Assembly (NCBI RefSeq): GCF_000317145.1
Contig: NC_019697.1
Location: forward strand, 1,488,001 to 1,552,000
Direction of reading: 5' to 3'
Source: Chamaesiphon minutus PCC 6605
Lineage (GTDB): Bacteria > Cyanobacteriota > Cyanobacteriia > Cyanobacteriales > Chamaesiphonaceae
DNA length: 64,000 nucleotides
Each line of letters starts with the position of its first letter. The stretch's first letter is position 1. The notes beneath the pieces are model-generated. The model worked only from the letters and a program-made list of their open reading frames with translations. It did no database searches and was not told where the DNA came from. Of this stretch, positions 1 to 64,000 are shown one piece after another. The translations under genes were made by a program, and so were the position numbers.

Positions 1-655
1 CTTTAATAGTCGTGCCCTCTTTGCCATTCATCAAATCGAGGATAGCTTGAGCATCTTTTTGGGAGAGGGTCTTTTCAATGAAATTGTTATTTGAGTCGTA
101 GCCGTATAAAACCTCAGTTCGATTATTTATCTGCTTCGGTCGTTCTAAATCCAATTCGCGATCCACCCGTGCAACGATCTCTGGTAGATCTTTAATTAGT
201 TTTGATTCATCTCCTTGAAATCTAATCTTCCCCGACTTTGCGTACAGTTTAGAATCTTGAGATTGAATACTTATCGCACCGCCTCGATATTTCTCGAAAT
301 TATATTTAGTTCCATTTACATCTAGATCGCGCTGGAAGTATTTCCGATCTGGCAGGAGGCTATTTAACCGCTCGATCGATTGTTCTGCCTGTTGCTTAGG
401 ACTGAGATCGGGATTATTAGCATCTTTTCGGGTAACTTTAAATCCAGAATCCATAGTTGCTTCGGGTGAATTTGTCCGAGATACTTTAACCGATTCGACA
501 TCAGGTGCTTCGCGAGTTACTTGAAGCGATTTAGATTTGTTCTGCTCCCGATTAGATAGTTTGACTAATGCTGCCATCATATTAGCGAGTGCTTTAGAGC
601 CTACTTCGTTGAGCTGCTGAGATAATCGTTCTGACTGGCTATGAATTTCCTGCAT
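1..655 (-). CDS. Hypothetical protein of the conjugation region (partial, C-terminus outside window)
   Basis: The frame is open from an ATG at 655 down to the left edge, so about 218 N-terminal residues are visible and the C-terminus is missing. The protein is hydrophilic, with no signal peptide or membrane segment. It starts with a Gln/Glu/Ser-rich helical stretch and contains the phrase LSPKQQAEQSIERLNSLLPD near residue 90. It begins 13 bases after the stop of the gene at 669-1475, so it is probably the next gene of the same minus-strand conjugation operon. I recognise no family. A DNA-processing or accessory role would be only an inference from context. Confidence 0.6.
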   Translation of the reverse strand, partial: MQEIHSQSERLSQQLNEVGSKALANMMAALVKLSNREQNKSKSLQVTREAPDVESVKVSRTNSPEATMDSGFKVTRKDANNPDLSPKQQAEQSIERLNSLLPDRKYFQRDLDVNGTKYNFEKYRGGAISIQSQDSKLYAKSGKIRFQGDESKLIKDLPEIVARVDRELDLERPKQINNRTEVLYGYDSNNNFIEKTLSQKDAQAILDLMNGKEGTTIK

Positions 656-668
656 ATATGTTCGCGAT

Positions 669-1475
669 CTAGAAAGGAGCGCAATGGGTGATATTTTGCC
701 TGTTATATTCAACTAAACGAGAGATATCTCCAGTTTTAAAAGATTTCGATCGAAGGTCGATCATTAAATCTGTGGGGATATAGTACTTTTTATCATCTTC
801 AATGTCGAAGTCAATCCTGAATCCTGCTACCTCTAAAGACCGTTCGATATCGCTACCAAAAATATAAAGAATATCGTCACCAGTTGTCAGATCTCGTTCG
901 ATAAAAGTATTGCAAATATCTACGCTACTATTCCAATCGACAATATGCTGGATTCCTGACGGAGACAAATCGACAAGTTCATCTTTAACAAAATGTGGTG
1001 GGATAAAATATAGCTTTTCTGGATCGAATGGTAGACATAAATATTCAGCTAAAGGGTAGTCATAAAAGTAAGAATATCCAGCTCGTTCGATAATATCGAT
1101 CGCGTATTGTCCCTTGACATATAAAGGTTGCCCAGCATACTCGCCATCATGCACGATCTCTTGCCCATCGCTATCGCACAGCCAGCCAAAAAACACCTCA
1201 CATCGCTCGTTAAACTCACTAAGTTCGTTCGTATCCTCAATTTGTTTGACATGACTATGATAAATTGCCATACCGATCGGACATTCTATTAAAGTGCGAT
1301 TGGCAACTAAATCGTGGAAATAGATCGGTCGATCGTTTAAATGAATCGAAAGATATGTTTGTGACAATAGCGGATCGCGATCGACATAAAAAGTACTACC
1401 ACAATCGAGGGCAAATAGACATTGCTTGTCGGTTCTAACGTAAATTCGATCGTATGTGGATGGAGAAGTTAGCAT
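669..1475 (-). CDS. Hypothetical protein with two copies of a module also found at the coupling protein C-terminus
   Basis: 268 residues, soluble by appearance. Two internal segments resemble each other: about residues 122-182 (ending ELVDLSPSGIQHIVDWN) and about 205-258 (ending TGDISRLVEYN). Each contains a KxY(F/Y)IPxx(F/L) core followed by an aliphatic helix ending in W/YN. The same module appears at the C-terminus of the VirD4-like ATPase encoded just upstream (KKYLIPADLM then LGRLLNYN). This shared architecture suggests the protein works with the coupling protein, perhaps in substrate recruitment, but that is inference. The start ATG at 1475 is 66 bases beyond the coupling gene's stop. 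No named family is recognised. Confidence 0.65.
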   Translation of the reverse strand: MLTSPSTYDRIYVRTDKQCLFALDCGSTFYVDRDPLLSQTYLSIHLNDRPIYFHDLVANRTLIECPIGMAIYHSHVKQIEDTNELSEFNERCEVFFGWLCDSDGQEIVHDGEYAGQPLYVKGQYAIDIIERAGYSYFYDYPLAEYLCLPFDPEKLYFIPPHFVKDELVDLSPSGIQHIVDWNSSVDICNTFIERDLTTGDDILYIFGSDIERSLEVAGFRIDFDIEDDKKYYIPTDLMIDLRSKSFKTGDISRLVEYNRQNITHCAPF

Positions 1476-1541
1476 AAATTTAAGGTGAGTAAAAATATGA
1501 CAGCCGTAAGCCTAATCCCCGCCAACAGCTAAAGATAGTAT

Positions 1542-3557
1542 CTAGAAATTCGCGCCCGTAGCGGCGGGGATAGGCGGCGGCGGTTGTTCGTGTGACGATA
1601 CGTTGTAATTTAAGAGTCTACCGAGATCGGCATAAGTTAGTGGTTTGAGTTCGTCCTTAACCATTAAATCTGCGGGAATCAGGTATTTTTTATGAGCTTC
1701 AATTTCATACTCAGTTATGTCGAAACCAGAAGCTTGAAAACAATTGATGATATCGCTACCAACAACATGTAATGGATCGAAGTTAGACATTGAATCTTCT
1801 GTTACTGCTTCGGCACTTAATGGTAATAGCCGCTCTAGAATTTGCGTGTATCGTAATAATTCCTGACTGAAATCGATCTGTGAAGCGCGATCGCGTTCGT
1901 TAATTATAAATTCTCTAATTGCGTTATGATCTGCAAGCGATCGCTCCTTAAATGCTTTACTCTGCTCTGAATCGTAACTAAACTGATGAAGAAATGGGAT
2001 GCTAACATTATCTTTATCTCCCGTTCCTGGAGATTGAATGATACATTTACCTTTGGGAAATTGACCGATAACGTGAGCTTCAATCAATGGCTTTTTGTGT
2101 AACTGGTCGTTCACCGACCGACTGTTACCGCTATTTTTACCGAAGTTATAAGACTTTGAATTCGATTTTAGTTCGAGTTCCTCCTCTCCAAAAGCTTGCG
2201 ATAGAGAGCGTTCTGTATCGGGATCGCCAGGGTTAAACCACACCTTGGTATTGCAGTTAGTCAAAAATCCTCTAGCTCGATCTTTCCCATAGATTGCATC
2301 TAATTGACTCAAATACTGTGTCCCGATAATTATTGAAGATCCGTTATAACGATCGACAGCCAACCATTTCAAAACAATCGGTAAATTGAGTAGATGAAAC
2401 TCATCAAAACTGCATACCAGTGGTTCTTGTCTCCCAGCTCTAAGGTTGTAAGCAACGACTTGGTGGATTGCCATCGCAATCAATGGCACGGTACTAGCTA
2501 CATTGTCAGGATCGAGCATGAAAACGACCATCTGCTTGCCATCAACCTTGAGTGGATCTTGAGGGTCGAAGCCTGGAAAAGTTGTTTTACCGCAAAACGT
2601 CGAGAGATAATTCGGTATTACCAGTGGAGCCAGCATTTTAATGGCAGTAGCTAAAATACTGCCTTCGGGACTATTTTGGCTGTCTTTTTTACCTGTTGCA
2701 GTAAGAATTCCAAATTCAGAATAGATCCAAGGATCGATGGTGTCGCGACCAGCTATCAATCGTTTGGATAGGTTTGATAGCTTGAGAATCTGGTTCACCA
2801 TTAAGATATTAGCGAGCAGCGGATCTGCTTCAACTTTGGCGACCCACTTAGCCAGCAAAAAGGCACCAGATAGCACCGAAGATCCCGCAGGATCGAAGAA
2901 TGAGTCCTTCTTGGCATCCTTTTCGCTGGTGTTGTCGATGAGAACGCTAACGCGCTCCCGCGCTCCTGCGACATCTCGCTCGTCTTTAATCGAATCAAAA
3001 GTATTGAAAGTGTTAGAAATTAGATCTCCTGGAGCTAAAACTCTCACCTCGTATCCATGTCTGAGAGCCAGCGGAATTAACGTCTCAGATTGACCGCCAC
3101 GACCTTTGCCATCGAATAACGCGATCGACATGCCCTGTGCGATGGCAGAATGTAGGCAAGGATCGATGACATTGGCTGTTTTACCAGAACCAGTACCACC
3201 GCAGACTAGCATCCCGCGATTGATTTCTGGAAACATGATATTCGTGCCAGACTTTCGCCCTAAAACCCGCTCTGGGGTGCTCACAGGCGCACCGATCGGT
3301 TCGGTAATATAGTAAGCAGCATTATCAAATTTACGTTTGCGGATCGCCATTTTAGCCAGCTTGCGGCATCGTTGGATCTCGCCTGGGGTCGCCCACCTTG
3401 CGGTAGCAGTTTTCCCTTTTTTCCCGTTTCTGCTCTGAATTATAGTGAGAATGACGAAGAGAACCCCTAGCCCCAAAATAGACATTAGAGAGGGATCTAA
3501 CTTCGCTATCTTCGGAAACGGAATCGGGATCTGGCTAACTTGACTTGCAGATTTCAT
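1542..3557 (-). CDS. virD4: VirD4/TraD-type type IV secretion coupling ATPase
   Basis: 671 residues. One N-terminal membrane segment (about 25-42) is followed by a cytoplasmic P-loop ATPase: Walker A GGTGSGKT at about 120-127 and Walker B ending in DE at about 385-386 (VCSFDEFHLL). The order TM then FtsK/TraD-like ATPase is that of coupling proteins, which deliver relaxosome DNA or effector proteins to the inner-membrane channel. The last ~70 residues carry the KKYLIPADLM...RLLNYN module that is repeated twice in the downstream neighbour, then a Pro-rich tip. The start at 3557 overlaps the end of the upstream gene by 23 bases, indicating translational coupling. The ATPase motifs are intact. 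Confidence 0.9.
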   Translation of the reverse strand: MKSASQVSQIPIPFPKIAKLDPSLMSILGLGVLFVILTIIQSRNGKKGKTATARWATPGEIQRCRKLAKMAIRKRKFDNAAYYITEPIGAPVSTPERVLGRKSGTNIMFPEINRGMLVCGGTGSGKTANVIDPCLHSAIAQGMSIALFDGKGRGGQSETLIPLALRHGYEVRVLAPGDLISNTFNTFDSIKDERDVAGARERVSVLIDNTSEKDAKKDSFFDPAGSSVLSGAFLLAKWVAKVEADPLLANILMVNQILKLSNLSKRLIAGRDTIDPWIYSEFGILTATGKKDSQNSPEGSILATAIKMLAPLVIPNYLSTFCGKTTFPGFDPQDPLKVDGKQMVVFMLDPDNVASTVPLIAMAIHQVVAYNLRAGRQEPLVCSFDEFHLLNLPIVLKWLAVDRYNGSSIIIGTQYLSQLDAIYGKDRARGFLTNCNTKVWFNPGDPDTERSLSQAFGEEELELKSNSKSYNFGKNSGNSRSVNDQLHKKPLIEAHVIGQFPKGKCIIQSPGTGDKDNVSIPFLHQFSYDSEQSKAFKERSLADHNAIREFIINERDRASQIDFSQELLRYTQILERLLPLSAEAVTEDSMSNFDPLHVVGSDIINCFQASGFDITEYEIEAHKKYLIPADLMVKDELKPLTYADLGRLLNYNVSSHEQPPPPIPAATGANF

Positions 3558-4011
3558 AATCGTCGATCGTATTATTTATTGGTTGTCTGACGTTGAAGCA
3601 ACCGCTCTTTTTAAGAGTAGAAAATGGAAATGATTTATCTGGTAAATCGATTAATTGCAAAGAATTTGTGTGTTTATCACGCTCGTCTACCACGACATGC
3701 AAGCAACCCGCTTTCCCACAAGTTTGTGCGAAAGGAAACCGATAAATCGTGAACGTGGTTCCGCCACTTTCGATCTGCGCTGCGAGAATCTTCTTAGCGA
3801 TTTGTGAGGCAACAAAACTTTTAGAAGTGTAAACACTGCGCTCGATAACTCTCTCTATCTCTTGGGTCGAAGAAATATCTGTTGCGATCGAATAAACACC
3901 CTTGGGAGCATGAATTTTATCCCCGATCCAATTGGCTACCTGAATTGCGATAAAAGACCCACTTATTGCCAGCAGAGCTGCTAACCTGAGTTCGATGAGG
4001 CATAGCCTCAT
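3535..4011 (-). CDS. Small exported or membrane-anchored hypothetical protein of the conjugation operon
   Basis: About 158 residues if translation begins at the ATG at 4011; an ATG at 4032 would add seven. A hydrophobic N-terminal segment (LRLAALLAISGSFIAIQVA) looks like a signal anchor, and the rest is soluble and probably periplasmic. It contains two nearby cysteines (CGKAGC) that could pair. The start codon lies inside a perfect 16-bp-arm palindrome (3986-4020), so the first residues, MRLCLIEL, are encoded by repeat sequence. The original start may have been lost when that repeat or the adjacent IS982 element inserted. The 3' end overlaps the virD4-like gene. No family recognised. Confidence 0.6.
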   Translation of the reverse strand: MRLCLIELRLAALLAISGSFIAIQVANWIGDKIHAPKGVYSIATDISSTQEIERVIERSVYTSKSFVASQIAKKILAAQIESGGTTFTIYRFPFAQTCGKAGCLHVVVDERDKHTNSLQLIDLPDKSFPFSTLKKSGCFNVRQPINNTIDDYEICKSS

Positions 4012-4020
4012 CGAACTCAG
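3986..4020. repeat. Perfect palindrome, 16-bp arms with 3-nt loop
   Basis: The left arm (3986-4001) and right arm (4005-4020) are exact inverted copies containing TTCGATGAGG / CCTCATCGAA. A partial copy with the same right arm lies at 5294-5322 on the other side of the IS982 element. It supplies the start codon of the downstream minus-strand gene. It looks like a small mobile palindromic repeat rather than a terminator. Confidence 0.85.
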
Positions 4021-4075
4021 ATGTGACAACATGTTCAGCTTAATAGCAAATTTTATGTAAATTTTGGCACGATAA

Positions 4076-5092
4076 AACCCATCATTAAGATGATTAATGA
4101 TTGAAAATATTGAGTTAAGTTAATAAATAAATAATCGGCTAAATAGGAACAATACTAAAGAAGTTTTGAGCAGGCTCATCTAGCTTCAAACTCGGCTTTT
4201 TAGGTTGATGAGTATAAGCAATTAATGCTGTAATCAGATTTAGCATGAAATTATGCAAGCTCCGATGGCGAGAATGGACTAAATAACAAATATTTTTTAA
4301 CTGGTCATTTACCGTTTCAATCAGCGAGCGTTTCCGAAGTGATATTTTGTCATCCATCAAGATGAGCTTGTTTTTCATATTAGATTTTAGTGGCGTAATT
4401 AGCTGCAATCCTTTATTTAATAATTCTTCAAATAGTTCTTTCTTAATATATCCTTTGTCTCCAAATATTTTTCCTGATATTCCCTGTGTCATTGATGGCA
4501 AATGTGTGCGGTCATCGACATTGCCAGGTGTGATTTTGCAGCTTAATATCTCTCCGCAATCATTAATAATTAAATGAAGCTTGAATCCAAAGTACCATCC
4601 CATAGAACTCTTACTCAGCTTGGCAGTTTCTTTGAAAACCTTATTTCTTTTAATTCTTTTTGGGTGACAAACTGGAATAGCCGTGCTATCCACGAAACTA
4701 ATTCCAGTCACCTTACCTTGACGAGAGTTGAGATAATAAAGGCAAGCTATTAAAACATTTGGCATCAACTCCACCATTCTATTGTAACTAACCAACTTTG
4801 GAAAATAATCAGTTAAGTTTTGACAAACATTTTTGAGGTAATAATCCTTAAATGTTCGATAGCTTGACTGATGGAAATGAATAGAAATAGTCATGACCTC
4901 GCTCAGTGATAGGCCGCAGCGTTTTGGTAAGCTATTACCGTTGGCAGGGAAAGATATTGATGAAAAAGTTGCTAGCCAATCTTGGCAGAAATCATCTATT
5001 TCACAAAATAGTTCGGTTAAGTCCATCATCTAAGTGTGGTTTTCTAATATATATATTAATTTAACCAGAATCAGAGATTATACATAAGGGTT
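4076..5092 (-). mobile_element. IS982-family insertion sequence
   Basis: The element carries a single complete transposase gene (4139-5029). Candidate ends are AACCC at 4076-4080 and GGGTT at 5088-5092. Inverted sequence inside these is only loosely matched, so the boundaries are tentative. It lies within the conjugation operon between two genes of the same orientation. A polar effect on virD4 and downstream genes is possible unless a promoter reads out of the element. Confidence 0.6.
4139..5029 (-). CDS. IS982-family transposase
   Basis: 296 residues, full length for the family. The N-terminal region has the IS982-type LSLSEVMTISIHFHQSSYR stretch. The catalytic core shows FVDSTAIPVCHPKR (first Asp), FGDKGYIKKELFEEL (second Asp region) and a C-terminal RSLIETVNDQLKN segment carrying the Glu, followed by the usual HSRHRS motif. 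It moves the element by cut-and-paste chemistry. The frame is intact, so the element may still be active. Base composition is A+T-rich and poor in CGATCG words compared with the surrounding operon, which supports recent arrival. Confidence 0.93.
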   Translation of the reverse strand: MMDLTELFCEIDDFCQDWLATFSSISFPANGNSLPKRCGLSLSEVMTISIHFHQSSYRTFKDYYLKNVCQNLTDYFPKLVSYNRMVELMPNVLIACLYYLNSRQGKVTGISFVDSTAIPVCHPKRIKRNKVFKETAKLSKSSMGWYFGFKLHLIINDCGEILSCKITPGNVDDRTHLPSMTQGISGKIFGDKGYIKKELFEELLNKGLQLITPLKSNMKNKLILMDDKISLRKRSLIETVNDQLKNICYLVHSRHRSLHNFMLNLITALIAYTHQPKKPSLKLDEPAQNFFSIVPI

Positions 5093-5188
5093 GCAATGCT
5101 ATTTGTACTTTTATTTGCCGACCGCTCCTCAGAACTTTTAATAACTTATTAATTGTTAATTATTTGTAATTATCGATCGACGTTTTAC

Positions 5189-5235
5189 TTCCAAGTCATT
5201 ATCAATAATCAAAGCTTATTGATAATGACTTGGAA
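5189..5235. repeat. Perfect 20-bp inverted repeat with 7-nt loop
   Basis: Arms 5189-5208 and 5216-5235 are exact inverted copies (TTCCAAGTCATTATCAATAA and its complement). There is no clear T-tract on either side, so it is not a standard intrinsic terminator. It sits between the IS982 element and the 3' end of the gene ending at 5349. The rest of 5093-5348 shows no gene. Confidence 0.75.
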
Positions 5236-5293
5236 ATATCTCATTTTAATAATTGATGTTTATGACTCAAGCACAGTCAGAGACTTGATTTGA

Positions 5294-5322
5294 TGATGAG
5301 GCACAGCCTCATCGAACTCAGG
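5294..5322. repeat. Partial copy of the 3986-4020 palindrome
   Basis: The sequence GATGAGGC..AGCCTCATCGAACTCAG repeats the core and right arm of the palindrome at 3986-4020. The left arm has decayed. With that copy it brackets the IS982 insertion, about 1.3 kb apart in the same orientation. Confidence 0.7.
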
Positions 5323-5348
5323 TTGCTAGTATAAATGTCGATCTGACT

Positions 5349-6824
5349 TTAACCGAACTTTTCATGACGATTCACCAAGGGCGACGCTACGCGAACGATC
5401 GCAGGTAGTTTTGCTGATGCTCCCCCGTCGGAATATACGTTCAAAGTCGGGCTATAGGAGTTCTTGGTAGCACTTCCAAATAGGGCAACTTTGTCAATAC
5501 CAACAGCGGATGGAATGGTGGGCGAAATGCTTGGTGATGTTGAAACTGAAGCTATTGAGGGGGTCGAAGGAATTGATGGAACTGATGGAATTGTTGGTGA
5601 TGGAAATAATTTATTTGCAACGGGCTTAATCTTCATTGGCAGTAGCAGATTAGCTTGCTTCTCATTAGCTGGGAGCGGTAGCGGGAGCGCGAGAAAATAG
5701 GGTGTGGCTTGAAATCCGAGAAATGGTAGGGTATAACAATAGCGAAAACTGAGTGTTTGTTGAACCGTCCCAGCTTTGACATTAGGAGATCTAGCAGACC
5801 ATTTCGAGCCGCAGTCTCCAAAACCGATATATGGGACTTCAAACCCTGAATCCTCTCGAACCCCAGCAGCAGTAAATAAATCTCCGAGCAATCCTTCACC
5901 ACCTTTTAGCCGCAATCCAATCGGCGAGATCGTCCCGTTGTAAGGGTTTAAATTGCTGTCGGAGGCGATAGGGCTGAGTAATTCGACTGCATCGCAGTTT
6001 TTACAGGGGGCATTCGGCTCTTTATTACTGCCAGCGGCAACTTTATCGCCATTAGCAACGCTCAATTCTTTTTGCCCCGAATGCAGAAGATCGAACTTTA
6101 GCAGCGTCAATCCTGGCGGGATGGAACCGATTTTAATGAATTTATCAAAGGACAATTTAGATACCCCAGGCATATCGGCAACATAAACCGTCTCACCGGG
6201 ATTGGCGACATCGAGTGGTGGTTTGCCAATACCTGGATAGTCGCCGTATGGAGTATCGGTAACGCCAGGGAGGTTTGATGTTGGGGTAGAGGCTAGAACT
6301 TCAGGCGGTAAGGGAGTTTTCCCTAGTGGGCTATTGGCAACATCGGCAACCGATTTATTGGGATCGGCAGCCCCCCAACTCGGAAAAACATCACCAACCT
6401 TTAATTTAGCGAGCTGGGGATTTGCCGTGACAACCGAGGCAAAGGGCAATTTGCCAAAGAGAGGTAGGGCGGTTAGTTTGGTATTGGCAAAAGCATTGGG
6501 ATCTCCACCCGCATCGGTAGTTGCCGATTGTGGGGAATACTTGCTGGTCCCCATCATCGATGCCATAGCTCCAGGAACGGCTTTAGGCAACGGCGTACCC
6601 GCAGCATACGAAAAGCTAGGAATCTGTGGGATGCGGAGATCGGCGACGTAAGTTGCAGATGTCGTCGTTGGCGGACTATTGGCAAATGTCGCCTGAGATA
6701 GAGCCTTTTTAACTGCGGTTAGTTGTTCGTCACTCAGTTTGGTGTCGCTATTTTCAGCGCGAACTGGAAGCGACAAACAGCCGAGACTAAATAAAATAGC
6801 CAGAAAAAGATGGCGATAAATCAT
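5349..6824 (-). CDS. Exported hypothetical protein of the conjugation operon
   Basis: 491 residues with a clear N-terminal signal peptide (LFLAILFSLGCLSLPVRA then ENSD). The mature part is rich in Pro, Ser and Thr, includes several cysteines (PCKNC, FGDCGSKW, FRYCYTLP) that could form disulfides, and ends with a Pro/Ser/Ile low-complexity stretch (IPSVPSIPSTPS). The position in the operon, between membrane-channel genes and the coupling protein, and the export signal suggest a periplasmic or outer-membrane component of the transfer apparatus. The sequence does not match a VirB or Tra family that I can name. It starts one codon-space upstream of the next gene's stop, so it is co-transcribed. 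Confidence 0.75.
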   Translation of the reverse strand: MIYRHLFLAILFSLGCLSLPVRAENSDTKLSDEQLTAVKKALSQATFANSPPTTTSATYVADLRIPQIPSFSYAAGTPLPKAVPGAMASMMGTSKYSPQSATTDAGGDPNAFANTKLTALPLFGKLPFASVVTANPQLAKLKVGDVFPSWGAADPNKSVADVANSPLGKTPLPPEVLASTPTSNLPGVTDTPYGDYPGIGKPPLDVANPGETVYVADMPGVSKLSFDKFIKIGSIPPGLTLLKFDLLHSGQKELSVANGDKVAAGSNKEPNAPCKNCDAVELLSPIASDSNLNPYNGTISPIGLRLKGGEGLLGDLFTAAGVREDSGFEVPYIGFGDCGSKWSARSPNVKAGTVQQTLSFRYCYTLPFLGFQATPYFLALPLPLPANEKQANLLLPMKIKPVANKLFPSPTIPSVPSIPSTPSIASVSTSPSISPTIPSAVGIDKVALFGSATKNSYSPTLNVYSDGGASAKLPAIVRVASPLVNRHEKFG

Positions 6825-6825
6825 A

Positions 6826-7032
6826 TTACATTACCTCTTGAAAAATAGGAAAGACATACTGTTTTAAAAACGCGAATATACTCAATCCGCCAGTATAAAT
6901 GTGATAAGCAGCTACGCTAATATTTGAATAGACTGCCGTTCGCATCGTGGCTATGAAAATCGCCCGACGATTTCGGTAAAACCATTGTCCGATTGACTCC
7001 GAACTAGGTTGTCTGAAGGTACGAATTTGCAT
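6826..7032 (-). CDS. Small membrane protein in the conjugation operon
   Basis: 68 residues. A basic N-terminus (WFYRNRRAIF) precedes one or two weak hydrophobic segments ending in LSIFAFLKQYVFPIFQEVM. The start ATG directly follows the stop codon of the 49-residue gene above it (7033), and its own stop is one base before the next start, so the three are translationally coupled. Function unknown; small inner-membrane accessory subunits are usual in type IV secretion operons. Confidence 0.6.
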   Translation of the reverse strand: MQIRTFRQPSSESIGQWFYRNRRAIFIATMRTAVYSNISVAAYHIYTGGLSIFAFLKQYVFPIFQEVM

Positions 7033-7182
7033 TTATTTAACTTGTTCTGGATAATTTGGTTTGAAGTAGCGCATCCCTCCATACAGTCCAGTCACAACTC
7101 CAAATAAAGCACCTAAGAAGGTAATTATGACGATCGCTTGGAGGGCAAAGTGTTGTGCCTGATGCCAATCTCTTCGGTTCAT
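7033..7182 (-). CDS. 49-residue single-pass membrane protein
   Basis: A short gene starting at the ATG at 7182. Its product begins MNRRDWHQAQ and contains a strong hydrophobic segment (ALQAIVIITFLGALFGVVTG, about residues 13-32). A short polar tail YFKPNYPEQVK follows. It fits exactly between the gene ending at 7188 and the start at 7032, with no spare bases, which is the best evidence that it is real. Function unknown; likely a small subunit of the conjugation channel. Confidence 0.65.
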   Translation of the reverse strand: MNRRDWHQAQHFALQAIVIITFLGALFGVVTGLYGGMRYFKPNYPEQVK

Positions 7183-7187
7183 TTGAA

Positions 7188-7694
7188 TTAAAATTTATTA
7201 GTGTTTTTGCGATCTCCGTTGTAAAATCCGGTCGTTGGCATAGCCCCTCCGCCGGAGGATCGATAGCTCGGCTGGCTGAGAATTGCAACTGGAGAAAATG
7301 TCATCACGCTATCGTCAACCTGCCTAACTTTGACTACTCTCACCGTTAACACCCGCTTTCTGCCCGATCGATCGTTGAGAATCACTTTGAGCGAACCATT
7401 CATATATCGACCGCTAGGACGGGCACTAATATTTAACAGAGAAGCATTGACGCATTTATTGTTAGTGCAACCATCGGTAGTAATGACAAATGAATCGCGG
7501 AAGCGTTCGGGATTGTCAAAAAATATTCTCTCTATCCGACGATCGGTTGCCGACCAATCGAGTAGCTGTCCGGTGTTTTCGGATACATAAGCCATTACAC
7601 TTTCTCTTTGCAATGACACCGTGCCAGCCCTAGCAGGAAGGCTAGAAAGTAGAAATGAAATTAGTACTAAAAGTGGAATTTTACTTAATAACAT
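7188..7694 (-). CDS. Exported beta-rich protein, possible VirB9/TraK-like component
   Basis: 168 residues with a signal peptide (LLVLISFLLSSLPARA) and a mature region of alternating hydrophobic residues typical of a beta domain. It contains ERIFFDNPERFRDSFVITTD, a TDGCTNNKC cysteine pair and SLKVILNDRSGRKRVLTVRV. Secreted beta proteins encoded next to the VirB10-like gene are often VirB9/TraK, which form the outer part of the core complex. The match here is by position and general character, so the name is tentative. It overlaps the VirB10-like gene by 14 bases, showing tight coupling. Confidence 0.65.
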   Translation of the reverse strand: MLLSKIPLLVLISFLLSSLPARAGTVSLQRESVMAYVSENTGQLLDWSATDRRIERIFFDNPERFRDSFVITTDGCTNNKCVNASLLNISARPSGRYMNGSLKVILNDRSGRKRVLTVRVVKVRQVDDSVMTFSPVAILSQPSYRSSGGGAMPTTGFYNGDRKNTNKF

Positions 7695-9864
7695 AATTGC
7701 CTTGATTAGTTTGTACTGTTATCGGTTGAGTTGGCTGCTTTGAATAATTAGGGTTAAAGATCGGAGGTTGAGGGGTAAATGACTGGTTTGGAGTTCCTGG
7801 GGGTTGAGTTGGAGTAGTCGTGAAATCGGGACTGGTGCTTAGAGGCTGAAGGATTACCGATTGAGTTGAAGTTCTCGGAGGTTGAGTTGGAGCGGTGTAA
7901 TTAGGGTCGATCGCTGGAGGCTGAGGAGTTACAGGGGGTTGAGCTGGGGAAGTGGTGTAGTTAGGGTTAGCGAGGGCTGGAGGCTGCGGAGTTACGGGGG
8001 TTTGAGTTGGCGCAGAATAGAAAGGATTGGGTGCAACGACATCCCCGCTGTAATTAATCACAGATTGAGTAGACATCGGATTCGGTGGTGTTTCGACAAT
8101 TAATGAAGTGGCTGAAGCGTCTAAACGAGCGACTTTTTGTGCAGGGGTGGGTGGATAATTTTGGGGCAAACTCGAAGTTTGAGGGGTGTTGTTATCGATC
8201 GGGAGTTGGAAGGTTGCAGCTTGGGCGACATACACGCGCATGGGCGTACCAGGGAGCAAATAGCCAACTTTGCTCATTTTCTGTAATTTGCTAGCCAGAC
8301 TGTTAGCACGGCTGACTTCAGCTTGCGCTTGCGGGCTAAAAGCACCTTTAAATACAGCACCTAAAATGTTAGGACTGCCATTGTTTTGAGTAGCGATCGT
8401 CGTGCCAACTCCCACGCTCACAGAACTGCTATTACCGCTGTTAATTAGGACGTTACCAATTTCAGCCGCACCGCCGAAGATAGCGGCGCGGGTATCCGCT
8501 GCGGCAAGCTGTGAGCCATTGACCTCTTTGATCTGAGCGAATAGAGGCTGGTTATCGTTACCAGTGATGGCAAAGGCTCCAGCGGGAATATCGATCTGAG
8601 TATTACCGTAGGTAACTTTTTTCGATACTGCCTGAATCATGCCGTTATCGGCAATCTGCAACTCAAATTCGATCGCGGTGCCGACGGGTAGATGCCAACC
8701 GGAGCCAACCTCGATCGCTTTGTCGATCGTCACTGTTGCCAGAGCTTTGGTATTTTGAGATGTCCCTTCCCCATTGCCAATTAACGTGTAGAACGGCGTT
8801 ACCAGTTTCCCAGAGACTACCTGACCGACTGGTAAGCGCAGAATGGGCAACATTGCATTGCCTCCAGCAAGAGCGAGCGGTTGGTTCGTGGGCTTAGTCG
8901 GAGTTGTGTCGTTCGGAATACCACCATAATTAGCTAGAGCTGAGGCTTGTTCCCAATCTAGTCGTGGTTGTGGAGAGATCGCGGGTTTTGGTTGGGCAAT
9001 TGGCTGGGTAGAAGCGAGTACAGGTTTTGGTAGTCGGGCGATTGGCTGATTTGAAGCAATCGTGGGTTTTGGTCGGTCAACTCTTGCGGGTTGTGGGATA
9101 AAAGTTCGTGTGGAATTAGCATTGCTTTGACTGCGAAGCGATGCTAGTTTTTGTTGCTCTTTGACTACTCCATTACGAGCTTCGATTAGCTGTGAATTCT
9201 CACGCTGGCGAGATTGGCGCAATGATGCTAGTTGAGTTGTTTCCTGTTGGCGAGACTGGCGCAATGATGCCAGTTGCGTTAGTTCTTGTTGTTTCTGTTG
9301 TTGCAAAGAGGCTAATATAGATTTCTCTCGTTCGGAAGACAGTGTGTTATCGATCGGTTTAGTCGCAGTAACAGTTGTAGCAGCAGGAGTCGGTTTGGTT
9401 GCCGTAACAGTAGCAACCGGAGGAGTTGTGGATGGAGTAGGGCTGGGGTTTGGGCTAGGCGATGCAGCTTTCGCCTGTTCTGCGGCGACTCGCGCTGCAT
9501 CTGCTTTTTGCTGTTCCATCACCAGCTTAGTTTTCAGATCTGCAACTTCTTTTTGCTGTTCGGGGGTCGATTTAACAGCTTCGCCATTGGGTAGAGAATC
9601 GGGTTTCTTGGCAACTTGCGGAGCTGTGGCATTACCCAGACCCCACAGCAATAGCATGGTGCCAACACCCAAAGTACTAAATAGCCCCAATCCGATTAAG
9701 AGGATTTGAAGTTTTGGATTTTTTTGTTGCGGCTGCGAATCTTCTTGAAGATCTGCCGTACTCGCAGGTTGAGATTGTGATTCTTGAGATTCATCGCCAG
9801 ATTTCGGCAATTCGATCCCCATATTTTTAGAAATTTCTTCGAGTGCTAATCTTCCTTGTGTCAT
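7681..9864 (-). CDS. virB10: VirB10/TrbI-like type IV secretion protein with long Pro-rich tail
   Basis: 727 residues. A cytoplasmic N-terminus precedes one membrane segment (about 53-77). Next comes a long Gln/Ala/Pro-rich linker with near-identical repeats (QLASLRQSRQQETT and QLASLRQSRQREN, about 195-225). The TrbI/VirB10 beta domain lies about 330-560 (LRLPVGQVVSGKLVTPFYTL, GTAIEFELQIADNG, IPAGAFAITGND). VirB10 spans both membranes in the core complex and gates the channel. Unlike typical VirB10, which ends soon after the beta domain, this protein continues with about 150 residues of repeated P-Q-P-P-A/I and NPNYT/NYS units. That tail may reach the outer surface or bind another component. 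Confidence 0.85.
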   Translation of the reverse strand: MTQGRLALEEISKNMGIELPKSGDESQESQSQPASTADLQEDSQPQQKNPKLQILLIGLGLFSTLGVGTMLLLWGLGNATAPQVAKKPDSLPNGEAVKSTPEQQKEVADLKTKLVMEQQKADAARVAAEQAKAASPSPNPSPTPSTTPPVATVTATKPTPAATTVTATKPIDNTLSSEREKSILASLQQQKQQELTQLASLRQSRQQETTQLASLRQSRQRENSQLIEARNGVVKEQQKLASLRSQSNANSTRTFIPQPARVDRPKPTIASNQPIARLPKPVLASTQPIAQPKPAISPQPRLDWEQASALANYGGIPNDTTPTKPTNQPLALAGGNAMLPILRLPVGQVVSGKLVTPFYTLIGNGEGTSQNTKALATVTIDKAIEVGSGWHLPVGTAIEFELQIADNGMIQAVSKKVTYGNTQIDIPAGAFAITGNDNQPLFAQIKEVNGSQLAAADTRAAIFGGAAEIGNVLINSGNSSSVSVGVGTTIATQNNGSPNILGAVFKGAFSPQAQAEVSRANSLASKLQKMSKVGYLLPGTPMRVYVAQAATFQLPIDNNTPQTSSLPQNYPPTPAQKVARLDASATSLIVETPPNPMSTQSVINYSGDVVAPNPFYSAPTQTPVTPQPPALANPNYTTSPAQPPVTPQPPAIDPNYTAPTQPPRTSTQSVILQPLSTSPDFTTTPTQPPGTPNQSFTPQPPIFNPNYSKQPTQPITVQTNQGNYVIK

Positions 9865-9887
9865 ACGATTACTCCTTAATAACTGTC

Positions 9888-10703
9888 TTATTTAATATTG
9901 GTAATTGAGATCACTTCTAAACCCTCAGCACGAGCGATTTGAGCGGCTTTAGCAATGCCGATATCCTCATATTTACGAGTGACTTCCGATAATAGTGGTG
10001 GTGGCACCGCTCGCACTGTCATCTCAACGTTGATGTTTAGTTTCTTTGGTTGCTCGTTAGAACTATTAACGATTAATTGAGTGCCAGCAACTTTGACCTT
10101 CCATTTCCCCGCACCTAGAGATTCTGGCTCACTAACTTGCTCGACTAGATAAGCCGTTTGCACCGATTTGTTGCCATTTCCCTGCACGATCGATTGCAGT
10201 TCGCCCAATTCTTTGCGGTAACTATTAGCAAATTCTGGATCGAGGGCGAGAGTGTAGCGATATGCAGTAGTTGGAATCTTTTTTCCTCCTTCTACAGCGA
10301 TACCAGGATCGGGAATATTGCCCTGTTCGGGCAGAGTGTTGCGCCAAGTGTAAATACCACTCATGGTTTTTTGAACGAAGAATTTAATCAGCGTTGGCGA
10401 TCGATCGTTCCCCGTGAAAAATTCGAGTGTTTCTGTCTCGCCATTACCTTTCGTAATGAATGTCGGCATCGATCGCGAAATCGCAGCAAATAACATCCCG
10501 ATAATCGCTACGCCGAAAAATATATTAATAACAAGCAGCCCGAAGGTTGCCAGCTTCCAACCAGTAATAATATTTTTAGAACGGATTGTTTCGGAACTAT
10601 CTACGATATATTCCTCGCGATCTTCTCTCGAATCATGGATGACTAGTGCCGATGCAGGTTCGTCACTTTGTGGAATAAAATTTGTTATTTGTCTAACTTT
10701 CAT
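9888..10703 (-). CDS. VirB8/TraE-like inner-membrane type IV secretion protein
   Basis: 271 residues. A cytoplasmic N-terminus of about 50 residues precedes one membrane segment (LATFGLLVINIFFGVAIIGM). A periplasmic domain with conserved spacing for a VirB8/TraE-type NTF2-like fold follows (FFVQKTMSGIYTWRN, LALDPEFANSYRKELG, LNINVEMTVRAVPPPLLSE). It lies between the VirB6- and VirB10-like genes, where an assembly-nucleating bitopic protein is expected. The assignment rests on topology and order rather than a strong motif. It starts 41 bases below the VirB6-like stop. Confidence 0.7.
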   Translation of the reverse strand: MKVRQITNFIPQSDEPASALVIHDSREDREEYIVDSSETIRSKNIITGWKLATFGLLVINIFFGVAIIGMLFAAISRSMPTFITKGNGETETLEFFTGNDRSPTLIKFFVQKTMSGIYTWRNTLPEQGNIPDPGIAVEGGKKIPTTAYRYTLALDPEFANSYRKELGELQSIVQGNGNKSVQTAYLVEQVSEPESLGAGKWKVKVAGTQLIVNSSNEQPKKLNINVEMTVRAVPPPLLSEVTRKYEDIGIAKAAQIARAEGLEVISITNIK

Positions 10704-10744
10704 TGTTTTATAATAAGGCGATAAATGAATGGTTGAAGCTATAA

Positions 10745-11932
10745 TTATTTTGCCAGTTTAGTCATGGATGGTTTCATAAATCCGATAATCTCGCCTGCAA
10801 CTTGAGCTGCAAGTGCGTAGATACCCGCGCCCCCTCCTCTCGCAATTACCCCAGCCAGGATCGGTGCGCCGATCGCAAAACCCAGTTCTAAGCTATAGGC
10901 TGGCTGGCTCCCCGATGTATTGGCATTAATAAAACCAAGACAAGCACCCAAAATTGTCATCGAGAACTTGAAAATACCCAAACCCCACAGTGAAGCAAAC
11001 CAAATCTCCAGTGGTTTGGTATTAATAAATGAGAATGCTAATGGGATCGGCAAAGCCAAAATTGACAAAATAAAACCTTCATCTGCTAATTCGCCAACGA
11101 CAACCGACCAACCATCTAATATGGCACCAACTAACTTATCTCTGAGCCATTTATCTGGGTCTTTGACAAATGAAACAAATTGATTCCAAACGCTATCGTA
11201 ATCGTATGAATCGACAAGGCTATTCATTTTGGCTTCTGTGTCGGCTAATTGGGCGACAAGTGCGGGATCTGTTACCGATAACTTAGCGGCGACAACCATC
11301 GTTTTTACGTCTTTAGTACACTGAACGTAGGCTGGATTTGGAATTACGTTACCTACTTTGGTAGAATCGGGATCTGCGATAGTTTTTGGTAACTTGATAC
11401 AAACCTGCATTTGATTACTAATCGCCTTAATAGTGGCATCGTTAGTTTTAATTGCGGCAAGTTCGGCATTGACACTGCCTAATAATTTAGTAGTGGTCGC
11501 GATCGAATTATCGATCCCTCTAATCAGGGCGTAATTACCAACTGCGAAAACACGCGCTCCATAGGCATTGCCTACGAACATAAATGCGATCAGCATTAGC
11601 GTTAAAATCCGAACTAGATGATTTTTGAGGTTGTCAAAAGATAAATCGGGGATTATCGGAATCAGCCACCACAATACGCCAACTCCAGCAATAACTTTAC
11701 ATGGCTCGGTAATTGCCATCCAAAAAGTATCGGTCATCGATGCTGCGTTGCCAGTAATTAGGATGCTAATTATCTTAAAGAGTGCTTGTTCGTACTCACT
11801 TGCAATTACAGCAGGATCGGTTGAAGCAAGAATTGTAGTGTGAAGGATATCGACAAACAAAATAGTTATGCTCCATTTCAGGAGTTGATAGTTGAGAGTT
11901 GATAGTTGAGAAATATGAATTAAATCCAGCAA
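10745..11932 (-). CDS. VirB6/TrbL-like polytopic membrane protein
   Basis: 395 residues with several membrane segments (about 70-85, 105-125, 275-290, 300-330 and 345-370) and a long soluble loop from about 130 to 260. VirB6/TrbL proteins form the inner-membrane part of the translocation channel, and this gene lies between the ATPase and VirB8-like genes as expected. The first ~20 residues (HISQLSTLNYQLLKW) are encoded by a heptanucleotide repeat (11882-11910), and the frame overlaps the virB4 stop by 13 bases. The true start may therefore be further in, near residue 20, and the repeat may have altered the N-terminus. Confidence 0.75.
   Translation of the reverse strand: MLDLIHISQLSTLNYQLLKWSITILFVDILHTTILASTDPAVIASEYEQALFKIISILITGNAASMTDTFWMAITEPCKVIAGVGVLWWLIPIIPDLSFDNLKNHLVRILTLMLIAFMFVGNAYGARVFAVGNYALIRGIDNSIATTTKLLGSVNAELAAIKTNDATIKAISNQMQVCIKLPKTIADPDSTKVGNVIPNPAYVQCTKDVKTMVVAAKLSVTDPALVAQLADTEAKMNSLVDSYDYDSVWNQFVSFVKDPDKWLRDKLVGAILDGWSVVVGELADEGFILSILALPIPLAFSFINTKPLEIWFASLWGLGIFKFSMTILGACLGFINANTSGSQPAYSLELGFAIGAPILAGVIARGGGAGIYALAAQVAGEIIGFMKPSMTKLAK
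11882..11910. repeat. Heptanucleotide short tandem repeat (AGTTGAT type)
   Basis: About four units of a GTTGA(G/T)A-like heptamer lie at the junction of the virB4 and virB6-like genes. Such heptamer arrays are common in cyanobacterial genomes. Here it encodes part of the predicted N-terminus of the VirB6-like protein. Confidence 0.75.
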
Positions 11933-14900
11933 ATATTACTCGATGCACACAACCGAGCGCGAGCTTTGATTTTGTTAGCTTCGAGATAAGTATCGCTGAG
12001 GGCATTCATGGTTGCCTCCACACGTTTTTCCTCGTCCTCGGCGAGATTTCGCTGTTGTACCAGCGCGTTGTGCTTGGCTTGATTTTCTCCTTGAGATAGA
12101 TTGGCAAGCCCGATCGTATTTGCGGTAGCACCCATAATCAAACTCTGTGAGAGCATATTATTCATCGCCCCCATGCGGTTAAAACTGCTACCTGCTTTGG
12201 CACTGAGATCGGCTTGAGCGGCACCTGTTGCCAATGTGGAATTATTAGCATCGCCAGTCGCACTCATAATTGAGGAAACTGCTTTGTTGGTATTTTGGCG
12301 ATTGGCTTCTGCTACGCTACTTCCAGATTTTTGTTTACCCAAATCTATTTGAGCGATGACAGCTTTGGTGTCTAAGCCTTTGCCATTAAGTAGGTTTGAA
12401 GCCTGATAAGCAATCATCTTGCCTGTCGGGTCGTCGGTTTTGACGCTACCATCTGCATTCAACGGTTGGATATTACCCGCTGCATCGAGTCCGTAACTGA
12501 GGCTGTCGCCAATTCTGCCGATGAGGTGGTATGAAAGTGCGTCCTTAATTTTCTTGCCACCCGCACTCCCGAACACGCTCGTCGGCTCCTGTGCGGCAAT
12601 CATCAGGCGCATTCCCGCTTTGAGTCCGTTGGCTGCGACCCGCCCGACACAGAGTGAGAGCGGATCGAGATCGAAGGTAATCGATGCTTCGTCGATGAAT
12701 AATAGAGATCCCTTTCCACTAGCAGCGGCAATCGCCCGTCGCATTGCCGCTGCGTACATAATCGTGCCGAATACAGCGGCATCATCGTTGTTACTGACTC
12801 CCCGCATCGCGATCGTCATGAGGGGACTATCGAGTTTGACGGTACTGGGCGAGTTGATACTTTTGCCGTAAGAGCCATCGATCCATCGTTGTAGTTGCAA
12901 CTGGATCGTGCCAAGGGTCTGAATGTCATCGGCGGTTGCCTCCTTGGGATTTATCCGCTCGATCGTGCAAAACCGCTTGAAGTCAGACAGCACTGGATAA
13001 TCCTGCCAAGCTATAGAGCCAATCCCCCCATTTATGGCTCGCTCGTAACGAATCAAGATCCGCTCGTCCTTGAAGAAGTTCTTAATCGCAGTTGTCAGCA
13101 TCGAAATAACTTTGCTGCTACTTACGCCCTTGAGTTCGCCCTTCCAGCCCAGAACCATTGAAGTCAGGATTTGAAGAATGAACTCTTCATTCTGTCTTTT
13201 CATGTCCTCGCGAGTCTCTGGATCGATATCTTCAGCGATTAATGGTGTCTCGAAGAAGTTAATCGAGTCGTTAAAAACATCGATATAAGCCCCATTCATG
13301 TGTTCGGTAAAAGCTCTGAACGAACTAGCTTCCTTTGTCGGTGGTTGGTCTAGAATCGTGACAGGAATTTGTTGACTCAGTGCTTTATGGATGTTGAATG
13401 CTGCATATAACGTTTTACCCGATCGAGTTTTACCCCAAATCGCAGTGTGTCCCATGTGGGTGAAGGGATCGAAATAGACGGGTGAACCTCCTTTATTCGC
13501 AATAAATTCGATTCCAGATTTGTGAGCGTTAACTGTTGTTGTTAATGGAAAGTAAGCTGCGACGACTTCAGGACGCTCGCGATCTCGTCTGTCGCGGACA
13601 TCTACCAACATCGACTTACCGTAAAATGGTAGGGATGATACCCACAGCGAATCAGCAGTATCTACTTCCAGGAGCAGGATTGCTGGCGAGCGAAAATGCG
13701 AGCAAAAATCGCGAGCGGCAAAGTGCATCTCCTCCAATGTTTCTCTATAGACGAACATACAGAGCGAAAACTCCACACTCGTATCCCCACCGATTAACAT
13801 CCGCTCGGTTTCCAGGGCTTCTTTAAGTTCCTCGTCTGCCAAAACGTCAATTTGTCCTTTTTCCTCTGTTTCTTTCTTGCGGTAATGATTTTGCCGAATG
13901 AGTTGCTGGTTGTTATAACGAACGCCGAACTCTTCAGGACGCGATAGCTCTAGCACGATTCGATAATCGTAAGCCGAGCTAACTGCCATCAAATTTGATA
14001 GATAATGCAGTTGAACTTGTTGATACGATTCGTTACCCGCTTCTTCAAATACTTTGGGTTGAAGTTTCAGCAGCAGACTACCGACATAGCGACGATCGAC
14101 TTTGATATGGTCGCGGTTGGAAGATGGTACCGCAGAGGGATAGCGCATCATTACCGTAGTTGGATGCAGTTGCGTCCGTACGTTTTCGCCGATCGTCCCT
14201 TTTTGCAGATCGAACTCGATTAATTGTGGTGCTGGCTCTGGTGCGAGTTCTTCTACCCGATCGTTAAACCGATTGAGTTCTTTCCAGCAATGCTGCCATA
14301 CCTCTTCACCAGATAAAGGAGTGGCTTTGAGTTGAAGTTTATCTCGAAATAAATTCGACCATTCAAAAAAGCCTTGCTCGTAGGCATTAAGTAAAACTGC
14401 ATCGATCGTTTGTTGGCGTATTTCCTCGATCGATCCCGATAGTCTTTGATACCAAAGAGAACCGTATTTGATGATTTTCTCGATGAGCTTTTGCTCTCGC
14501 GCTCCCAAGTTAGGGGTAAAAGTGCCCATCAAAAATACTTGGTGAGGGCGACGTTGACCGCTAGTGTCGAGATTTTGTAAAATCAGCATTTCCTCAGCGA
14601 TTAATGGCTGAGATTGAGAAGATGCTGTTTCAAATTGAGCGATTAATTCATTCAGGCGGTCGGTACGATCGCAAAACGATTGGAATTCAACGCGCAACTT
14701 CTCACCGATCGGTAATTCGTGCCCTAAAGAGGCGATCGAGTTAACGATCGACCTAGCCGCGACTTCACCAAAATCATCGTGAATGCCTGGACATTCCCAA
14801 ATAAAGCGCAATTTATATTCTGGCTTGTCAATTTCATGACTGGTATTTAGCAATAAGGCACCAACTTGAGTTCCATTTGGCAAAGTATAATTGATGATAC

Positions 14901-15024
14901 TTTGCAAATGAGTTGAAGTTTCCAGGGGATAGAGCAGTTTCTTTTTGTCGCTCAAACCTTGATGTTTGATTTTTCTTAGTTCTCGCTTTTGGTTTAGATG
15001 TTTATTGATTTCCTTGTTTTTCAT
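11920..15024 (-). CDS. virB4: VirB4/TraC-type conjugation ATPase
   Basis: 1034 residues, somewhat longer than usual VirB4. The N-terminal half lacks membrane segments. The C-terminal ATPase has Walker A GKTRSGKT at 531-538 and Walker B LLFIDEA at 774-780, both intact. VirB4 is the energy-supplying ATPase at the base of the type IV channel and extracts pilin from the membrane. A C-terminal extension of about 180 residues (from about 850) rich in Ala, Asn and Gln, predicted helical, follows the core domain. It is downstream of the VirB2/VirB3-like genes, the normal order. Confidence is high because both nucleotide-binding motifs and the size fit. Confidence 0.92.
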   Translation of the reverse strand: MKNKEINKHLNQKRELRKIKHQGLSDKKKLLYPLETSTHLQSIINYTLPNGTQVGALLLNTSHEIDKPEYKLRFIWECPGIHDDFGEVAARSIVNSIASLGHELPIGEKLRVEFQSFCDRTDRLNELIAQFETASSQSQPLIAEEMLILQNLDTSGQRRPHQVFLMGTFTPNLGAREQKLIEKIIKYGSLWYQRLSGSIEEIRQQTIDAVLLNAYEQGFFEWSNLFRDKLQLKATPLSGEEVWQHCWKELNRFNDRVEELAPEPAPQLIEFDLQKGTIGENVRTQLHPTTVMMRYPSAVPSSNRDHIKVDRRYVGSLLLKLQPKVFEEAGNESYQQVQLHYLSNLMAVSSAYDYRIVLELSRPEEFGVRYNNQQLIRQNHYRKKETEEKGQIDVLADEELKEALETERMLIGGDTSVEFSLCMFVYRETLEEMHFAARDFCSHFRSPAILLLEVDTADSLWVSSLPFYGKSMLVDVRDRRDRERPEVVAAYFPLTTTVNAHKSGIEFIANKGGSPVYFDPFTHMGHTAIWGKTRSGKTLYAAFNIHKALSQQIPVTILDQPPTKEASSFRAFTEHMNGAYIDVFNDSINFFETPLIAEDIDPETREDMKRQNEEFILQILTSMVLGWKGELKGVSSSKVISMLTTAIKNFFKDERILIRYERAINGGIGSIAWQDYPVLSDFKRFCTIERINPKEATADDIQTLGTIQLQLQRWIDGSYGKSINSPSTVKLDSPLMTIAMRGVSNNDDAAVFGTIMYAAAMRRAIAAASGKGSLLFIDEASITFDLDPLSLCVGRVAANGLKAGMRLMIAAQEPTSVFGSAGGKKIKDALSYHLIGRIGDSLSYGLDAAGNIQPLNADGSVKTDDPTGKMIAYQASNLLNGKGLDTKAVIAQIDLGKQKSGSSVAEANRQNTNKAVSSIMSATGDANNSTLATGAAQADLSAKAGSSFNRMGAMNNMLSQSLIMGATANTIGLANLSQGENQAKHNALVQQRNLAEDEEKRVEATMNALSDTYLEANKIKARARLCASSNICWI

Positions 15025-15073
15025 GGTGACAAATAAACTAAAGTATTTAAACCAACAGATTCGGTAATAAGTT

Positions 15074-15403
15074 CTAAGATATTTTCTTTGGATGAATATC
15101 GATCGACTGAGGAGTTAAATTTGAAAGTGGCGAACGATAATTCAAGCATCCTCTGGTATAGTTCTTTGGCCTTCTATTTCTTGCCAGTACATCTGCCATT
15201 CCATCTTTGAGTGAAAGTATGGCTGTGAAAAATAAAGTCACAAAAATAGCTGCAACGATATTGGCCGGAACCTTCAAATATCCTAGAAATAGACAGAAAA
15301 CTACGATCAGAGCCAAGACTATGGCAACATCGCGAGGGATACCCATCATCTTCGCTCTGCGTCTTAATGCTCGATTAACTTCGATTCGTGTCTTTCTTTC
15401 CAT
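15074..15403 (-). CDS. VirB3-like small membrane protein
   Basis: 109 residues. A basic N-terminus (RRRAKMMGIPRD) precedes two adjacent membrane segments (VAIVLALIVVFCLFLGYL and IVAAIFVTLFFTAILSL). A polar C-terminal tail includes RNRRPKNY. The two-helix hairpin preceded by a short basic region, encoded between pilin-like and VirB4 genes, is the signature of VirB3/TraL, which anchors VirB4 to the membrane. The coordinates leave 50 bases before virB4. Confidence 0.75.
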   Translation of the reverse strand: MERKTRIEVNRALRRRAKMMGIPRDVAIVLALIVVFCLFLGYLKVPANIVAAIFVTLFFTAILSLKDGMADVLARNRRPKNYTRGCLNYRSPLSNLTPQSIDIHPKKIS

Positions 15404-15421
15404 GAATAGATACCGCTTGAA

Positions 15422-15847
15422 TTATGCACCAGTGAACATAAAGGTAACGATCCGATCTGTCGCAATGACTAGAATTACGAGGACGATGATATTTAACATC
15501 GGCTTGACCACGCCAGAAAAATTTTCTCGATCGTATTCCTGATAGCCTAAATAAGCCTGCCAGATGGCAATACCACCGACTATTAGCAATACAGCCCAAG
15601 GGATCAGATTGACAATGGCAGTAAACAGAGTAGTAAATAGCGGACCTGCGACTGGGAATCCAGCCATGATCGTGGCAATTTTAGTAGTCGATACGGTTAC
15701 GAAAGCATCGTAGATTGGGGCGGCATCAGCTTTAGGAGCTAAGTTCCATCCCCAAATAATTGGGGAGAAACAGGAAATCAAGGCATACCGAACATATTTC
15801 CAAGAAATCTTATTTCTAGGTTTGCTTAACGAAGTGGCGTGGTTCAT
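15422..15847 (-). CDS. VirB2-like pilin/prepilin
   Basis: 141 residues, first gene of the operon. A long N-terminal leader includes a hydrophobic part (ALISCFSPIIWGWNLAPKADA) with a possible cleavage after ADA. Two hydrophobic helices follow (about 55-90 and 115-140), separated by a short polar loop (QEYDRENFSG). This topology matches VirB2/TraA/TrbC pilins, which are processed and packed into the conjugative pilus. The sequence itself is not strongly diagnostic. The start ATG at 15847 follows about 430 bases of non-coding DNA that should hold the operon promoter. Confidence 0.75.
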   Translation of the reverse strand: MNHATSLSKPRNKISWKYVRYALISCFSPIIWGWNLAPKADAAPIYDAFVTVSTTKIATIMAGFPVAGPLFTTLFTAIVNLIPWAVLLIVGGIAIWQAYLGYQEYDRENFSGVVKPMLNIIVLVILVIATDRIVTFMFTGA

Positions 15848-15901
15848 GATGACACTCTATGTTTTCAAAGAATATAAGTTTCGACTCGATTCGTTCGAGC
15901 A

Positions 15902-15921
15902 ATTATCGATCGAACGATAAT
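15902..15921. promoter_or_regulatory. Dyad near the start of the conjugation operon (possible operator)
   Basis: ATTATCG at 15902-15908 is inverted as CGATAAT at 15915-15921, about 55 bases upstream of the pilin-like start. A related AATCGAACGATAAC string recurs near 15980. Because CGATCG words are common in this DNA, the match may be coincidental. The rest of 15848-16141 is A+T-rich, holds no visible gene, and is the only good place for the operon promoter. Confidence 0.3.
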
Positions 15922-16141
15922 AGCTTTTACATAAAAAATCAGATAGCGATCGCCATCGATCTAAGATTTAGTTGACAGGCAATCGAACGATAACATCCAT
16001 ATTTCGAGTAGAATAAACTTGACTTAATTAGTTAATCAGGTTAATTTTATCCCCTCTTTTATCCGCATGAGATTATAGACGATCGGTAAAAATAATCAAG
16101 AGTAAATTGCAGGATCGATAAAGCTTTACAATTGATAAAAA

Positions 16142-16184
16142 AATGGAGTAGTTATTCAGCTATTTGCTGAATAACTACTCCATT
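16142..16184 (-). terminator. Intrinsic terminator downstream of the PIN toxin gene
   Basis: 19-bp arms at 16142-16160 and 16166-16184 are exact inverted copies with a 5-nt loop. On the minus strand the stem is followed by a run of T (complement of the A-tract at 16137-16143). It would end transcription of the toxin operon before it reads into the conjugation genes. Confidence 0.8.
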
Positions 16185-16286
16185 CAAGGTGTAAGCATTT
16201 ACGATTGCTGTTGAGTTCGATCGTCGGCTCTGGCAATCTCCATCAAGTTTCCTTGAATTAATAGCGAGGGTATCCGAACTTGGCGA

Positions 16287-16751
16287 CTATCGATTTAGAC
16301 TTTTGCTTGACGCTAATTCCGACCTGGCTCTTTGACTCACGGACATTCTCTGAGTGTTGCCTTCGTCCGATTCGTTGAGCAGGATTTCCACATCACGATC
16401 GGCCAGATCTGGGTTAGCAGTAACGAGGGTCATGCCCTCGACTCGTGCTTGAGTGAGGAGGATCAGATCGAATCGATCTAGCGGCAACATTGCTAGCTTC
16501 AACACTTGATCCGCTCGAATATCTAAAAATTGTGCCCGCAACTTTTTCATTCGACTGGCAAGGTACGAATCGATCGGTTCGGGCAGCGATAACGTTCCCA
16601 GTGACACCTTAATCGTCAGCTCGCAAACGCTGGCAACCGAAAACCAGATTGAGTTAGTTTCGTCAGAGATGGCGGCGATCGTTGGAGCACTCAAGCGATC
16701 GGGTTCGACAAACCACCATAAAAAACACTGGGCATCGATTAGTATTTTCAC
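16287..16751 (-). CDS. PIN-domain toxin (VapC-like ribonuclease)
   Basis: 154 residues. PIN catalytic acids are visible: D6 (KILIDAQCFLW), E44 (SVCELTIKVSLG) and D95 (LDRFDLILLTQA). The fourth position region reads TANPDL, with Asn where many PIN proteins have Asp. VapC-type enzymes are metal-dependent RNases neutralised by the upstream antitoxin. The C-terminus extends about 25 residues past the usual PIN end (SESDEG to KSLNR), perhaps a read-on tail. The antitoxin gene is 51 bases upstream in the same direction. Confidence 0.85.
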   Translation of the reverse strand: MKILIDAQCFLWWFVEPDRLSAPTIAAISDETNSIWFSVASVCELTIKVSLGTLSLPEPIDSYLASRMKKLRAQFLDIRADQVLKLAMLPLDRFDLILLTQARVEGMTLVTANPDLADRDVEILLNESDEGNTQRMSVSQRARSELASSKSLNR

Positions 16752-16802
16752 TTGCGATAGATTCCTTACTCTTGTTTATGTGAAATACTAGAAAAATAGG
16801 GC

Positions 16803-17021
16803 TTATAAATAAGGGGGCAACGGGTTGTTGAAACTGGAGGGAATGTAATATAAGCCGCGATCTACACCCATACTGCGACTGCGAGATCGCTTATTTTCCA
16901 CCGGAACTAACCTAGCCACCGCGACACCGCGATTGGAGATGATTATCTCTTCTCCTAGTTCCACGCGAGATAATAATTTGGAGAACTGGGATTTAGCGTT
17001 ATAGATGGTAAACGTATTCAT
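16803..17021 (-). CDS. Phd/YefM-type antitoxin
   Basis: 72 residues. The N-terminus has the Phd/YefM pattern: YNAKSQFSKLLSRVELGEEI, then IISNRGVAVARLVPV, the beta-strand and helix that form the DNA-binding dimer. The C-terminal part, which would wrap the toxin, is short and Arg/Ser-rich (RSRSRSMGVDRG). It is paired with the downstream PIN toxin. Antitoxins of this class usually repress their own promoter, which should lie in 17022-17226, the divergent region shared with the gene at 17227. Confidence 0.82.
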   Translation of the reverse strand: MNTFTIYNAKSQFSKLLSRVELGEEIIISNRGVAVARLVPVENKRSRSRSMGVDRGLYYIPSSFNNPLPPYL

Positions 17022-17226
17022 CTCGATCGCAAAAAATTAGATTTCAAACTTATTATAGAACAAAAATACTAATATCTTGCCAAAAGATATGGACATCACG
17101 AGCTTAAGGAACTGCAATAGGATACGCATTCTGTTCCGATGGCTATTCGATTAACTAAATATAAAAATTCCAACAGGGGCAAATAACTCTGCGGCATACT
17201 ATAAATGTGAAGTATAGAGGAGAGTT

Positions 17227-17535
17227 ATGCCAGAACCAATTACCACTATGACAGCTAGCACGATCGCTACTCTTGCTTTTCAAGAGTTTGTAAAATCTGG
17301 GGCTGGAGAACTCTCGAAGAAGTTTACCGCAGAAGCGATCGCCAAGATGGGACAGTTACGTAGTGAGTTTGTTGCCAGGATGTTAACCGTTAGCTCTTCA
17401 CTTAAAGCACAAGGTCGCTCGGTGTTGGACTTTTTGACCCAATCTTGTCAAGCCTCTCGGTTGGGTACAACACCACCGACTTTAATTCCGATGTCTGATC
17501 CTACTTTTAGCAACGAGCGTATTATTCTTCTCTAG
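17227..17535 (+). CDS. Small hypothetical protein, possibly C-terminally altered
   Basis: 102 residues starting at an ATG preceded by GAGGAGAG. The N-terminal half (TASTIATLAFQEFVKSGAGE then LSKKFTAEAIAKMGQLRSEF) resembles the start of small cyanobacterial proteins of unknown role that I have seen only as hypotheticals. The C-terminal half (SSSLKAQGRSVLDFLTQ onward) looks like unrelated sequence, so the gene may be a truncated or fused remnant. No membrane segment or signal. Confidence 0.5.
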   Translation: MPEPITTMTASTIATLAFQEFVKSGAGELSKKFTAEAIAKMGQLRSEFVARMLTVSSSLKAQGRSVLDFLTQSCQASRLGTTPPTLIPMSDPTFSNERIILL

Positions 17536-17840
17536 ATCTGTTCAGGCTCAAACCGATTGGATTGCCGTCCCCCTGGGACGTTTACGTTGATTTTTACCAA
17601 TTCATCAACTATATTTTGATCGGATTTGAATTGAATTTATCGAAATATCTCGATCTTCAGAATTATACTACAACAGGTTTGATGACTTATGATCGCCGAA
17701 AAAGACATCTTTACAATTATTATCAATAAAACGTAAAAAAAATCACATTTTCGATTGCTTATCGATAGAACCAATTAGTAATTTTGACTTTACACGTTCA
17801 GAATTGAAGCAACAAAATTAGAAAATTTAATGATAAACAC

Positions 17841-17876
17841 AGAGAATCATGTTTTTTTAAAAAAACATGATTCTCT
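17841..17876. repeat. Perfect 18-bp-arm palindrome without loop
   Basis: AGAGAATCATGTTTTTTT at 17841-17858 is followed immediately by its exact complement. As RNA it would form a stem with A/U at the tip; it could act as a bidirectional terminator between the gene ending at 17535 and the minus-strand gene ending at 18058. Nothing else is visible in the ~520-base gap 17536-18057. Confidence 0.75.
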
Positions 17877-18057
17877 CGGACTTGGAGTGATCAGCTAAAC
17901 TTGGTTTTAGATTTCAATATTACTCGACCCCCACATTGCTCAACCTGTTAGGGTTCAGATAAAGTGTCGATTCTTCTGAGGAACGATCGAGAATAATTTT
18001 ATGGTCTGTGTGTAAGTATTATTAAATTAAAATGATACATTTACCACCCTATAGTAC

Positions 18058-18447
18058 TTAGAGGGATATTCGCAAGCAGATTAATGCAATGACGGCTGGA
18101 ACAGTTTGGAATAGAATTGCCAGCGGTCTGAGCTGGCGAGGTTTGTCAGGAGCATCTCCACCCAAAGATAGAGTTACGCTGCCATAAACCCCAGCAATCG
18201 CAATAAAAGTCAGAAAAAACGTCCAGATTTGTAGAGAATATGCTGGCGACAACCATCCCCATATGATGCCTGCTGCTAAAAAGCCATTATATAATCCCTG
18301 ATTGCCTGCTAACACCTTTGTAAGTTGCTTTTCAGTAAAATTTGTAAATTTACCACTTGCGCTTTCCCATCGGAACATCTGCTGAATCAAAAAGTAAATA
18401 TGTATGAGTCCAACTAAACTAATTAGAACAAGTATCAAAGTTTTCAT
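18058..18447 (-). CDS. DUF1304 family membrane protein
   Basis: About 129 residues from the preferred ATG at 18447 (an ATG ten codons upstream is less likely; AAGGAAAC precedes 18447). Four hydrophobic segments are visible, and the family signature is clear: HIYFLIQQMFRWES near the start, then TKVLAGNQGLYNGFLAAGII. DUF1304 proteins are small four-helix inner-membrane proteins of unknown function. Its upstream region contains a 45-bp tandem duplication (18483-18583), so its promoter may be duplicated. Confidence 0.85.
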   Translation of the reverse strand: MKTLILVLISLVGLIHIYFLIQQMFRWESASGKFTNFTEKQLTKVLAGNQGLYNGFLAAGIIWGWLSPAYSLQIWTFFLTFIAIAGVYGSVTLSLGGDAPDKPRQLRPLAILFQTVPAVIALICLRISL

Positions 18448-18482
18448 AACAAAAAGTTGTTTCCTTGTGCGAGACAATAATA

Positions 18483-18583
18483 TTAGTATATTGTAATTAG
18501 ATAAATATTAATCATACATTGTGTAAATTAGTATATTGTAATTAGATAAATATTAATCATACATTGTGTAAATTAGTATATTA
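18483..18583. repeat. 45-bp direct tandem repeat (two full units plus 11 bp)
   Basis: Units at 18483-18527 and 18528-18572 are identical, and a third begins at 18573. The unit is very A+T-rich and contains TTAGTATATTGTAATTAG. It lies immediately upstream of the DUF1304 gene, so each unit could carry a promoter or binding site. Confidence 0.9.
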
Positions 18584-18675
18584 ATATTAGTTGAGGATAC
18601 GTTCAAAGTGAGGTGAAGATTATCTGTGTCGAGGCGATCGTGTTCCAACCGCAGCAGGTTGAAACCAGGGAGTAG

Positions 18676-18847
18676 CCCTCTTCTGTCACTCTCCCGAAAG
18701 CATAATCCCAAACCCTTGCGGCATAAGCTTTTATCAAAAATCTCCACGATTAAGCTATCGATCGCTAAATAAAGCTTCAAAACTTTTTGAGATAAGGCTT
18801 GTAGCGATCGCATTCAATTTTTAGTTAAGGAGAGTGACAGACGAGGG
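18676..18847. repeat. Inverted repeat pair of about 19 bp flanking ~135 bp
   Basis: CCCTCTTCTGTCACTCTCC at 18676-18694 is the complement, with one mismatch, of GGAGAGTGACAGACGAGGG at 18829-18847. The right arm lies exactly at the broken 5' end of the sensor-kinase remnant, so this may be a small insertion that replaced the kinase N-terminus. Confidence 0.6.
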
Positions 18848-19803
18848 ATAATCCGCCCCCAGAATATCCCTGCTATCTAGGAGTCCCATTAAGAACACCT
18901 AGTAAAGAAACGATCGGCACAATTTGTTCTTTCCTGCGGGAGCCACGTCCATTCACAGATTCGGAAGTCAAAATCGTTGAATTATTTGCCGAAAGAGCAG
19001 CTACCGCAATCGAAAATTATCGCCTCTATCAGCAGCAGATCCGATTCAATCAACGGCTGGCTGAAGAGGTTGCTGCTCGAACGCAAGAACTCCAGCTTGC
19101 TCAAGCAAAGCTGATCGAACGGGAACGATTAGCCGCCATTGGCGAATTTACAGCTACGATCGTGCATGAAGTGCGTAATCCTCTGACGACGATTGAGATG
19201 GGCTTAAAATATGCCCATAAAGTTTTGAATGCCAATGCCGATCGAGAGCGGCTAGCCCTGTCCCTGAGCGAATCCGATCGGCTTAAACATCTGTTGCAGG
19301 AAATTCTCTCCTATGCAAAACCCCAACCATTGCAGCTCTCCAGGCTGAATATCAGTGAATTCTTGAAGCTGCTGTTAATCCAGATTCAGGAACTACCTGA
19401 AGCTATCGATCGCCAGATCGAGTTTGAAAGCCATCTGCCAGCAGGTGAGGTGATGGTGGATATCAATAAGTTAAAACAAGTTTTTATCAATCTGTTGCGG
19501 AATGCCTGTGAAGCGATCGCCCCCCACGAGAGTGTTAGTTGTTCGATCTCTATGGAAATCGACTCGGACTACGTTGCGATCCAAATCCATAATGGTGGCG
19601 ATCCGATTCCACCAGAGTTGTTGCCCAAACTCACTACACCCTTCTGCTCATCTAAGCCCTCTGGCACTGGATTAGGGTTGGCAATTTCCAAGCGAATTAT
19701 TACAGATCATGATGGCAAACTGACGATCGAGTCTTCTAGCGTAGGAACGACTGTAAGCGTTTATTTGCCCATCTGCGCCCATCCGCTCCCAAATTCGGGT
19801 TGA
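18838..19803 (+). pseudogene. Sensor histidine kinase, N-terminally truncated
   Basis: The frame is open from 18838, just after a TGA, with no credible start. It encodes the tail of a GAF domain (YLGVPLRTPSKETIGTICSF, then FTDSEVKIVELFAERAATAI), a coiled linker, the HisKA box with its His in TIVHEVRNPLTTIEMG, and the ATPase N box (NLLRNACEAI) and G boxes (GTGLGLAISKRI). Everything upstream of the GAF tail is gone and an inverted repeat occupies the junction. An internal ATG at 19162 could give a 213-residue kinase core but would cut next to the phosphorylated His. Probably non-functional. Confidence 0.8.
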
Positions 19804-19829
19804 GCATCTCAATATCCGTAATTCAGGTT

Positions 19830-19886
19830 TTATTCTGGAAAGACGATCGAAAACTTGCTGCCTTCACCTAATGTCGATCGCGAGCA
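19830..19886 (-). pseudogene. C-terminal scrap of a second histidine kinase
   Basis: The minus strand encodes TLGEGSKFSIVFPE then stop, the usual end of a hybrid or sensor kinase ATPase domain. Upstream sequence no longer continues the domain. With the opposite-strand kinase remnant beside it, this marks the ruins of a signalling locus. Confidence 0.45.
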
Positions 19887-20110
19887 GGAACCCATAGAAC
19901 CCATTTGAGATCTTTGATGTGTTCGATTCTCCAAAGGAGAGGTTGCACCAACGAAATCATGTGTGAGTCGGATAGCATCAAGCGAGCAACTTCTGCGTTG
20001 GCTGTTCTTTCAGCATCATTATGAAAATACATTAAATATAGTTACAAATAGGACTAAATTCAACAAACTAATTCTAGGTCGCGATTGGACTGAATCTTGT
20101 CCGCCTAAAT

Positions 20111-20226
20111 ACCCAATCTGGGGTATTATACGGATAATTGTCGGGCTAATGCCGCTATTTGCGAGGGAATATGCAGACAGTTATCGGGATATTCACCCAA
20201 TTTGGGGTGTTATGCGGATAACTTTC
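20111..20226. repeat. Two directly repeated 32-bp sites with internal dyads (possible recombination site)
   Basis: Sites at 20111-20142 and 20195-20226 share ACCCAAT(C/T)TGGGGT followed by TTAT(A/G)CGGATAA. Each contains a CCCAA/TTGGG dyad; the second is followed by TCCGCATAA, forming TTATGCGGA...TCCGCATAA. The arrangement resembles recombinase or transposase binding sites, but I cannot assign a family. An open frame across it (19963-20244) merely translates the repeats and is not called as a gene. The gap 19804-20463 holds no intact gene. Confidence 0.55.
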
Positions 20227-20269
20227 CGCATAATAAATAGTTAGACGCTTCAAACGTAAAAATTACCGG

Positions 20270-20400
20270 AAAGCTACGTGATACGGAAACGGTCATGCGT
20301 AGTTTGGAGGGGGGTGGTTGGAAAAGTACCAGTAATGGTAACTCGCTGGCTACCTACCCTACTTTACGTACGGCTCTGAGGAGAGGGAGGGGGATATATC
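20270..20400 (+). mobile_element. Possible group II intron 3'-end relic
   Basis: The stretch TTTACGTACGGCTCTGAGGA near 20369-20388 resembles the distal half of bacterial group II intron domain V (CGTACGGTTCTGAGG type). It is preceded by a G-rich segment like those found after intron reverse transcriptase genes. No reverse transcriptase is left. It lies about 70 bases upstream of the lipid-chemistry cluster. Recognition is from memory of such ends, so it is tentative. Confidence 0.35.
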
Positions 20401-20463
20401 TAAAACCATCTCCTTTACCCGACTTTCCAAAAAAGACAAAAACGTTCTCAGGAGAAGATTCAG

Positions 20464-20889
20464 ATGCCATTTTTGAGGATTGAGACCAATCATGAATTTA
20501 ATCAAGATGTCATCCAAAATGTCATCACTCAGGTTACGGATCAAGTTCATATCAATAAAGGAGATCCTAAAGAGATGATTTTGGTTGTTGTTAACACCAA
20601 GGTCAATGTTGCTTTTGGTGGGGATTACGACAAACCTGCTGCTGTTGTCCAACTTCTCAGTCTGAAAATGTCTGCGGAAGTCACCAAAAAATTGACAGAA
20701 TGCATCAGTGATATTTTATTAGAAAGATTTAATGTACCAGCTAATCGTATGTACATCTTCTTTCAGGAATTTACGCAGATGCATCTGGTTGGCTGGAATC
20801 GTAAGATTTTTACGGAAATCTTAGGAGTTGAGAACTTAGATTCACCAGAATTAGCTCAAAAACAAGCAGAAGCGCAAAAAAAAAGCTAG
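20464..20889 (+). CDS. MIF/phenylpyruvate tautomerase family protein
   Basis: 141 residues. It begins Met-Pro (MPFLRIETN); in this superfamily the Pro is exposed after Met removal and acts as the catalytic base for keto-enol tautomerisation. GGDYDKPAAVVQLLSL and the late NRMYIFFQEF match the MIF-like fold. The protein is about 20 residues longer than typical MIF, with an Ala/Gln/Lys tail. AGGAGAAG precedes the start. The gene is 40 bases upstream of the lipoxygenase-like gene in the same direction, so the two probably share a transcript. The substrate is unknown; an enol or dienol from lipid oxidation would suit the context (inference). Confidence 0.88.
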   Translation: MPFLRIETNHEFNQDVIQNVITQVTDQVHINKGDPKEMILVVVNTKVNVAFGGDYDKPAAVVQLLSLKMSAEVTKKLTECISDILLERFNVPANRMYIFFQEFTQMHLVGWNRKIFTEILGVENLDSPELAQKQAEAQKKS

Positions 20890-20929
20890 CATCAATCAAT
20901 CTTTAAAATTAGTAGGAGAAATATCAAAA

Positions 20930-22936
20930 ATGAGCAACTTTATCCAAAGAATTCTTTCTGGTGAAATTTCCCTAGAAGAATATACAGATAACGAAAAGGA
21001 ACGCCTAGTCTCTCAATTGATCTCCCATTTACCTGTTGGTTCTCTGTTAAAGGTAAGAGAACAGTTAAAGGGTAATATCGTTAACCAATCACACAAAGCG
21101 ATTGGCAAAATTGTTCATTCTGTCTCAACAATACCTATCCCTGGTTTAGAAGTTGAGTTGTGGGATCACGATCTTTTCGGGATGAAAGATTTTTTAGGCA
21201 GTGGGATAACAGATCAGCATGGAGGTTTTGAAATATTTTACGATCCGAAAGCTGCTGGATTTGGGGATGATCCAGATTTGGAATTAAGGATTTTTGATCC
21301 TCCTCAAACTGCTGTTGTCGAAGGAAAATCCATCAGAAGAAAAAACTTGATTGAAGTCATCAAGGGTTCTGACAAGGTCAAAGAAGAAATTTATAACTTT
21401 GGACAATTGTCAATTTCTTACTATGAGTATGATCCAGATTATGCTCAATACTTCCCCTATTGTGTGCCCAAATCTATTAAGCATGATTTTGTGCCCCAAG
21501 CTTATGCCATAACAATAAAATCTGTTGCCAAATATGAACAGATCATGGACGGAATAATTCAAAAAAATCGAATAAATCCTAACGAACCATCCTATGATGA
21601 GATCCAAAAATCATTTCCAGAAACTCGAACTATCATTTTAGAAAGAGAAAATCCAGGCTGTACCAGAAGTGATGAATTCTTTGGAGACAGGATGTTAAAT
21701 GGGTTTAATCCTGTTATTTTTAAGAAAGATAAAAACAATCCTTCCTTATATACCACTTCTTTTAATGGCGAACAATTTGAACTGACTGGTAAGATAGATT
21801 TGCCGAATTATAAAGTCAAATTTGAATTAAGAAATGAGCAACTGTTCCCTGTTGAAATTACGCTTCAATTCCGTGAAAATAATGCGAAAAAGCCAAATCC
21901 TCCATTAAAAGAACCCCAAACTTACAGGCCTGTTGATGGGAAAAAATGGTTGCAGGCTAAGCGAGTCATTCGTGCTACTCATCTGGGTGTTTTAGGAGAA
22001 GTGAAAGCTCATCTGAGTCAATGTCACTTTAATATGGAGCAGTATTCGATCTCTTTGTTGAGAAATGTCCGCAAAAATCCAGTGCGTGACTTCTTATATC
22101 CTCACCTCAAAGAAGTAGTCCATATTAACAATTTTGGTCGGCGAATATTGATGGATCCCAAGGGTGGATTTTTCGCTAAACTTGAGCCTATGCCTATCAT
22201 TCCAGATATGTTGAAGTGGGTCAGGTCAAATTTAGGAAGTTATGACTGGACTGATTGGCAACCCAGAACCCCCCTTTGTGAGTCACATACTTACGCCAAA
22301 ATCGGTAACTTATACTGGGATATTCTGACTACTCATGTCGATTCATTTTTTGACGAGCATCGTGACGGAATTATCAGCAATTGGGATGAAATTTTCACGT
22401 TTTCTGAGGATTTAGTTCAACATAGTGTTGCTCATGTTGCTCTGACGATGGAGCAGGTAGATGATGGAGATGAATGGTATGACTTAAATGAGATTGATCA
22501 TTCTTCAAATCCTCGTCGAGAGGTTAATGGAGAGGTCAAAGCAGTCCGACCGATTACTTCATCGACAACAGCAACTGAACAAGATATCGCCAATCTTAAA
22601 CAGGTTTGTAAATACGTAATTTATCAAACCACCTATTGGCATAGTTGTATTCACAATGAGCATAATCCTGAGTTTGCCGAGCTAAAATACGGAGCTCTCT
22701 TAAGCAATGGCTCAATGGGTGATGAAGATGATGAGAGTGTAATGCCAGGTCAGGAAGCAGCAAGTATTATTCTTGGAGCTTCTAATATGCTGACCGATTT
22801 CAGGTACGGTTACATACTTAAAAATGAGGATGGAGACGTTCCGCCTAAGTTGATTGAATTGGTTGCAAGCAAAAAAGCAGAATTTGAAAAACTTGGATTC
22901 GATCTCAACACCCTGCGTTCAAGATTGAATAGTTAG
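20930..22936 (+). CDS. Lipoxygenase-like non-heme iron protein
   Basis: 668 residues. Residues ~55-130 form a transthyretin/beta-sandwich-like region (GLEVELWDHDLFG). The C-terminal half resembles lipoxygenase: H361-x4-H366 (AHLSQCH) matches the first two iron ligands, followed by YPHLKEVVHINNFGR (about 390-404), which parallels the plant/animal HPxxxxxxxxxINxxAR segment. A third ligand pair is H571-x3-H575 (YWHSCIHNEH), similar to the animal type His-x3-His. Lipoxygenases add dioxygen to polyunsaturated fatty acids. Unlike standard enzymes the C-terminus is RLNS, not a terminal Ile that would be the last iron ligand. Hydroperoxide formation is therefore likely but unproven. AGGAGAAA precedes the start. 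Confidence 0.75.
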   Translation: MSNFIQRILSGEISLEEYTDNEKERLVSQLISHLPVGSLLKVREQLKGNIVNQSHKAIGKIVHSVSTIPIPGLEVELWDHDLFGMKDFLGSGITDQHGGFEIFYDPKAAGFGDDPDLELRIFDPPQTAVVEGKSIRRKNLIEVIKGSDKVKEEIYNFGQLSISYYEYDPDYAQYFPYCVPKSIKHDFVPQAYAITIKSVAKYEQIMDGIIQKNRINPNEPSYDEIQKSFPETRTIILERENPGCTRSDEFFGDRMLNGFNPVIFKKDKNNPSLYTTSFNGEQFELTGKIDLPNYKVKFELRNEQLFPVEITLQFRENNAKKPNPPLKEPQTYRPVDGKKWLQAKRVIRATHLGVLGEVKAHLSQCHFNMEQYSISLLRNVRKNPVRDFLYPHLKEVVHINNFGRRILMDPKGGFFAKLEPMPIIPDMLKWVRSNLGSYDWTDWQPRTPLCESHTYAKIGNLYWDILTTHVDSFFDEHRDGIISNWDEIFTFSEDLVQHSVAHVALTMEQVDDGDEWYDLNEIDHSSNPRREVNGEVKAVRPITSSTTATEQDIANLKQVCKYVIYQTTYWHSCIHNEHNPEFAELKYGALLSNGSMGDEDDESVMPGQEAASIILGASNMLTDFRYGYILKNEDGDVPPKLIELVASKKAEFEKLGFDLNTLRSRLNS

Positions 22937-23100
22937 AGTTCAGGGATCGGTTCAGTCATCTGAAGTAATTCTAATAATGACTGTTCCGACCGTCCATATT
23001 GGCAAATATTGCCGATGCAAAGAGCGATCACACACATTAACAATTTTCAGGTTGGAACAACGCCAGTTCTACCTGATCCTCAATAATAAGGAGAAAATCA

Positions 23101-23621
23101 TGCCCGGTACAAATGAAATAGATCAGTTGGAATATGGACAATGGATTTCTTTAAAAAAGGTGGAAGTTCTCCCCCTTGATATTGACTATTATTGGTCAGC
23201 TTACGATGATTATTTCGCTTATCTTAGTGCCTTAAGCGGCCGCACAGATGTACAAAAAGAAATAGGCTTTGGAAAGCCTGACAACAGCCCAGGTGCTATT
23301 GTTAGTTTTAACTTTGAGGGGATGAGAGTTTATGATCGCTTAGTAATGAATGATCGGGTAAACCATGTGTGGAAATTAGATATATCACAGGCGACTGAGC
23401 TATTTACCCTCTATCAAGTCACTACTCTTGCTAAGAAGGTTGACAATGGTACGGAAGTTACTGTTCTCGTTGAATTCGTTCTGCAAAGTGAAAAACGAGA
23501 GGAAAGAGAGGAAGCCCTCAATACTTTCAAAAAATACTTTGGATTACGCTCCTCTGAGTTACAGAACTTCCTGAAAACAAGAGACGGAGATAAATACTAT
23601 GAGCTTCCTCAGACTAACTAG
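23101..23621 (+). CDS. SRPBCC/START-like protein (possible cyclase or lipid-binding protein)
   Basis: About 173 residues from the ATG at 23101, preceded by AAGGAGAAAATC. A longer frame from 22977 lacks such a site and its added segment looks random. The sequence alternates beta strands and helices, including ALSGRTDVQKEIGFGKPDN, GMRVYDRLVMNDRVNHVWKL and a long TLAKKVDNGTEVTVLVEFVL strand pair, and fits an SRPBCC helix-grip fold. Such proteins bind hydrophobic ligands or act as cyclases and aromatases. It is the third gene of the lipoxygenase cluster. Family placement is by fold-like pattern, so moderate confidence. Confidence 0.65.
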
Positions 23622-23765
23622 CAATAGTGATGGATGTAAGAATTGAAGCTAAGTCGCATCTATCGGGACTTAGGCAAAAATTTGTTGTAAAAAGGGCTGA
23701 AAGTCTCTTGTCTCTAAAAGTTGTCTAAGTCCTGCTATGTAATTCATGTTTAGGAGAAACACCTT

Positions 23766-24512
23766 ATGACAGGTAAGTTAGTAGGAAAAGTCGCGTTAGT
23801 CACAGGTGCTTCATCGGGCATCGGTGAGGCGACAGCCATAGCCATAGCCCAAGAAGGGGTATCGGTCGTTCTAGTAGCACGCCGCGCTGACAGACTCGAA
23901 AAGTTACTCAGGCATATTTCGGACAACGGTGGACAGGCTATCTCAATTGTTGCTGACGTAGCTGATGAAATGCAGGCGCACGATATGCTACACAAAGCCC
24001 ATACTCAATGGGGGCGCGTAGATATCCTGGTAAATAACGCAGGTGTCATGCAATTAGGCTTGATTGATGGTGCCAATACAGAAGAATGGCGCAGCATGAT
24101 TAATATCAACTTTCTTGGATTGATGTATGCTACCCATGCAGCCTTACCAATAATGAAGGCACAGGGCGGAGGGCATATTATTAATATTTCCTCTACTGCT
24201 GGTTTAGAAGCAAATGCCAACACTGCTGTATATTCTGCCACAAAATTTGCCGTAGGTGCTTTTACAGAAGCCCTGCGCAAGGAAAACCACAGTCATAAAA
24301 TTCGCGTTACCCTGATCGAGCCAGGTGCAGTAGCGACTGAACTGGGTGCTCAGATTACAGATCCTGAAGCAAAAGCATGGGCCGAGGCGTGGATACAATC
24401 AAAAACCCCTCTCGCCAGTGAGGACATTGCAGCAGCCATTGTTTATGCGGTCACTCAACCACCGCACGTCAACGTCAATGAAATTGTAGTCAGACCAATA
24501 GATCAACAATGA
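23766..24512 (+). CDS. Short-chain dehydrogenase/reductase
   Basis: 248 residues, normal length for classical SDR. The NADP-binding motif TGASSGIG is at about 13-20 with ARR after the second strand, favouring NADP(H). The structural NNAG motif is present (ILVNNAGVMQ), and the catalytic Ser-Tyr-Lys is in INISSTAG and VYSATK. It oxidises or reduces a hydroxyl/carbonyl group, and in this setting could act on a hydroxy or oxo fatty-acid product (inference). The start is preceded by TTTAGGAGAAACACC. Same orientation as the flanking lipoxygenase and SnoaL-like genes. Confidence 0.9.
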   Translation: MTGKLVGKVALVTGASSGIGEATAIAIAQEGVSVVLVARRADRLEKLLRHISDNGGQAISIVADVADEMQAHDMLHKAHTQWGRVDILVNNAGVMQLGLIDGANTEEWRSMININFLGLMYATHAALPIMKAQGGGHIINISSTAGLEANANTAVYSATKFAVGAFTEALRKENHSHKIRVTLIEPGAVATELGAQITDPEAKAWAEAWIQSKTPLASEDIAAAIVYAVTQPPHVNVNEIVVRPIDQQ

Positions 24513-24591
24513 GCGTTTCTTGGTCTTGGTTCAATTATTAGTTCAATGAATCAAACTCAATTCACATCCCTTAGCTAAAAATCAACGATCA

Positions 24592-25044
24592 ATGAGTAAC
24601 TTAGTACCTCCAACAGAATCTGAAGTTAGACAGCTTGTAGACGAGTTTTATGCAAAACTTGATGCTCATGCCCCAGTAGAAGAATACATCGATTTATTTG
24701 CCTTTGGTGAACCCGATCTAATCCTCCAATTTCCTGGCATTACATTGACCAGTTGGGAGCAGTTTAAACCCTGGTATGAAGGTACTCTCAACGAGTTTTT
24801 TGATGAAGTTCATGCTGCCGAAAAAATTGAACTTACAGCTAACAATGAACAAGCAGATATCAAGGCAGTAGTCCATTGGGAAGCTAGTCGATGGAAGCCA
24901 CCAGCTGCACATAGTCAAAGGATTGTTGCGTCTGTCGATCAAAGCTGGGTTGTGATTCGTTCCCCTGAGACACTGAAAGCTGTATTTAAACAGTACATTG
25001 TATACAAACTAAATTATCTTAATAGTTCTACTCAGTCAAAATAA
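24592..25044 (+). CDS. SnoaL/NTF2-like small protein
   Basis: 150 residues. A helical N-terminus (EVRQLVDEFYAKLDAHAPVE) precedes a strand-rich half with FPGITLTSWEQFKPWYEGTL and ADIKAVVHWEASRWKPPA, typical of the NTF2/SnoaL cone fold. Such proteins act as cyclases, isomerases or ligand binders, with no universal catalytic motif. It follows the SDR gene by about 80 bases and belongs to the same gene series. The reaction cannot be read from the sequence. Confidence 0.7.
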   Translation: MSNLVPPTESEVRQLVDEFYAKLDAHAPVEEYIDLFAFGEPDLILQFPGITLTSWEQFKPWYEGTLNEFFDEVHAAEKIELTANNEQADIKAVVHWEASRWKPPAAHSQRIVASVDQSWVVIRSPETLKAVFKQYIVYKLNYLNSSTQSK

Positions 25045-25113
25045 GCATTTTGAGAACTAGGCAAAGATTAATCTTGCACATTGAGGATGATCTGTTACAC
25101 AGGAGGATAAATT

Positions 25114-25266
25114 ATGACCACTAGAGTTGGCATTTTACTCGTACATGGGATTGGTGAAACGAAGAAATTTGAAAACATAGAGGCAGTTGCTAGAAATATT
25201 GCTGCTGCTTTGCTTTCAGATCCATGTCTCAAAGTGCGGGTGATTATCAGCTTCGGGGGAACATAA
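25114..25266 (+). pseudogene. N-terminal fragment of an alpha/beta hydrolase (lipase/esterase type)
   Basis: 50 codons from an ATG with a strong AGGAGG at 25101-25106. The sequence GILLVHGIGETKKFENIEAV is the oxyanion-region start of alpha/beta hydrolases (LVHGIGET). After about 45 residues it runs into unrelated sequence and stops. The catalytic triad is missing. It is probably the stump of a lipase gene deleted within the cluster. The good ribosome site suggests recent loss. Confidence 0.7.
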
Positions 25267-25335
25267 TTCTTCGGGCAAGACTAAAAATGACTGATATCAC
25301 CATTAAATCTATAAAAAATTATAAGGAAAGAAAAA

Positions 25336-26772
25336 ATGGCAAAGCTTGTGGCAATCGGCGATAGCCTTACTCAAGGATTTCAGAGTGGTGCGATTTTGAA
25401 AACAGAGTGGTCATACCCCAGTATGATTGCTCGCGCTCTTGGTTTGTCAGTCCCTACTGATTTTCGTATTCCTAGCTTTTTTGGTAGCGGATTACCCATA
25501 AATATAGAAGAACTCCTTAGATTTATGGCAACCGAACTGGGAGATGAAATATCGATAGATGAGTGGATTTTGCGTTTTCCTATTCTCTTAGAGCGATTCA
25601 TTGATGATGTAGAAGATTTATATGAAAGAGGGAGAGGACGCAAGCCTTCAACTTTTAGAGGTCAATTCCATAATCTTGCCGTATGGGGTTTTCGAGTATT
25701 AGACACTTTCAGGATCAATTCAGAATATTGCGATCAGGTAATTAAGAAAAGTGAAGGCTGGATTGAAGATGATTTTCTTGGTCTGCCCAATGCTCCAATG
25801 TACCGAACTGCTCGGATTGTATTGAATCCTGCTAAAGAGAAAGATAAAGGAACTTGGACTCAGATTGATAATCTTCAGGCAATCAATGATAAAGAGGGAG
25901 TAGAAAATTTAATTATTTGGCTAGGTGCAAATGATTGTCTTGGAACAGTTGGGAGTTTGAGTCTCAAGGAAATGCCATCTACTTTTTCTAGTGAAGTTCC
26001 TGAAGAAAGAGGTAAGTTTAACTTAACTCACCCTGACATTTTTAAAAAAGACTACGCCACTCTCATTGCCAGCGTTAAGGCGGCGATCTCTGCTGATACT
26101 CGTGTGTTTGTAGGCACGATACCTTATGTTACCATTCCACCAATTACTCAAGGAATTGGCAAACTGCCAGCAGATAGCAAATACTTCGATTACTACGGAA
26201 GATTCTTTGCAAACGAGCACAATTTCAATCCTTTTTTTAATAGTAAATTGACGGGCGCAGAGATTGAAAAAATTGATGCAACTGTTGATGAATTCAATCA
26301 AATCATTCGTAGTGAAGTTTCTTCAGCAGGCGATAATTTCCATCTCGTCGATCTGGGTGGAATCTTAAATAGCCTCGCAGTCAAACGCAACCACTTGACT
26401 AATTCTCCAGATGAACCACTCAGAGCATATTATCAGTCTTTAGGTTTGAGCGACCATCCTCTTCTCAGCTTAGATCCTGTTCCCAATGCCCTATTATTAA
26501 AAACTCAAAATAGCACCCGAAAAAGTGGTGGGCTTTTTAGTTTAGATAGTGTGCACCCTTCAACCATTGGTTATGGTATTGCGGCTGAAGCTTTCTTAAG
26601 AAAGATGCAAGATGTAGGAGTTAAAGATGCTAATCCTTTACATCTTGACTGGAGGCAGATCATTGCTCAAGATTCTCTTCTTCAGTCCCCACCAGCATTA
26701 TGGGATGACATCATTAATGGGGCTGAAAGGAATTCCATTCTTTGGGATGTTATTTTCAAGGTTCTTGGTTGA
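25336..26772 (+). CDS. SGNH/GDSL-family hydrolase
   Basis: 478 residues with no clear signal peptide. Block I is AIGDSLTQGF (about 7-16, nucleophile Ser). Block III is WLGANDC, with the Asn of the oxyanion hole, about residue 199. Block V is DSVHPSTIGYG, with Asp and His of the triad, about residue 425. All four SGNH residues are present, so an active esterase or lipase is expected. The protein is larger than typical GDSL enzymes (200-350) because of an insertion between blocks I and III. It ends the lipid cluster and could release a fatty acid from, or attach one to, an ester (inference). AAGGAAAGAAAA precedes the start. Confidence 0.88.
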   Translation: MAKLVAIGDSLTQGFQSGAILKTEWSYPSMIARALGLSVPTDFRIPSFFGSGLPINIEELLRFMATELGDEISIDEWILRFPILLERFIDDVEDLYERGRGRKPSTFRGQFHNLAVWGFRVLDTFRINSEYCDQVIKKSEGWIEDDFLGLPNAPMYRTARIVLNPAKEKDKGTWTQIDNLQAINDKEGVENLIIWLGANDCLGTVGSLSLKEMPSTFSSEVPEERGKFNLTHPDIFKKDYATLIASVKAAISADTRVFVGTIPYVTIPPITQGIGKLPADSKYFDYYGRFFANEHNFNPFFNSKLTGAEIEKIDATVDEFNQIIRSEVSSAGDNFHLVDLGGILNSLAVKRNHLTNSPDEPLRAYYQSLGLSDHPLLSLDPVPNALLLKTQNSTRKSGGLFSLDSVHPSTIGYGIAAEAFLRKMQDVGVKDANPLHLDWRQIIAQDSLLQSPPALWDDIINGAERNSILWDVIFKVLG

Positions 26773-26932
26773 TAAACTCGTATGAGTATATTGTGCCAAC
26801 AGGGAAAAGTCCCTTAATGATACCTGTTCTTAGCCGAGATTAGGCAAGCTAAAATTGTTGACTTTATTTTTGAGTCTGTAGAAGTTATAGGCGATCGTAT
26901 AGGGGACAATAGCGAGAGGAGATCGGAGTATA

Positions 26933-27130
26933 ATCGGGTAGAAGAGGGAGTTTAGCCCTCCCCTCCCACACCACCCATCATGCGGGTCCGCAATGGGCGG
27001 TTCAAGAAGACTTTGCAAACAGCCTTGACCATCTACGAAACGTAACCCTGGGCTTTCATCCAGAGCTGGCGAATCGATAGCAATCCTTGTTCCTCTAACC
27101 ACTTCTTTAACAAGCGCAATGCACCGGAAC
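26933..27130 (-). mobile_element. Group II intron 3'-terminal relic (domains V-VI)
   Basis: On the minus strand, 27003 to 26933 reads GAACCGCCCATTGCGGACCC, then GCATGATGGGTGGTGTGGG and a G-rich stem ending CTACCCGAT. This matches a type of bacterial group II intron end with a domain V-like hairpin and a domain VI stem with a bulged A. Upstream, 27130-27060, the same strand encodes a short open scrap ending LWMKAQGY then stop, which may be the end of the lost maturase. No reverse transcriptase core remains. It lies just downstream of the lipid cluster, in the opposite orientation to the possible relic at 20270. The rest of 26773-27400 holds no intact gene. Confidence 0.5.
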
Positions 27131-27197
27131 TTTGAAGCATACTCATTATCAGCAGAAGTTGCTTGCGTCCGGTGATTGCGATCGTTCAATCGATATC

Positions 27198-27311
27198 ACA
27201 TCGATATTCATACATACACATTCGATCGATCGACCAAACTTAATCATATCTCGTCTAACCATGTCTGGAAGATCGCCCCTCAATAAAGGCTCGATCGCAA
27301 CTTTAATTCGA
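27198..27311. repeat. Duplicated segment, copy 1
   Basis: ACATCGATATTCATACATAC and the following ATTCGATCGATCGACCAAAC ... TCAATAAAGGCTCGAT are repeated with few changes at 28029-28127. Copy 1 has a 13-base insertion (near 27250) relative to copy 2. On the minus strand both encode IEPLLRG(D/N)LPDM, so they seem to be two remnants of one lost gene, lying on either side of the RelE/ParE pair. Confidence 0.75.
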
Positions 27312-27401
27312 TCGGTAGAAGAAAGAAGATCTAGATTTTTTGGTGCCTCGATCGGAAGGCGTGATAAGGTCAAAATACTTGTAATCCCTATCATTAGACA
27401 A

Positions 27402-27701
27402 TTACGATAGTCGATCTTGCCAATCTTTGGGATTTCGTTTGCTGTGAAAACAAGCAATCACAAATACAGTATCTTCTTCAACAATATAAAAAAGACAATA
27501 AGGGAAACGCCTGACTAAGACTCGTCGAGCTTGTTGATAAATGAGCCGATAGGCAAGAGGATTGCGCCCGATTGTGGATATACAATTATCAATTGCTCGT
27601 ACAAATTCAGAACCTAAACCAGTCTCTTGTGACTCATACCATGTAAAAGCATCTTCCAAATCTAACTCTGCTTCTGGACGGATAATCAGCCTGTAATTCA
27701 T
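27402..27701 (-). CDS. RelE/ParE-family toxin
   Basis: About 99 residues starting at the ATG at 27701; the open frame continues 12 codons further but overlaps the antitoxin. Family pattern: YRLIIRPEAELDLEDAFTWY, then FVRAIDNCISTIGRNPLAYR, then RRVLVRRFPYCLFYIVEEDT and a final IACFHSKRNP. RelE toxins cut mRNA on ribosomes and ParE toxins inhibit gyrase; the sequence does not decide between them. It overlaps the antitoxin stop by 4 bases (ATGA). Confidence 0.88.
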   Translation of the reverse strand: MNYRLIIRPEAELDLEDAFTWYESQETGLGSEFVRAIDNCISTIGRNPLAYRLIYQQARRVLVRRFPYCLFYIVEEDTVFVIACFHSKRNPKDWQDRLS

Positions 27702-27925
27702 TTGGAAGTGCCTAATCGCTGCTTGACAGTTTCCCAACTAGAGCCAGCGTTTGGATCTTGCCGATGTTGTTCCAATCTTCGATCGAGTTCTTGCTGTTGC
27801 GCTCGATCTAATTCGATTTCATCTTGTCTATCTAGAATACTATCCCATAGATCTTCTGCAAGTTGAATCCGCTCGGCAATACTCAGTTGAGAAATTTCAA
27901 CTTTGAGAAGAGGATGATTACTCAT
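27698..27925 (-). CDS. Addiction-module antitoxin
   Basis: 75 residues, acidic and helical. The start MSNHPLLKVEISQLSIAERI, followed by LAEDLWDSI, is the typical pattern of the small antitoxins paired with RelE/ParE toxins. The C-terminus DPNAGSSWETVKQRL matches the toxin-binding tail (WEEVKARL-like). Co-translated with the toxin by the 4-base overlap. It probably represses the shared promoter above 27925. Confidence 0.88.
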   Translation of the reverse strand: MSNHPLLKVEISQLSIAERIQLAEDLWDSILDRQDEIELDRAQQQELDRRLEQHRQDPNAGSSWETVKQRLGTSK

Positions 27926-28028
27926 GCTAATTTAGCTATCCAAATTATATCCATGTCAGAATTATAGCATTGTGACAAATTTTAGATGCTATGTATGAAA
28001 TAGTTTTTACCACTCGATCGCTGGGCAC

Positions 28029-28127
28029 CACATCGATATTCACGCCTACACATTCGATCGATCGACCAAACTTAACCATGTCTGGAAGATTGCCTCTCAA
28101 TAAAGGCTCGATCTGAACTTTCACTCG
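28029..28127. repeat. Duplicated segment, copy 2
   Basis: The counterpart of 27198-27311. It ends directly at the stop codon of the cupin gene (28128). The minus strand encodes KVQIEPLLRGNLPDMVKFGR, parallel to copy 1. Confidence 0.75.
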
Positions 28128-28496
28128 CTATTCCTGGACTCGATCTGGAAAAGATATCTCCAACACGACACAACCAAGATCGGTTTTGAATGGCCCGTGA
28201 ATCTCTCCAGGTGGTCTACTGGCATAATGTCCAGTCTCTAGCCACATATCGAAAGCTAGATCGTAAAGACGACCGCTGACAATTAAAATTTCTTCAGGAT
28301 AGTCGTGACTTTTTACACCGAAACTAGTCGTATCCGCACCAGGATAAAACCGAGTTAAGCGGGTGTATTCACCAGTTTCAACATCTATGCTGAGAGTCAG
28401 TTCTTCTACCATTTCTTCAAGCCCCGCGATCGATTTCCGCAGGCTTTTATTTGCTCGATGTAATGGGTTCCAGTACTCGATCGTCGATTTTGGCAT
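28128..28496 (-). CDS. Cupin-domain protein (ChrR-like)
   Basis: 122 residues. The cupin metal-site motifs can be traced: YTRLTRFYPGADTTSFGVKSH and YPEEILIVSGRLYDLAF (Glu of the first motif), then HYASRPPGEIHGPFKTDLGC (His of the second motif). The protein is of the length of single-domain cupins, and may act as a small metal-dependent enzyme or sensor. It is 17 bases downstream of the NTF2-like gene in the same orientation, probably a two-gene operon. Confidence 0.8.
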   Translation of the reverse strand: MPKSTIEYWNPLHRANKSLRKSIAGLEEMVEELTLSIDVETGEYTRLTRFYPGADTTSFGVKSHDYPEEILIVSGRLYDLAFDMWLETGHYASRPPGEIHGPFKTDLGCVVLEISFPDRVQE

Positions 28497-28513
28497 ATCA
28501 CCTCATTTTAATA

Positions 28514-28894
28514 TCAGCGTGGCAGAATTTCACTAGTGTGACCTGCGATAATTTGAATCGAGCCACTAGTAGAAATTGCCCAAACACGGGTAAATCGAAT
28601 ATTTTGTTCGACTGGGGTACCTTCATAACTGCCTAATATGTGCATCAAAACAGAAACAACTGCAAACCCACCATTGAGTTGAATCTGTCGCTCTGATGGT
28701 GTAATTTCGGTAAACTTAAATTTCCCAGAACGGTGAGCATCAAGATCTTCCTGCTTACTAAGAATTTGTCCGAGATGATTTGTAAATAGCAGTTCGGGAG
28801 CGATTAAATCATCTAGTTCAACAACATCAGAATGCAGCATTGCCTGTCTGAGTCGCTCTTCTAATTCGATGATTTGAGCTTGACTAACTATCAT
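28514..28894 (-). CDS. NTF2-like (DUF4440-type) protein
   Basis: 126 residues. The N-terminal helix IIELEERLRQAMLHSDVVEL is followed by DDLIAPELLFTNHLGQILSK, then strands FAVVSVLMHILGSYEG and IRFTRVWAISTSG, the standard order of DUF4440/SnoaL-like proteins. They bind small molecules or act as isomerases; the substrate is not predictable. It forms a likely operon with the cupin gene downstream. Confidence 0.82.
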   Translation of the reverse strand: MIVSQAQIIELEERLRQAMLHSDVVELDDLIAPELLFTNHLGQILSKQEDLDAHRSGKFKFTEITPSERQIQLNGGFAVVSVLMHILGSYEGTPVEQNIRFTRVWAISTSGSIQIIAGHTSEILPR

Positions 28895-30078
28895 AATTTG
28901 CTCCCATTGGTTCCGAAATGGTGTTTTGTTGAAGAGGTAGCATTTTACTTTTGGTTATATGCTCGATCTTAATAATTGCGATCGAACTATCGTGCTTTTA
29001 CCTGGCTTTATTTAGCCGCATCCGCACCGAGATTACCCAATTTTGGACTCCACCACTGCCCCTCATTACCCTGAAAATAGGCAACATCCTTGTGTTTGGG
29101 CTTGGTTCTAGCTTCCGCATCCGAACACCGCAGCATTGACTTTTCTTTTCCATCCTTCGTGTAACTATATTCTTCCAGCGGCTTCTGACAAACCGGACAA
29201 GGATGTTCGGTTAGCTTTGCTGGCGATGACTGCTCGGTTTTAGGTTGCGGAATCTGCCATTCATTCGCTCGCTCCGACCAAAACATTACTAATCCCTTAC
29301 CCTCAGTATCTTTGCAACCATCCTCACACTTGAGAAAATAACCCTTCTTCACCTTCTTGGTTGGTACTTTGGACATTGGCTTGCTGCAACTCGGACATTT
29401 AGAGCGCGATTTCTCCAGCTCTTTACCCTGGAACGAGCCATAATCTTGCTCCGGTAAATTCTTAGTAGCTTTACTTAATGCTGGCGCAAAATAGCTCCGG
29501 TTCCACTCAATTAGATAACTTTGCCATTCCTGCTGACCCTTGGAGATCGCATCCAGTTGAGTTTCCATCCCAGCGGTGAATTCCGATTGAATCAATTCTG
29601 GCAAAGCTTGCATCAGAAAATCATCCACTTGTAAACCCACAGTCGTCGGTTGCACTTTGCTCTTGACTAACTCCACATAATTACGTTGTTTGAGGGTGGC
29701 AATTGTCGGCGCATAAGTCGAAGGACGACCGATGCCTCGCCGTTCCATCAGTTGAACGAGTTTTGGTTCGGAGTAGCGCGGCGGTGGTTGGGTTTGTTTC
29801 TGCTCGTAACTGATATTATCTGCGGTAAGTGATTGTTTGGGTTGCAAGCTAGGCAATACGGCATCACCGCTAATATCTTTCCAATATTTGGCATATCCCG
29901 CAAATTCGAGCATTTGTCCTCTGGCTTGCCACTGGATTTCACCAGATTGGGTAACGATCGTGGTTTTGCGAATTTGGGCAGGCTTACACTGGGATGCGAT
30001 CGATCTCATCCAAATCATCAGATACAGCGCAAATTCATCCTCTGAAAGCTGCTGTTTGAGTTCGCTTGAGGCTTTATA

Positions 30079-30185
30079 CCAAATCTAAAAAGTTAGACTA
30101 CAGATAAATTCTAAAATTTGCTCATCCCCTTTATAAGGGGAGATTGGGAGGGGTAAAGATCTGTAGCCGTAATTTAGAGAATTGG
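30079..30185. mobile_element. MITE derived from the neighbouring IS630-type element
   Basis: 107 bp with imperfect ~27-bp terminal inverted repeats (CCAAATCTAAAAAG...CTACAGAT and ATCTGTAGCCG...GAATTGG) flanked by TA on both sides. The ends match those of the IS at 30241-31433. The inside has no coding capacity. It sits inside topA about 55 bases from the complete element. Confidence 0.85.
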
Positions 30186-30305
30186 TATAAATTGCCTCTT
30201 GACAATTAACATAATCGCTTCGCGGACTAAATATCTTATACCAATTCTAAAAAAAATGACTACAGATGTGAGAAGATAGCAACACCCATACCGAGCGAGG
30301 GCGAG

Positions 30306-30776
30306 ATGATGGCCGGAATATATAAAATCGAGATTGCCGAAACCGAACAAGAGCTTAAAAAAATGTTAGCGATCGAGAAAAGTGGCGCGAACAAAGAAAG
30401 AATTCAAGTTTTGTACTTGCTGTCGAGCAAACAAGTAAAAACCATCAAAGAAGCAGCAAGCATCATTGGCAGAAATCGAGTGACAGTACAAGATTGGCTG
30501 ACGAAATACCGTCAAGGAGGGCTAGAAAATTTATTAGCCAAAAAAGCTAGTAGTGGCCGACCAAGAACAATTCCTAAATGGGCAGAAAAATCTCTCATTA
30601 AGAGATTAGAATCGAGTGAAGGATTTAATAGCTATGGGGAGATTTGTGAGTGGTTGACAACTAAATTAGGAATAGAGGCGAAATATAAAACAGTACATCA
30701 ACTGGTTTATTATCGTCTGGGCGCATCACCTAAAATAGCTCGCGACTCGCGCTCGTCGGGTGTCCCGACGGTTTAG
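30306..30776 (+). pseudogene. IS630-type transposase, N-terminal part
   Basis: 156 codons giving the helix-turn-helix DNA-binding region (VKTIKEAASIIGRNRVTVQ) and the linker to the catalytic domain (INSYGEIC-like FNSYGEICEWLTTKLGIEAK). Translation ends a few codons into an inserted palindrome (30744-30782) that supplies the stop. The catalytic half continues at 30859. Confidence 0.85.
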
Positions 30777-30782
30777 CGAGTC
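30744..30782. repeat. Palindromic repeat inserted in the transposase
   Basis: Outer arms GACTCGC / GCGAGTC and inner arms GTCGGG / CCCGAC around TGT. It disrupts the transposase frame. GC-rich palindromes with similar GCG/TCGCGA-rich arms recur at 37,440-37,510 and 38,085-38,150, suggesting a dispersed repeat family. Confidence 0.75.
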
Positions 30783-30858
30783 AAGACAGACCAAAAAGTC
30801 TAGAGCAATCAGAATCAAGATTAGAGACTTTTAAAAAAACTTCGTAGGTAACCTAGCC

Positions 30859-31425
30859 ATGCTGAGTTTGGTCGCCATTGAGATGATGGGGCTAGGCGGT
30901 AAGATTAGATTCTTTTGTGAAGATGAAACCCGAATTGGATTAAAAACAATCAGCGGTAGAAAAATTACTGCTCAGGGTGTAAAACCTTATGGAAAGGTGC
31001 AGTGGCAGTTTAAAGCCACTTACATATATGGTGTGGTCGAACCAAAAACTGGAGAACACTTCTTTTATGAGTTTACTCATCTCAATAGCAAATGCTTTCA
31101 GATATTTCTAGAGTTAGTAGCTCAGGAATTTGCGGATAGTATTTTGATTATTCAGCTAGATAATGGTGGTTTTCACAAAGCTAAAAAACTCAAAATCCCT
31201 GCCAATATTATTCTCATGTTTCAACCGCCTCATTGTCCCGAATCTAATCCAATTGAACAGGTGTGGTCATATTTGAAAAGAGGCTTGAGATGGCAGCTAC
31301 CATCTTGTCTAGATGAATTGAGGCTGTTAATTACCGAGCGATTGGAGCAGATGACATCACCAGTGATTGGTTCAATCGTCGGACGAGCATCAATACTGGA
31401 GGCATTATCTGTAGTCGGTATTTAA
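30859..31425 (+). pseudogene. IS630-type transposase, C-terminal catalytic part
   Basis: 188 codons with the DDE core: first Asp in FFCEDETRIGLKT, second Asp in ILIIQLDNGGFHKAK, and Glu in HCPESNPIEQVWSYLKRGL. All three acidic residues remain. The frame is not joined to the N-terminal part because of the inserted palindrome. An ATG is available at 30859, but the DNA-binding domain would be missing. Confidence 0.87.
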
Positions 31426-32874
31426 AGAATTGGTATTAGTTATATCTGTCGGTCTGACCGCTTCATGGGCTTCCTGAGCATCTTTAGAACTGCGCTGTTT
31501 TGCCACCTTATTAGGCACATTGTCCTTATCATGAGACAACAACCATTCCCGTGCGGCTTTACAAAAATCCTGACTGAGTTCGACTGAATCAGTCCGCATA
31601 TAGGTGATTAACCCTGCTTCATAGAGCTTCTGGGCGACGGACATCGTATGTTCGGGACTGAACTTCAATCGCGCTCCAGCGGATTGTTGGAGCGACGAGG
31701 TGATAAAGGGAGCGGGTGGTTTTTTGGGAGCGAGTTTACCTTCGATCGATTTAACTTGATGGGGGTGCGCTTTGCCGATTTCTACCAACCTGTCGGCTTC
31801 AGCTTGACTCAGTACCCGCGTCGATTCGGCAACTTTTTCTGTCGCGCCAGCATCGTCACTAGTTTCTTCGTCTGGGGCTGGTGAAATAGATTGGGTAGTG
31901 CCGTTGTAGAAGGCACGGAAACCTTCGGCATAGTCTACAAATACCGACCAATAATCTTGAGGTATGAAGGTCTGAATTTCTCGCTCTCGCTGACAGACTA
32001 AGTGGAGAGTTGCTGATTGCACCCGTCCGACGCTTTTCGCACCGTTATTTAATCGCCAGATCAGCGGCGATCCTTTGTAGCCGACCAATTTATCCAAACA
32101 ATCGCGACACCTACCTGCCTCTACTAGAGCCATGTCGAGCGATCGAGGACTAGCAATTGCTTTCCTAACTGCGGACTCGGTAATCTCTTGATAGACAACC
32201 CGCTGGGGCTGTTTGAGTTTCAATACTTGAGCGATATGCCAGCCGATGACTTCGCCTTCCCGATCGGGATCGGAGGCGATGAATACTCGATCTGCTTGTT
32301 TGGCTGCGGCAATGAGTCCAGCGATCGTTTGTTTGGCGCGATCGTCGCGAGGGATATAGCGACAATCGATCGTGTCTACACCCAAATGGAAGCCTAACGC
32401 ACCATCCCCATCGTTGGCGAGTTGGCGAATATGCCCGATAGCGAAGCGCTGCCTTGGCAGGTCGATGCCTTTACATCCCAGTCGGAGCCGAGGATACTCC
32501 TAAGCTTTTTGATTTTGCCAGCAGATTCAACAATCAACAGATTTCGCATAAATTTAGGTGAACTGAGGATTTAACTAAACGATCGATCTTCACTCGATCG
32601 TTCGAGCCAAACCGATCTAATTACTGCTAATAACTAGTATATCGGTAGCGATCGTTCCATACTTTTATCGTCACCCCCACCAACGTCAACTCCACTAAAT
32701 CCCTTTTACTCCCGATCGATCCGATCGAATAGCGATCGCTTAATAGAGTTGACAAACCAGTTATAACAGGCTAAAAGTAAGACAAGCCCATAAAATAGCC
32801 CATGTAGTTATTTTCAATGGCTGTAAGCCTTGCATGACAAGGCTTGTGAATCTATTCTCTCTTCGTTGACATCG

Positions 32875-32907
32875 ATGAGGTCCGCCGTTCGAGTCGGCGT
32901 ACGTCCA
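32875..32907 (+). other. tRNA 3'-half-like sequence (possible attachment-site remnant)
   Basis: CGCCG-TTCGAGT-CGGCG (32883-32899) forms a perfect T-arm with the canonical loop. It is preceded by GAGGT(C), like a variable loop, and followed by 7 nt of acceptor strand (TACGTCC) and a discriminator A. No matching 5' half (GGACGTA) is seen upstream in the window. Integrases often leave a tRNA 3' end at an attachment site, and an integrase-like N-terminus starts within 150 bases. The remainder of 32550-32993 has no gene. Confidence 0.5.
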
Positions 32908-32993
32908 TTGGTTGGTAATATACTGCTGGTAAGGCTTTTAGGAATCAAATCATGCCCTAACAGCCGAATTCTTGTCTCTATTCACAGTAAATA

Positions 32994-34514
32994 ATGTGCT
33001 GTTTTGGCTGGTTTGGCTGGTCTATCGCCCACCATTTCACCCACTGTTTTATGCACGTCGAAAAGCGCGGAAAGAGCTTACCGATCCGGTTTACACACGA
33101 TGCCAAGCACTACAGCTTCAGTTTGCCCAAACATAATAACTCTGTTGGGGAAGCAGCAGCCAAGCTGGTTATGGCACAAATTGAGAAAGACATTGCCTAC
33201 GGAAATTTCGATACCTCACTCCTTCGATACAAACCCCGCAAGCAGGGCAAAAATCCCACTCCCAAATTCAATGACTATCCCGCCGACTTTTTCGACTTCA
33301 TCACTATCGACGAATGTCATCATGGTGGAGCCAGCGACGAAAGCAACTGGCGGGGAATCTTAGACTACTTCTCCCCAGCCGTCCAACTCGGACTCACTGC
33401 CACCCCCAAACGTACCAATAACGCCGATACCTATGCCTATTTTGGCGATCCTGTTTATGCCTATGCTCTCAAAGACGGCATCAATGACGGCTACCTGACC
33501 CCCCTTAAAGTTAAGCAGATCGAAACGAGTCTGGATGAATATATCAACGACGGTAAACTCGGCGAACAATTTCTCAGCACCTTTCAAGATAACGAGAAAA
33601 ATATCCCCACCATCCTCACCACCTCCCAAAAACTCTCGACCGGAGTAGATGCTAGAAATGTCCATAATATCGTCCTGATGCGCCCGATTGGATCGATGAT
33701 TGAATTCAAACAAATTATCGGTCGCGGTACCCGCCTATTCGATGGTAAAGACTACTTCACCATCTATGATTTTGTTAAAGCCTACGAACATTTCAACGAC
33801 CCCGAATGGGATGGCGAACCCCAAGAGCCAGTAGTAGTCAAAACTCGCGCCGAACGCGAACCTGGAGCTATTTCTAGCGATAACAATGATGAAGCCGAAC
33901 TCGAAATCGAACCGCTTCGCCCTCAGAAAATCAAAATCAAACTCGCTGATGGTAAAGAACGATCGATCGAACATCGGATCGCTACTAGCTTCTGGAGTCC
34001 TGATGGCAAACCGATGACCGCCGCTGAATTCGTCGAACGTCTATTTGGTGAGATTCCTCAACTGTTTAAAGATGAAGATGAACTCCGCCAAATCTGGAGC
34101 CGTCCAGACACCCGTAAAGCCTTACTAGAAAGACTATCGGAGAAAGGCTATAGTGAGGAGCAATTAACTGAAATCAGCCGCCTGATTGATGCTGAGAGTA
34201 GCGATCTATACGATGTGTTAGCTTATATTGCCTATGCTGCTGTACCCATCACTCGGAGCGATCGAGTTATCGCTCATAAGTCGTTAATCTTCTCGCGGTA
34301 TGTAAGCAAACAGCAAGAATTCTTAGACTTCGTACTGAAGCAATACGTGAAGTCTGGAGTGGGGGAACTCGATCGCTCCAAGCTCCCGCAACTGTTGGAG
34401 TTAAAGTATCACGATCTACGCGATGCCGTTGCCGAACTCGGTAGCGTTGGCACGATCGGCGATGTATTTGTTGGATTCCAGCAATATTTATATGCTCGCG
34501 ATCGAGTAGCTTAA
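32994..34514 (+). pseudogene. Chimera of an integrase N-terminus and a deleted type I restriction enzyme HsdR
   Basis: One 506-codon frame. Residues about 20-88 (EKRGKSLPIRFTHDAKHYSF, then LVMAQIEKDIAYGNFDTSLL) look like the arm-binding N-terminus of a tyrosine recombinase. From FNDYPADFFDFITIDECHHG it becomes HsdR helicase: motif II DECHH, then GLTATPKR. The sequence then jumps to late motifs (STGVDARNVHNIVLMRPIGS, then IIGRGTRLF), losing the middle of the helicase, and continues through an intact HsdR C-terminal region. Walker A and the nuclease domain are missing. HsdR moves DNA and cleaves it with HsdM/HsdS; this product cannot. No hsdM or hsdS is nearby. Confidence 0.85.
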
Positions 34515-34637
34515 CCTGGGAATCCGAGACGATAACACTCAATAACTTAGATGCGATCGAAGCTCAATTTCGAGAATTGAAAATTATTAGTGCTATTTTA
34601 GTACTAAATCAAATCCGAACTATTCGATGGCAAAGTA

Positions 34638-34937
34638 TTAGCTACCTGATTGACGGACAAAAGTTGTTTGAGTCCAGATATGAGTGTGGGCGGTAAACTC
34701 AATGCGGTACATTTTGTGTTGATATTGTGAATGAGAAGCTTTGACAGGGTCGGGGTCAATATTAGTAGTAAAAGAGATATCAGAAAATAAATCCCAGCCA
34801 TTAATCATCGCTCGTTTAACCCAGCTCCAGCCAATTTTCAAGTAACTAGAACCACGAAACCAATGTGGGTCAACAAGACGACGCTGACCAGTCACAACAA
34901 CTCGAACACCAGTCGCGGTCAAAAATAAAGTAGTCAT
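34638..34937 (-). CDS. Hypothetical protein
   Basis: 99 residues, mixed alpha/beta, with no membrane segment or signal. Distinct stretches are RVVVTGQRRLVDPHWFRGSS and YLKIGWSWVKRAMINGWDLF, then SFTTNIDPDPVKASHSQYQH. It has the feel of a conserved small cyanobacterial protein, but I cannot assign a family. It stands alone between two damaged loci. No internal stops and an ordinary composition support it as a real gene. Confidence 0.55.
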   Translation of the reverse strand: MTTLFLTATGVRVVVTGQRRLVDPHWFRGSSYLKIGWSWVKRAMINGWDLFSDISFTTNIDPDPVKASHSQYQHKMYRIEFTAHTHIWTQTTFVRQSGS

Positions 34938-34940
34938 CGC

Positions 34941-35109
34941 CTATCAAGCGAAGTCTGCCTTCAATGTCTTCAGGAATGTGAAAATTGCACTACCAGAAGC
35001 TGCAATTATTATCATGGTGATTATTACCACTTTGATGGCAACACCTTGTTGGCAGCTCGCTTTTGGTAAATCTGACGAACCACCAGCGGCAGCACCGACG
35101 ATCGATTAA
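34941..35109 (+). pseudogene. C-terminal scrap of a cation/proton antiporter
   Basis: The plus strand encodes KSAFNVFRNVKIALPEAAII, then the membrane segment MVIITTLMATPCWQLAFGKS and a short tail ending TID. KefB/NhaP-type antiporters end with a helix of the pattern ITTxMxTPxxxxxF, which this matches. No start or upstream domain is present. It abuts the start of the minus-strand gene at 34937, so most of the gene was deleted. Confidence 0.4.
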
Positions 35110-35147
35110 TTCGATCGACTTCATTAAGAATTACTAATTATTCGTGA

Positions 35148-36404
35148 ATGGGCACGAGCCAAAATTCGATGATTCTATCAGCAACTGCTCGCTTAACTTA
35201 CTGGTTTGCCAAAAATTTGGGGGTAGACAATATTCGCAAAGAACGGGTCTACTTAGATCTGGCTCAATCCTTAACCCTAACCGATGCCAGCTATTGGATT
35301 CAGGTGTTACTTGCTGCTGGAATTGCCACTCTGGGGTTAGTGTTGAATAGCCCTGCTGTGATTATTGGCGCGATGCTGATTTCGCCGTTGATGGGCAGTA
35401 TTTTGGCAAGCGGGTTAGCTCTAGCCACTGGAGATGCGATCTTGGCTATCCGAGCTATTTTTAACCGTAGCGCGGGGCGGCGGACTGCTGTTTTTTACCA
35501 ACTTGGTTGCGATTACCTTTATGGCGATGCTCGTGTTTTTAGCCCTAAATATCGATGCAGGTCCCGTGCGAGATCGAGTGCGAACGTGGCGGGATGCGGA
35601 TCGCGAGAGCATTTGGGTACAGTCATTAGTAGATAAACTGCCTGTATCTGGGCGGCTGAAGCGCATTGGTGGTTTACCGAGTCGTCTACTACTAATTGTG
35701 ACGACTATTTTGGTAATTTCGGTGCCGCTCAATCGATCTTATAGTCAGCTTCGGAGTGAGATTAGTTATAAGCAGCAACAGAATCGACTCCGCAGTAACG
35801 CCACAGAAAGCTAGCGATCGAATCCTTAATACTACCGCCCCCCGCTCGATTGGTTAGCTATGAGGCTAGTACTAGCCCCGTGGCACCATTAAAAATGCAG
35901 ATTAGTTACTTGAGCGAGCGAGATATCGATCGTGATGGACAAGCGGTACTGCTCGAGGATATCCGCAGGCAATTAGATTATCCGACAGCAGAGGTGACAT
36001 TCAATCGACTCGCTCCCATTTCGGAAACAGTCACCTTTGAGTTAGATCGAGCGCAAATCCCGCCCAGTCAAACTAAATTACTCGAACGCGAAGCGCGCCA
36101 CCAAGGCGGTCGCATCGGTCTGGTCATGAAGCAAAATCCGACATTGCAAATCGAGCTACAAGCTGGGCAAACGCCATCAGAAATTAGCACACTCGCCCAG
36201 GATCGCTCGCTAGCGATCCAGAACTATCTACAAACTCAATGGCAAATTCAACCCGTTGGCTCCGGTTCTCAGCAGGAGCGTCGCTATCTTGTTAACACCG
36301 ATCTAGCAACCACTCCTACCATTCGATTGAAGACAACGATCGAATCGCGTCAAAATGCCTTGACAACCGACCCGATCGATGCTGGTAAACCAAATATAAA
36401 ATAA
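35148..36404 (+). pseudogene. DUF389 (TIGR00341) membrane protein, frameshifted and internally deleted
   Basis: The N-terminal part (WFAKNLGVDNIRKERVYLDL, then AVIIGAMLISPLMGSILASG) is characteristic of DUF389. After LATGDAILAIRA the family's next helices are missing. The reading shifts frame at about 35440-35470 to GGGLLFFTNLVAITFMAMLV and stops at 35814. The C-terminal domain resumes in another frame (35850-36404, TVTFELDRAQIPPSQTKLLE). DUF389 proteins are polytopic with unknown function. At least two frame changes and a deletion make this copy non-functional. Confidence 0.85.
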
Positions 36405-36422
36405 CGATTCAAAATCGGATGT

Positions 36423-36470
36423 ACTCTCTACCATTGAGGAGACGAGCGGATCTCCTCAAGGATAGAGAGT
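36423..36470. repeat. 20-bp inverted repeat between damaged genes
   Basis: ACTCTCTACCATTGAGGAGA (36423-36442) and TCTCCTCAAGGATAGAGAGT (36451-36470) are inverted copies with two mismatches and an 8-nt loop. It has no T-tract, so a small mobile palindrome is more likely than a terminator. It follows the DUF389 pseudogene by 18 bases. Confidence 0.65.
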
Positions 36471-36602
36471 CAGCAGGTGCGATCTTGTGTACGATCCCAG
36501 CAAGAACTAAAAATTTAGAATCGATATCGACAGCAATATCAAAGGCAACAAGGCTGAAAGTCGATCGGGTGAGATTCGAGCTAGAGCGAGAAACAATTAC
36601 AC

Positions 36603-37373
36603 ATGAGCCAACCCAAACATCAGTCAATCTGGGATAATTTCAACAATACCAAGCTAATTCGCTATGTATTGTTATTTATACTTGGGTGGGCGATCGTTCA
36701 AATCGTAGCTTACTTTAGCATCGACCTGAGCGAACTTGAAACTCAACTTAGGACTCAAGTACCTTCTACCGTAGGGTTTGGGTTGGCAATGTTACAAAAC
36801 ATCTTCGGAAATTTGCTTGACTTAGTTATTATTGCAGTTGTTGCTTTATTTATGCTACTTGATGGTAAAAGATTGTGGAATTTACTTTTGCGAATTTTCC
36901 CGATCGGAATGCGCGATCGCGTTACAGAGGTAGTACGAAAAAACTTTCTGGGCTTTTTTTGGGGGAGATTAATTCTGAGTGTTTTCTTTGGTATTTCTAT
37001 TTATATTGTGTTCCTATTCTTAGGAGTTAATTCTCCATTAGGATTGGCAGCAATCGTCAGTGTATTCGATTTGATTCCAGGGATTGGAGCAACGCTGGGA
37101 GTCAGCTTAGTGTCGCTGATTATTTTACAGCAAGGAATTGCTCTAGCACTAATTACTTTGGTAAGTTGCATTCTGCTTCAGCAAGTTCAAGAAAACCTGC
37201 TCATGCCTAAAATTATGCAAGGATCGATCGATCTCAATCCGGTAATTATGTTTTTTGCATTGCTCGTAGGTGCGAAGGTAGCAGGATTAGTTGGCGTGTT
37301 TTTATCGATCCCGCTGGCTGGCATCGCGATCGAATTATGCGGAGTTAGAGAAATGCAACAAGACCAAGATTAG
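36603..37373 (+). CDS. AI-2E/PerM-family transporter, internally shortened
   Basis: 256 residues, against about 340-380 usual for the family. The N-terminus with its first membrane helix (YVLLFILGWAIVQIVAYFSI) joins directly to LSELETQLRTQVPSTVGFGL, which normally follows a stretch of about 100 residues with two more helices. The C-terminal half is intact: MLLDGKRLWNLLLRIFPIG, the SPLGLAAIVSVFDLIPGIGA loop and helices to the end. The deletion is in frame. Family members export small molecules or ions. Activity is doubtful because the membrane topology would be changed. Confidence 0.8.
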   Translation: MSQPKHQSIWDNFNNTKLIRYVLLFILGWAIVQIVAYFSIDLSELETQLRTQVPSTVGFGLAMLQNIFGNLLDLVIIAVVALFMLLDGKRLWNLLLRIFPIGMRDRVTEVVRKNFLGFFWGRLILSVFFGISIYIVFLFLGVNSPLGLAAIVSVFDLIPGIGATLGVSLVSLIILQQGIALALITLVSCILLQQVQENLLMPKIMQGSIDLNPVIMFFALLVGAKVAGLVGVFLSIPLAGIAIELCGVREMQQDQD

Positions 37374-37520
37374 CATTGTTAACGATCTCCTCGCTCTAGT
37401 TTGTTAGCTCGATTGCCAAATACAATTCCAATCGATTCTCTTTCAGAGAGGCTTCTCTTCGAGACGCTTCGCGAACGCCAACGAGCGGTCGCGACACCGC
37501 CCGACTCGCCAATTACAGAT

Positions 37521-37898
37521 TTAATGACTGGCGTAGGCAATCGTACTTAACAAGGCATTTTCAGACTGGCGAGAATCCAACCGAGTATGTTGCACGACAA
37601 TCGGCACATCCGAATGAATTACACTAGCAAAATCAGTGTCCAGCGGAATGGGTTCTGGATCTTGTAAATCGTTGAAGCGAATGTGACTGGTGCGTCGCGC
37701 TGGAACCAGCAAACGGTAAGGGCCGACAGGATCTCGATCTGTATAAAAAATTGTCATTTCAATCCGAGCATCTCGATCGTTAGCATTGAGGATGCAGACT
37801 GTTTCATGGCTTGTAAACTGTGGTTCTGGCCCATTACTATAGGCGGGAATATAGCCTTCGGCGATCGCCCAGCAGATTTTTCCAATCGGTTCATTCAT
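37521..37898 (-). CDS. Sensory rhodopsin transducer (ASRT-type soluble protein)
   Basis: 125 residues, soluble, beta-rich. It closely follows the Anabaena sensory rhodopsin transducer: ICWAIAEGYIPAYSNGPEPQ, HETVCILNANDRDARIEMTI, DPVGPYRLLVPARRTSHIRF and a late VPIVVQHTRLDSRQSENALL. In Anabaena this 14-kDa tetramer binds the opsin's cytoplasmic face and can bind DNA. The gene starts 15 bases after the opsin stop, the same two-gene order as in Anabaena. It has the same length, with no insertion, unlike the opsin. Confidence 0.95.
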   Translation of the reverse strand: MNEPIGKICWAIAEGYIPAYSNGPEPQFTSHETVCILNANDRDARIEMTIFYTDRDPVGPYRLLVPARRTSHIRFNDLQDPEPIPLDTDFASVIHSDVPIVVQHTRLDSRQSENALLSTIAYASH

Positions 37899-37913
37899 AG
37901 TATTTTTTGAGTA

Positions 37914-38840
37914 TTAATCGTTGTCGGTGGACTCTTTAATGTAGAGATATATTCTCGATCGGTAGTTCGATCTCGATCGCACGAGTTGCCACTCTGGCGA
38001 TCGGCGACGAGTTTGGCTGCGACTGGCTCCAGATGCTGGTAACAAGCCATTAACGACTCCCAAAAAGTGTAAAACCCGATTCTCCAAGGGAGAGGCTACG
38101 CCAACGGCAGCGCGATTCTCGTTCCGAGAGGCTTCGCCAACGAAACCCGTTTCTGACTGACGATTTTGCAAACCTCTCAAACCATGTAAGTCGAGAAAGC
38201 TAAAGCCAACCTTGGAGAAAAAAGGCAAGATACAAAACAACAGAGTGTCGATATCTTGGTTCACTAATCCCACCCCAGAGGGGCCAATCATCCAGACAAC
38301 TGGGTAGCCAATCCACAGTACGGTAAAGTAAGTCGTCAACTTCTGATAAAGTGTCGCTAGTTCGCTTCCTTGACCCCTTGCCTTGGCCCGTAACGGTACC
38401 CAAATCCCCCACAGCACCACCAGGAAAGCTGCCGTGCCGCAAATGTACCAGAGATATCTCACCCAATTTTGGGATGAAAGATCGGCAATTAATCCAGTCG
38501 TAATGACGACTATCTGTGTACTCATCAAAAAGCCAATTAGAGTCCAATCTTTCTTAATGAACTGCATCGCCGTCCAAGCAAGTGTCAGTAATAACAGTGG
38601 CGTAGTCACCATCCAATCGATATAGCGGGCATAGTGAACGATGCGTCCGGCAACTTCGACTTTGCCCTGACCCAAAGCCATTGACATATATGCCAGTCCC
38701 GACCAAATCGGAATAAAAATTGCCACTAAATATTCAGACTGAGGAACGCCTTTGGGGTTGCGGCTCAAAGACCAAAAATGTAACGCCCCGATCGTCATTC
38801 CCGCGACATACAACCAATGCAAAGTTGTCTGTAAGTTCAT
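37914..38840 (-). CDS. Anabaena-type sensory rhodopsin with long C-terminal extension
   Basis: About 308 residues from the ATG at 38840 (AGGAAAAC lies upstream; an in-frame ATG at 38900 would add 20 unlikely residues). Seven helices. The Schiff-base lysine is K210 (PFFSKVGFSFLDLHG), the counter-ion D75 (ARYIDWMVTTP), and position 86 is Thr (Ser in Anabaena). P206 and D198, which typify the Anabaena protein, are conserved, so retinal binding and light-driven isomerisation are expected. After LDLHGLRG the homologue ends within about ten residues, but here about 80 more follow. Part of that extension (38085-38150) is encoded by GC-rich palindromic repeats, so it may be an acquired tail. Sensing rather than pumping is expected from the family. 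Confidence 0.93.
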   Translation of the reverse strand: MNLQTTLHWLYVAGMTIGALHFWSLSRNPKGVPQSEYLVAIFIPIWSGLAYMSMALGQGKVEVAGRIVHYARYIDWMVTTPLLLLTLAWTAMQFIKKDWTLIGFLMSTQIVVITTGLIADLSSQNWVRYLWYICGTAAFLVVLWGIWVPLRAKARGQGSELATLYQKLTTYFTVLWIGYPVVWMIGPSGVGLVNQDIDTLLFCILPFFSKVGFSFLDLHGLRGLQNRQSETGFVGEASRNENRAAVGVASPLENRVLHFLGVVNGLLPASGASRSQTRRRSPEWQLVRSRSNYRSRIYLYIKESTDND

Positions 38841-38974
38841 CGCAGTTTTCCTAGTGTAGGTTTCATTTCTAACCTTCAGGGTTAAATGTGACACCAACAT
38901 GACAAGTAACTGGAGTTCGATCGATAACGCTCGACTACCGGAATTTTATGTGTCACTCAGAGCGGTTCAACCGC

Positions 38975-39364
38975 TCAATTCTTAATGCGGTAGCCGATCG
39001 ATTTGCGGACATGTGCGATCGGTAATACTAATTCCTGCGCGATTGCTGCTTCAACCCGACTAGCTTGGGTGAAGAGAAACTCGTATTCGAGCCTTTTTAA
39101 AGTTGGCTCGGTAGTTTTGATGATTACAGTAGTTATACCGCGACGGCGATCGATTTCGGCATTCATGGTCAGGATTGTCAGTGACAGTTTGGTTTTTAAC
39201 TGGGTACCTGCCTGAAGTTTGTTGACAGAATCATAAGAACGACTGAGCACTTGTGGTGTCATCCAGTTACCTGTAAACCAAATAAATCCAGCAATTAAAG
39301 GCAAGGGCAGCCAAAATTCCCCACCAACGCGATGGAGCAGTTGGAGCAAGCGAGAGGTATCCAT
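38975..39364 (-). CDS. Small single-pass membrane protein near the rhodopsin genes
   Basis: 129 residues. One membrane segment near the N-terminus (FWLPLPLIAGFIWFTGNWMT) is followed by a soluble domain with LSLTILTMNAEIDRRRGITT and LKRLEYEFLFTQASRVEAAI, then LVLPIAHVRKSIGYRIKN. No named family. It is transcribed toward the opsin with about 130 bases between, and away from the response regulator at 39506, so it shares the divergent region with that regulator. A role linked to either is inference. Confidence 0.65.
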   Translation of the reverse strand: MDTSRLLQLLHRVGGEFWLPLPLIAGFIWFTGNWMTPQVLSRSYDSVNKLQAGTQLKTKLSLTILTMNAEIDRRRGITTVIIKTTEPTLKRLEYEFLFTQASRVEAAIAQELVLPIAHVRKSIGYRIKN

Positions 39365-39505
39365 ATTAACTTTCGATGGGCACAGTCGATCCAGAGTCGA
39401 TAGTAGGATCGTAGCCTAAGCGCGGATGGCGTTAAATCTAACTTCAGACAGAGGCATTATGTGAATTACTTTTCTACAATACAGTCACGTTCAGGACTGT
39501 AGCCC

Positions 39506-40186
39506 ATGCGAATACTGCTGGTCGAAGATGATGCCAATCAACTAGAGCCATTGCAAGCGGCCCTCTGTGAGGCAGGGCATATTGTCGATGGGATCGAAGA
39601 TGGGGCGACTGCTCAGTGGATTATATCGCAGCGAGATTATGACTTATTGATCCTGGATTGGTTGTTACCCCAAGTCAGCGGGTTAAGCTTGTGCCAACAG
39701 TACCGTCAGTTAGGGAAAACGGCTCCGGTATTGATGTTGACGGCAAAAGACGCAACTTGTGACAAGATAAGTGGTTTAGATGCGGGAGCCGATGACTACC
39801 TCGTCAAACCGACCGATGTATTTGAATTGCTGGCACGGGTGCGGGCACTAGGACGGCGATCGCCACTCTGGCAAGGGGATACGCTGCATGTTAAAGATCT
39901 CACGTTGCATCTATCGATGCTGACAGTAGAAAAAGGCGATCGCTGCCTCCAATTATCAACCCGCGAATTTCAATTTCTAGAGTATTTGATGCGCCATCCG
40001 CGCCAAGTGCTTTCCCGCGACCAAATCGAGCAAGCCTTGTGGGTGTGGGGCAACGAACCAGAGAGTAATGCAATTACTACTCTAGTCCGGCGGCTGCGGC
40101 AGCGATTGGAGGCAGTCGGAGCTATCGATTGGCTAGAAACTATCTATGGCATGGGATATAGCTTGAATCCAGATGTTCGATCGTAG
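39506..40186 (+). CDS. rppA: OmpR-family response regulator (RppA/NrsR type)
   Basis: 226 residues. The receiver domain has the acidic pair E7/D8/D9, the phosphorylated D51 (LLILDWLLP) and K101-like KPTDVFELLARVR. The C-terminal winged helix matches OmpR type (LSTREFQFLEYLMRHPRQVL, then ESNAITTLVRRLRQRLEAVG). The receiver stretch AGKTAPVLMLTAKD-like GKTAPVLMLTAKDAT and the WQGDTLHVKDL linker resemble the cyanobacterial RppA regulators, some of which respond to redox or metal signals. It overlaps the kinase gene by 14 bases, so the two are co-expressed. It is divergent from the membrane protein gene beside the rhodopsin. Confidence 0.92.
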   Translation: MRILLVEDDANQLEPLQAALCEAGHIVDGIEDGATAQWIISQRDYDLLILDWLLPQVSGLSLCQQYRQLGKTAPVLMLTAKDATCDKISGLDAGADDYLVKPTDVFELLARVRALGRRSPLWQGDTLHVKDLTLHLSMLTVEKGDRCLQLSTREFQFLEYLMRHPRQVLSRDQIEQALWVWGNEPESNAITTLVRRLRQRLEAVGAIDWLETIYGMGYSLNPDVRS

Positions 40187-41429
40187 CCGCCGCAATCTGG
40201 CCTACTGGTTTACGCTGTCGATGGGGAGCATCGTGCTCATTTTTGCCAGCGTCATTTATTACCAGCAAGCAGTCGAGCGGCTCCAACAAAGCGATCGGCA
40301 GCTCTACCGGAAAGCTAGCCTCATGGCGGCCAATATCGATTATGCGCGGCACGATGGTAAGGAGCACCTCGATCTGAGCAATGTACCAATTTTGGGGAGC
40401 TACGCGCCGCCTGTCGATAACAATTTGGTCTATGTTCGGTGGTATTCAGCCACTGGCAAGCTCCAACGGTTTTATGGCACACAACCCTCAGATCGAATTC
40501 GATCGACCGCAGCTTTTGAAACCATCGACGATCGCACCGAATGGCTGCGGCAATTAACGCTGCCAGTCGAATACAACAGTCGCACGATCGGCTACCTCCA
40601 GATTGCCATTCCCTTGACGGACGATCGAGACATACTTAGAGAATTACTGATGGTCATGGCGATCTCCGTGCCCTTGACGCTGGGCGCAGTTAGTTTAGTG
40701 GGTTGGTATTTGGGCGGGATGGCAATGCAACCCATTCGACACACCTACGCTCACCTGCAAAGATTTACGTCTGATGCCTCCCACGAATTAAGGGCACCGC
40801 TAGCCGCGATCCTCAGCAATGCTCAGGTTGGTCTGATGAGTCCACTTGAAGCAGGTCAGCCCAAGCACATTCGCTTAGAAAAAATCGCGCAAACGGCTAA
40901 GTCGATGAATCAGTTAGTGACGGAGCTGTTGTTCTTAGCACGACAGGCTGGACGATTAGATGCCAACTCGATCCGATCGATTCACCTCAACAATTTACTC
41001 AAAGAGACAATCGCTACTGCATCAGTACAGAGCGTTGCCCACCATTTAACGCTCGATACAGAACTGCCAGAAGAGAATATTTTCATTAACGGCAATCCCG
41101 ACTTATTAATGCAAGCGATCGCCAATCTCCTCACCAATGCTTGCAAATACACCTTGCCTGGAGGTAAGGTGTATTTGCGATTGGTAAGTCAATATCATCG
41201 CATTTTAATTCACGTAGAAGATACTGGCATCGGCATTTGTGCAACAGACCTGCCGCATATTTTTGAACGATTTTACCGAGTCGATGCACAGCGATCGCGC
41301 GACAAAGGTGGCACTGGCTTGGGGTTGGCGATCGCCCACCAAATTATTGCAGCTCACGGCGGCTATTTAACAGCCAGCAGCCAGATCGGGCGGGGTTCCC
41401 TATTTCAAATTGAATTTCCAGTCGTTTAA
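40173..41429 (+). CDS. rppB: Membrane sensor histidine kinase, partner of the upstream regulator
   Basis: 418 residues. Membrane helices at about 10-30 and 160-182 bracket a periplasmic sensor region of about 130 residues. The HisKA box has H204 (TSDASHELRAPLAAILSNAQ). The ATPase has NLLTNACKYTLPGGK (N box), VEDTGIGICATDLPHIFERF and KGGTGLGLAIAHQIIAAHGG (G boxes). It phosphorylates the response regulator encoded upstream, with which it overlaps by 14 bases. The periplasmic region has no recognisable ligand domain, so the signal is unknown. All catalytic motifs are intact. Confidence 0.9.
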   Translation: MFDRSRRNLAYWFTLSMGSIVLIFASVIYYQQAVERLQQSDRQLYRKASLMAANIDYARHDGKEHLDLSNVPILGSYAPPVDNNLVYVRWYSATGKLQRFYGTQPSDRIRSTAAFETIDDRTEWLRQLTLPVEYNSRTIGYLQIAIPLTDDRDILRELLMVMAISVPLTLGAVSLVGWYLGGMAMQPIRHTYAHLQRFTSDASHELRAPLAAILSNAQVGLMSPLEAGQPKHIRLEKIAQTAKSMNQLVTELLFLARQAGRLDANSIRSIHLNNLLKETIATASVQSVAHHLTLDTELPEENIFINGNPDLLMQAIANLLTNACKYTLPGGKVYLRLVSQYHRILIHVEDTGIGICATDLPHIFERFYRVDAQRSRDKGGTGLGLAIAHQIIAAHGGYLTASSQIGRGSLFQIEFPVV

Positions 41430-41616
41430 ATCGCCCCATTAAAATTTTGATTTTGTTCTAAATCCTGTCATATTCAGGTCACATTTACTGTCGAGGATAG
41501 AGGTAGGACTTGAATTTTTAATTATCACTAACGTGGAGGAGCATGTGTTGCACCAAGCAGGGGGAATTTGACTCTTAAGCCCCCTTTTCAATGGGGTTGG
41601 GGGATTTAGATCTACG

Positions 41617-41633
41617 CTTTTCAGACACCCTCT
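41617..41633. repeat. Solitary end of the 50-kb MITE family
   Basis: CTTTTCAGACACCCTCT differs by one base from the right terminal repeat of the MITEs at 50706 and 54297 (CTTTTCAGACATCCTCT). It is preceded by the same kind of GGGGGATTTAGATCT sequence. No left end is recognised, so this is a decayed copy spanning roughly 41540-41633. Confidence 0.55.
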
Positions 41634-41680
41634 CATGCTCTTAGGACTTCCCTTTAACAGATTTTAGTAAGGCAACGGCA

Positions 41681-41830
41681 ATGAACTTATTAGCAATTGA
41701 CGAATTAGCGGCTAAAGCCGCAGCATCGCACCCATCGTGTATTTCGATCTACGTTTATGCTCGACAACGTGGGGTGCCGATCGTCCCGTCAGAGTTTGCT
41801 ATTTCAACATCTCCAAACAATCGATCGTGA
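41681..41830 (+). pseudogene. N-terminal fragment of a baeRF-like protein
   Basis: 49 codons starting MNLLAIDELAAKAAASHPSC, followed by SIYVYARQRGVP. Cyanobacterial proteins of the bacterial archaeo-eukaryotic release factor (baeRF) group begin with a similar IDEL...CISIYMP pattern, then continue for several hundred residues. Here the sequence ends after about 35 recognisable residues. Naming is from memory, so confidence is low. Confidence 0.4.
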
Positions 41831-42169
41831 ATTATTGATATTTATTTTGGATTTTTAAAGCATTAATAATGTCAGCGATCGCAGGCAGATCGCATAGTCT
41901 GTGCGATCTTAACAACATACGTCCTCACCAGATCGCACCCTGCTCGGATCGAAATTCTAGCTTGTCACTATCTCGTCATATTTGCGATCGATACTGAAGA
42001 TAGTTATCTAGGATCGGTTATTGGATTTGGCTGTAATTCGTTGGCGGAGCCTCTGTGAAAGAGAATCGACCGATCGAGTTTTAGACAGGAGCCGATCGAG
42101 GTAGAGCTAAACCGCTTAGAGCGAACGAGCTTTGAGATTCAGAGAACCAAATATTTACTAAAAATAGCG
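41831..42169. other. Intergenic region without a recognised gene
   Basis: Rich in CGATCG words. It contains a short GGCGGAGCCTCTGTGAAAGA string, resembling the palindromic repeat fragments near 37,450 and 38,090. The promoter for the dehydrogenase at 42170 should lie here, but no convincing hexamers or operators stand out. Confidence 0.6.
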
Positions 42170-42979
42170 ATGAAAGGATTAGCTGGAAAGACGGCATTAA
42201 TTACAGGGGCGAGTTCGGGCATCGGTCAAGCGATCGCCATTCGACTCGCTCAAGAAGGTTGCAATGTTGCCATCAACTACCGTAAAAGTGTTGAAGAAGC
42301 TGCCGAGACTGAAGCACAGGCGATGCAAACAGCTTGTGGGCAAGTCGAAAATTGCGGCGTAAAATCGCTACTGGTTCAGGGCGATGTATCTAAAGAAGAG
42401 GACGTTATCGAATCGATCGAGATGGTTGTCGAGCGATTTGGGAGTTTAGATATCCTGATTAATAATGCCGGAATTCAAACAGAGTCTCCTTCCCACGAGC
42501 TATCAGCCGCTGAATTCGATCGAGTTTTAGATATCAATCTTCGGGGTGCATTTCTGTGTGCGCGGGAGACAATTAAACATCTATTATCGCGACAAAAATC
42601 TGGCAGTATTATCAATATTTCTAGCGTCCATGAAATCATTCCGCGTCCTACATATTTAAGCTATTCAATTAGCAAAGGTGGGATGGGGAACTTGACCAAA
42701 ACGCTGGCATTAGAATATGCCGATCGACAGATCCGAGTTAATGCGATCGCGCCTGGTGCGACTGTGACACCAATCAATCAAGACTGGATCGACAACCCAG
42801 ACAAAAAAGCTGTTGTCGAGAGCCATATTCCGATGGGGCGGGCTGGCACATCCGAAGAAATGGCTGCCGCCGTCGCATTTCTCGCTTCAGATGAAGCCGC
42901 TTACATTACCGGACAAACACTGTATATCGATGGTGGACTCACCCTCTACGCTGATTTTCGCGAATCCTGGTCTGCCTAA
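42170..42979 (+). CDS. Short-chain dehydrogenase/reductase (glucose dehydrogenase-like)
   Basis: 269 residues. TGASSGIGQAIAIRL at the NAD(P) site, INNAGIQTESP, and the catalytic INISSVHEIIPRPTYLSYSI with SKGGMG (Ser, Tyr, Lys) are present. The C-terminal AAAVAFLASDEAAYITGQTL and YIDGGLTLY are classical for glucose-1-dehydrogenase and 3-oxoacyl-reductase-like SDRs. The substrate is uncertain. The next gene, 95 bases downstream, is a glycosidase, which favours a sugar substrate (inference). Frame and motifs are complete. Confidence 0.9.
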   Translation: MKGLAGKTALITGASSGIGQAIAIRLAQEGCNVAINYRKSVEEAAETEAQAMQTACGQVENCGVKSLLVQGDVSKEEDVIESIEMVVERFGSLDILINNAGIQTESPSHELSAAEFDRVLDINLRGAFLCARETIKHLLSRQKSGSIINISSVHEIIPRPTYLSYSISKGGMGNLTKTLALEYADRQIRVNAIAPGATVTPINQDWIDNPDKKAVVESHIPMGRAGTSEEMAAAVAFLASDEAAYITGQTLYIDGGLTLYADFRESWSA

Positions 42980-43074
42980 AACCAGAAAATTACCTGGGCG
43001 AGGATCTAGAAAATGCCATCATGCCCGATGGCACAATTCGACGACGCTAAAATTCACGATCGGGAGGTATAGCC

Positions 43075-45765
43075 ATGACCGCAGAAGAGGAACGACTGAC
43101 AGCAGACAGAAATCGCCAAGCCTACTGGCGCAGATGGGGACCTTATTTGAGCGAACGTCAGTGGGGCACCGTTCGAGAAGATTATAGTGCCGATGGTAAT
43201 GCTTGGGCACATTTTCCGCACGACCAGGCGCGCTCGCGAGCATATCGTTGGGGTGAAGATGGGATTGCCGGAATTTCTGATAATCATCAACGGTTGTGTT
43301 TTGCGATCGCATTATGGAATGGCAAAGATCCGATTCTCAAGGAGCGGCTATTTGGGCTGACTGGCCCCGAAGGTAATCATGGCGAAGATGTCAAGGAGTA
43401 CTACTTCTATCTCGACAACACGCCCAGTCATGCCTATATGAAGTATCTCTACAAGTATCCACACACCGCTTTTCCCTACACCCAACTCGTGCAAGAGAAC
43501 CAGCGGCGGGGTTATCACGAGCCAGAAGTTGAGTTAGCAGATACGGGCATCTTTGATGACGATCGCTATTTTGACATTTATATCGAGTATGCCAAAGCCA
43601 CGGACGAAGACATTCTGATTCAGATTACCGCCATCAATCACGGTGCGGAACAGAGTACGCTCCATTTATTGCCAACACTCTGGTTTCGGAATACTTGGTC
43701 GTGGGATCTTAACAGTCCCAAACCGCAGTTACAGCAGGGAGATAGTAAAGGAGCGAGTAGTGTCATCACAGCATCTCATCCTACTCTGGGCGATCGCTAT
43801 CTCTATTGCCAGTCTACAGCACTACTATTTACCGAAAATGAGACTAATTCCGATCGATTATTCGGTACTCCCAACTCATCGCCCTATGTCAAAGATGGCA
43901 TTCACGACTACATCATAAATGGTCGGACTGAAGCTGTAAATCCCCAACAAATCGGCACCAAAGCCGCCGCCGATTACGAACTGACGCTAGCTGCCCACCA
44001 ATCGCAAACCATCCAGTTACGTCTGACAAATCGTGCCGATTTAGCCACACCCTTCGCCGAATTTGCAGATGTGTTCGCACTGCGTCAGCAAGAAGCGGAT
44101 GAATTCTATCAGCGCATCACGCCCAATCAGATCTCAGATGATGCGCGAAATATTCAACGACAGGCATTTGCCGGACTGCTGTGGACGAAACAGTACTACC
44201 ATTACGTGGTTGCAGATTGGCTCCAGGGCGATCCAACCCAACCGCCACCGCAGCGTCACAATCCTCGCAATTCGGACTGGATTCATTTGTTTAACGATGA
44301 CATCATTTCGATGCCCGATAAGTGGGAATTTCCATGGTTTGCAGCTTGGGATCTGGCGTTTCACTGCATTCCTCTGGCAACGATCGATCCCGACTTTGCC
44401 AAACGACAATTGCAGCGGCTGACACGGGAATGGTATATGCACCCGAATGGGCAGATTCCCGCCTATGAATGGCATTTTGGCGATGTCAATCCGCCCGTTC
44501 ATGCTTGGGCGACTTGGCGCGTCTATCAGATCGAGCAGGAACTCTACGGACGCAGCGATGCACAATTTCTAGAGCGCGTGTTTCAGAAGTTATTGCTCAA
44601 CTTTACCTGGTGGGTAAACCAAAAAGACCACAACGGCAACAACATTTTTCAGGGTGGGTTTTTAGGATTAGATAATATCGGTATTTTCGACCGCAGTGCC
44701 GAGCTACCGACGGGTGGATATCTCGAGCAATCCGACGCTACTAGTTGGATGGGGATGTATTGTTTGAATATGTTAGAAATTGCCCTAGAACTGACAAAAA
44801 CCAATCCCACTTATGAAGATATTGCCAGCAAGTTTTTCGAGCATTTTCTGTACATTTCCGATGCTATGAATCATGTCGGCGAGGAGAATGTGCCGTTGTG
44901 GGATGAAGAAGAGCGGTTTTTCTACGACGTGTTGCACTTACCTGACGATCGACATCACCATCTAAAAGTTCGATCGATGGTCGGATTAGTGCCGTTATTT
45001 GCCACCGGAATTTTAGAATCGTCTACTTTAGACAGATTACCTGATTTCAAGCGTCGCTTTGAGTGGTTCATCGACAATCGCCCCAACCTACAACGCAATC
45101 TGGCGGCTCTGTCAACATCAGGAGCGCGATCGAGGCGATTGCTGGCGATCGTCAATCCGATCGAGCGACTCAAACACGTCCTGCAAAGATTGCTGGATGA
45201 AACCGAGTTCCTCAGCCCTTATGGAGTGCGATCGCTCTCGAAAATTCATGCCAAACAGCCCTACACGTTCGCTGAAGGGGGACAAATACATACCATTGCC
45301 TATGAACCTGCCGAATCAACTACAGGCATGTTCGGGGGCAATTCCAACTGGCGGGGGCCAATTTGGTTGCCGATGAATTTTCTGATAATTGAATCGCTCC
45401 AGAAGTTTCACAGTTATCTGGGTGATGAATTCACAGTAGAATGTCCGACTGGCTCGGGACAGTGGCTGACATTAGCAGAGGTGGCAACCGAGCTATCGCA
45501 CCGAATTATCGGTATTTTCGAGCAAAATGCCGCCGGGAATCGCCCAGTGCATGGGGGTAATCACCGATTTCATACCAACCCTCACTGTCAAAATTTATTG
45601 CTATTTTACGAATATTTCAATGGTGATAATGGTGCTGGTTTGGGCGCAAATCATCAAACGGGTTGGACGGGTTTAGTTGCAACTTTGATTCGCGATTGTA
45701 GCGAATCGGACATCACTCAGACTCAATATCTTCAATCGATCTCCTCAACTGTCGATCGATGCTGA
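43075..45765 (+). CDS. MGH1-like glycoside hydrolase (glucosidase, GH63-related)
   Basis: 896 residues with no signal peptide, hence probably cytoplasmic. The N-terminal region ([40 protein letters not shown]) and the (alpha/alpha)6 core match the large bacterial MGH1-type family: [40 protein letters not shown], then [20 protein letters not shown]. The Asp in AAWDLAF and the Glu in YEWHF are candidate catalytic acids. The C-terminal [20 protein letters not shown] also fits. Such enzymes hydrolyse alpha-glucosides or related oligosaccharides, perhaps compatible-solute glycosides. The start has GGGAGGT upstream. It likely forms an operon with the preceding SDR. Confidence 0.87.
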
Positions 45766-45991
45766 AATCAAAGCCAAGCTAGATGCGGCAAATTTACAAG
45801 TAACAACAGATTTATGCCAGGGAACTCCGACAACCGAGATTTTAGAGGTAGCTCAAATGGAGGAGATTAGCGCGATTGCCATTTCTACTGGCACGATCGG
45901 GAAATTTCAGGAGTGGATTGGGGCTAGTTTTGCAGCAGAATTACTGCGTCTGAGCTGGTCGCCAGTATTGTTTTTCCCTCCTCCCTGCTAG
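45749..45991 (+). pseudogene. C-terminal fragment of a universal stress protein
   Basis: The frame overlaps the glycosidase 3' end in another reading. It encodes [40 protein letters not shown], then ISTGTIGKFQEWIGASFAAE and a final VLFFPPPC. UspA proteins end with a nucleotide-binding GxxxxxxxxxGS-type loop then a short strand, which this resembles. The N-terminal half is absent. Confidence 0.55.
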
Positions 45992-46041
45992 ATTTAGCTG
46001 CGCTCGGCCATCAAAACTCACATAATTACGGGAGTTGCAAT

Positions 46042-46140
46042 ATGTTAATCAAAGTCAAAACCCTCGCAGGTTTCAAATTGCATAGCCTCGACGGTGAAAT
46101 CAGCAAGGCAAAAGAATTCTACTTCGACGATCGACACTGA
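46042..46140 (+). pseudogene. PRC-barrel protein stump
   Basis: 32 codons after GGAGTTGCAAT: VKTLAGFKLHSLDGEISKAK then EFYFDDRH and a stop where the barrel normally continues with Trp-x-Ile/Val-RY. Photosynthetic bacteria use PRC-barrel domains in reaction-centre and RNA-metabolism proteins. Here the rest is replaced by the start of a different reading frame. Confidence 0.6.
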
Positions 46141-46193
46141 TTGAATTTCGCCCGACCTTTGATGTCGGTTTCACGAGCGTTATTAATTTTGCG

Positions 46194-46445
46194 ATGCTCT
46201 CGACGATCGCGGCGATCGGTTACATCTGCGTTTTTAAGCTTCAACAGTCTGCACTCAGCTTTAAATCGCAAGCGGAGGTTCCGTGTCATCGCTGTCGATA
46301 TTTCAACAATAATCTCTATCTCAAGTGTGCGATCTATCCAGAGATTGTCTTTACCGAAAGATCGATCGATTGTGTCAATTATTACCCAAAAGATCGGAGT
46401 ATCGTCGAAAAAAATTTATTCTGTAAAAATACAAAAAACAAGTAG
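46194..46445 (+). CDS. Small membrane protein with CxxC motifs
   Basis: 83 residues. One hydrophobic segment at the start (LSTIAAIGYICVFKLQ) is followed by PCHRCRYFNNNLYLKCAIYP and a later SIDCVNYYP. The CxxC plus two further Cys suggest a metal or disulfide site. I have seen the pattern in small cyanobacterial proteins of unknown role. The frame is open further upstream without a clear start, so the true beginning may be non-ATG and the 5' end may be damaged. Confidence 0.5.
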   Translation: MLSTIAAIGYICVFKLQQSALSFKSQAEVPCHRCRYFNNNLYLKCAIYPEIVFTERSIDCVNYYPKDRSIVEKNLFCKNTKNK

Positions 46446-46624
46446 TCAGCTAATGCCATGCTCTATAAAATTACTGAAAAATAAACCAAAATCTCTCAAG
46501 TAAAGCGCGATCGAGTTCGAGCAACTTAAAATTTATTCAGTTTGTATTAAAATCTAGCTTTCGGTAGATATTTGTTCGATTTTTTTAGTATAAATTCATT
46601 CTAGATATATCAGCTATTTATGTT

Positions 46625-46843
46625 GTGAGTACAGAAATATCCACTGTTTGGAACAAAATCCAAGGCATGGCAAACGACTTTATCATTTTATTGCCAAATA
46701 TCGTCTTGGCACTGATTGTCTTCGCCATTTTCTTTTTCACGGCCAGAACCCTCAAACGAAAAGTTAGACGATTGACGCGCGATCGGTCATACGCTCGAAC
46801 AGTTGGCGCAAGATCGGGATCGACCCCATGTGCCAGCGGTTAA
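46625..46843 (+). pseudogene. N-terminal fragment of a mechanosensitive channel (MscS type)
   Basis: 72 codons from a GTG. WNKIQGMANDFIILLPNIVL, then ALIVFAIFFFTARTLKRKVR, is a typical MscS-type N-terminal helix followed by a basic strip. After RRLTRDR the frame runs into unrelated sequence (SYARTVGARSG). The pore and beta domains are missing. Lies upstream of a DUF2254 gene and a full-length MscS. Confidence 0.6.
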
Positions 46844-46879
46844 CAACAATTCATCCAGCCCTACTACTCAAACCGATCG

Positions 46880-48214
46880 ATGAAATCCGCTAAGTTAGGC
46901 AAACTGTGGGACTCGTTACATTCTAGCTTCTGGTTTGTGCCAACTCTGATGCTGGTGTTGGCGATCGGGCTATCATTTATTACCATCGGGATCGACCAGA
47001 GCGCAGACACCAACATCATCGAAAAACTAGGCTGGGCTTATTCTCTCGGCCCTAGCGGTTCGCGGGCGATCCTGTCGGCGATCGCAGGTTCGATGATGAG
47101 TGTTGCGACCACGGCGTTTTCGATTACGATCGTCGCACTTCAGTTGGCATCTTCCCAGTTTGGCCCGCGCTTGCTACGGAACTTCATGCGAGACACGGGC
47201 AACCAAGTCGTCCTGGGCACCTTCATTGCTACGTTTGTGTATTGTTTGATGGTGCTACGCACAATTAATGGGGTCGAAGAAAATGAGTTTGTCCCACACC
47301 TGGCAGTAACTGTCGGGATTGGTTTGGCGATCGCCAGTATTGGCGTATTGATTTATTTTATCCATCATTCCGCTGCATCGATTCAGGTCGATCGAGTCAT
47401 CAAAAAAGTGGGTGACGATCTCGATAAGACGATCGATCGACTTTTCCCCACACAGATTGGACGCAGTGCCTCACAGCAGCCAGAAGCGGAGAGTCTAGCC
47501 GATATTCCTGCTGACTTCGATCGCCTTTCCCGTGCCATCACAGCCAGAGAAAGCGGCTATATTCAAGCGATCGATGACAACCAACTGATGCAGATTGCGA
47601 CCGAAAATAATCTACTGCTGCGAGTGGAGCAACGTCCCGGTCGCTTTGTAGTCAAGGGTAGTCAACTGATGCGCGTCTTTCCAGAAGAAAAGATCGATCG
47701 GCAGCTTGCAGCCAAGATCGCCGATACGTTTGTGCTTGGGATCGGGCGCACCGAGCAGCAAGATCTGGAGTTTTCGATCGACCAACTGGTAGAAATTGCC
47801 GCACGCGCTTTATCGCCAGGAATTAACGATCCGTTTACGGCGATCCGCTGCATCGACCAGTTAAGTGCGGCTCTATGTCATTTAGTGCAACAAGAAATTC
47901 CCTCTCCTTATCGCTACGACGATCGGGATCGACTGCGGGTGATTGTTGAACCAATCGCCTTTGCAGATGCGATCGATGCTGCCTTCAACCAGATTCGGAA
48001 GTACGGTCAGTCTAGTGTAGCTGTTACGATGCGGTTATTAGAGGCGATGGCCACAATCGCACCGTTTACACATCGGGAACTAGATCGCACCGCATTACAG
48101 CGTCATGCAGACGCGGTAGAACGTGGCAGCCATGCCGGAATTAAGGAGGAACTGGATCTCCAAGATGTGCAGGAGCGGTATCTGATTGCTGTCAAGGCGA
48201 TCGCGCAGCCCTAA
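46880..48214 (+). CDS. DUF2254 membrane protein
   Basis: 444 residues. It has four membrane helices in the N-terminal half (about 15-35, 65-85, 110-130 and 145-165) and a long soluble C-terminal domain. Family features are SRAILSAIAGSMMSVATTAF, SITIVALQLASSQFGPRLLR, and FMRDTGNQVVLGTFIATFVY. The C-terminus contains ARALSPGINDPFTAIRCIDQ and is otherwise soluble. The function of DUF2254 is not established. It is 23 bases upstream of the MscS gene, so the two are likely co-transcribed. Confidence 0.9.
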   Translation: MKSAKLGKLWDSLHSSFWFVPTLMLVLAIGLSFITIGIDQSADTNIIEKLGWAYSLGPSGSRAILSAIAGSMMSVATTAFSITIVALQLASSQFGPRLLRNFMRDTGNQVVLGTFIATFVYCLMVLRTINGVEENEFVPHLAVTVGIGLAIASIGVLIYFIHHSAASIQVDRVIKKVGDDLDKTIDRLFPTQIGRSASQQPEAESLADIPADFDRLSRAITARESGYIQAIDDNQLMQIATENNLLLRVEQRPGRFVVKGSQLMRVFPEEKIDRQLAAKIADTFVLGIGRTEQQDLEFSIDQLVEIAARALSPGINDPFTAIRCIDQLSAALCHLVQQEIPSPYRYDDRDRLRVIVEPIAFADAIDAAFNQIRKYGQSSVAVTMRLLEAMATIAPFTHRELDRTALQRHADAVERGSHAGIKEELDLQDVQERYLIAVKAIAQP

Positions 48215-48237
48215 ACCCCACTCGATAAATCCAACAA

Positions 48238-49692
48238 ATGCTCGTGCCCAATATTTTTCAGTTCAAAATTTTCGCTAGCCGACAGTCACATCATCCAGTT
48301 GACGGTCGTTCGAGCTGGGATTTTTGCCAGCATCGATCGCGCTCGTTGGCACAGCCTCTTCCCTGGCGAATCGCCTCAATAACGATTTGTATCGGATTAT
48401 GGATGATACCGAGCGTCAGTGTGGCACAAGACACCCCGCCAGTCGCGGTACCATCACCCTCGCCGCAGATATCTACGCCGACGGATGGCGTATTTTTTGC
48501 AGATATTATGGTGAGGGGACAGGTGATTTTACAAATTGGCAGTCTTGATAATCTCAGTGCGAGCGATCGCGCTAGGATCATCAATCGTCGGATTGCGAGT
48601 TTTCTGGCTCAATCCCAATCAAATGGAGCGATTACCGTCCAAACTGACCTACAGCGAGGGGTTGCCACCCTCCAACGGAATAATCGGATTCTGATGACTG
48701 TCACCCAACAGGATGCCCAGGATTTTGGGGTGGGTGTCGAGGCATTGGCGCAGCAGTGGGCAACGGCACTCAATCGAGCCTTTGACGAACCACCGCTAGC
48801 GATCGATGTCGGACAGAGGCTTTACAGTACGATCCGCCAGTTTCAGAGAGATAGCATCGATCGATTACCAAGCATTTTGGGCGCAATGCTGACTGTGTTG
48901 GTGACGATGTTTTTGGCTGGCAGTATCAAACAAATTACATTAGCAGCTTCCGAGCGGTGGGAAATCGATTACAACTCCAAAACGTTAGTAAGTCGCATAG
49001 TCTACAGCAGTATTTGGGTATTCGGCACGCTCGTCGCGCTCGGCGTGTTGGGATTGAACTTTGCCACGCTGGTTGGCACGCTAGGACTGACAAGTGTGGC
49101 AATTGGCTTTAGCTTGCGAGATATTCTGAGCAATTACTTCTCTGGCATTATTTTACTGGTGTCGCGACCATTTCGGGTTGGCGACCAGATTATCATTCAA
49201 GACTTTGAGGGCACTGTAACTTACATTCAACTCCGTGCAACTACACTAATTACTTACGATGGACGTACGATTTCGATTCCCAATCTCCAGGTGTTTACCG
49301 CCACGATTATCAACAATACGGCATCAGAGTTGCGGCGCAGTTCGTTGACAATCGAGATTGACTACGACACAGATATTGCGCGGGTAAAAGAGGTTATCCA
49401 TCAAGCAGCAGTGACAGTCGAAAGTGTTGTCGCCGATCCACCACTGGACATCCTCGTGAGAGAACTTGCAGTAAGTGGTGTCAAAATCGAAGTTCGGTTT
49501 TGGGTAAATTCGCGGCGGTTATCTTTTCTAGAATCAACTTCTCAAGTCGCGCAATCTATTAAAGAAGCAATGCAAGCGGCTGGGATCGCTTTGCCTAACG
49601 AAGTTTACACCGTCCAATTTAAAGATCTGCCAAGGAGCTGCGATGCTCCGTCAGAGCGACTAAGTGATGTTGGGGTAAAGGGAGAGGGGTAA
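48238..49692 (+). CDS. Mechanosensitive ion channel (MscS family) with N-terminal periplasmic domain
   Basis: 484 residues. An N-terminal signal anchor (about 44-64, PWRIASITICIGLWMIPSVS) precedes a periplasmic domain to about residue 215. Three membrane helices follow, with the pore-lining TM3 GTLGLTSVAIGFSLRDILSN (Gly/Ala-rich). The beta domain (SRPFRVGDQIIIQDFEGTVT) and the C-terminal alpha/beta domain (ELRRSSLTIEIDYDTDIARV) complete it. It opens under membrane tension and releases solutes during osmotic downshock. All core parts are present. Confidence 0.9.
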   Translation: MLVPNIFQFKIFASRQSHHPVDGRSSWDFCQHRSRSLAQPLPWRIASITICIGLWMIPSVSVAQDTPPVAVPSPSPQISTPTDGVFFADIMVRGQVILQIGSLDNLSASDRARIINRRIASFLAQSQSNGAITVQTDLQRGVATLQRNNRILMTVTQQDAQDFGVGVEALAQQWATALNRAFDEPPLAIDVGQRLYSTIRQFQRDSIDRLPSILGAMLTVLVTMFLAGSIKQITLAASERWEIDYNSKTLVSRIVYSSIWVFGTLVALGVLGLNFATLVGTLGLTSVAIGFSLRDILSNYFSGIILLVSRPFRVGDQIIIQDFEGTVTYIQLRATTLITYDGRTISIPNLQVFTATIINNTASELRRSSLTIEIDYDTDIARVKEVIHQAAVTVESVVADPPLDILVRELAVSGVKIEVRFWVNSRRLSFLESTSQVAQSIKEAMQAAGIALPNEVYTVQFKDLPRSCDAPSERLSDVGVKGEG

Positions 49693-49861
49693 AGGGCTGA
49701 TGGCGATTGGGTTCCCTTTCCCTTCCCCTATTTCACTGCTGGTACCACCCTGCCAATTTTGCTAGTACAGATTCTGTGGGCGAACATGGTTGGTCTTGCT
49801 CGATAGACATTTCGGCAAATACCCGAATATACTAAGGTAGTAAACCTACCAAACTTAAATT

Positions 49862-50146
49862 ATGGCAACAACCGAACCAATCGCCAGAATCGAGGCTCGA
49901 ATAGCACCAGAGCTAAAGGCAATGTTTCAGACAGCAGCGGACATCGAGAACATCACGCTATCTGAATTCTTGTGCAAGAGCGCGAGAGAAGCCGCGCAGA
50001 GTATCATCGCTAACCACAATGTCCTGAAACTCAGTGCTGAGGATAGCAGGGCATTCGCTGAAGCTATTGTGAACCCCGCAGAACCAAATGAAGCACTCAA
50101 GGCGGCGGCTAAGAGATACAAACAGGAATTTGGTAGTGCCTCTTAG
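49862..50146 (+). CDS. DUF1778 antitoxin (TacA type)
   Basis: 94 residues. The N-terminus is a ribbon-helix-helix: ARIEARIAPELKAMFQTAAD, then IENITLSEFLCKSAREAAQS. The C-terminal tail (DSRAFAEAIVNPAEPNEALK) matches the region that binds the GNAT toxin (LDNPPAPNxxLxxL type). It represses its own promoter and blocks the acetyltransferase toxin. It overlaps the toxin start (GTG at 50136) by 11 bases. Confidence 0.9.
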   Translation: MATTEPIARIEARIAPELKAMFQTAADIENITLSEFLCKSAREAAQSIIANHNVLKLSAEDSRAFAEAIVNPAEPNEALKAAAKRYKQEFGSAS

Positions 50147-50645
50147 TATCGAACTATTGACAAGCAAGAAACACGATCGCAGCTTATTTACCTGCGGAGA
50201 ACAGAGTCTAGATGAATACATCAAGCTCAGAGCGTCCCAAGAGTTGAAGAAGACTGTATCTACCCCATTCGTACTGCTCGAACCACCAGAGAAGACGGTA
50301 CTAGGCTACTACTGTTTGTCTTCATACTCGATCGATGTATCCGACTTGGACGAGCCAATAGCCAAAGGTTTACCACGGTATCCATTGCTACCCTCGACAT
50401 TACTCGGTAGATTGGCTGTCGATGTTAGTTGTCAGGGGAAAGGATACGGCGGTTACTTGCTATTGGATGCGATGAAGAGAACATTAGAGGCAACCCGAAC
50501 AGTAGCATCAGTCGCGATTGTGGTTGATGAGATCGATAGTAATGCCACCAAATTTTATTTAAAGTATGGTTTTAAAGCGTTCCCTAGAATGCCAATGAAG
50601 CTATATATCTCGATGGAGTCGATCGCCGAATTGGGACTTATATAG
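50136..50645 (+). CDS. GNAT-family acetyltransferase toxin (TacT/AtaT type)
   Basis: About 169 residues from a GTG at 50136 (PLSIELLTSKKHDRS), which fits the family start and overlaps the antitoxin stop. An upstream ATG at 50088 lies inside the antitoxin and is less likely. Typical blocks: FTCGEQSLDEYIKLRASQEL, VLGYYCLSSYSIDV, LLGRLAVDVSCQGKGYGGYL (acetyl-CoA loop with R/Q-x-x-G-x-G/A) and NATKFYLKYGFKAFP. These toxins acetylate charged tRNAs and stop translation. All motifs are intact. Confidence 0.9.
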   Translation: MPLSIELLTSKKHDRSLFTCGEQSLDEYIKLRASQELKKTVSTPFVLLEPPEKTVLGYYCLSSYSIDVSDLDEPIAKGLPRYPLLPSTLLGRLAVDVSCQGKGYGGYLLLDAMKRTLEATRTVASVAIVVDEIDSNATKFYLKYGFKAFPRMPMKLYISMESIAELGLI

Positions 50646-50705
50646 AAATAGGTTTGGATACAGGAATTCGCATGGCATCGATCGGCAAGCGAGAAAGGGA
50701 CTTTA

Positions 50706-51041
50706 GAGGATGTCTGAAAACTCAATTTTGTTAAGCTCAAACCCTAGAGAATCCCCCCTAGCCCCCCTTAAAAAGGGGGGAAACGGATTTTAAAGTCCTC
50801 CTTTTTAAGCTACCGTGTATACACAAGTCTGGAGGGAAGCGAAAACCCTAGAAATCCCCCTAAATCCCCCTTTTCAAGGGGGACTTTGACCGGATCTTAG
50901 CCCCCTTTTTAAGGGGGTTTGGGGGATTTAGATCTAGAAACGAAGTCAATCAGACTTGTGTATACACGGTAGCCTTTTTAAGGGGGATTTAGGGGGATTT
51001 GCCCAGCGTAAACGAAGCAATTAGACTTTTCAGACATCCTC
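50706..51041. mobile_element. MITE family A, copy with nested element
   Basis: 15-bp exact terminal inverted repeats GAGGATGTCTGAAAA / TTTTCAGACATCCTC, each flanked by TTA. Inner sequences contain CCCCCCTTAAAAAGGGGGGA palindromes. The other full copy is at 54297-54508, and a decayed end is at 41617. No protein is encoded. A smaller element is inserted inside at 50809-50973. Confidence 0.92.
50809..50973. mobile_element. Nested 165-bp element with 23-bp perfect inverted repeats
   Basis: GCTACCGTGTATACACAAGT(CTG) at 50809-50831 is exactly inverted at 50951-50973. The flanking 8 bp CTTTTTAA is duplicated (50801-50808 and 50974-50981), showing insertion into the host MITE by a transposase that makes 8-bp duplications. 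It contains no gene. The arm centre GTGTATACAC is itself self-complementary. Confidence 0.92.
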
Positions 51042-51054
51042 TTATATCAATTCT

Positions 51055-51300
51055 CTAAATTCCGGCTACAGATAAAGCATCTAATATATAATCCCATCCC
51101 ACAATAGAGGCAATCACTTCTACTGTCATTTCTTCTCACCGATTTTTCACGATCTCCCGCAATTCCTCCAAATTACGTGGCAGTTTCCATCTCAATCCTC
51201 TTTTTAGATGCTGCCATACTCTGGCTTTTGCCGCTCGCGGCAACAACCGCTCAATTGGATTTAGTTCTGGAGTATAATGTTTGTAGTCCAACACCTATCG
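51055..51300 (-). pseudogene. IS630-type transposase C-terminal remnant with its right end
   Basis: The minus strand encodes YTPELNPIERLLPR, then VWQHLKRGLRWKLPRNLEEL and, after one stop, ASIVGWDYILDALSVAGI. It is parallel to the C-terminus of the IS at 30241 (PESNPIEQVWSYLKRGLRWQ). A palindromic insert (CCGCGAGCGG) lies in NPIERLLPRAAKA. The terminal repeat TCAATTCTCTAAATTCCGGC lies at 51047-51066. Everything upstream of the Glu motif is lost. Confidence 0.8.
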
Positions 51301-51326
51301 CACTGTTGAATTGAGATCGGATTCAT

Positions 51327-51959
51327 TCACGATCGCATCCCCGGACTGAGAAACTTCACTAGTTGCTCGATCGCCGATCGAATCGCTTCAGGCTCTGTAC
51401 ATTGGATCAGTGCCAAAGGTTGCCCAGCTTCAGATTGGACTCGAATTAATGCGGCAATTACCAGATTGAACTTCCAGGCGAGCTGCGAGCGCGAGCGATC
51501 GGGAAGTGCCCGTTGTAACACATCCAAAAATGCCTCCATCGATGCCGCAAATTCATCCCTCACAATACTCTTGAGCGGTTCGGGTTCGGCCCAACAACGC
51601 CCCATAAATTGAGTGTGGACGAGTAATAACTCTTTGTCTTGAGCCAAAAACTCTAGAGATGGTGTGAGTAGTGCGGTCAAGATCGCTTCTACCGTCGGCA
51701 CTCGACCCCCCTCCTGAAGTTGTGCGAGCAGTGCCAATTCTTGCTCGACGATCGGACGAGCAAACCGCTTAACCGCTGCTCGAAACAGCTCTTCCTTTGA
51801 CCCGAAGTGATAGTGAACCGCCGCCAAGTTGACATCTGCCTCCCCAATCACCGTTCTTAATGTAGTGCCAGCAAAGCCTCGCTCGGCAAAGAGTCGTTCT
51901 GCAACACTAATGATTTGTTCTTTGGTATCGGTTGTTGTCGTACTCACAATTTCCTGCAT
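51327..51959 (-). CDS. TetR/AcrR-family transcriptional regulator
   Basis: 210 residues. The N-terminal helix-turn-helix domain has KEQIISVAERLFAERGFAGT and TLRTVIGEADVNLAAVHYHF, then GSKEELFRAAVKRF, all typical of TetR. The C-terminal ligand domain (LEFLAQDKELLLVHTQFMGR) has no assignable inducer. It is divergent from the devC-devA-devB exporter genes, and the shared 330-base region holds a TetR-like palindrome, so it probably represses both. Confidence 0.9.
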   Translation of the reverse strand: MQEIVSTTTTDTKEQIISVAERLFAERGFAGTTLRTVIGEADVNLAAVHYHFGSKEELFRAAVKRFARPIVEQELALLAQLQEGGRVPTVEAILTALLTPSLEFLAQDKELLLVHTQFMGRCWAEPEPLKSIVRDEFAASMEAFLDVLQRALPDRSRSQLAWKFNLVIAALIRVQSEAGQPLALIQCTEPEAIRSAIEQLVKFLSPGMRS

Positions 51960-52086
51960 TGGTTCGAGTTATATCAATTGTAATTGAGAACTTGTCCGTC
52001 CCCAGGTAATCCCGATCTCGGACTAACGTTGAGGGCGATTTCAGATTCGCACGTTGCAATTTACTAAAATATCTGTTTTAATTATA

Positions 52087-52102
52087 TCAAACGAACGTTT
52101 GA
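52087..52102. promoter_or_regulatory. Candidate TetR operator
   Basis: TCAAACGAACGTTTGA is a perfect dyad with a 2-nt centre, in the intergenic space between the TetR gene and devC. A related half-matched TTAAAACATTCGTTTAA lies at 52210-52226. Two such sites flanking a divergent promoter fit an autoregulated TetR-exporter pair. The rest of 51960-52289 shows no gene. Confidence 0.6.
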
Positions 52103-52289
52103 ATTAAGGTCATTCGACTAAAGCTTAACTTAATTGGCAAAATACTTGATTGGACAGGGGTTTTGTGGTTTTAAGAAGCCGTTTGACCGTCTATCGATTT
52201 GTCCTGATATTAAAACATTCGTTTAATTGTGACTGGTTTCGATCGAAAGCTTGCTGGACTGACAAATTTACAGGTTACAGGAGGGATCT

Positions 52290-53519
52290 ATGACATTGAC
52301 ATTACGTAAATTGCCACCAGATGTGCCCACTGTTCGCCCTTCGCAGCAGAGTATTTGGCAGGGAATTGTCGATCGAACTCCGTTAGGCTGGCTGCAACTC
52401 AAGAAAAGTAAATCGCGGCTGCTAGTCGCAATAGCAGGCATTGGCTTTGCCGATTTGTTGATGTTTGCGCAACTCGGCATTCAAGCAGCATTATTTGATA
52501 GCAATACCATGCTCAATCGCGCTATGGATGCAGATATCATCATCAGTAGTGCTCAATATCGAGACTTAAATCTGGCCAATACTCTACCCCGCCGTCGTCT
52601 CTATCAAATTAAAGATATCCCTGGCGTCCAATCTGCCGAACCGCTGTATATATCGACGATCGTGTGGAAAAATCCGCAGACTCGGCGCAAAACTCAACTC
52701 ACACTGGTGGGGCAAAGTCTCGATCGACCTGCGTTCGCCCTTGAAGAAGTCAATCGGAATCTGGATAAGCTCAAGCAGCCCGATACCTTTTTGTTCGATC
52801 GCTTGAGCCGAGGCACATACGCAGATGTCGTTGCCAAAGTTGCCGCCGGACAATCTGTGAAAACGGAAGTTCAACGTCGCACGATCGAAGTCACCGGACT
52901 GTTTTCACTCGGTGCTTCATTTGCGACAGACGGAACGCTCATAACTAGTCCAGAAACTTTTCTGCGCTTTTTTCCCGATCGCAGTTCGGGACAAATCACC
53001 TTGGGATTAATTAAAGTTCAACCCGGAGTCGATCCCGATCGAGTCCTCGCCCAGATCGCGGCCATCTTACCGCCCGATACGATCGCCTCTACAAAACAGC
53101 AATATGTAGACAACGAACAAGCCTACTGGCAGCAAACTACCCCAATTGGCATCGTGTTCACCTTTGGCACAGTCATGTCATTTGTCGTGGGGATGGTAAT
53201 CGTTTTTCAGATTCTTTCGACTGACGTGAATGAGCACATGAGCGAATATGCCACGTTTAAGGCGATGGGATATCGCGATCGCTATCTGCTGGCGATCGTG
53301 CTGGAACAATCGCTGATTCTGGCATCGCTGGGATTTGTCCCTGGTTTAGCACTCGCATTAGGGCAATACACACTCATTCAGAACCTCGGTGCTTTGCCAA
53401 TTGCCATGACCGTGGAACGGCTAATTCTGGTCTTTTCACTCACGGTGGCGATGTGTGTAGTCTCAGGAGCGGTGGCAACTCGCAGGCTGCAATCTGCCGA
53501 TCCAGCCGATAATTTTTAG
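52290..53519 (+). CDS. devC: DevC-type ABC exporter permease
   Basis: 409 residues. An N-terminal helix after LGWLQLKKSKSRLLVAIAGI (the conserved DevC start), a large periplasmic domain (about 75-285) and three C-terminal helices (about 300-400) including VNEHMSEYATFKAMGYRDRY. This is the MacB/FtsX-like architecture. DevC pairs with DevA (ATPase) and DevB (periplasmic adaptor). In Anabaena the system exports heterocyst glycolipids, but many copies serve other substrates. A GGAGGGATC ribosome site lies upstream. Six bases separate it from devA. Confidence 0.9.
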   Translation: MTLTLRKLPPDVPTVRPSQQSIWQGIVDRTPLGWLQLKKSKSRLLVAIAGIGFADLLMFAQLGIQAALFDSNTMLNRAMDADIIISSAQYRDLNLANTLPRRRLYQIKDIPGVQSAEPLYISTIVWKNPQTRRKTQLTLVGQSLDRPAFALEEVNRNLDKLKQPDTFLFDRLSRGTYADVVAKVAAGQSVKTEVQRRTIEVTGLFSLGASFATDGTLITSPETFLRFFPDRSSGQITLGLIKVQPGVDPDRVLAQIAAILPPDTIASTKQQYVDNEQAYWQQTTPIGIVFTFGTVMSFVVGMVIVFQILSTDVNEHMSEYATFKAMGYRDRYLLAIVLEQSLILASLGFVPGLALALGQYTLIQNLGALPIAMTVERLILVFSLTVAMCVVSGAVATRRLQSADPADNF

Positions 53520-53527
53520 GAGCCAAC

Positions 53528-54271
53528 ATGAATCCAGCTTCAATACTCACCTGGGATCGTATATTTGTTCGGTCTCCCGTCAGACCATCTCCAGTCAGGC
53601 TATCTCCAGTAATTAAAGTGGAGCACTTAGACCACTTTTTTGGCGAAGACGAACTGAAAAAACAGGTGCTCTTTAACATCAATCTTGCCATTAATGCTGG
53701 CGAGATCGTTATCTTGACTGGCCCCTCTGGTTCGGGGAAAACGACGTTATTATCGCTGATGGGTGGCTTGCGATCGCCTCAATCCGGCAGTTTGCGGATA
53801 CTGAACACCGAACTGGTTGGTGCGCCAAAAGCGGTGGCAGTAGAAGCACGTCGCTCCTGTGGTTATATCTTTCAGGCACACAATCTCCATACCAGTTTGA
53901 CCGCTATGGAGAACGTGATGATGGGGCTAGAAGTCCACGGCACTTATTCGCGATCGGAGCGGCGCGATTTAGCCCTGCACATGCTAGAAGTGGTGGGTTT
54001 AGGAAAACGGACTCAATATTATGCAGAAGCTCTTTCTGGCGGACAAAAACAGCGCGTGGCGATCGCCCGTGCCTTAGTCAGCCGTCCTCAAATCGTGTTA
54101 GCCGATGAACCCACCGCCGCACTAGACAAACAATCGGGGCGTGACGTGGTAGAACTGATGCAAAAACTAGCAAAGCAACAGGGCTGCACCATCTTGATGG
54201 TGACACACGATAACCGCATTTTAGATGTTGCCGATCGCATTATCCACATGGAGGATGGGCATTTAAATTAA
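53528..54271 (+). CDS. devA: DevA-type ABC exporter ATPase
   Basis: 247 residues. Walker A GPSGSGKTT, the Q-loop after YIFQAHNLH, the signature ALSGGQKQR, Walker B IVLADEPTAALD and the His-switch in VTHDNR are all present. The N-terminus is longer than usual, with a repeated PVRPSPVRLSPV string before the normal start VIKVEHLDHFFGEDELKKQV. It powers the DevC permease. It follows devC by 8 bases. Confidence 0.93.
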   Translation: MNPASILTWDRIFVRSPVRPSPVRLSPVIKVEHLDHFFGEDELKKQVLFNINLAINAGEIVILTGPSGSGKTTLLSLMGGLRSPQSGSLRILNTELVGAPKAVAVEARRSCGYIFQAHNLHTSLTAMENVMMGLEVHGTYSRSERRDLALHMLEVVGLGKRTQYYAEALSGGQKQRVAIARALVSRPQIVLADEPTAALDKQSGRDVVELMQKLAKQQGCTILMVTHDNRILDVADRIIHMEDGHLN

Positions 54272-54296
54272 TTGAGAATTGAGAATTGGGTAGTTA

Positions 54297-54508
54297 GAGG
54301 ATGTCTGAAAACTCAATTTTGTTAAGCTCAAACCATAGAGAATCCCCCCTAGCCCCCCTTAAAAAGGGGGGAAACGGATTTTGAAGTCCCCCTTTTTAAG
54401 GGGGATTTAGCGGCGTTTTTATTCGGGGGGAACCCCCGAATAAAAAAACGACAAGACAGGGGGATTTACCCAGCGTAAACGAAGCAATTAGACTTTTCAG
54501 ACATCCTC
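54297..54508. mobile_element. MITE family A, second copy
   Basis: Same 15-bp terminal repeats as the copy at 50706, flanked by TTA on both sides. Internally it carries a different added hairpin (CGTTTTTATTCGGGGG / CCCCCGAATAAAAAAACG near 54414-54450). It inserted in the space between devA and devB, 26 bases after the devA stop. Confidence 0.9.
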
Positions 54509-54633
54509 TTAGGATGGGGCGTTAAACTCCTGCGGTTCGTTAAGCAACTAAATTGAGTCGGTGCCAATTATCCACTCCCGCAGCTACTCCCTTCCAACTC
54601 CAGAAATAGACAATCCAGCTCTGTAATGTCTGT

Positions 54634-54732
54634 TATCTATTCACTATCCACTATCCCCTATCCCCTACCCACTATCCACTATCAACTATCAACTATCCCC
54701 TATCCCCTATCCCCTATCCCCTATCCCCTATT
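54634..54732. repeat. Heptanucleotide tandem array directly upstream of devB
   Basis: More than ten CTATC(C/A)(C/A) heptamers, mostly CCCCTAT in the last stretch, run directly into the devB start codon, so no ordinary ribosome-binding site is visible. Units of CAACTAT and CCACTAT are intermixed. Arrays of this type are frequent in cyanobacteria and change in length by slippage. Confidence 0.9.
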
Positions 54733-56160
54733 ATGTTCGACAAATTAGAAAGACAGACCAAACTGAATGTTAGCGGCAAACAAACACCATTAATGTGGTG
54801 GGGAACTATTGCCCTGATTGCCATCAGTGGCGGCGGGATTCATCTACGGCAACAGCAAGCAGCACAGCAAGCAGCGGAATCGAAAGCGCAATCGATCGTC
54901 GTCGCAACTAAAGCGGTACCAATAACCGTCACAGCTTTGGGGAAACTGGCACCTAAAGGGGAAGTTATCAAGCTGTCTGCACCCACATCAAACGAAGGTG
55001 TCAAAATTGATAAGTTGTTAGTAGAAGAAGGAACGACAGTTAAATCGGGACAGTTAGTCGCAATTTTGGATAGTCAACGACGCTTACAAGCAGCAGTAGA
55101 TGAAGCTAAAGCAACAGTCAACGTTGCCCGAGCGAATCTGGAAAAAGTCAAAGCTGGAGCTAAGCAGGGCGAAATTAATGCTCAAAAAGCCACGATCGCT
55201 AAATTGCAAGCCGAGCAAGGGACGGGAATAGAAGCTCAGAAAGCGACACTTGCTAGAGTAGTGGCCGAAACAGCAACTCAATCCGAAGCTTACAAAGCCA
55301 CAATCGCCAAAATTGTAGCCGAAACAGCAACTCAAATTGAAGCCCAAACAGGAGCCATTGCCGAAGCCCAAGCCGGACTTGCTAACGCTCGATCTGAGGA
55401 TAAACGTTATGCCACCCTCTATCAACAGGGTGCGGTTTCTGCTTCTAACGGCGATAGTAAGCGGTTAACTTTATTAACCGCACAGCAAAAAGTCAATCAG
55501 GCTCTAGCAAATTTAAAACGCATTGAATCTTCTGGTAAGCAACAACTAGCCGAAGCCCAAGCCAATTTACGCCGGATTGAAACATCGGGACAACACCAGA
55601 TCGATGAAGCGCGAGCTAATTTGCGAAAGCTCGAAACATCAACGCAACAACAGGTCAAAGAAAGTCAATTTACCCTTGCTAAAATCGCGGAAATACGTCC
55701 GGTAGATGTCCTGTCTGCCGAAACAGAGATCGACAGTGCGATCGCCTCTCTCAAACGTGCCGAAGCAAATCTCGCTCAAGCTTATATTAAGTCACCTCAA
55801 GATGGTCAAATCTTAGAAATTTTTGCACGTCCGGGAGAAGTAGTTGGTACTAATGGGATTGCCGATCTTGGTAAAACTAGTCAAATGTATGGCGTGGTGG
55901 AAGTATACCAAAATGATATTAATAAAGTTCGCATTGGGCAGAAAGTAAACATCACCAGTAATTCTCTACCTAGTAAATTGCAAGGGACGATCGAGCGAGT
56001 TGGCGTTCAAGTCAAACGTCAAAATACGATTAATGCCGATCCTAGTAGTAATATCGACGATCGAGTTGTAGAAGTTCATGCAATTTTAGATTCAAAGTCC
56101 AGTCAACTGGCGGCTAAGTTTACCAACTTACAAATTCAAGCAACGATCGATCTCAAATAA
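54733..56160 (+). CDS. devB: DevB/HlyD-type periplasmic adaptor of an ABC exporter
   Basis: 475 residues. One N-terminal helix (WWGTIALIAISGGGI), then the biotinyl-lipoyl-like half (ITVTALGKLAPKGEVIKLSA). A long coiled coil follows with three near-repeats (KATIAKLQAEQ, KATLARVVAETATQ, KATIAKIVAETATQ). The second half is KSPQDGQILEIFARPGEVVG, then VEVYQNDINKVRIGQKVNIT. Adaptors of this family connect the DevC/DevA pump to an outer-membrane channel (TolC/HgdD). It is separated from devA by a MITE and a heptamer array, so it may have its own promoter. Confidence 0.9.
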   Translation: MFDKLERQTKLNVSGKQTPLMWWGTIALIAISGGGIHLRQQQAAQQAAESKAQSIVVATKAVPITVTALGKLAPKGEVIKLSAPTSNEGVKIDKLLVEEGTTVKSGQLVAILDSQRRLQAAVDEAKATVNVARANLEKVKAGAKQGEINAQKATIAKLQAEQGTGIEAQKATLARVVAETATQSEAYKATIAKIVAETATQIEAQTGAIAEAQAGLANARSEDKRYATLYQQGAVSASNGDSKRLTLLTAQQKVNQALANLKRIESSGKQQLAEAQANLRRIETSGQHQIDEARANLRKLETSTQQQVKESQFTLAKIAEIRPVDVLSAETEIDSAIASLKRAEANLAQAYIKSPQDGQILEIFARPGEVVGTNGIADLGKTSQMYGVVEVYQNDINKVRIGQKVNITSNSLPSKLQGTIERVGVQVKRQNTINADPSSNIDDRVVEVHAILDSKSSQLAAKFTNLQIQATIDLK

Positions 56161-56277
56161 ATTACTAACAGAAGAGAATTGGCGTATTCCCAATGACAGA
56201 TTAACCCTCAATTTCAGAGTGTTAGAAAGGAAGAGTCACAAGTTTTTAGCTACCAGTAAGGAGAAGAAAGCGCATAG

Positions 56278-56508
56278 GGTCGCTGGGCTAAGGGCACTGC
56301 ACCCGATGGTAAAGGAGAGTTTGAGTATATAGCCAATCCTCAACCTCTAGGGCCAGAACCGCCGCCTCAACCCGATCCCCGCTTGCATGGTACGCTCAAA
56401 ACCCCTCAAGCTCAAAACTTGGCAACTCCGGGCAGTGCCACCGAACAACCCAATCTTATCGATCGCGTGACTGAAACGATCGAGCAGATTATTGTTCCTG
56501 GCAGTTAA
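56278..56508 (+). pseudogene. C-terminal fragment of an unidentified protein
   Basis: 76 codons open from a TAG at 56275 with no start codon near the beginning. The translation has a Pro-rich stretch (NPQPLGPEPPPQPDPRLHG), then polar sequence and a helical end (LIDRVTETIEQIIVPGS). It looks like the tail of a larger protein whose body was lost. No family recognised. It overlaps no other gene in the gap 56161-56647. Confidence 0.4.
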
Positions 56509-56543
56509 TTTGTAGCCAGTAAACGGTAAGGGTAGCATCGATC

Positions 56544-56589
56544 TAGAAGGGGCACGCCGAGCGTCATGACGCTCGGCGTGCCCCTTCTA
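56544..56589. terminator. Perfect 22-bp-arm hairpin between devB and the glycosyltransferase
   Basis: Arms 56544-56565 and 56568-56589 are exact inverted copies (TAGAAGGGGCACGCCGAGCG then TC) with a 2-nt centre. It lies where the plus-strand dev genes and the minus-strand glycosyltransferase converge, so a bidirectional terminator is likely. The GC-rich stem lacks a long T-run, so a mobile palindrome is also possible. Confidence 0.6.
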
Positions 56590-56647
56590 ATTACCACATT
56601 AATCTTACTGACAATACATGCGGCTTCACCGTTCGGCGATCCTCTTA

Positions 56648-58105
56648 TTAATAAGAACCTTCCTTACACAAAACAACCTTAATTGTTTCGAGCAATATTT
56701 TTAAATCGAGAGCTAAAGACCATTGTAATATATAAACCATATCCCAATAAAAGATCTCATTAGAATCACTGCTAGTACGTCCCTTGACTTGCCAGAGTCC
56801 GGTAATTCCTGGCAAAACTTCATATCTCAACAATTTATCGGAAGAGGATTGTTCGATATCTTGCAGCGATAATTCATAGTCTCTAACTGCGAGTGGACGC
56901 GGCCCTACTAAGCTCATTTCACCTTGGAGAACGTTGATTAATTGAGGTAACTCATCTAAGCTATACTTTCTTAAAAACTTACCAACTTTAGTAATCCGGG
57001 GATCTGCTTTCATTTTAAATAAGACTCCACCTTTAACTTCGTTTTGAGCTTCGAGTTCTGCTTGGAGTTCGCTGGCATTGACTACCATCGTCCTAAATTT
57101 CCAAACTTTAAAAGGTCGTCCTTTTAAACCGATGCGTTTCTGTTTGTAAAAAATTGGCCCAGGAGAATTTTTGCGGATCGCCATCGCGATTGCTAGGAAT
57201 ACTGGTGATAGGATAATTAATCCGATCGATGCAGCGACTCGATCGAATATTTGCTTCAACCGAAAACTAGTTTCTAAAATCGAGATAGATTTAAAACGGC
57301 TGGTAGTAATTTCGCCGATGGTCTTGGTTTCAGCGGCTCGTTGCGATAGTTGCAATTGGGTGGGAACCATTCTCAGATGAATGCCGACTGATTTTAATTT
57401 CCAAAACAAGATAATTTGATTGTCGAGCGGCTGCTGCGAGCAGATAAATACCTCGCTGACTTTACTGGCTCGAATCAGCGCAAACATCCCATCTAATTGA
57501 CTTTGGAGATTCCAATCGGCCAAATCGAGTTTGCGCTCTACTCTAAATTGCTTAGAGCGGTTGACTAATTTTTGAACTTTTTCGATATCATTTCTTTCGC
57601 CTAACAACGCAACTGAGTTCTGAAAAATCGGGTAACGACTGCGAATCTGGATAATTAGGAGATCTAATAAGAATCTTGCCAAGCCAATTAAGATAAAATT
57701 CAACATCCACGCAATCGCGAATACCGATCTGGTCACCCACCAGAATCCTGGTTGATATAAAAAAGCACCAACTACGATCGTTAAATGCGCCAGTGTCAGA
57801 GATTTAAACAACTTGGCAAATCTGTGTAGTCGATCGTCAGTGCCATAGAATCCCGAAGCGGTAAGAGTCCCAATGCTGATGACGATAATCGGCCAAATCG
57901 ATTCTGAGATATGGATCGAGCCTGACGTACCGAGGAGATCGGCAATCTGCCAAGAAATAAATAACATCGCCGCATCGAGCAACAGTAGAATTATCGGCCT
58001 TAACATTACCAGCGGCGTTCGCCACTGAATAGCTACATTAGTTGCTCTGATATCTTCGATCTGCCACAGATTGTCTGTAAAATCGGTTTTGTTGACATCA
58101 GTCAT
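56648..58105 (-). CDS. Polyprenyl glycosylphosphotransferase (exopolysaccharide priming enzyme)
   Basis: 485 residues. Four N-terminal membrane helices (about 35-125) are followed by a Rossmann-like region (YPIFQNSVALLGERNDIEKV). Then come a further helix (VAASIGLIILSPVFLAIAMA) and the cytoplasmic catalytic domain: FYKQKRIGLKGRPFKVWKFR, KYSLDELPQLINVLQGEMSL, then VGPRPLAVRDYE and LPGITGLWQVKGRTSS. WbaP/CpsE-type enzymes transfer a sugar-1-phosphate to undecaprenyl phosphate, the first step of exopolysaccharide or O-antigen assembly. All conserved blocks are present. Confidence 0.92.
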   Translation of the reverse strand: MTDVNKTDFTDNLWQIEDIRATNVAIQWRTPLVMLRPIILLLLDAAMLFISWQIADLLGTSGSIHISESIWPIIVISIGTLTASGFYGTDDRLHRFAKLFKSLTLAHLTIVVGAFLYQPGFWWVTRSVFAIAWMLNFILIGLARFLLDLLIIQIRSRYPIFQNSVALLGERNDIEKVQKLVNRSKQFRVERKLDLADWNLQSQLDGMFALIRASKVSEVFICSQQPLDNQIILFWKLKSVGIHLRMVPTQLQLSQRAAETKTIGEITTSRFKSISILETSFRLKQIFDRVAASIGLIILSPVFLAIAMAIRKNSPGPIFYKQKRIGLKGRPFKVWKFRTMVVNASELQAELEAQNEVKGGVLFKMKADPRITKVGKFLRKYSLDELPQLINVLQGEMSLVGPRPLAVRDYELSLQDIEQSSSDKLLRYEVLPGITGLWQVKGRTSSDSNEIFYWDMVYILQWSLALDLKILLETIKVVLCKEGSY

Positions 58106-58244
58106 GCGATAGTTATGTTAAATAAAGTGAATTAAAAATTTGCAGCGATCGCTATATAAGTCTAAAAACTCAAATAGAATTGCTATAGAAAATTGCCTAA
58201 ATGTACGGCGCAGATCTAAGTCAAAAAATAAGATTCACGCGCTA

Positions 58245-59285
58245 TTAATCTACTGCGCCTAAAAAATCTACTAATTCTGTCAACTTATCCCAAGCCACAC
58301 CACTATTTAATACTGCTGTTGCCAGTTCGATCCCTTGCTGATGTGCGCCCATAGGTACGAGATTAGCCACTTGGAGTGCTAATCCAGCATTAACAGCCAC
58401 CACATCTCGTTGAGCGGGAGTGCCTTTACCTTGCAGCACGGCGGTGAGGATCGCCGCATTTTCCGCCACATCGCCACCTGCTAGAGCCGTAATTGGTGCG
58501 GGAATAATGCCTAGCTCTACCGGATCGATACTGGTGAGTTTGACCTCACCATTTGTTAAGATGGCCAGATCTGTTGCATCGCCTAGACCAGCCTCATCCA
58601 AACCTTCGCGACCATGCAAGACGATCGCTTGGTGAGTACCGAGGATACCTGCTGCTTCGGCAATAATTTCGAGCAGATGGGGTGTAAATACGCCGATAAT
58701 TTGTCCTGTCGGGCGCAGGGGATTGACAAGCGGTCCGAGCAGATTAAATACCGTCCGAATCTTCAATTCTTGGCGGAGCGAAGCCACTGCTTTCATGGCT
58801 GGATGCCAACCAGGGGCAAATAAAAAGGTAATGCCGACTGCATCTAAAGCGGCAGCTACCCGCTCAGCGGGAGCTGTTAATTTGACACCGAGGGCTTCTA
58901 GGACATCGGCAGAACCGACCCGACTGGATGCCGATCGATTTCCATGTTTGGCAACTTTTGCGCCTGCTGCGGCGGCTACAAATGCCACTGCGGTGGAGAT
59001 ATTGAAGGTCGATGCACCATCGCCACCAGTGCCGCAGGTATCGATCGCGGGTGTGAAAGGTGCGATCGCTGGAGCTTGTAATGCCTGAGCCATGCCAGCA
59101 AGTTCTGGCGCGGTAATTTGCTTGGCTTCGAGTGCGGCTAAAATGGCTCCAGATAATCCGGGTGGGATCTCACCATCGAGCCATCCCTGCATCAGGATTT
59201 TGGATTGTGCTTGACTGAGCGATTGTTTTTCTAGTAATTGCTGGAGTAGCTGCGACCAAGTTGCGGATTCAGTTAAGGTGAGCAT
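58245..59285 (-). CDS. trpD: Anthranilate phosphoribosyltransferase
   Basis: 346 residues, normal length. The PRPP-binding motif is [17 protein letters not shown] and the anthranilate/phosphate motif is [40 protein letters not shown] and [15 protein letters not shown] are also standard. It joins anthranilate to PRPP in tryptophan synthesis. It is monocistronic here, not in a trp operon, as is common in cyanobacteria. The start ATG is at 59285. Confidence 0.96.
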
Positions 59286-59356
59286 GAGGATTTGAGATCT
59301 TAAATAAATAACAGCACATGAAGACTAGTACCAGTAGAGCTGAGGGTACCCACAAG

Positions 59357-59391
59357 GGGCACCCCTACAGGTTAATTGTGTAGGGGTACCC
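59357..59391. repeat. Intergenic hairpin between the monooxygenase and trpD genes
   Basis: GGGCACCCCTACA (59357-59369) and TGTAGGGGTACCC (59379-59391) are inverted with one mismatch and a 9-nt loop. Flanking GGGTACCC and CTGGGT extend partial pairing. Variants of the CCCCTAC/GTAGGGG word also occur in the repeat at 61111-61288. Confidence 0.65.
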
Positions 59392-59468
59392 TGGGTCTAC
59401 ACTAAGCACTAATTAGTTAAACTAATCTTGGTTCGATCGCGGAACGAATTAAGGCCAGCCGATCGAGA

Positions 59469-61034
59469 TTACAATCTGACCAGGAAAGTGTCTAAATATT
59501 TAACTAGAGGGCTGTAATCGTTAACTGAGCCAATAAATCCGACATGACCATCTGGACGAACCAGGAACATCTGTCCATCGCGCCCCAGTTGACGATCGCT
59601 ATCGCGATCCATTGGTTGAATTGTCGCCACCTTGATTTTCGAGCGGAATCGGCCTGCGCTCTCATAAGCTCGTTCGACTATCTCACTGTCCTTCGTCCGC
59701 AGTAGCAGCGTCCAGTGATGAATTGAAGTCAAGCGATGTAGATTTTCCCATTGCCCATTGCCAGATACCACCGGGACATTAGGGATGCGATCGCCTGCAT
59801 GTAGCGACCCACTAGCATTCTGTTGCCAAGCTAACGGGCTATTGCGGTACTCCATGCCCAAGTCGCTGAGCATGAATTCAATCTTGCGTCTCACTGGCTG
59901 GAGCGACAATCCGATCGGCATGAACGTTTCCATCAGCCGGAGCTTATGATATGGTTGCGGCTGCTCCATCACGTTCGAGTTGTTGGCCTCGATGATAGTT
60001 TGGGCGTTGGCGCGTTGTTCGATCGTATAAGTATCCAACAGACAGGATTTGGCTTCACCGCGCTCGACTGCGGCTAATTTCCAGCCGAGGTTATAAGCAC
60101 CTCGGAGTCCGGTATTCATCCCATGTCCGCCGATCGGTGCCCAAGCGTGAGCTGTATCCCCGACTAGCAGCACGCGACCTTTGTTGAAGGTCGCAGCAAT
60201 CCGATTCTGAAATCGGGCGCGACTGAGCCAAATGGGTGCGGTTAGCTCTAGCTGCAATTCTGGCATGTAAGTAACCGCTGCCACTAAGTCGCGCATTTCT
60301 GCCAAGCTGGGCGGTGTTTTGACATCGGGAGTGGGATCGCTAGCAAACGCACAGAAACGGTAACTATCACCTGGCATCGAAAACCCTAACATTGAAACGT
60401 TCTCTTTCAAAAAGAAGTAGCCGTGAGAAGTGGATTTGGGAAACCGCCAGGTTGGTTTGGCATTGACTTGAAGTGTTTGTAGGTTCGTCACGCGCTCGCC
60501 TTCAAACGGAATTTGTGCGGCTTCACGGATCGCGCTCCGAGTTCCTTCGCAGGCTACTACCCATTGGGTCGCGATGGTTTCCTCCTCTCCCTGGGCATTG
60601 CGGAGCGTAATTTCAGCTCCATCGTCATGTGCGTGAAGTCCAATTGCCTCTTTTTCCCACTCGACTTCAACTCCTAAATTAGCCAGTGACTCGGCTAAGA
60701 GCCGCTCGGTATCATGCTGTTCGATACAGAGGGGATTTGGGTAGTCCGTCTTGGTGGAACCATATTCAAGACCGCCGATCTTCCGACCGTTGATATAAAT
60801 ATGAGTGCTCTGTAGTCGATGTGCAAAGTCCAAAAATTTGTCGATTACGCCTAGTTCTGCGAGTGCTTCTTGGGAGCGCGCCCAGAGCACGCCAGCTCGT
60901 GCTTGTCGTTTTGTAGCGGTGGCTCGATCGATAATCCGCACGGACAGGGACAGTAACGTTAATTCGATCGCTAGCATGAGACCCGTGGGGCCAGCACCAA
61001 CGATTAATACTTGAGGTTGAGATGAATTAGGCAT
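59469..61034 (-). CDS. FAD-dependent monooxygenase (PheA/TfdB type), paralogue 1
   Basis: 521 residues. FAD-binding GxGxxG in VLIVGAGPTGLMLAIELTLL. The DG-type middle motif reads WVVACEGTRSAIREAAQIPF, and the FAD ribityl GD motif is RVLLVGDTAHAWAPIGGHGM, then NTGLRGAYNLGWKLAAVERG. The C-terminal thioredoxin-like region ends MFLVRPDGHVGFIGSVNDYS. These are class A flavoprotein hydroxylases of aromatic compounds or polyketides. Paralogue 2 (61313-62878) is highly similar along its whole length, so a recent tandem duplication is clear. The substrate is unknown. All flavin motifs are present. Confidence 0.92.
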   Translation of the reverse strand: MPNSSQPQVLIVGAGPTGLMLAIELTLLSLSVRIIDRATATKRQARAGVLWARSQEALAELGVIDKFLDFAHRLQSTHIYINGRKIGGLEYGSTKTDYPNPLCIEQHDTERLLAESLANLGVEVEWEKEAIGLHAHDDGAEITLRNAQGEEETIATQWVVACEGTRSAIREAAQIPFEGERVTNLQTLQVNAKPTWRFPKSTSHGYFFLKENVSMLGFSMPGDSYRFCAFASDPTPDVKTPPSLAEMRDLVAAVTYMPELQLELTAPIWLSRARFQNRIAATFNKGRVLLVGDTAHAWAPIGGHGMNTGLRGAYNLGWKLAAVERGEAKSCLLDTYTIEQRANAQTIIEANNSNVMEQPQPYHKLRLMETFMPIGLSLQPVRRKIEFMLSDLGMEYRNSPLAWQQNASGSLHAGDRIPNVPVVSGNGQWENLHRLTSIHHWTLLLRTKDSEIVERAYESAGRFRSKIKVATIQPMDRDSDRQLGRDGQMFLVRPDGHVGFIGSVNDYSPLVKYLDTFLVRL

Positions 61035-61110
61035 GATAATTTACTCTCGATTCAAAATTAGAATGATTATTTATGGTTGTAAAAATTTGGGGTTGACTGT
61101 TTGAGATCTT

Positions 61111-61288
61111 TTGGTGGGGAGGGCGGGTTCGTTCGACATCGAAGTGAAAAAATCGATATTAGCTGGCATAAACCCGCCCCTACGGTTGGTGTAAAGAACG
61201 TTCGTATCCGGATCTGTAGGGGCGGGTTTATGCTAAAAATTCTTGCTTAAAACAATCATCTTCCAAGCGAACCCGCCCTCCCCCACCA
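61111..61288. repeat. Nested inverted repeats between the paralogous monooxygenases
   Basis: Outer arms TGGTGGGGAGGGCGGGTTCG (61111-61130) and its near-exact inverse at 61268-61288; inner arms GCATAAACCCGCCCCTAC (61165-61182) exactly inverted at 61216-61233. It looks like one small palindromic element inside another, or a MITE. It fills most of the gap 61035-61312. Confidence 0.85.
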
Positions 61289-61312
61289 ATACCTGTTCGA
61301 GATCGATCGAGA

Positions 61313-62878
61313 TTACAATCTGACCAAAAAAGTGTCTAAATACTTAACTAGAGAGTTGTAATCGTTAACTGCGCCAATAAATCCGACATGAGCATCTGGA
61401 CGAACGAGGAGCATCTGTCCATCGCGCCCCAGTTGCCGATCGCTATCGCGATCCATTGGTTGAATTGTCGTCACCTTGATGGTCGAGCGGTATTGACCTA
61501 CTATCTGATAGGCTCGTTCGATGACCTGACTGTCTTTAGTCCGCAGTAGCAGCGTCCAGTGGTGAATCGAGATCGAGCGATGCAGATTTGCCCATTGTCC
61601 ATCGCCCGATACTACCGGGACATTGGGGAGGCGATCGCCTGCATGTAGTGACCCACTGCCCTTTTGCTGCTGTGATAACGGGCTATTGCGGTACTCCATG
61701 CCCAGGTCGCTGAGTGTGAACTCCATCAGGCGTTTCACTGGCTGGAGCGATAATCCGAACGGCATGAACGTTTGCATCAGCCGGAGCTTAGTAGCTGATG
61801 GCGGCTGCTCGACGATGTTCATCCGGTTGGCATCGACGATTGTTTGGGCGTTGGCACGTTGTTCGATCGTATAAGTATCCAACAGACAGGATTTGGCTTC
61901 ACCACACTCGACTGCGGCTAATTTCCAGCCGAGGTTGTAAGCACCTCGGAGTCCGGTATTCATCCCATGTCCGCCGATCGGTGCCCAAGAATGAGCCGCA
62001 TCCCCGACTAGCAGCACGCGACCTTTGTTGAGAGTAGCAGCAATCCGATTCTGAAATCGGGCGCGACTGAGCCAAACGGGTTCGGATAGCTCTAGCTGTA
62101 ATTCCGGCATGTAACTAACTGCTGCCGTCAAGTCGCGCATTTCTGCCAAGCTGGGCGGCGTTTTGCGCTCTGGACTGGGGTCGGTAGTAAAGGTAAAGAA
62201 ACGGTAAGTGTCACCGGGCACGGGAATACTCATGATTGAGACTTGCTCGCCCAGAAAGAAATAGCCTTGAGAAGTGGATTTGGGAAACCGCCAAGTTGGT
62301 TTGGCATTGACCTGAACTGCTTGTAGGTTCAGCGCAGGCTCTCCTTCAAACGGAATCTGCGCTGCTTCACGGATCGGACTCCGACTGCCTTCGCAGCCTA
62401 CTAGCCAGTGAGTCTCGATCGTTTCCTCCGTGCCATTGGCAGCCCGCACAGTGACTTCCGCTCCATCGTCATGGGTGCGAACCCCGATTGCTTCAGTTTC
62501 CCATTCAACCTCAACTCCTAGATCGGATAATGATTCAGCTAAGAAGCGTTCGGTATCGTGTTGTTCGATCGTCATCGGGAAAGGGTAGTCACTCTTGATA
62601 TGACCGAACTCGAACCCGCTTAATTGCTTACCCTTTGCATAGACATCAAAGTTGTGCATTTTATGCGATCGAGCCAAGAACTTGTCGATTACTCCTAGCT
62701 CTGCCAGAGCTTCTTGGGCACGCGACCAGATCACGCAGGCTCTAACTTGGCGTTTGGTTTCAGCGGCTCGATCGATAATCCGAACCGAAAGTGAAAGTAA
62801 TGTTAATTCGATCGCCAGCATCAAACCAGTAGGGCCAGCACCGACAATTAATACTTGATGTTGAGATGAATTAGACAT
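61313..62878 (-). CDS. FAD-dependent monooxygenase (PheA/TfdB type), paralogue 2
   Basis: 521 residues, the same length as paralogue 1. Identical or near-identical N-terminal FAD region (VLIVGAGPTGLMLAIELTLL), GD motif RVLLVGDAAHSWAPIGGHGM and C-terminal GRDGQMLLVRPDAHVGFIGA. Differences cluster in residues about 60-110 and in the segment GYFFLGEQVSIMSIPVPGD, which frames the active site, so substrate range may have diverged. The MFS transporter downstream and this gene point the same way. Expression with the transporter would suit modification and export of an aromatic compound (inference). Confidence 0.92.
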   Translation of the reverse strand: MSNSSQHQVLIVGAGPTGLMLAIELTLLSLSVRIIDRAAETKRQVRACVIWSRAQEALAELGVIDKFLARSHKMHNFDVYAKGKQLSGFEFGHIKSDYPFPMTIEQHDTERFLAESLSDLGVEVEWETEAIGVRTHDDGAEVTVRAANGTEETIETHWLVGCEGSRSPIREAAQIPFEGEPALNLQAVQVNAKPTWRFPKSTSQGYFFLGEQVSIMSIPVPGDTYRFFTFTTDPSPERKTPPSLAEMRDLTAAVSYMPELQLELSEPVWLSRARFQNRIAATLNKGRVLLVGDAAHSWAPIGGHGMNTGLRGAYNLGWKLAAVECGEAKSCLLDTYTIEQRANAQTIVDANRMNIVEQPPSATKLRLMQTFMPFGLSLQPVKRLMEFTLSDLGMEYRNSPLSQQQKGSGSLHAGDRLPNVPVVSGDGQWANLHRSISIHHWTLLLRTKDSQVIERAYQIVGQYRSTIKVTTIQPMDRDSDRQLGRDGQMLLVRPDAHVGFIGAVNDYNSLVKYLDTFLVRL

Positions 62879-62882
62879 GGAA

Positions 62883-62948
62883 TTAGGGGATAGGGGATAG
62901 GGAATAGGGAATAGGGAATAGGGGTTGGGGGTTGGGGGTTAGGGGGAG
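62883..62948. repeat. Heptanucleotide short tandem repeat array
   Basis: Units of AGGGGAT, AGGGAAT and GGGGGTT run from just upstream of the monooxygenase start to 62948. A second array of CCCCTAT (63034-63066) overlaps the 3' end of the MFS gene and encodes its last residues (SQGIGDRG). The two arrays are in opposite orientation. Confidence 0.88.
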
Positions 62949-63044
62949 TTTTAGATGAAAGAAAATAGTATGGAAAATAGACTTCCTGCAAAAGTAAAAA
63001 TAAAATCTTTTTTAGTATTGTTTTGTCTAAAACGCCCCTATCCC

Positions 63045-64000
63045 CTATCCCCTATCCCCTATTCCCTGACTGAGGAGAAAATGAAACAAAGCAAATGTAG
63101 CCACAGCTAGACCAGCAGTTGCCCAAAAGACACCGTGCATACCCCATAAGCCAGCAAAGATCCCTGCGATGAGTGGTCCCAATCCGAAACCGAACGATTG
63201 CACGCTCGCGTTGACTGCCATAAATCCAGCTCGCGTATCGTCGATCGTTAATTTTGCTAAGAGTGTGTGGCTAGCAGGTATTGCTAGAGCGAGTGCCACG
63301 CCGAATAAAATACTCGGAACGAACAACAGCCATGCCCGATCGATTAGCGGAATAATCGATAGTGAAATCGCGGCGATCGCAAAAGCTAGTTTAATTAGAG
63401 TTATTTCGGATGCGTGTCGCGCTAACCTTGGCAATTGCGAAGCAACCAATCCTAACGAGACAGACATGCTGGCTAAAACCAAACCAATGAACAATCCCGA
63501 AGCCCCAAAATTAAATCCTGCCAGAATCGGGATGTAAGTGATAAACGGCCCCGATTGAATCAGAAACATCACGCCGATTACTAACAGCAATCCCAGTACT
63601 GTAGAATTGCTAATACTCTGCCAGACCTTTTGCAGATAAATCTTGAGATCGATCTTTTGGCTACCGCTGGGTTGTCGGGGCAGCTTGAGCACCATCAACA
63701 CCAGCAGCAGCATGGGAAAGGCGATCGTCGCTAGCAAAAAGGGATATCGCCAACTAAAACCCGCTAGCACCCCACCGAGGATCGGATAAATCGCCGTACT
63801 GGCACCGATCGCACTCACGTTAATCGACATTGCCAACACTAAGGCTTTGCCGCGATAGAGCGCACTAATCAGCGTTAGGGCAAGTAAATTTAAGCTAGCA
63901 GAGCCTAAACCTTGGAGAAATCGCCACCCAATTAAAGTTTGAAAATCGCTAGCGAAGGCACAGCTACTTCCCGCGATCGCAAACAGTAACAACGACGGAA
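63045..64000 (-). CDS. MFS transporter (partial, N-terminus outside window)
   Basis: About 318 residues are visible, from the right edge to a stop at 63045; the frame is open to the end of the window, so the start is missing. Ten or so membrane helices are present. Features include WRFLQGLGSASLNLLALTLI (motif-rich loop of the first half), LGGVLAGFSWRYPFLLATIA and LILG-like VRAGFMAVNAS. MFS proteins export drugs or small molecules. The last residues are encoded by a heptamer repeat, showing that the repeat has altered or defined the C-terminus. Confidence 0.9.
   Translation of the reverse strand, partial: PSLLLFAIAGSSCAFASDFQTLIGWRFLQGLGSASLNLLALTLISALYRGKALVLAMSINVSAIGASTAIYPILGGVLAGFSWRYPFLLATIAFPMLLLVLMVLKLPRQPSGSQKIDLKIYLQKVWQSISNSTVLGLLLVIGVMFLIQSGPFITYIPILAGFNFGASGLFIGLVLASMSVSLGLVASQLPRLARHASEITLIKLAFAIAAISLSIIPLIDRAWLLFVPSILFGVALALAIPASHTLLAKLTIDDTRAGFMAVNASVQSFGFGLGPLIAGIFAGLWGMHGVFWATAGLAVATFALFHFLLSQGIGDRG

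Follow-up and report, generated by a model that had tools for sequence, protein, structure and literature searches.

A candidate laterally moving oxylipin cassette built around a serine-terminated lipoxygenase in cyanobacteria

Gene content and conservation of the locus

The window, that is, the whole 64-kb stretch of Chamaesiphon DNA that was analysed, carries between positions 20464 and 26772 the seven plus-strand coding units recognized in the initial annotation. These units, and the compositional island in which they lie, are as follows.

20464..20889, plus strand: MIF-type tautomerase, 141 aa (Pfam MIF 44.7 bits, cut-off 22)
20930..22936, plus strand: lipoxygenase (LOX), 668 aa (PDB 5ek8, E 3e-155; ligand positions H361, H366, H571 and H575; C-terminal Ser668)
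23100..23621, plus strand: SRPBCC (helix-grip, polyketide-cyclase-like) protein, 173 aa, moderate assignment (start corrected from homologues)
23766..24512, plus strand: SDR oxidoreductase, 248 aa (Pfam adh_short 207.2 bits, cut-off 26.6)
24592..25044, plus strand: SnoaL-like protein, 150 aa, weak assignment (SnoaL_4 E 0.018, under cut-off)
25114..25263, plus strand: broken alpha/beta-hydrolase-like remnant (tblastn, 89% over 46 aa to a gene of locus L031)
25336..26772, plus strand: SGNH/GDSL hydrolase, 478 aa, a neighbour outside the conserved cassette (Lipase_GDSL 38.6 bits, cut-off 23.6)
19875..26892, no strand: CGATCG-free island holding the cassette and the SGNH gene (word count, 7017 bp)

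The tautomerase, LOX, SRPBCC, SDR and SnoaL-like genes adjoin in five cyanobacterial genomes, namely that of the window, genome G095, Phormidesmis priestleyi BC1401, a Synechococcales MAG and a Scytonematopsis contorta MAG, and this recurrence rules out a chance neighbourhood. All five genes are adjacent in the window and in loci L039, L040 and L041. Gene order differs in L041, where the SRPBCC and SnoaL-like proteins are also fused in one 334-aa frame, and locus L031 of G095 holds the five-gene set with a truncated SDR. For the LOX, dN/dS lies between 0.06 and 0.16 in the six of ten pairs that are not saturated, which excludes a pseudogene, and the highest value across all computed pairs of any cassette gene is 0.32. 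A decaying transferred island, without present function in its host, could account for the broken hydrolase of the window, the truncated SDR of L031 and the patchy distribution of the LOX, for which a match at E 1e-40 is found in none of eight other same-genus genomes (77-100% complete). However, five frames are intact in the window and dN/dS is well below 1 in every computed pair, so that decay appears very unlikely.

Boundaries and probable lateral transfer

The word CGATCG occurs 258 times across the 64-kb window and not once in 20464-26772. The gap without this word (19875-26892, 7017 bp) far exceeds the next largest in the window, which is 1735 bp. Between the window and G095 the LOX is 89% identical, whereas a TrpD-like protein is only 66% identical. 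The scarcity of CGATCG had earlier been read as a sign of transfer, a suggestion that both lines of evidence support well; on these grounds the cassette has probably been transferred. A plasmid collection gave no match, and of 21 stretches of viral contigs that fitted a pattern none was confirmed.

At its downstream edge the cassette ends before the SGNH hydrolase, which had been counted among the cluster members. This gene has no tblastn match at E 1e-3 in the 27 loci L031-L057, and its closest homologue (87%) lies in a same-genus genome, G446, in which a LOX search at E 1e-40 gave no match; no NCBIfam family was found for the protein. Consistent with such a boundary, DNA homology to L031 stops at 25249 and homology to L099 starts at 25302, which places the switch within the broken hydrolase and the stretch immediately downstream of it. 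With the SGNH gene outside the cassette, the release of a fatty acid would rest on the hydrolase-like gene. The fragment in the window is 89% identical over 46 aa (tblastn) to the start of an intact 536-aa gene in L031, and an intact copy of 511 aa is present in L040, giving two of five loci; no match was found in L041 or L039, the contig of L039 ending 1.1 kb past the SnoaL-like gene. Pfam returns only a sub-threshold FtsX match for the intact protein, so the name alpha/beta hydrolase rests on motifs picked by eye, and a PDB search with the hydrolase profile gave no matches.

The lipoxygenase and its predicted metal site

Assignment of the central protein to the LOX family, proposed at the outset, holds by Pfam, by PDB match and by fold. 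The Pfam Lipoxygenase model scores 29.1 bits against a cut-off of 23.6, covering only residues 302-412. The structural model aligns to 5ek8 with Z 49.1 over 612 residues (2.4 A, 40% identity), and the remaining 49 structure rows shown are all LOX (Z 22.1-28.2). A Pfam LOX search at E 1e-10 listed no match for genomes G000 or G095, placing the clade far from usual LOX, and NCBIfam has no family for the protein. In a tree of 25 rows, computed with the trait columns left out, the cassette LOX form one side of a branch with 100/100 support and a stem of 0.89 changes per column.

The motifs H361-x4-H366 and H571-x3-H575 are present exactly as first described and fall in the family's ligand columns, H361, H366 and H571 being invariant in all 25 alignment rows. 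The fourth position is His575 in all five cassette LOX versus Asn in the 20 others. This position is described as His, Asn or Ser (PMC13059375), and His is normal there in active LOX (PMC13059375, PMC11593649). The protein is predicted to bind metal and to dioxygenate its substrate.

The last residue also sets the cassette enzymes apart, as it is Ser in five of five versus Ile (15) or Val (5) in the 20 other tree rows. According to a 2026 review, the terminal residue of LOX is usually Ile and very occasionally Val. Last residues were read from the longest frame at 51 loci. The only set counted outside the tree comprises 30 other cyanobacterial LOX among the matches listed (L061-L090), of which 27 end in Ile, two in Thr and one in Met; a terminus other than Ile or Val is therefore not unique in itself. 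At L010-L030 the longest frame is not a LOX in five of 21 cases (L013-L016 and L026), the match lying in a shorter frame in four and only an N-terminal stretch being matched in L026; the other 16 end in Ile. The longest frame of L014 ends in Ser but, not being a LOX, was not counted. Two further LOX relatives end in Ile (L116, 37%) and Val (L118, 40%), and neither is accompanied by a cassette partner at E 1e-4; a third (L117), cut by a contig end, was left out of the count. Ser668 shares the last alignment column and follows an invariant N667. In the model pLDDT falls below 50 at residues 666-668, which makes any placing of the serine at the metal tentative. A change from Ile to Ser at the terminus could impair iron binding.

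An altered iron site might instead trade O2 insertion for O-O cleavage, the serine-ended LOX then acting as a hydroperoxide isomerase or dehydratase on peroxides made elsewhere. The enzyme eLOX3 offers a functional parallel. The terminal residue and the fourth position (Asn to His) are both changed in five of five proteins, the stem measures 0.89 changes per column, the partners are of isomerase and cyclase type, and neither the window nor the other four cassette loci gave a P450 match. Against this count the normality of His at the fourth position in active LOX and the fact that the cassette LOX is the sole match to its own sequence in the host genome at E 0.001 (none in the Pfam LOX search at 1e-10), leaving no obvious peroxide donor. 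Such an enzyme is conceivable, at roughly one chance in five, and a dioxygenase remains the preferred reading of the protein.

Partner proteins

The MIF tautomerase has Pro directly after Met in five of five homologues. Its clade (84% identity or more) occurs in three of 388 genomes of the class, all of them cassette holders; identity is 22-29% for the remaining matches listed. In SDR enzymes a Ser and a Tyr-x3-Lys motif accompany an N-terminal glycine motif; here G14, Ser143, Tyr156 and Lys160 are kept in all four intact copies, the SDR of L031 being truncated, and the last three are presumably the catalytic residues. The best PDB chain for the SDR is 2jah, clavulanic acid dehydrogenase (E 1.9e-56).

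The two small proteins are less readily placed. An SRPBCC gene had been recognized in the longest frame, 22977-23621; the gene stands, and its start is corrected to the ATG at 23100 from the starts of its homologues. The protein of the window has no Pfam match and no NCBIfam family. Polyketide_cyc2 reaches E 0.018, under the cut-off, in the L040 and L041 proteins, and in L040 ranks below DNA_alkylation (E 0.01, likewise under the cut-off). The model (mean pLDDT 61) aligned mostly to START, Bet v 1/PR-10, PYL and aromatase/cyclase rows, with Z 7.1-8.5. By Foldseek alone no match reached E 0.001, the entries listed being mostly of Bet v 1- and START-type with some phosphoglucomutase rows, and a PDB search with the profile gave only three Myb chains at E 0.7 or more. 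As for the SnoaL-like protein, the gene is present and conserved in five of five loci, whereas the family call is weak: SnoaL_4 scores 15.5 bits in the window protein against a cut-off of 24, the L040 copy has no Pfam family at E 0.5, and the best PDB match (E 0.038) is an unrelated-looking chain.

Were the SRPBCC and SnoaL-like proteins polyketide-type cyclases, the substrate of the cassette could be a polyketide or another polyene with a pentadiene unit rather than a free fatty acid. The 50 structure rows of the SRPBCC model include the aromatase/cyclases ZhuI and TcmN, and the best PDB chain for the SDR is clavulanic acid dehydrogenase; both resemblances would suit such a substrate. On the other side, no polyketide synthase was noticed by eye in the frame list of the window or in the listed cassette neighbourhoods, and four of six clamp residues of the LOX match those of CspLOX1, a fatty-acid LOX. 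Such a substrate is considered improbable, and a fatty acyl substrate is assumed below.

A proposed heme-free oxylipin pathway

To our knowledge, little is known of what follows the LOX step in the oxylipin pathways of cyanobacteria. We somewhat favour the view that the five genes at 20464-25044, together with a sixth, the hydrolase that is broken here, constitute a laterally moving oxylipin cassette encoding a heme-free pathway, with putative metal, activity and product. The sequence of reactions put forward initially, in which a fatty acid is freed, dioxygenated, isomerised, cyclised and reduced, is a plausible hypothesis. A lipase would free a polyunsaturated acyl chain, or the LOX might attack the chain directly. 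The Coffa-Brash position is occupied by Gly403, as it is by Gly in CspLOX1, a 9R-enzyme, and the hydroperoxide formed by the LOX would accordingly have the R configuration; the carboxylate of the terminal serine would complete the ligands of the iron. Rearrangement or cyclisation of the product may fall to the SRPBCC and SnoaL-like proteins, whereas the tautomerase may shift an enone or dienol and the SDR may interconvert alcohol and ketone. No heme enzyme would be needed, unlike in many sister clusters with a P450.

The cassette probably makes an oxidised lipid that has not yet been described. Within a literature search of titles and abstract openings, with most subscription journals outside its scope, no description of such a cluster and none of a Chamaesiphon lipoxygenase was found, and a query for cyanobacterial lipoxygenase-tautomerase gene clusters matched only a review of marine isomerases. 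A bolder and decidedly tentative proposal is that the four-His, terminal-serine metal site defines a new LOX class, fixed by selection and feeding a P450-free pathway of tautomerase, SDR and SRPBCC/SnoaL pair toward a new and perhaps cyclic oxylipin; all genes of the pathway would move together, as a cassette, between cyanobacterial families. A compact, conserved and mobile five-gene set amounts to a directly expressible pathway, and the terminal serine to a natural experiment on how strongly the last residue bears on the metal site and on O2 insertion versus peroxide rearrangement.

Comparison with known systems

The closest characterized relative is CspLOX1, the 9R-LOX of Cyanothece PCC 8801 (PDB 5ek8), with homology over residues 41-667 (E 3e-155). 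Its residue numbers (PMC5437038) and PDB title identify 5ek8 as CspLOX1, and an assignment of this structure to CspLOX2 was rejected. By the residues in Table 1 of the same source (PMC5437038), the cassette LOX shares the clamp residues Ile399, Gly403, Leu407 and Leu621 (four of six) and has Leu362 in place of Tyr360 and Ala617 in place of Ile617. It further differs from CspLOX1 in ending in Ser rather than Ile, in having His rather than Asn at 575, and in its neighbouring genes. CspLOX2 (bis-allylic 11R-LOX, PDB 5med) has a similar fold (Z 27.4, 438 residues aligned, 3.0 A), three His ligands and Leu at the position numbered 258/362, but is only 16% identical to the cassette LOX; it has Asn453, a C-terminal Ile569 and Ala300 (PMC5437038).

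Cyanobacterial neighbourhoods of CspLOX1-type LOX, with phospholipase-like (DUF2235/Tle1-like) and P450 genes, resemble the cassette in joining a LOX to a lipase-type gene and modifying enzymes. They differ in content: a P450 is present in 10 of 17 distinct loci, DUF2235 in 12 (one a fragment) and either in 14, and no cassette partner was found at E 1e-10 in these 17 loci, just as no P450 or DUF2235 match was found in the five cassette stretches. This count leaves out L034 and L035 (duplicates of L044 and L054), the distant L038, L055 and L056, and the fragment L057. In the allene oxide synthase-lipoxygenase fusion of coral, the partner for the next step is a heme protein. That fusion (PDB 3dy5) resembles the cassette in that a LOX, which aligns to the model with Z 25.8, is genetically coupled to the next step, whereas in the cassette the LOX is joined by a tautomerase, an SDR and two small cyclase-like proteins.

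Organization and Distribution of the Cassette

The window forms part of a 6,284,095-base contig in a genome of 6.76 Mb and three contigs, and the seven plus-strand coding units proposed by the initial annotation are present as stated. The features discussed here, those marked "by eye" being named by inspection, are as follows.

20464-25044, plus strand: five-gene cassette (tautomerase, lipoxygenase or LOX, SRPBCC protein, SDR, SnoaL-like protein)
20930-22936, plus strand: cassette LOX, 668 aa
1542-15847, minus strand: conjugation-like gene run, including coupling-protein-like and VirB4-like genes (by eye), left of the cassette
29008-32385, minus strand: two frames resembling pieces of one topoisomerase gene (by eye)
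30306-31425: transposase-like frame pair between these two frames (by eye)
59469-62878: tandem FAD-monooxygenase-like frames, 2 x 521 aa (by eye), probably a duplication

Because the gaps inside the cassette are only 40 to 163 bp, its organization as an operon is plausible from the coordinates. The SRPBCC start is better placed at 23100, where its homologues start.

The neighbor set, for which a search in other cyanobacteria had been proposed, recurs, in five genomes including that of the window. A phylum search (E 0.001) gave LOX matches in 41 of 386 genomes, two of them of cassette type: the window's own and that of G095, a genome of the same order and a different family whose LOX is 89% identical. 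Order (17 of 388 genomes, E 1e-40) and class (9 of 329) searches, the genome draws of all three overlapping, each included three of cassette type and added G412 and G727, identified from their contig coordinates as loci L040 and L039 respectively. In genome_contigs, described as covering 84,980 species, a pattern scan found 19 LOX loci, three of cassette type.

Cassette loci from the pattern scan, with LOX identity to the window

L039: Phormidesmis priestleyi BC1401, 81%
L040: Synechococcales MAG, 81%
L041: Scytonematopsis contorta MAG, 70%

All five genes lie side by side in these three loci. A single 334-residue frame encodes both the SRPBCC and the SnoaL-like protein in L041, and this sharing suggests joint action. 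An intact hydrolase-like gene (536 or 511 aa) follows the cassette only in L031, the G095 locus, and L040. No LOX match was found in any of eight other host-genus genomes searched (E 1e-40). The cassette is rare and patchy.

A Serine-Terminated Lipoxygenase Clade

The closest solved relative of the window LOX is PDB 5ek8 (E 3e-155), titled 9R-lipoxygenase of Cyanothece PCC8801. Six CspLOX1 residues listed in Table 1 of PMC5437038 (Tyr360, Ile397, Gly401, Leu405, Ile617, Leu621) coincide exactly with those of locus L033, which on the basis of that table is taken as CspLOX1. The predicted model (mean pLDDT 80.7) has the LOX fold, superposing on 5ek8 over 612 residues (Z 49.1, 2.4 A) and on 49 more LOX entries (Z 22.1-28.2).

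Three His ligands are invariant in all 25 aligned rows (five cassette LOX and 20 others). The cassette clade has His575 where the others have Asn (20/20), and ends in Ser where they end in Ile (15/20) or Val (5/20); this serine is encoded by AGT in the window and by AGC in the four remaining cassettes. Conversion of the enzyme to a hydroperoxide isomerase seems unlikely. In a tree built without the ligand-trait columns one branch sets the five cassette LOX apart (100/100 support, with a stem of 0.89), the program warning of long branches. In 30 further cyanobacterial LOX, taken from the matches to a Pfam search, the last residue varies, yet is never serine: Ile in 27, Thr in two (L082, L077) and Met in one (L088). 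Further differences from CspLOX1 are Leu362 and Ala617 (Val in L041). Under the Coffa-Brash rule, in the form given in PMC5437038, Gly403 predicts R products.

Partner Proteins and Selection

The tautomerase retains the Pro after Met, and the SDR likewise keeps its active-site residues. Tautomerase matches occurred in 54 of 388 class genomes (E 1e-6); the window's clade (84% or more) was confined to three, all cassette holders, the remaining matches listed being 22-29% identical. The SRPBCC protein is assigned provisionally, from a poor model and sub-threshold Pfam matches; START, Bet v 1/PR-10, PYL and aromatase/cyclase (ZhuI, TcmN) proteins make up most of its 50 structure rows (Z 7.1-8.5), the rest being mostly uncharacterized. 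The SnoaL-like assignment is tentative.

Pairwise Nei-Gojobori dN/dS for LOX was 0.06-0.16 in the six of ten pairs with unsaturated dS, and the highest value for any gene or pair was 0.32 (SRPBCC, window versus L031). Such low ratios indicate that the cassette genes are maintained as proteins. Four genomes carry a full-length SDR; in L031 it is reduced to residues 176-248. That the cassette as a whole represents decay is very improbable.

Evidence for Lateral Transfer

Scarcity of CGATCG had been read as a sign of transfer, and the scarcity is confirmed: the window contains 258 copies of the word, none of them between 19875 and 26892. With G095 the LOX identity of 89% (dS 0.33) compares with 66% for a TrpD-like protein (named by eye), a single housekeeping gene and so a thin yardstick. 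DNA homology with the other four cassettes starts at 20447-20464, at or just upstream of the first start codon; with L031 it stops at 25249, and with the SGNH locus of G446, a host-genus genome, it starts at 25302. Transfer is strongly supported, and movement of the cassette between families would fit. Counts of CGATCG in cassette versus measured flank were 1 versus 15 in L039 and 6 versus 22 in L040, with little contrast in L031 and none in L041. The plasmid collection searched yielded no copy of the cassette. The conjugation-like run could bear on the arrival of the cassette.

Proposed Pathway and Comparison with CspLOX1-Type Clusters

Among 17 distinct CspLOX1-type loci, with P450 and Tle1-like names from Pfam, 10 have a P450, 12 have a DUF2235/Tle1-like gene (in one case a match of 78 residues) and 14 have at least one of the two; L043, L048 (where only 135 bp precede the LOX) and L051 have neither. 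Lipase-P450-LOX is thus a recurrent cluster, the lipase being of phospholipase type (L032:5092-10055, L033:5982-10952 and related loci). Some of these P450s carry an N-terminal extension with repeat units of about 45 residues (by eye). The frame at L118:7923-8726, lipase-like by eye, is the immediate neighbor of a CspLOX1-type LOX, another lipase-LOX pairing. L116:8623-10338 encodes a LOX that shares about 35-37% identity with that of the window and ends in RSRINI; a second LOX-like frame, distantly related and 805 aa long, lies close by (L116:4164-6581).

The cassette probably encodes an oxylipin pathway, in which a polyunsaturated acyl chain would be converted by the LOX to an R-hydroperoxide, the later steps following in a presumptive order and the SRPBCC/SnoaL pair taking the role held by P450 in many sister clusters. 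Action on a different substrate class is rather less likely than the isomerase alternative, and the oxylipin pathway is the reading we prefer. The enzyme families are already known; a literature search covering titles and abstract openings, with most subscription journals outside it, found no description of the gene combination or of the serine-ended LOX clade.

Cassette partners were found at none of the 17 CspLOX1-type loci (E 1e-10), and neither P450 nor DUF2235/Tle1-like genes in the five cassette stretches. The two LOX groups therefore differ in outfit: CspLOX1-type loci carry a lipase-type gene and a P450, and the cassette carries a tautomerase, an SDR and a pair of small cyclase-like proteins.
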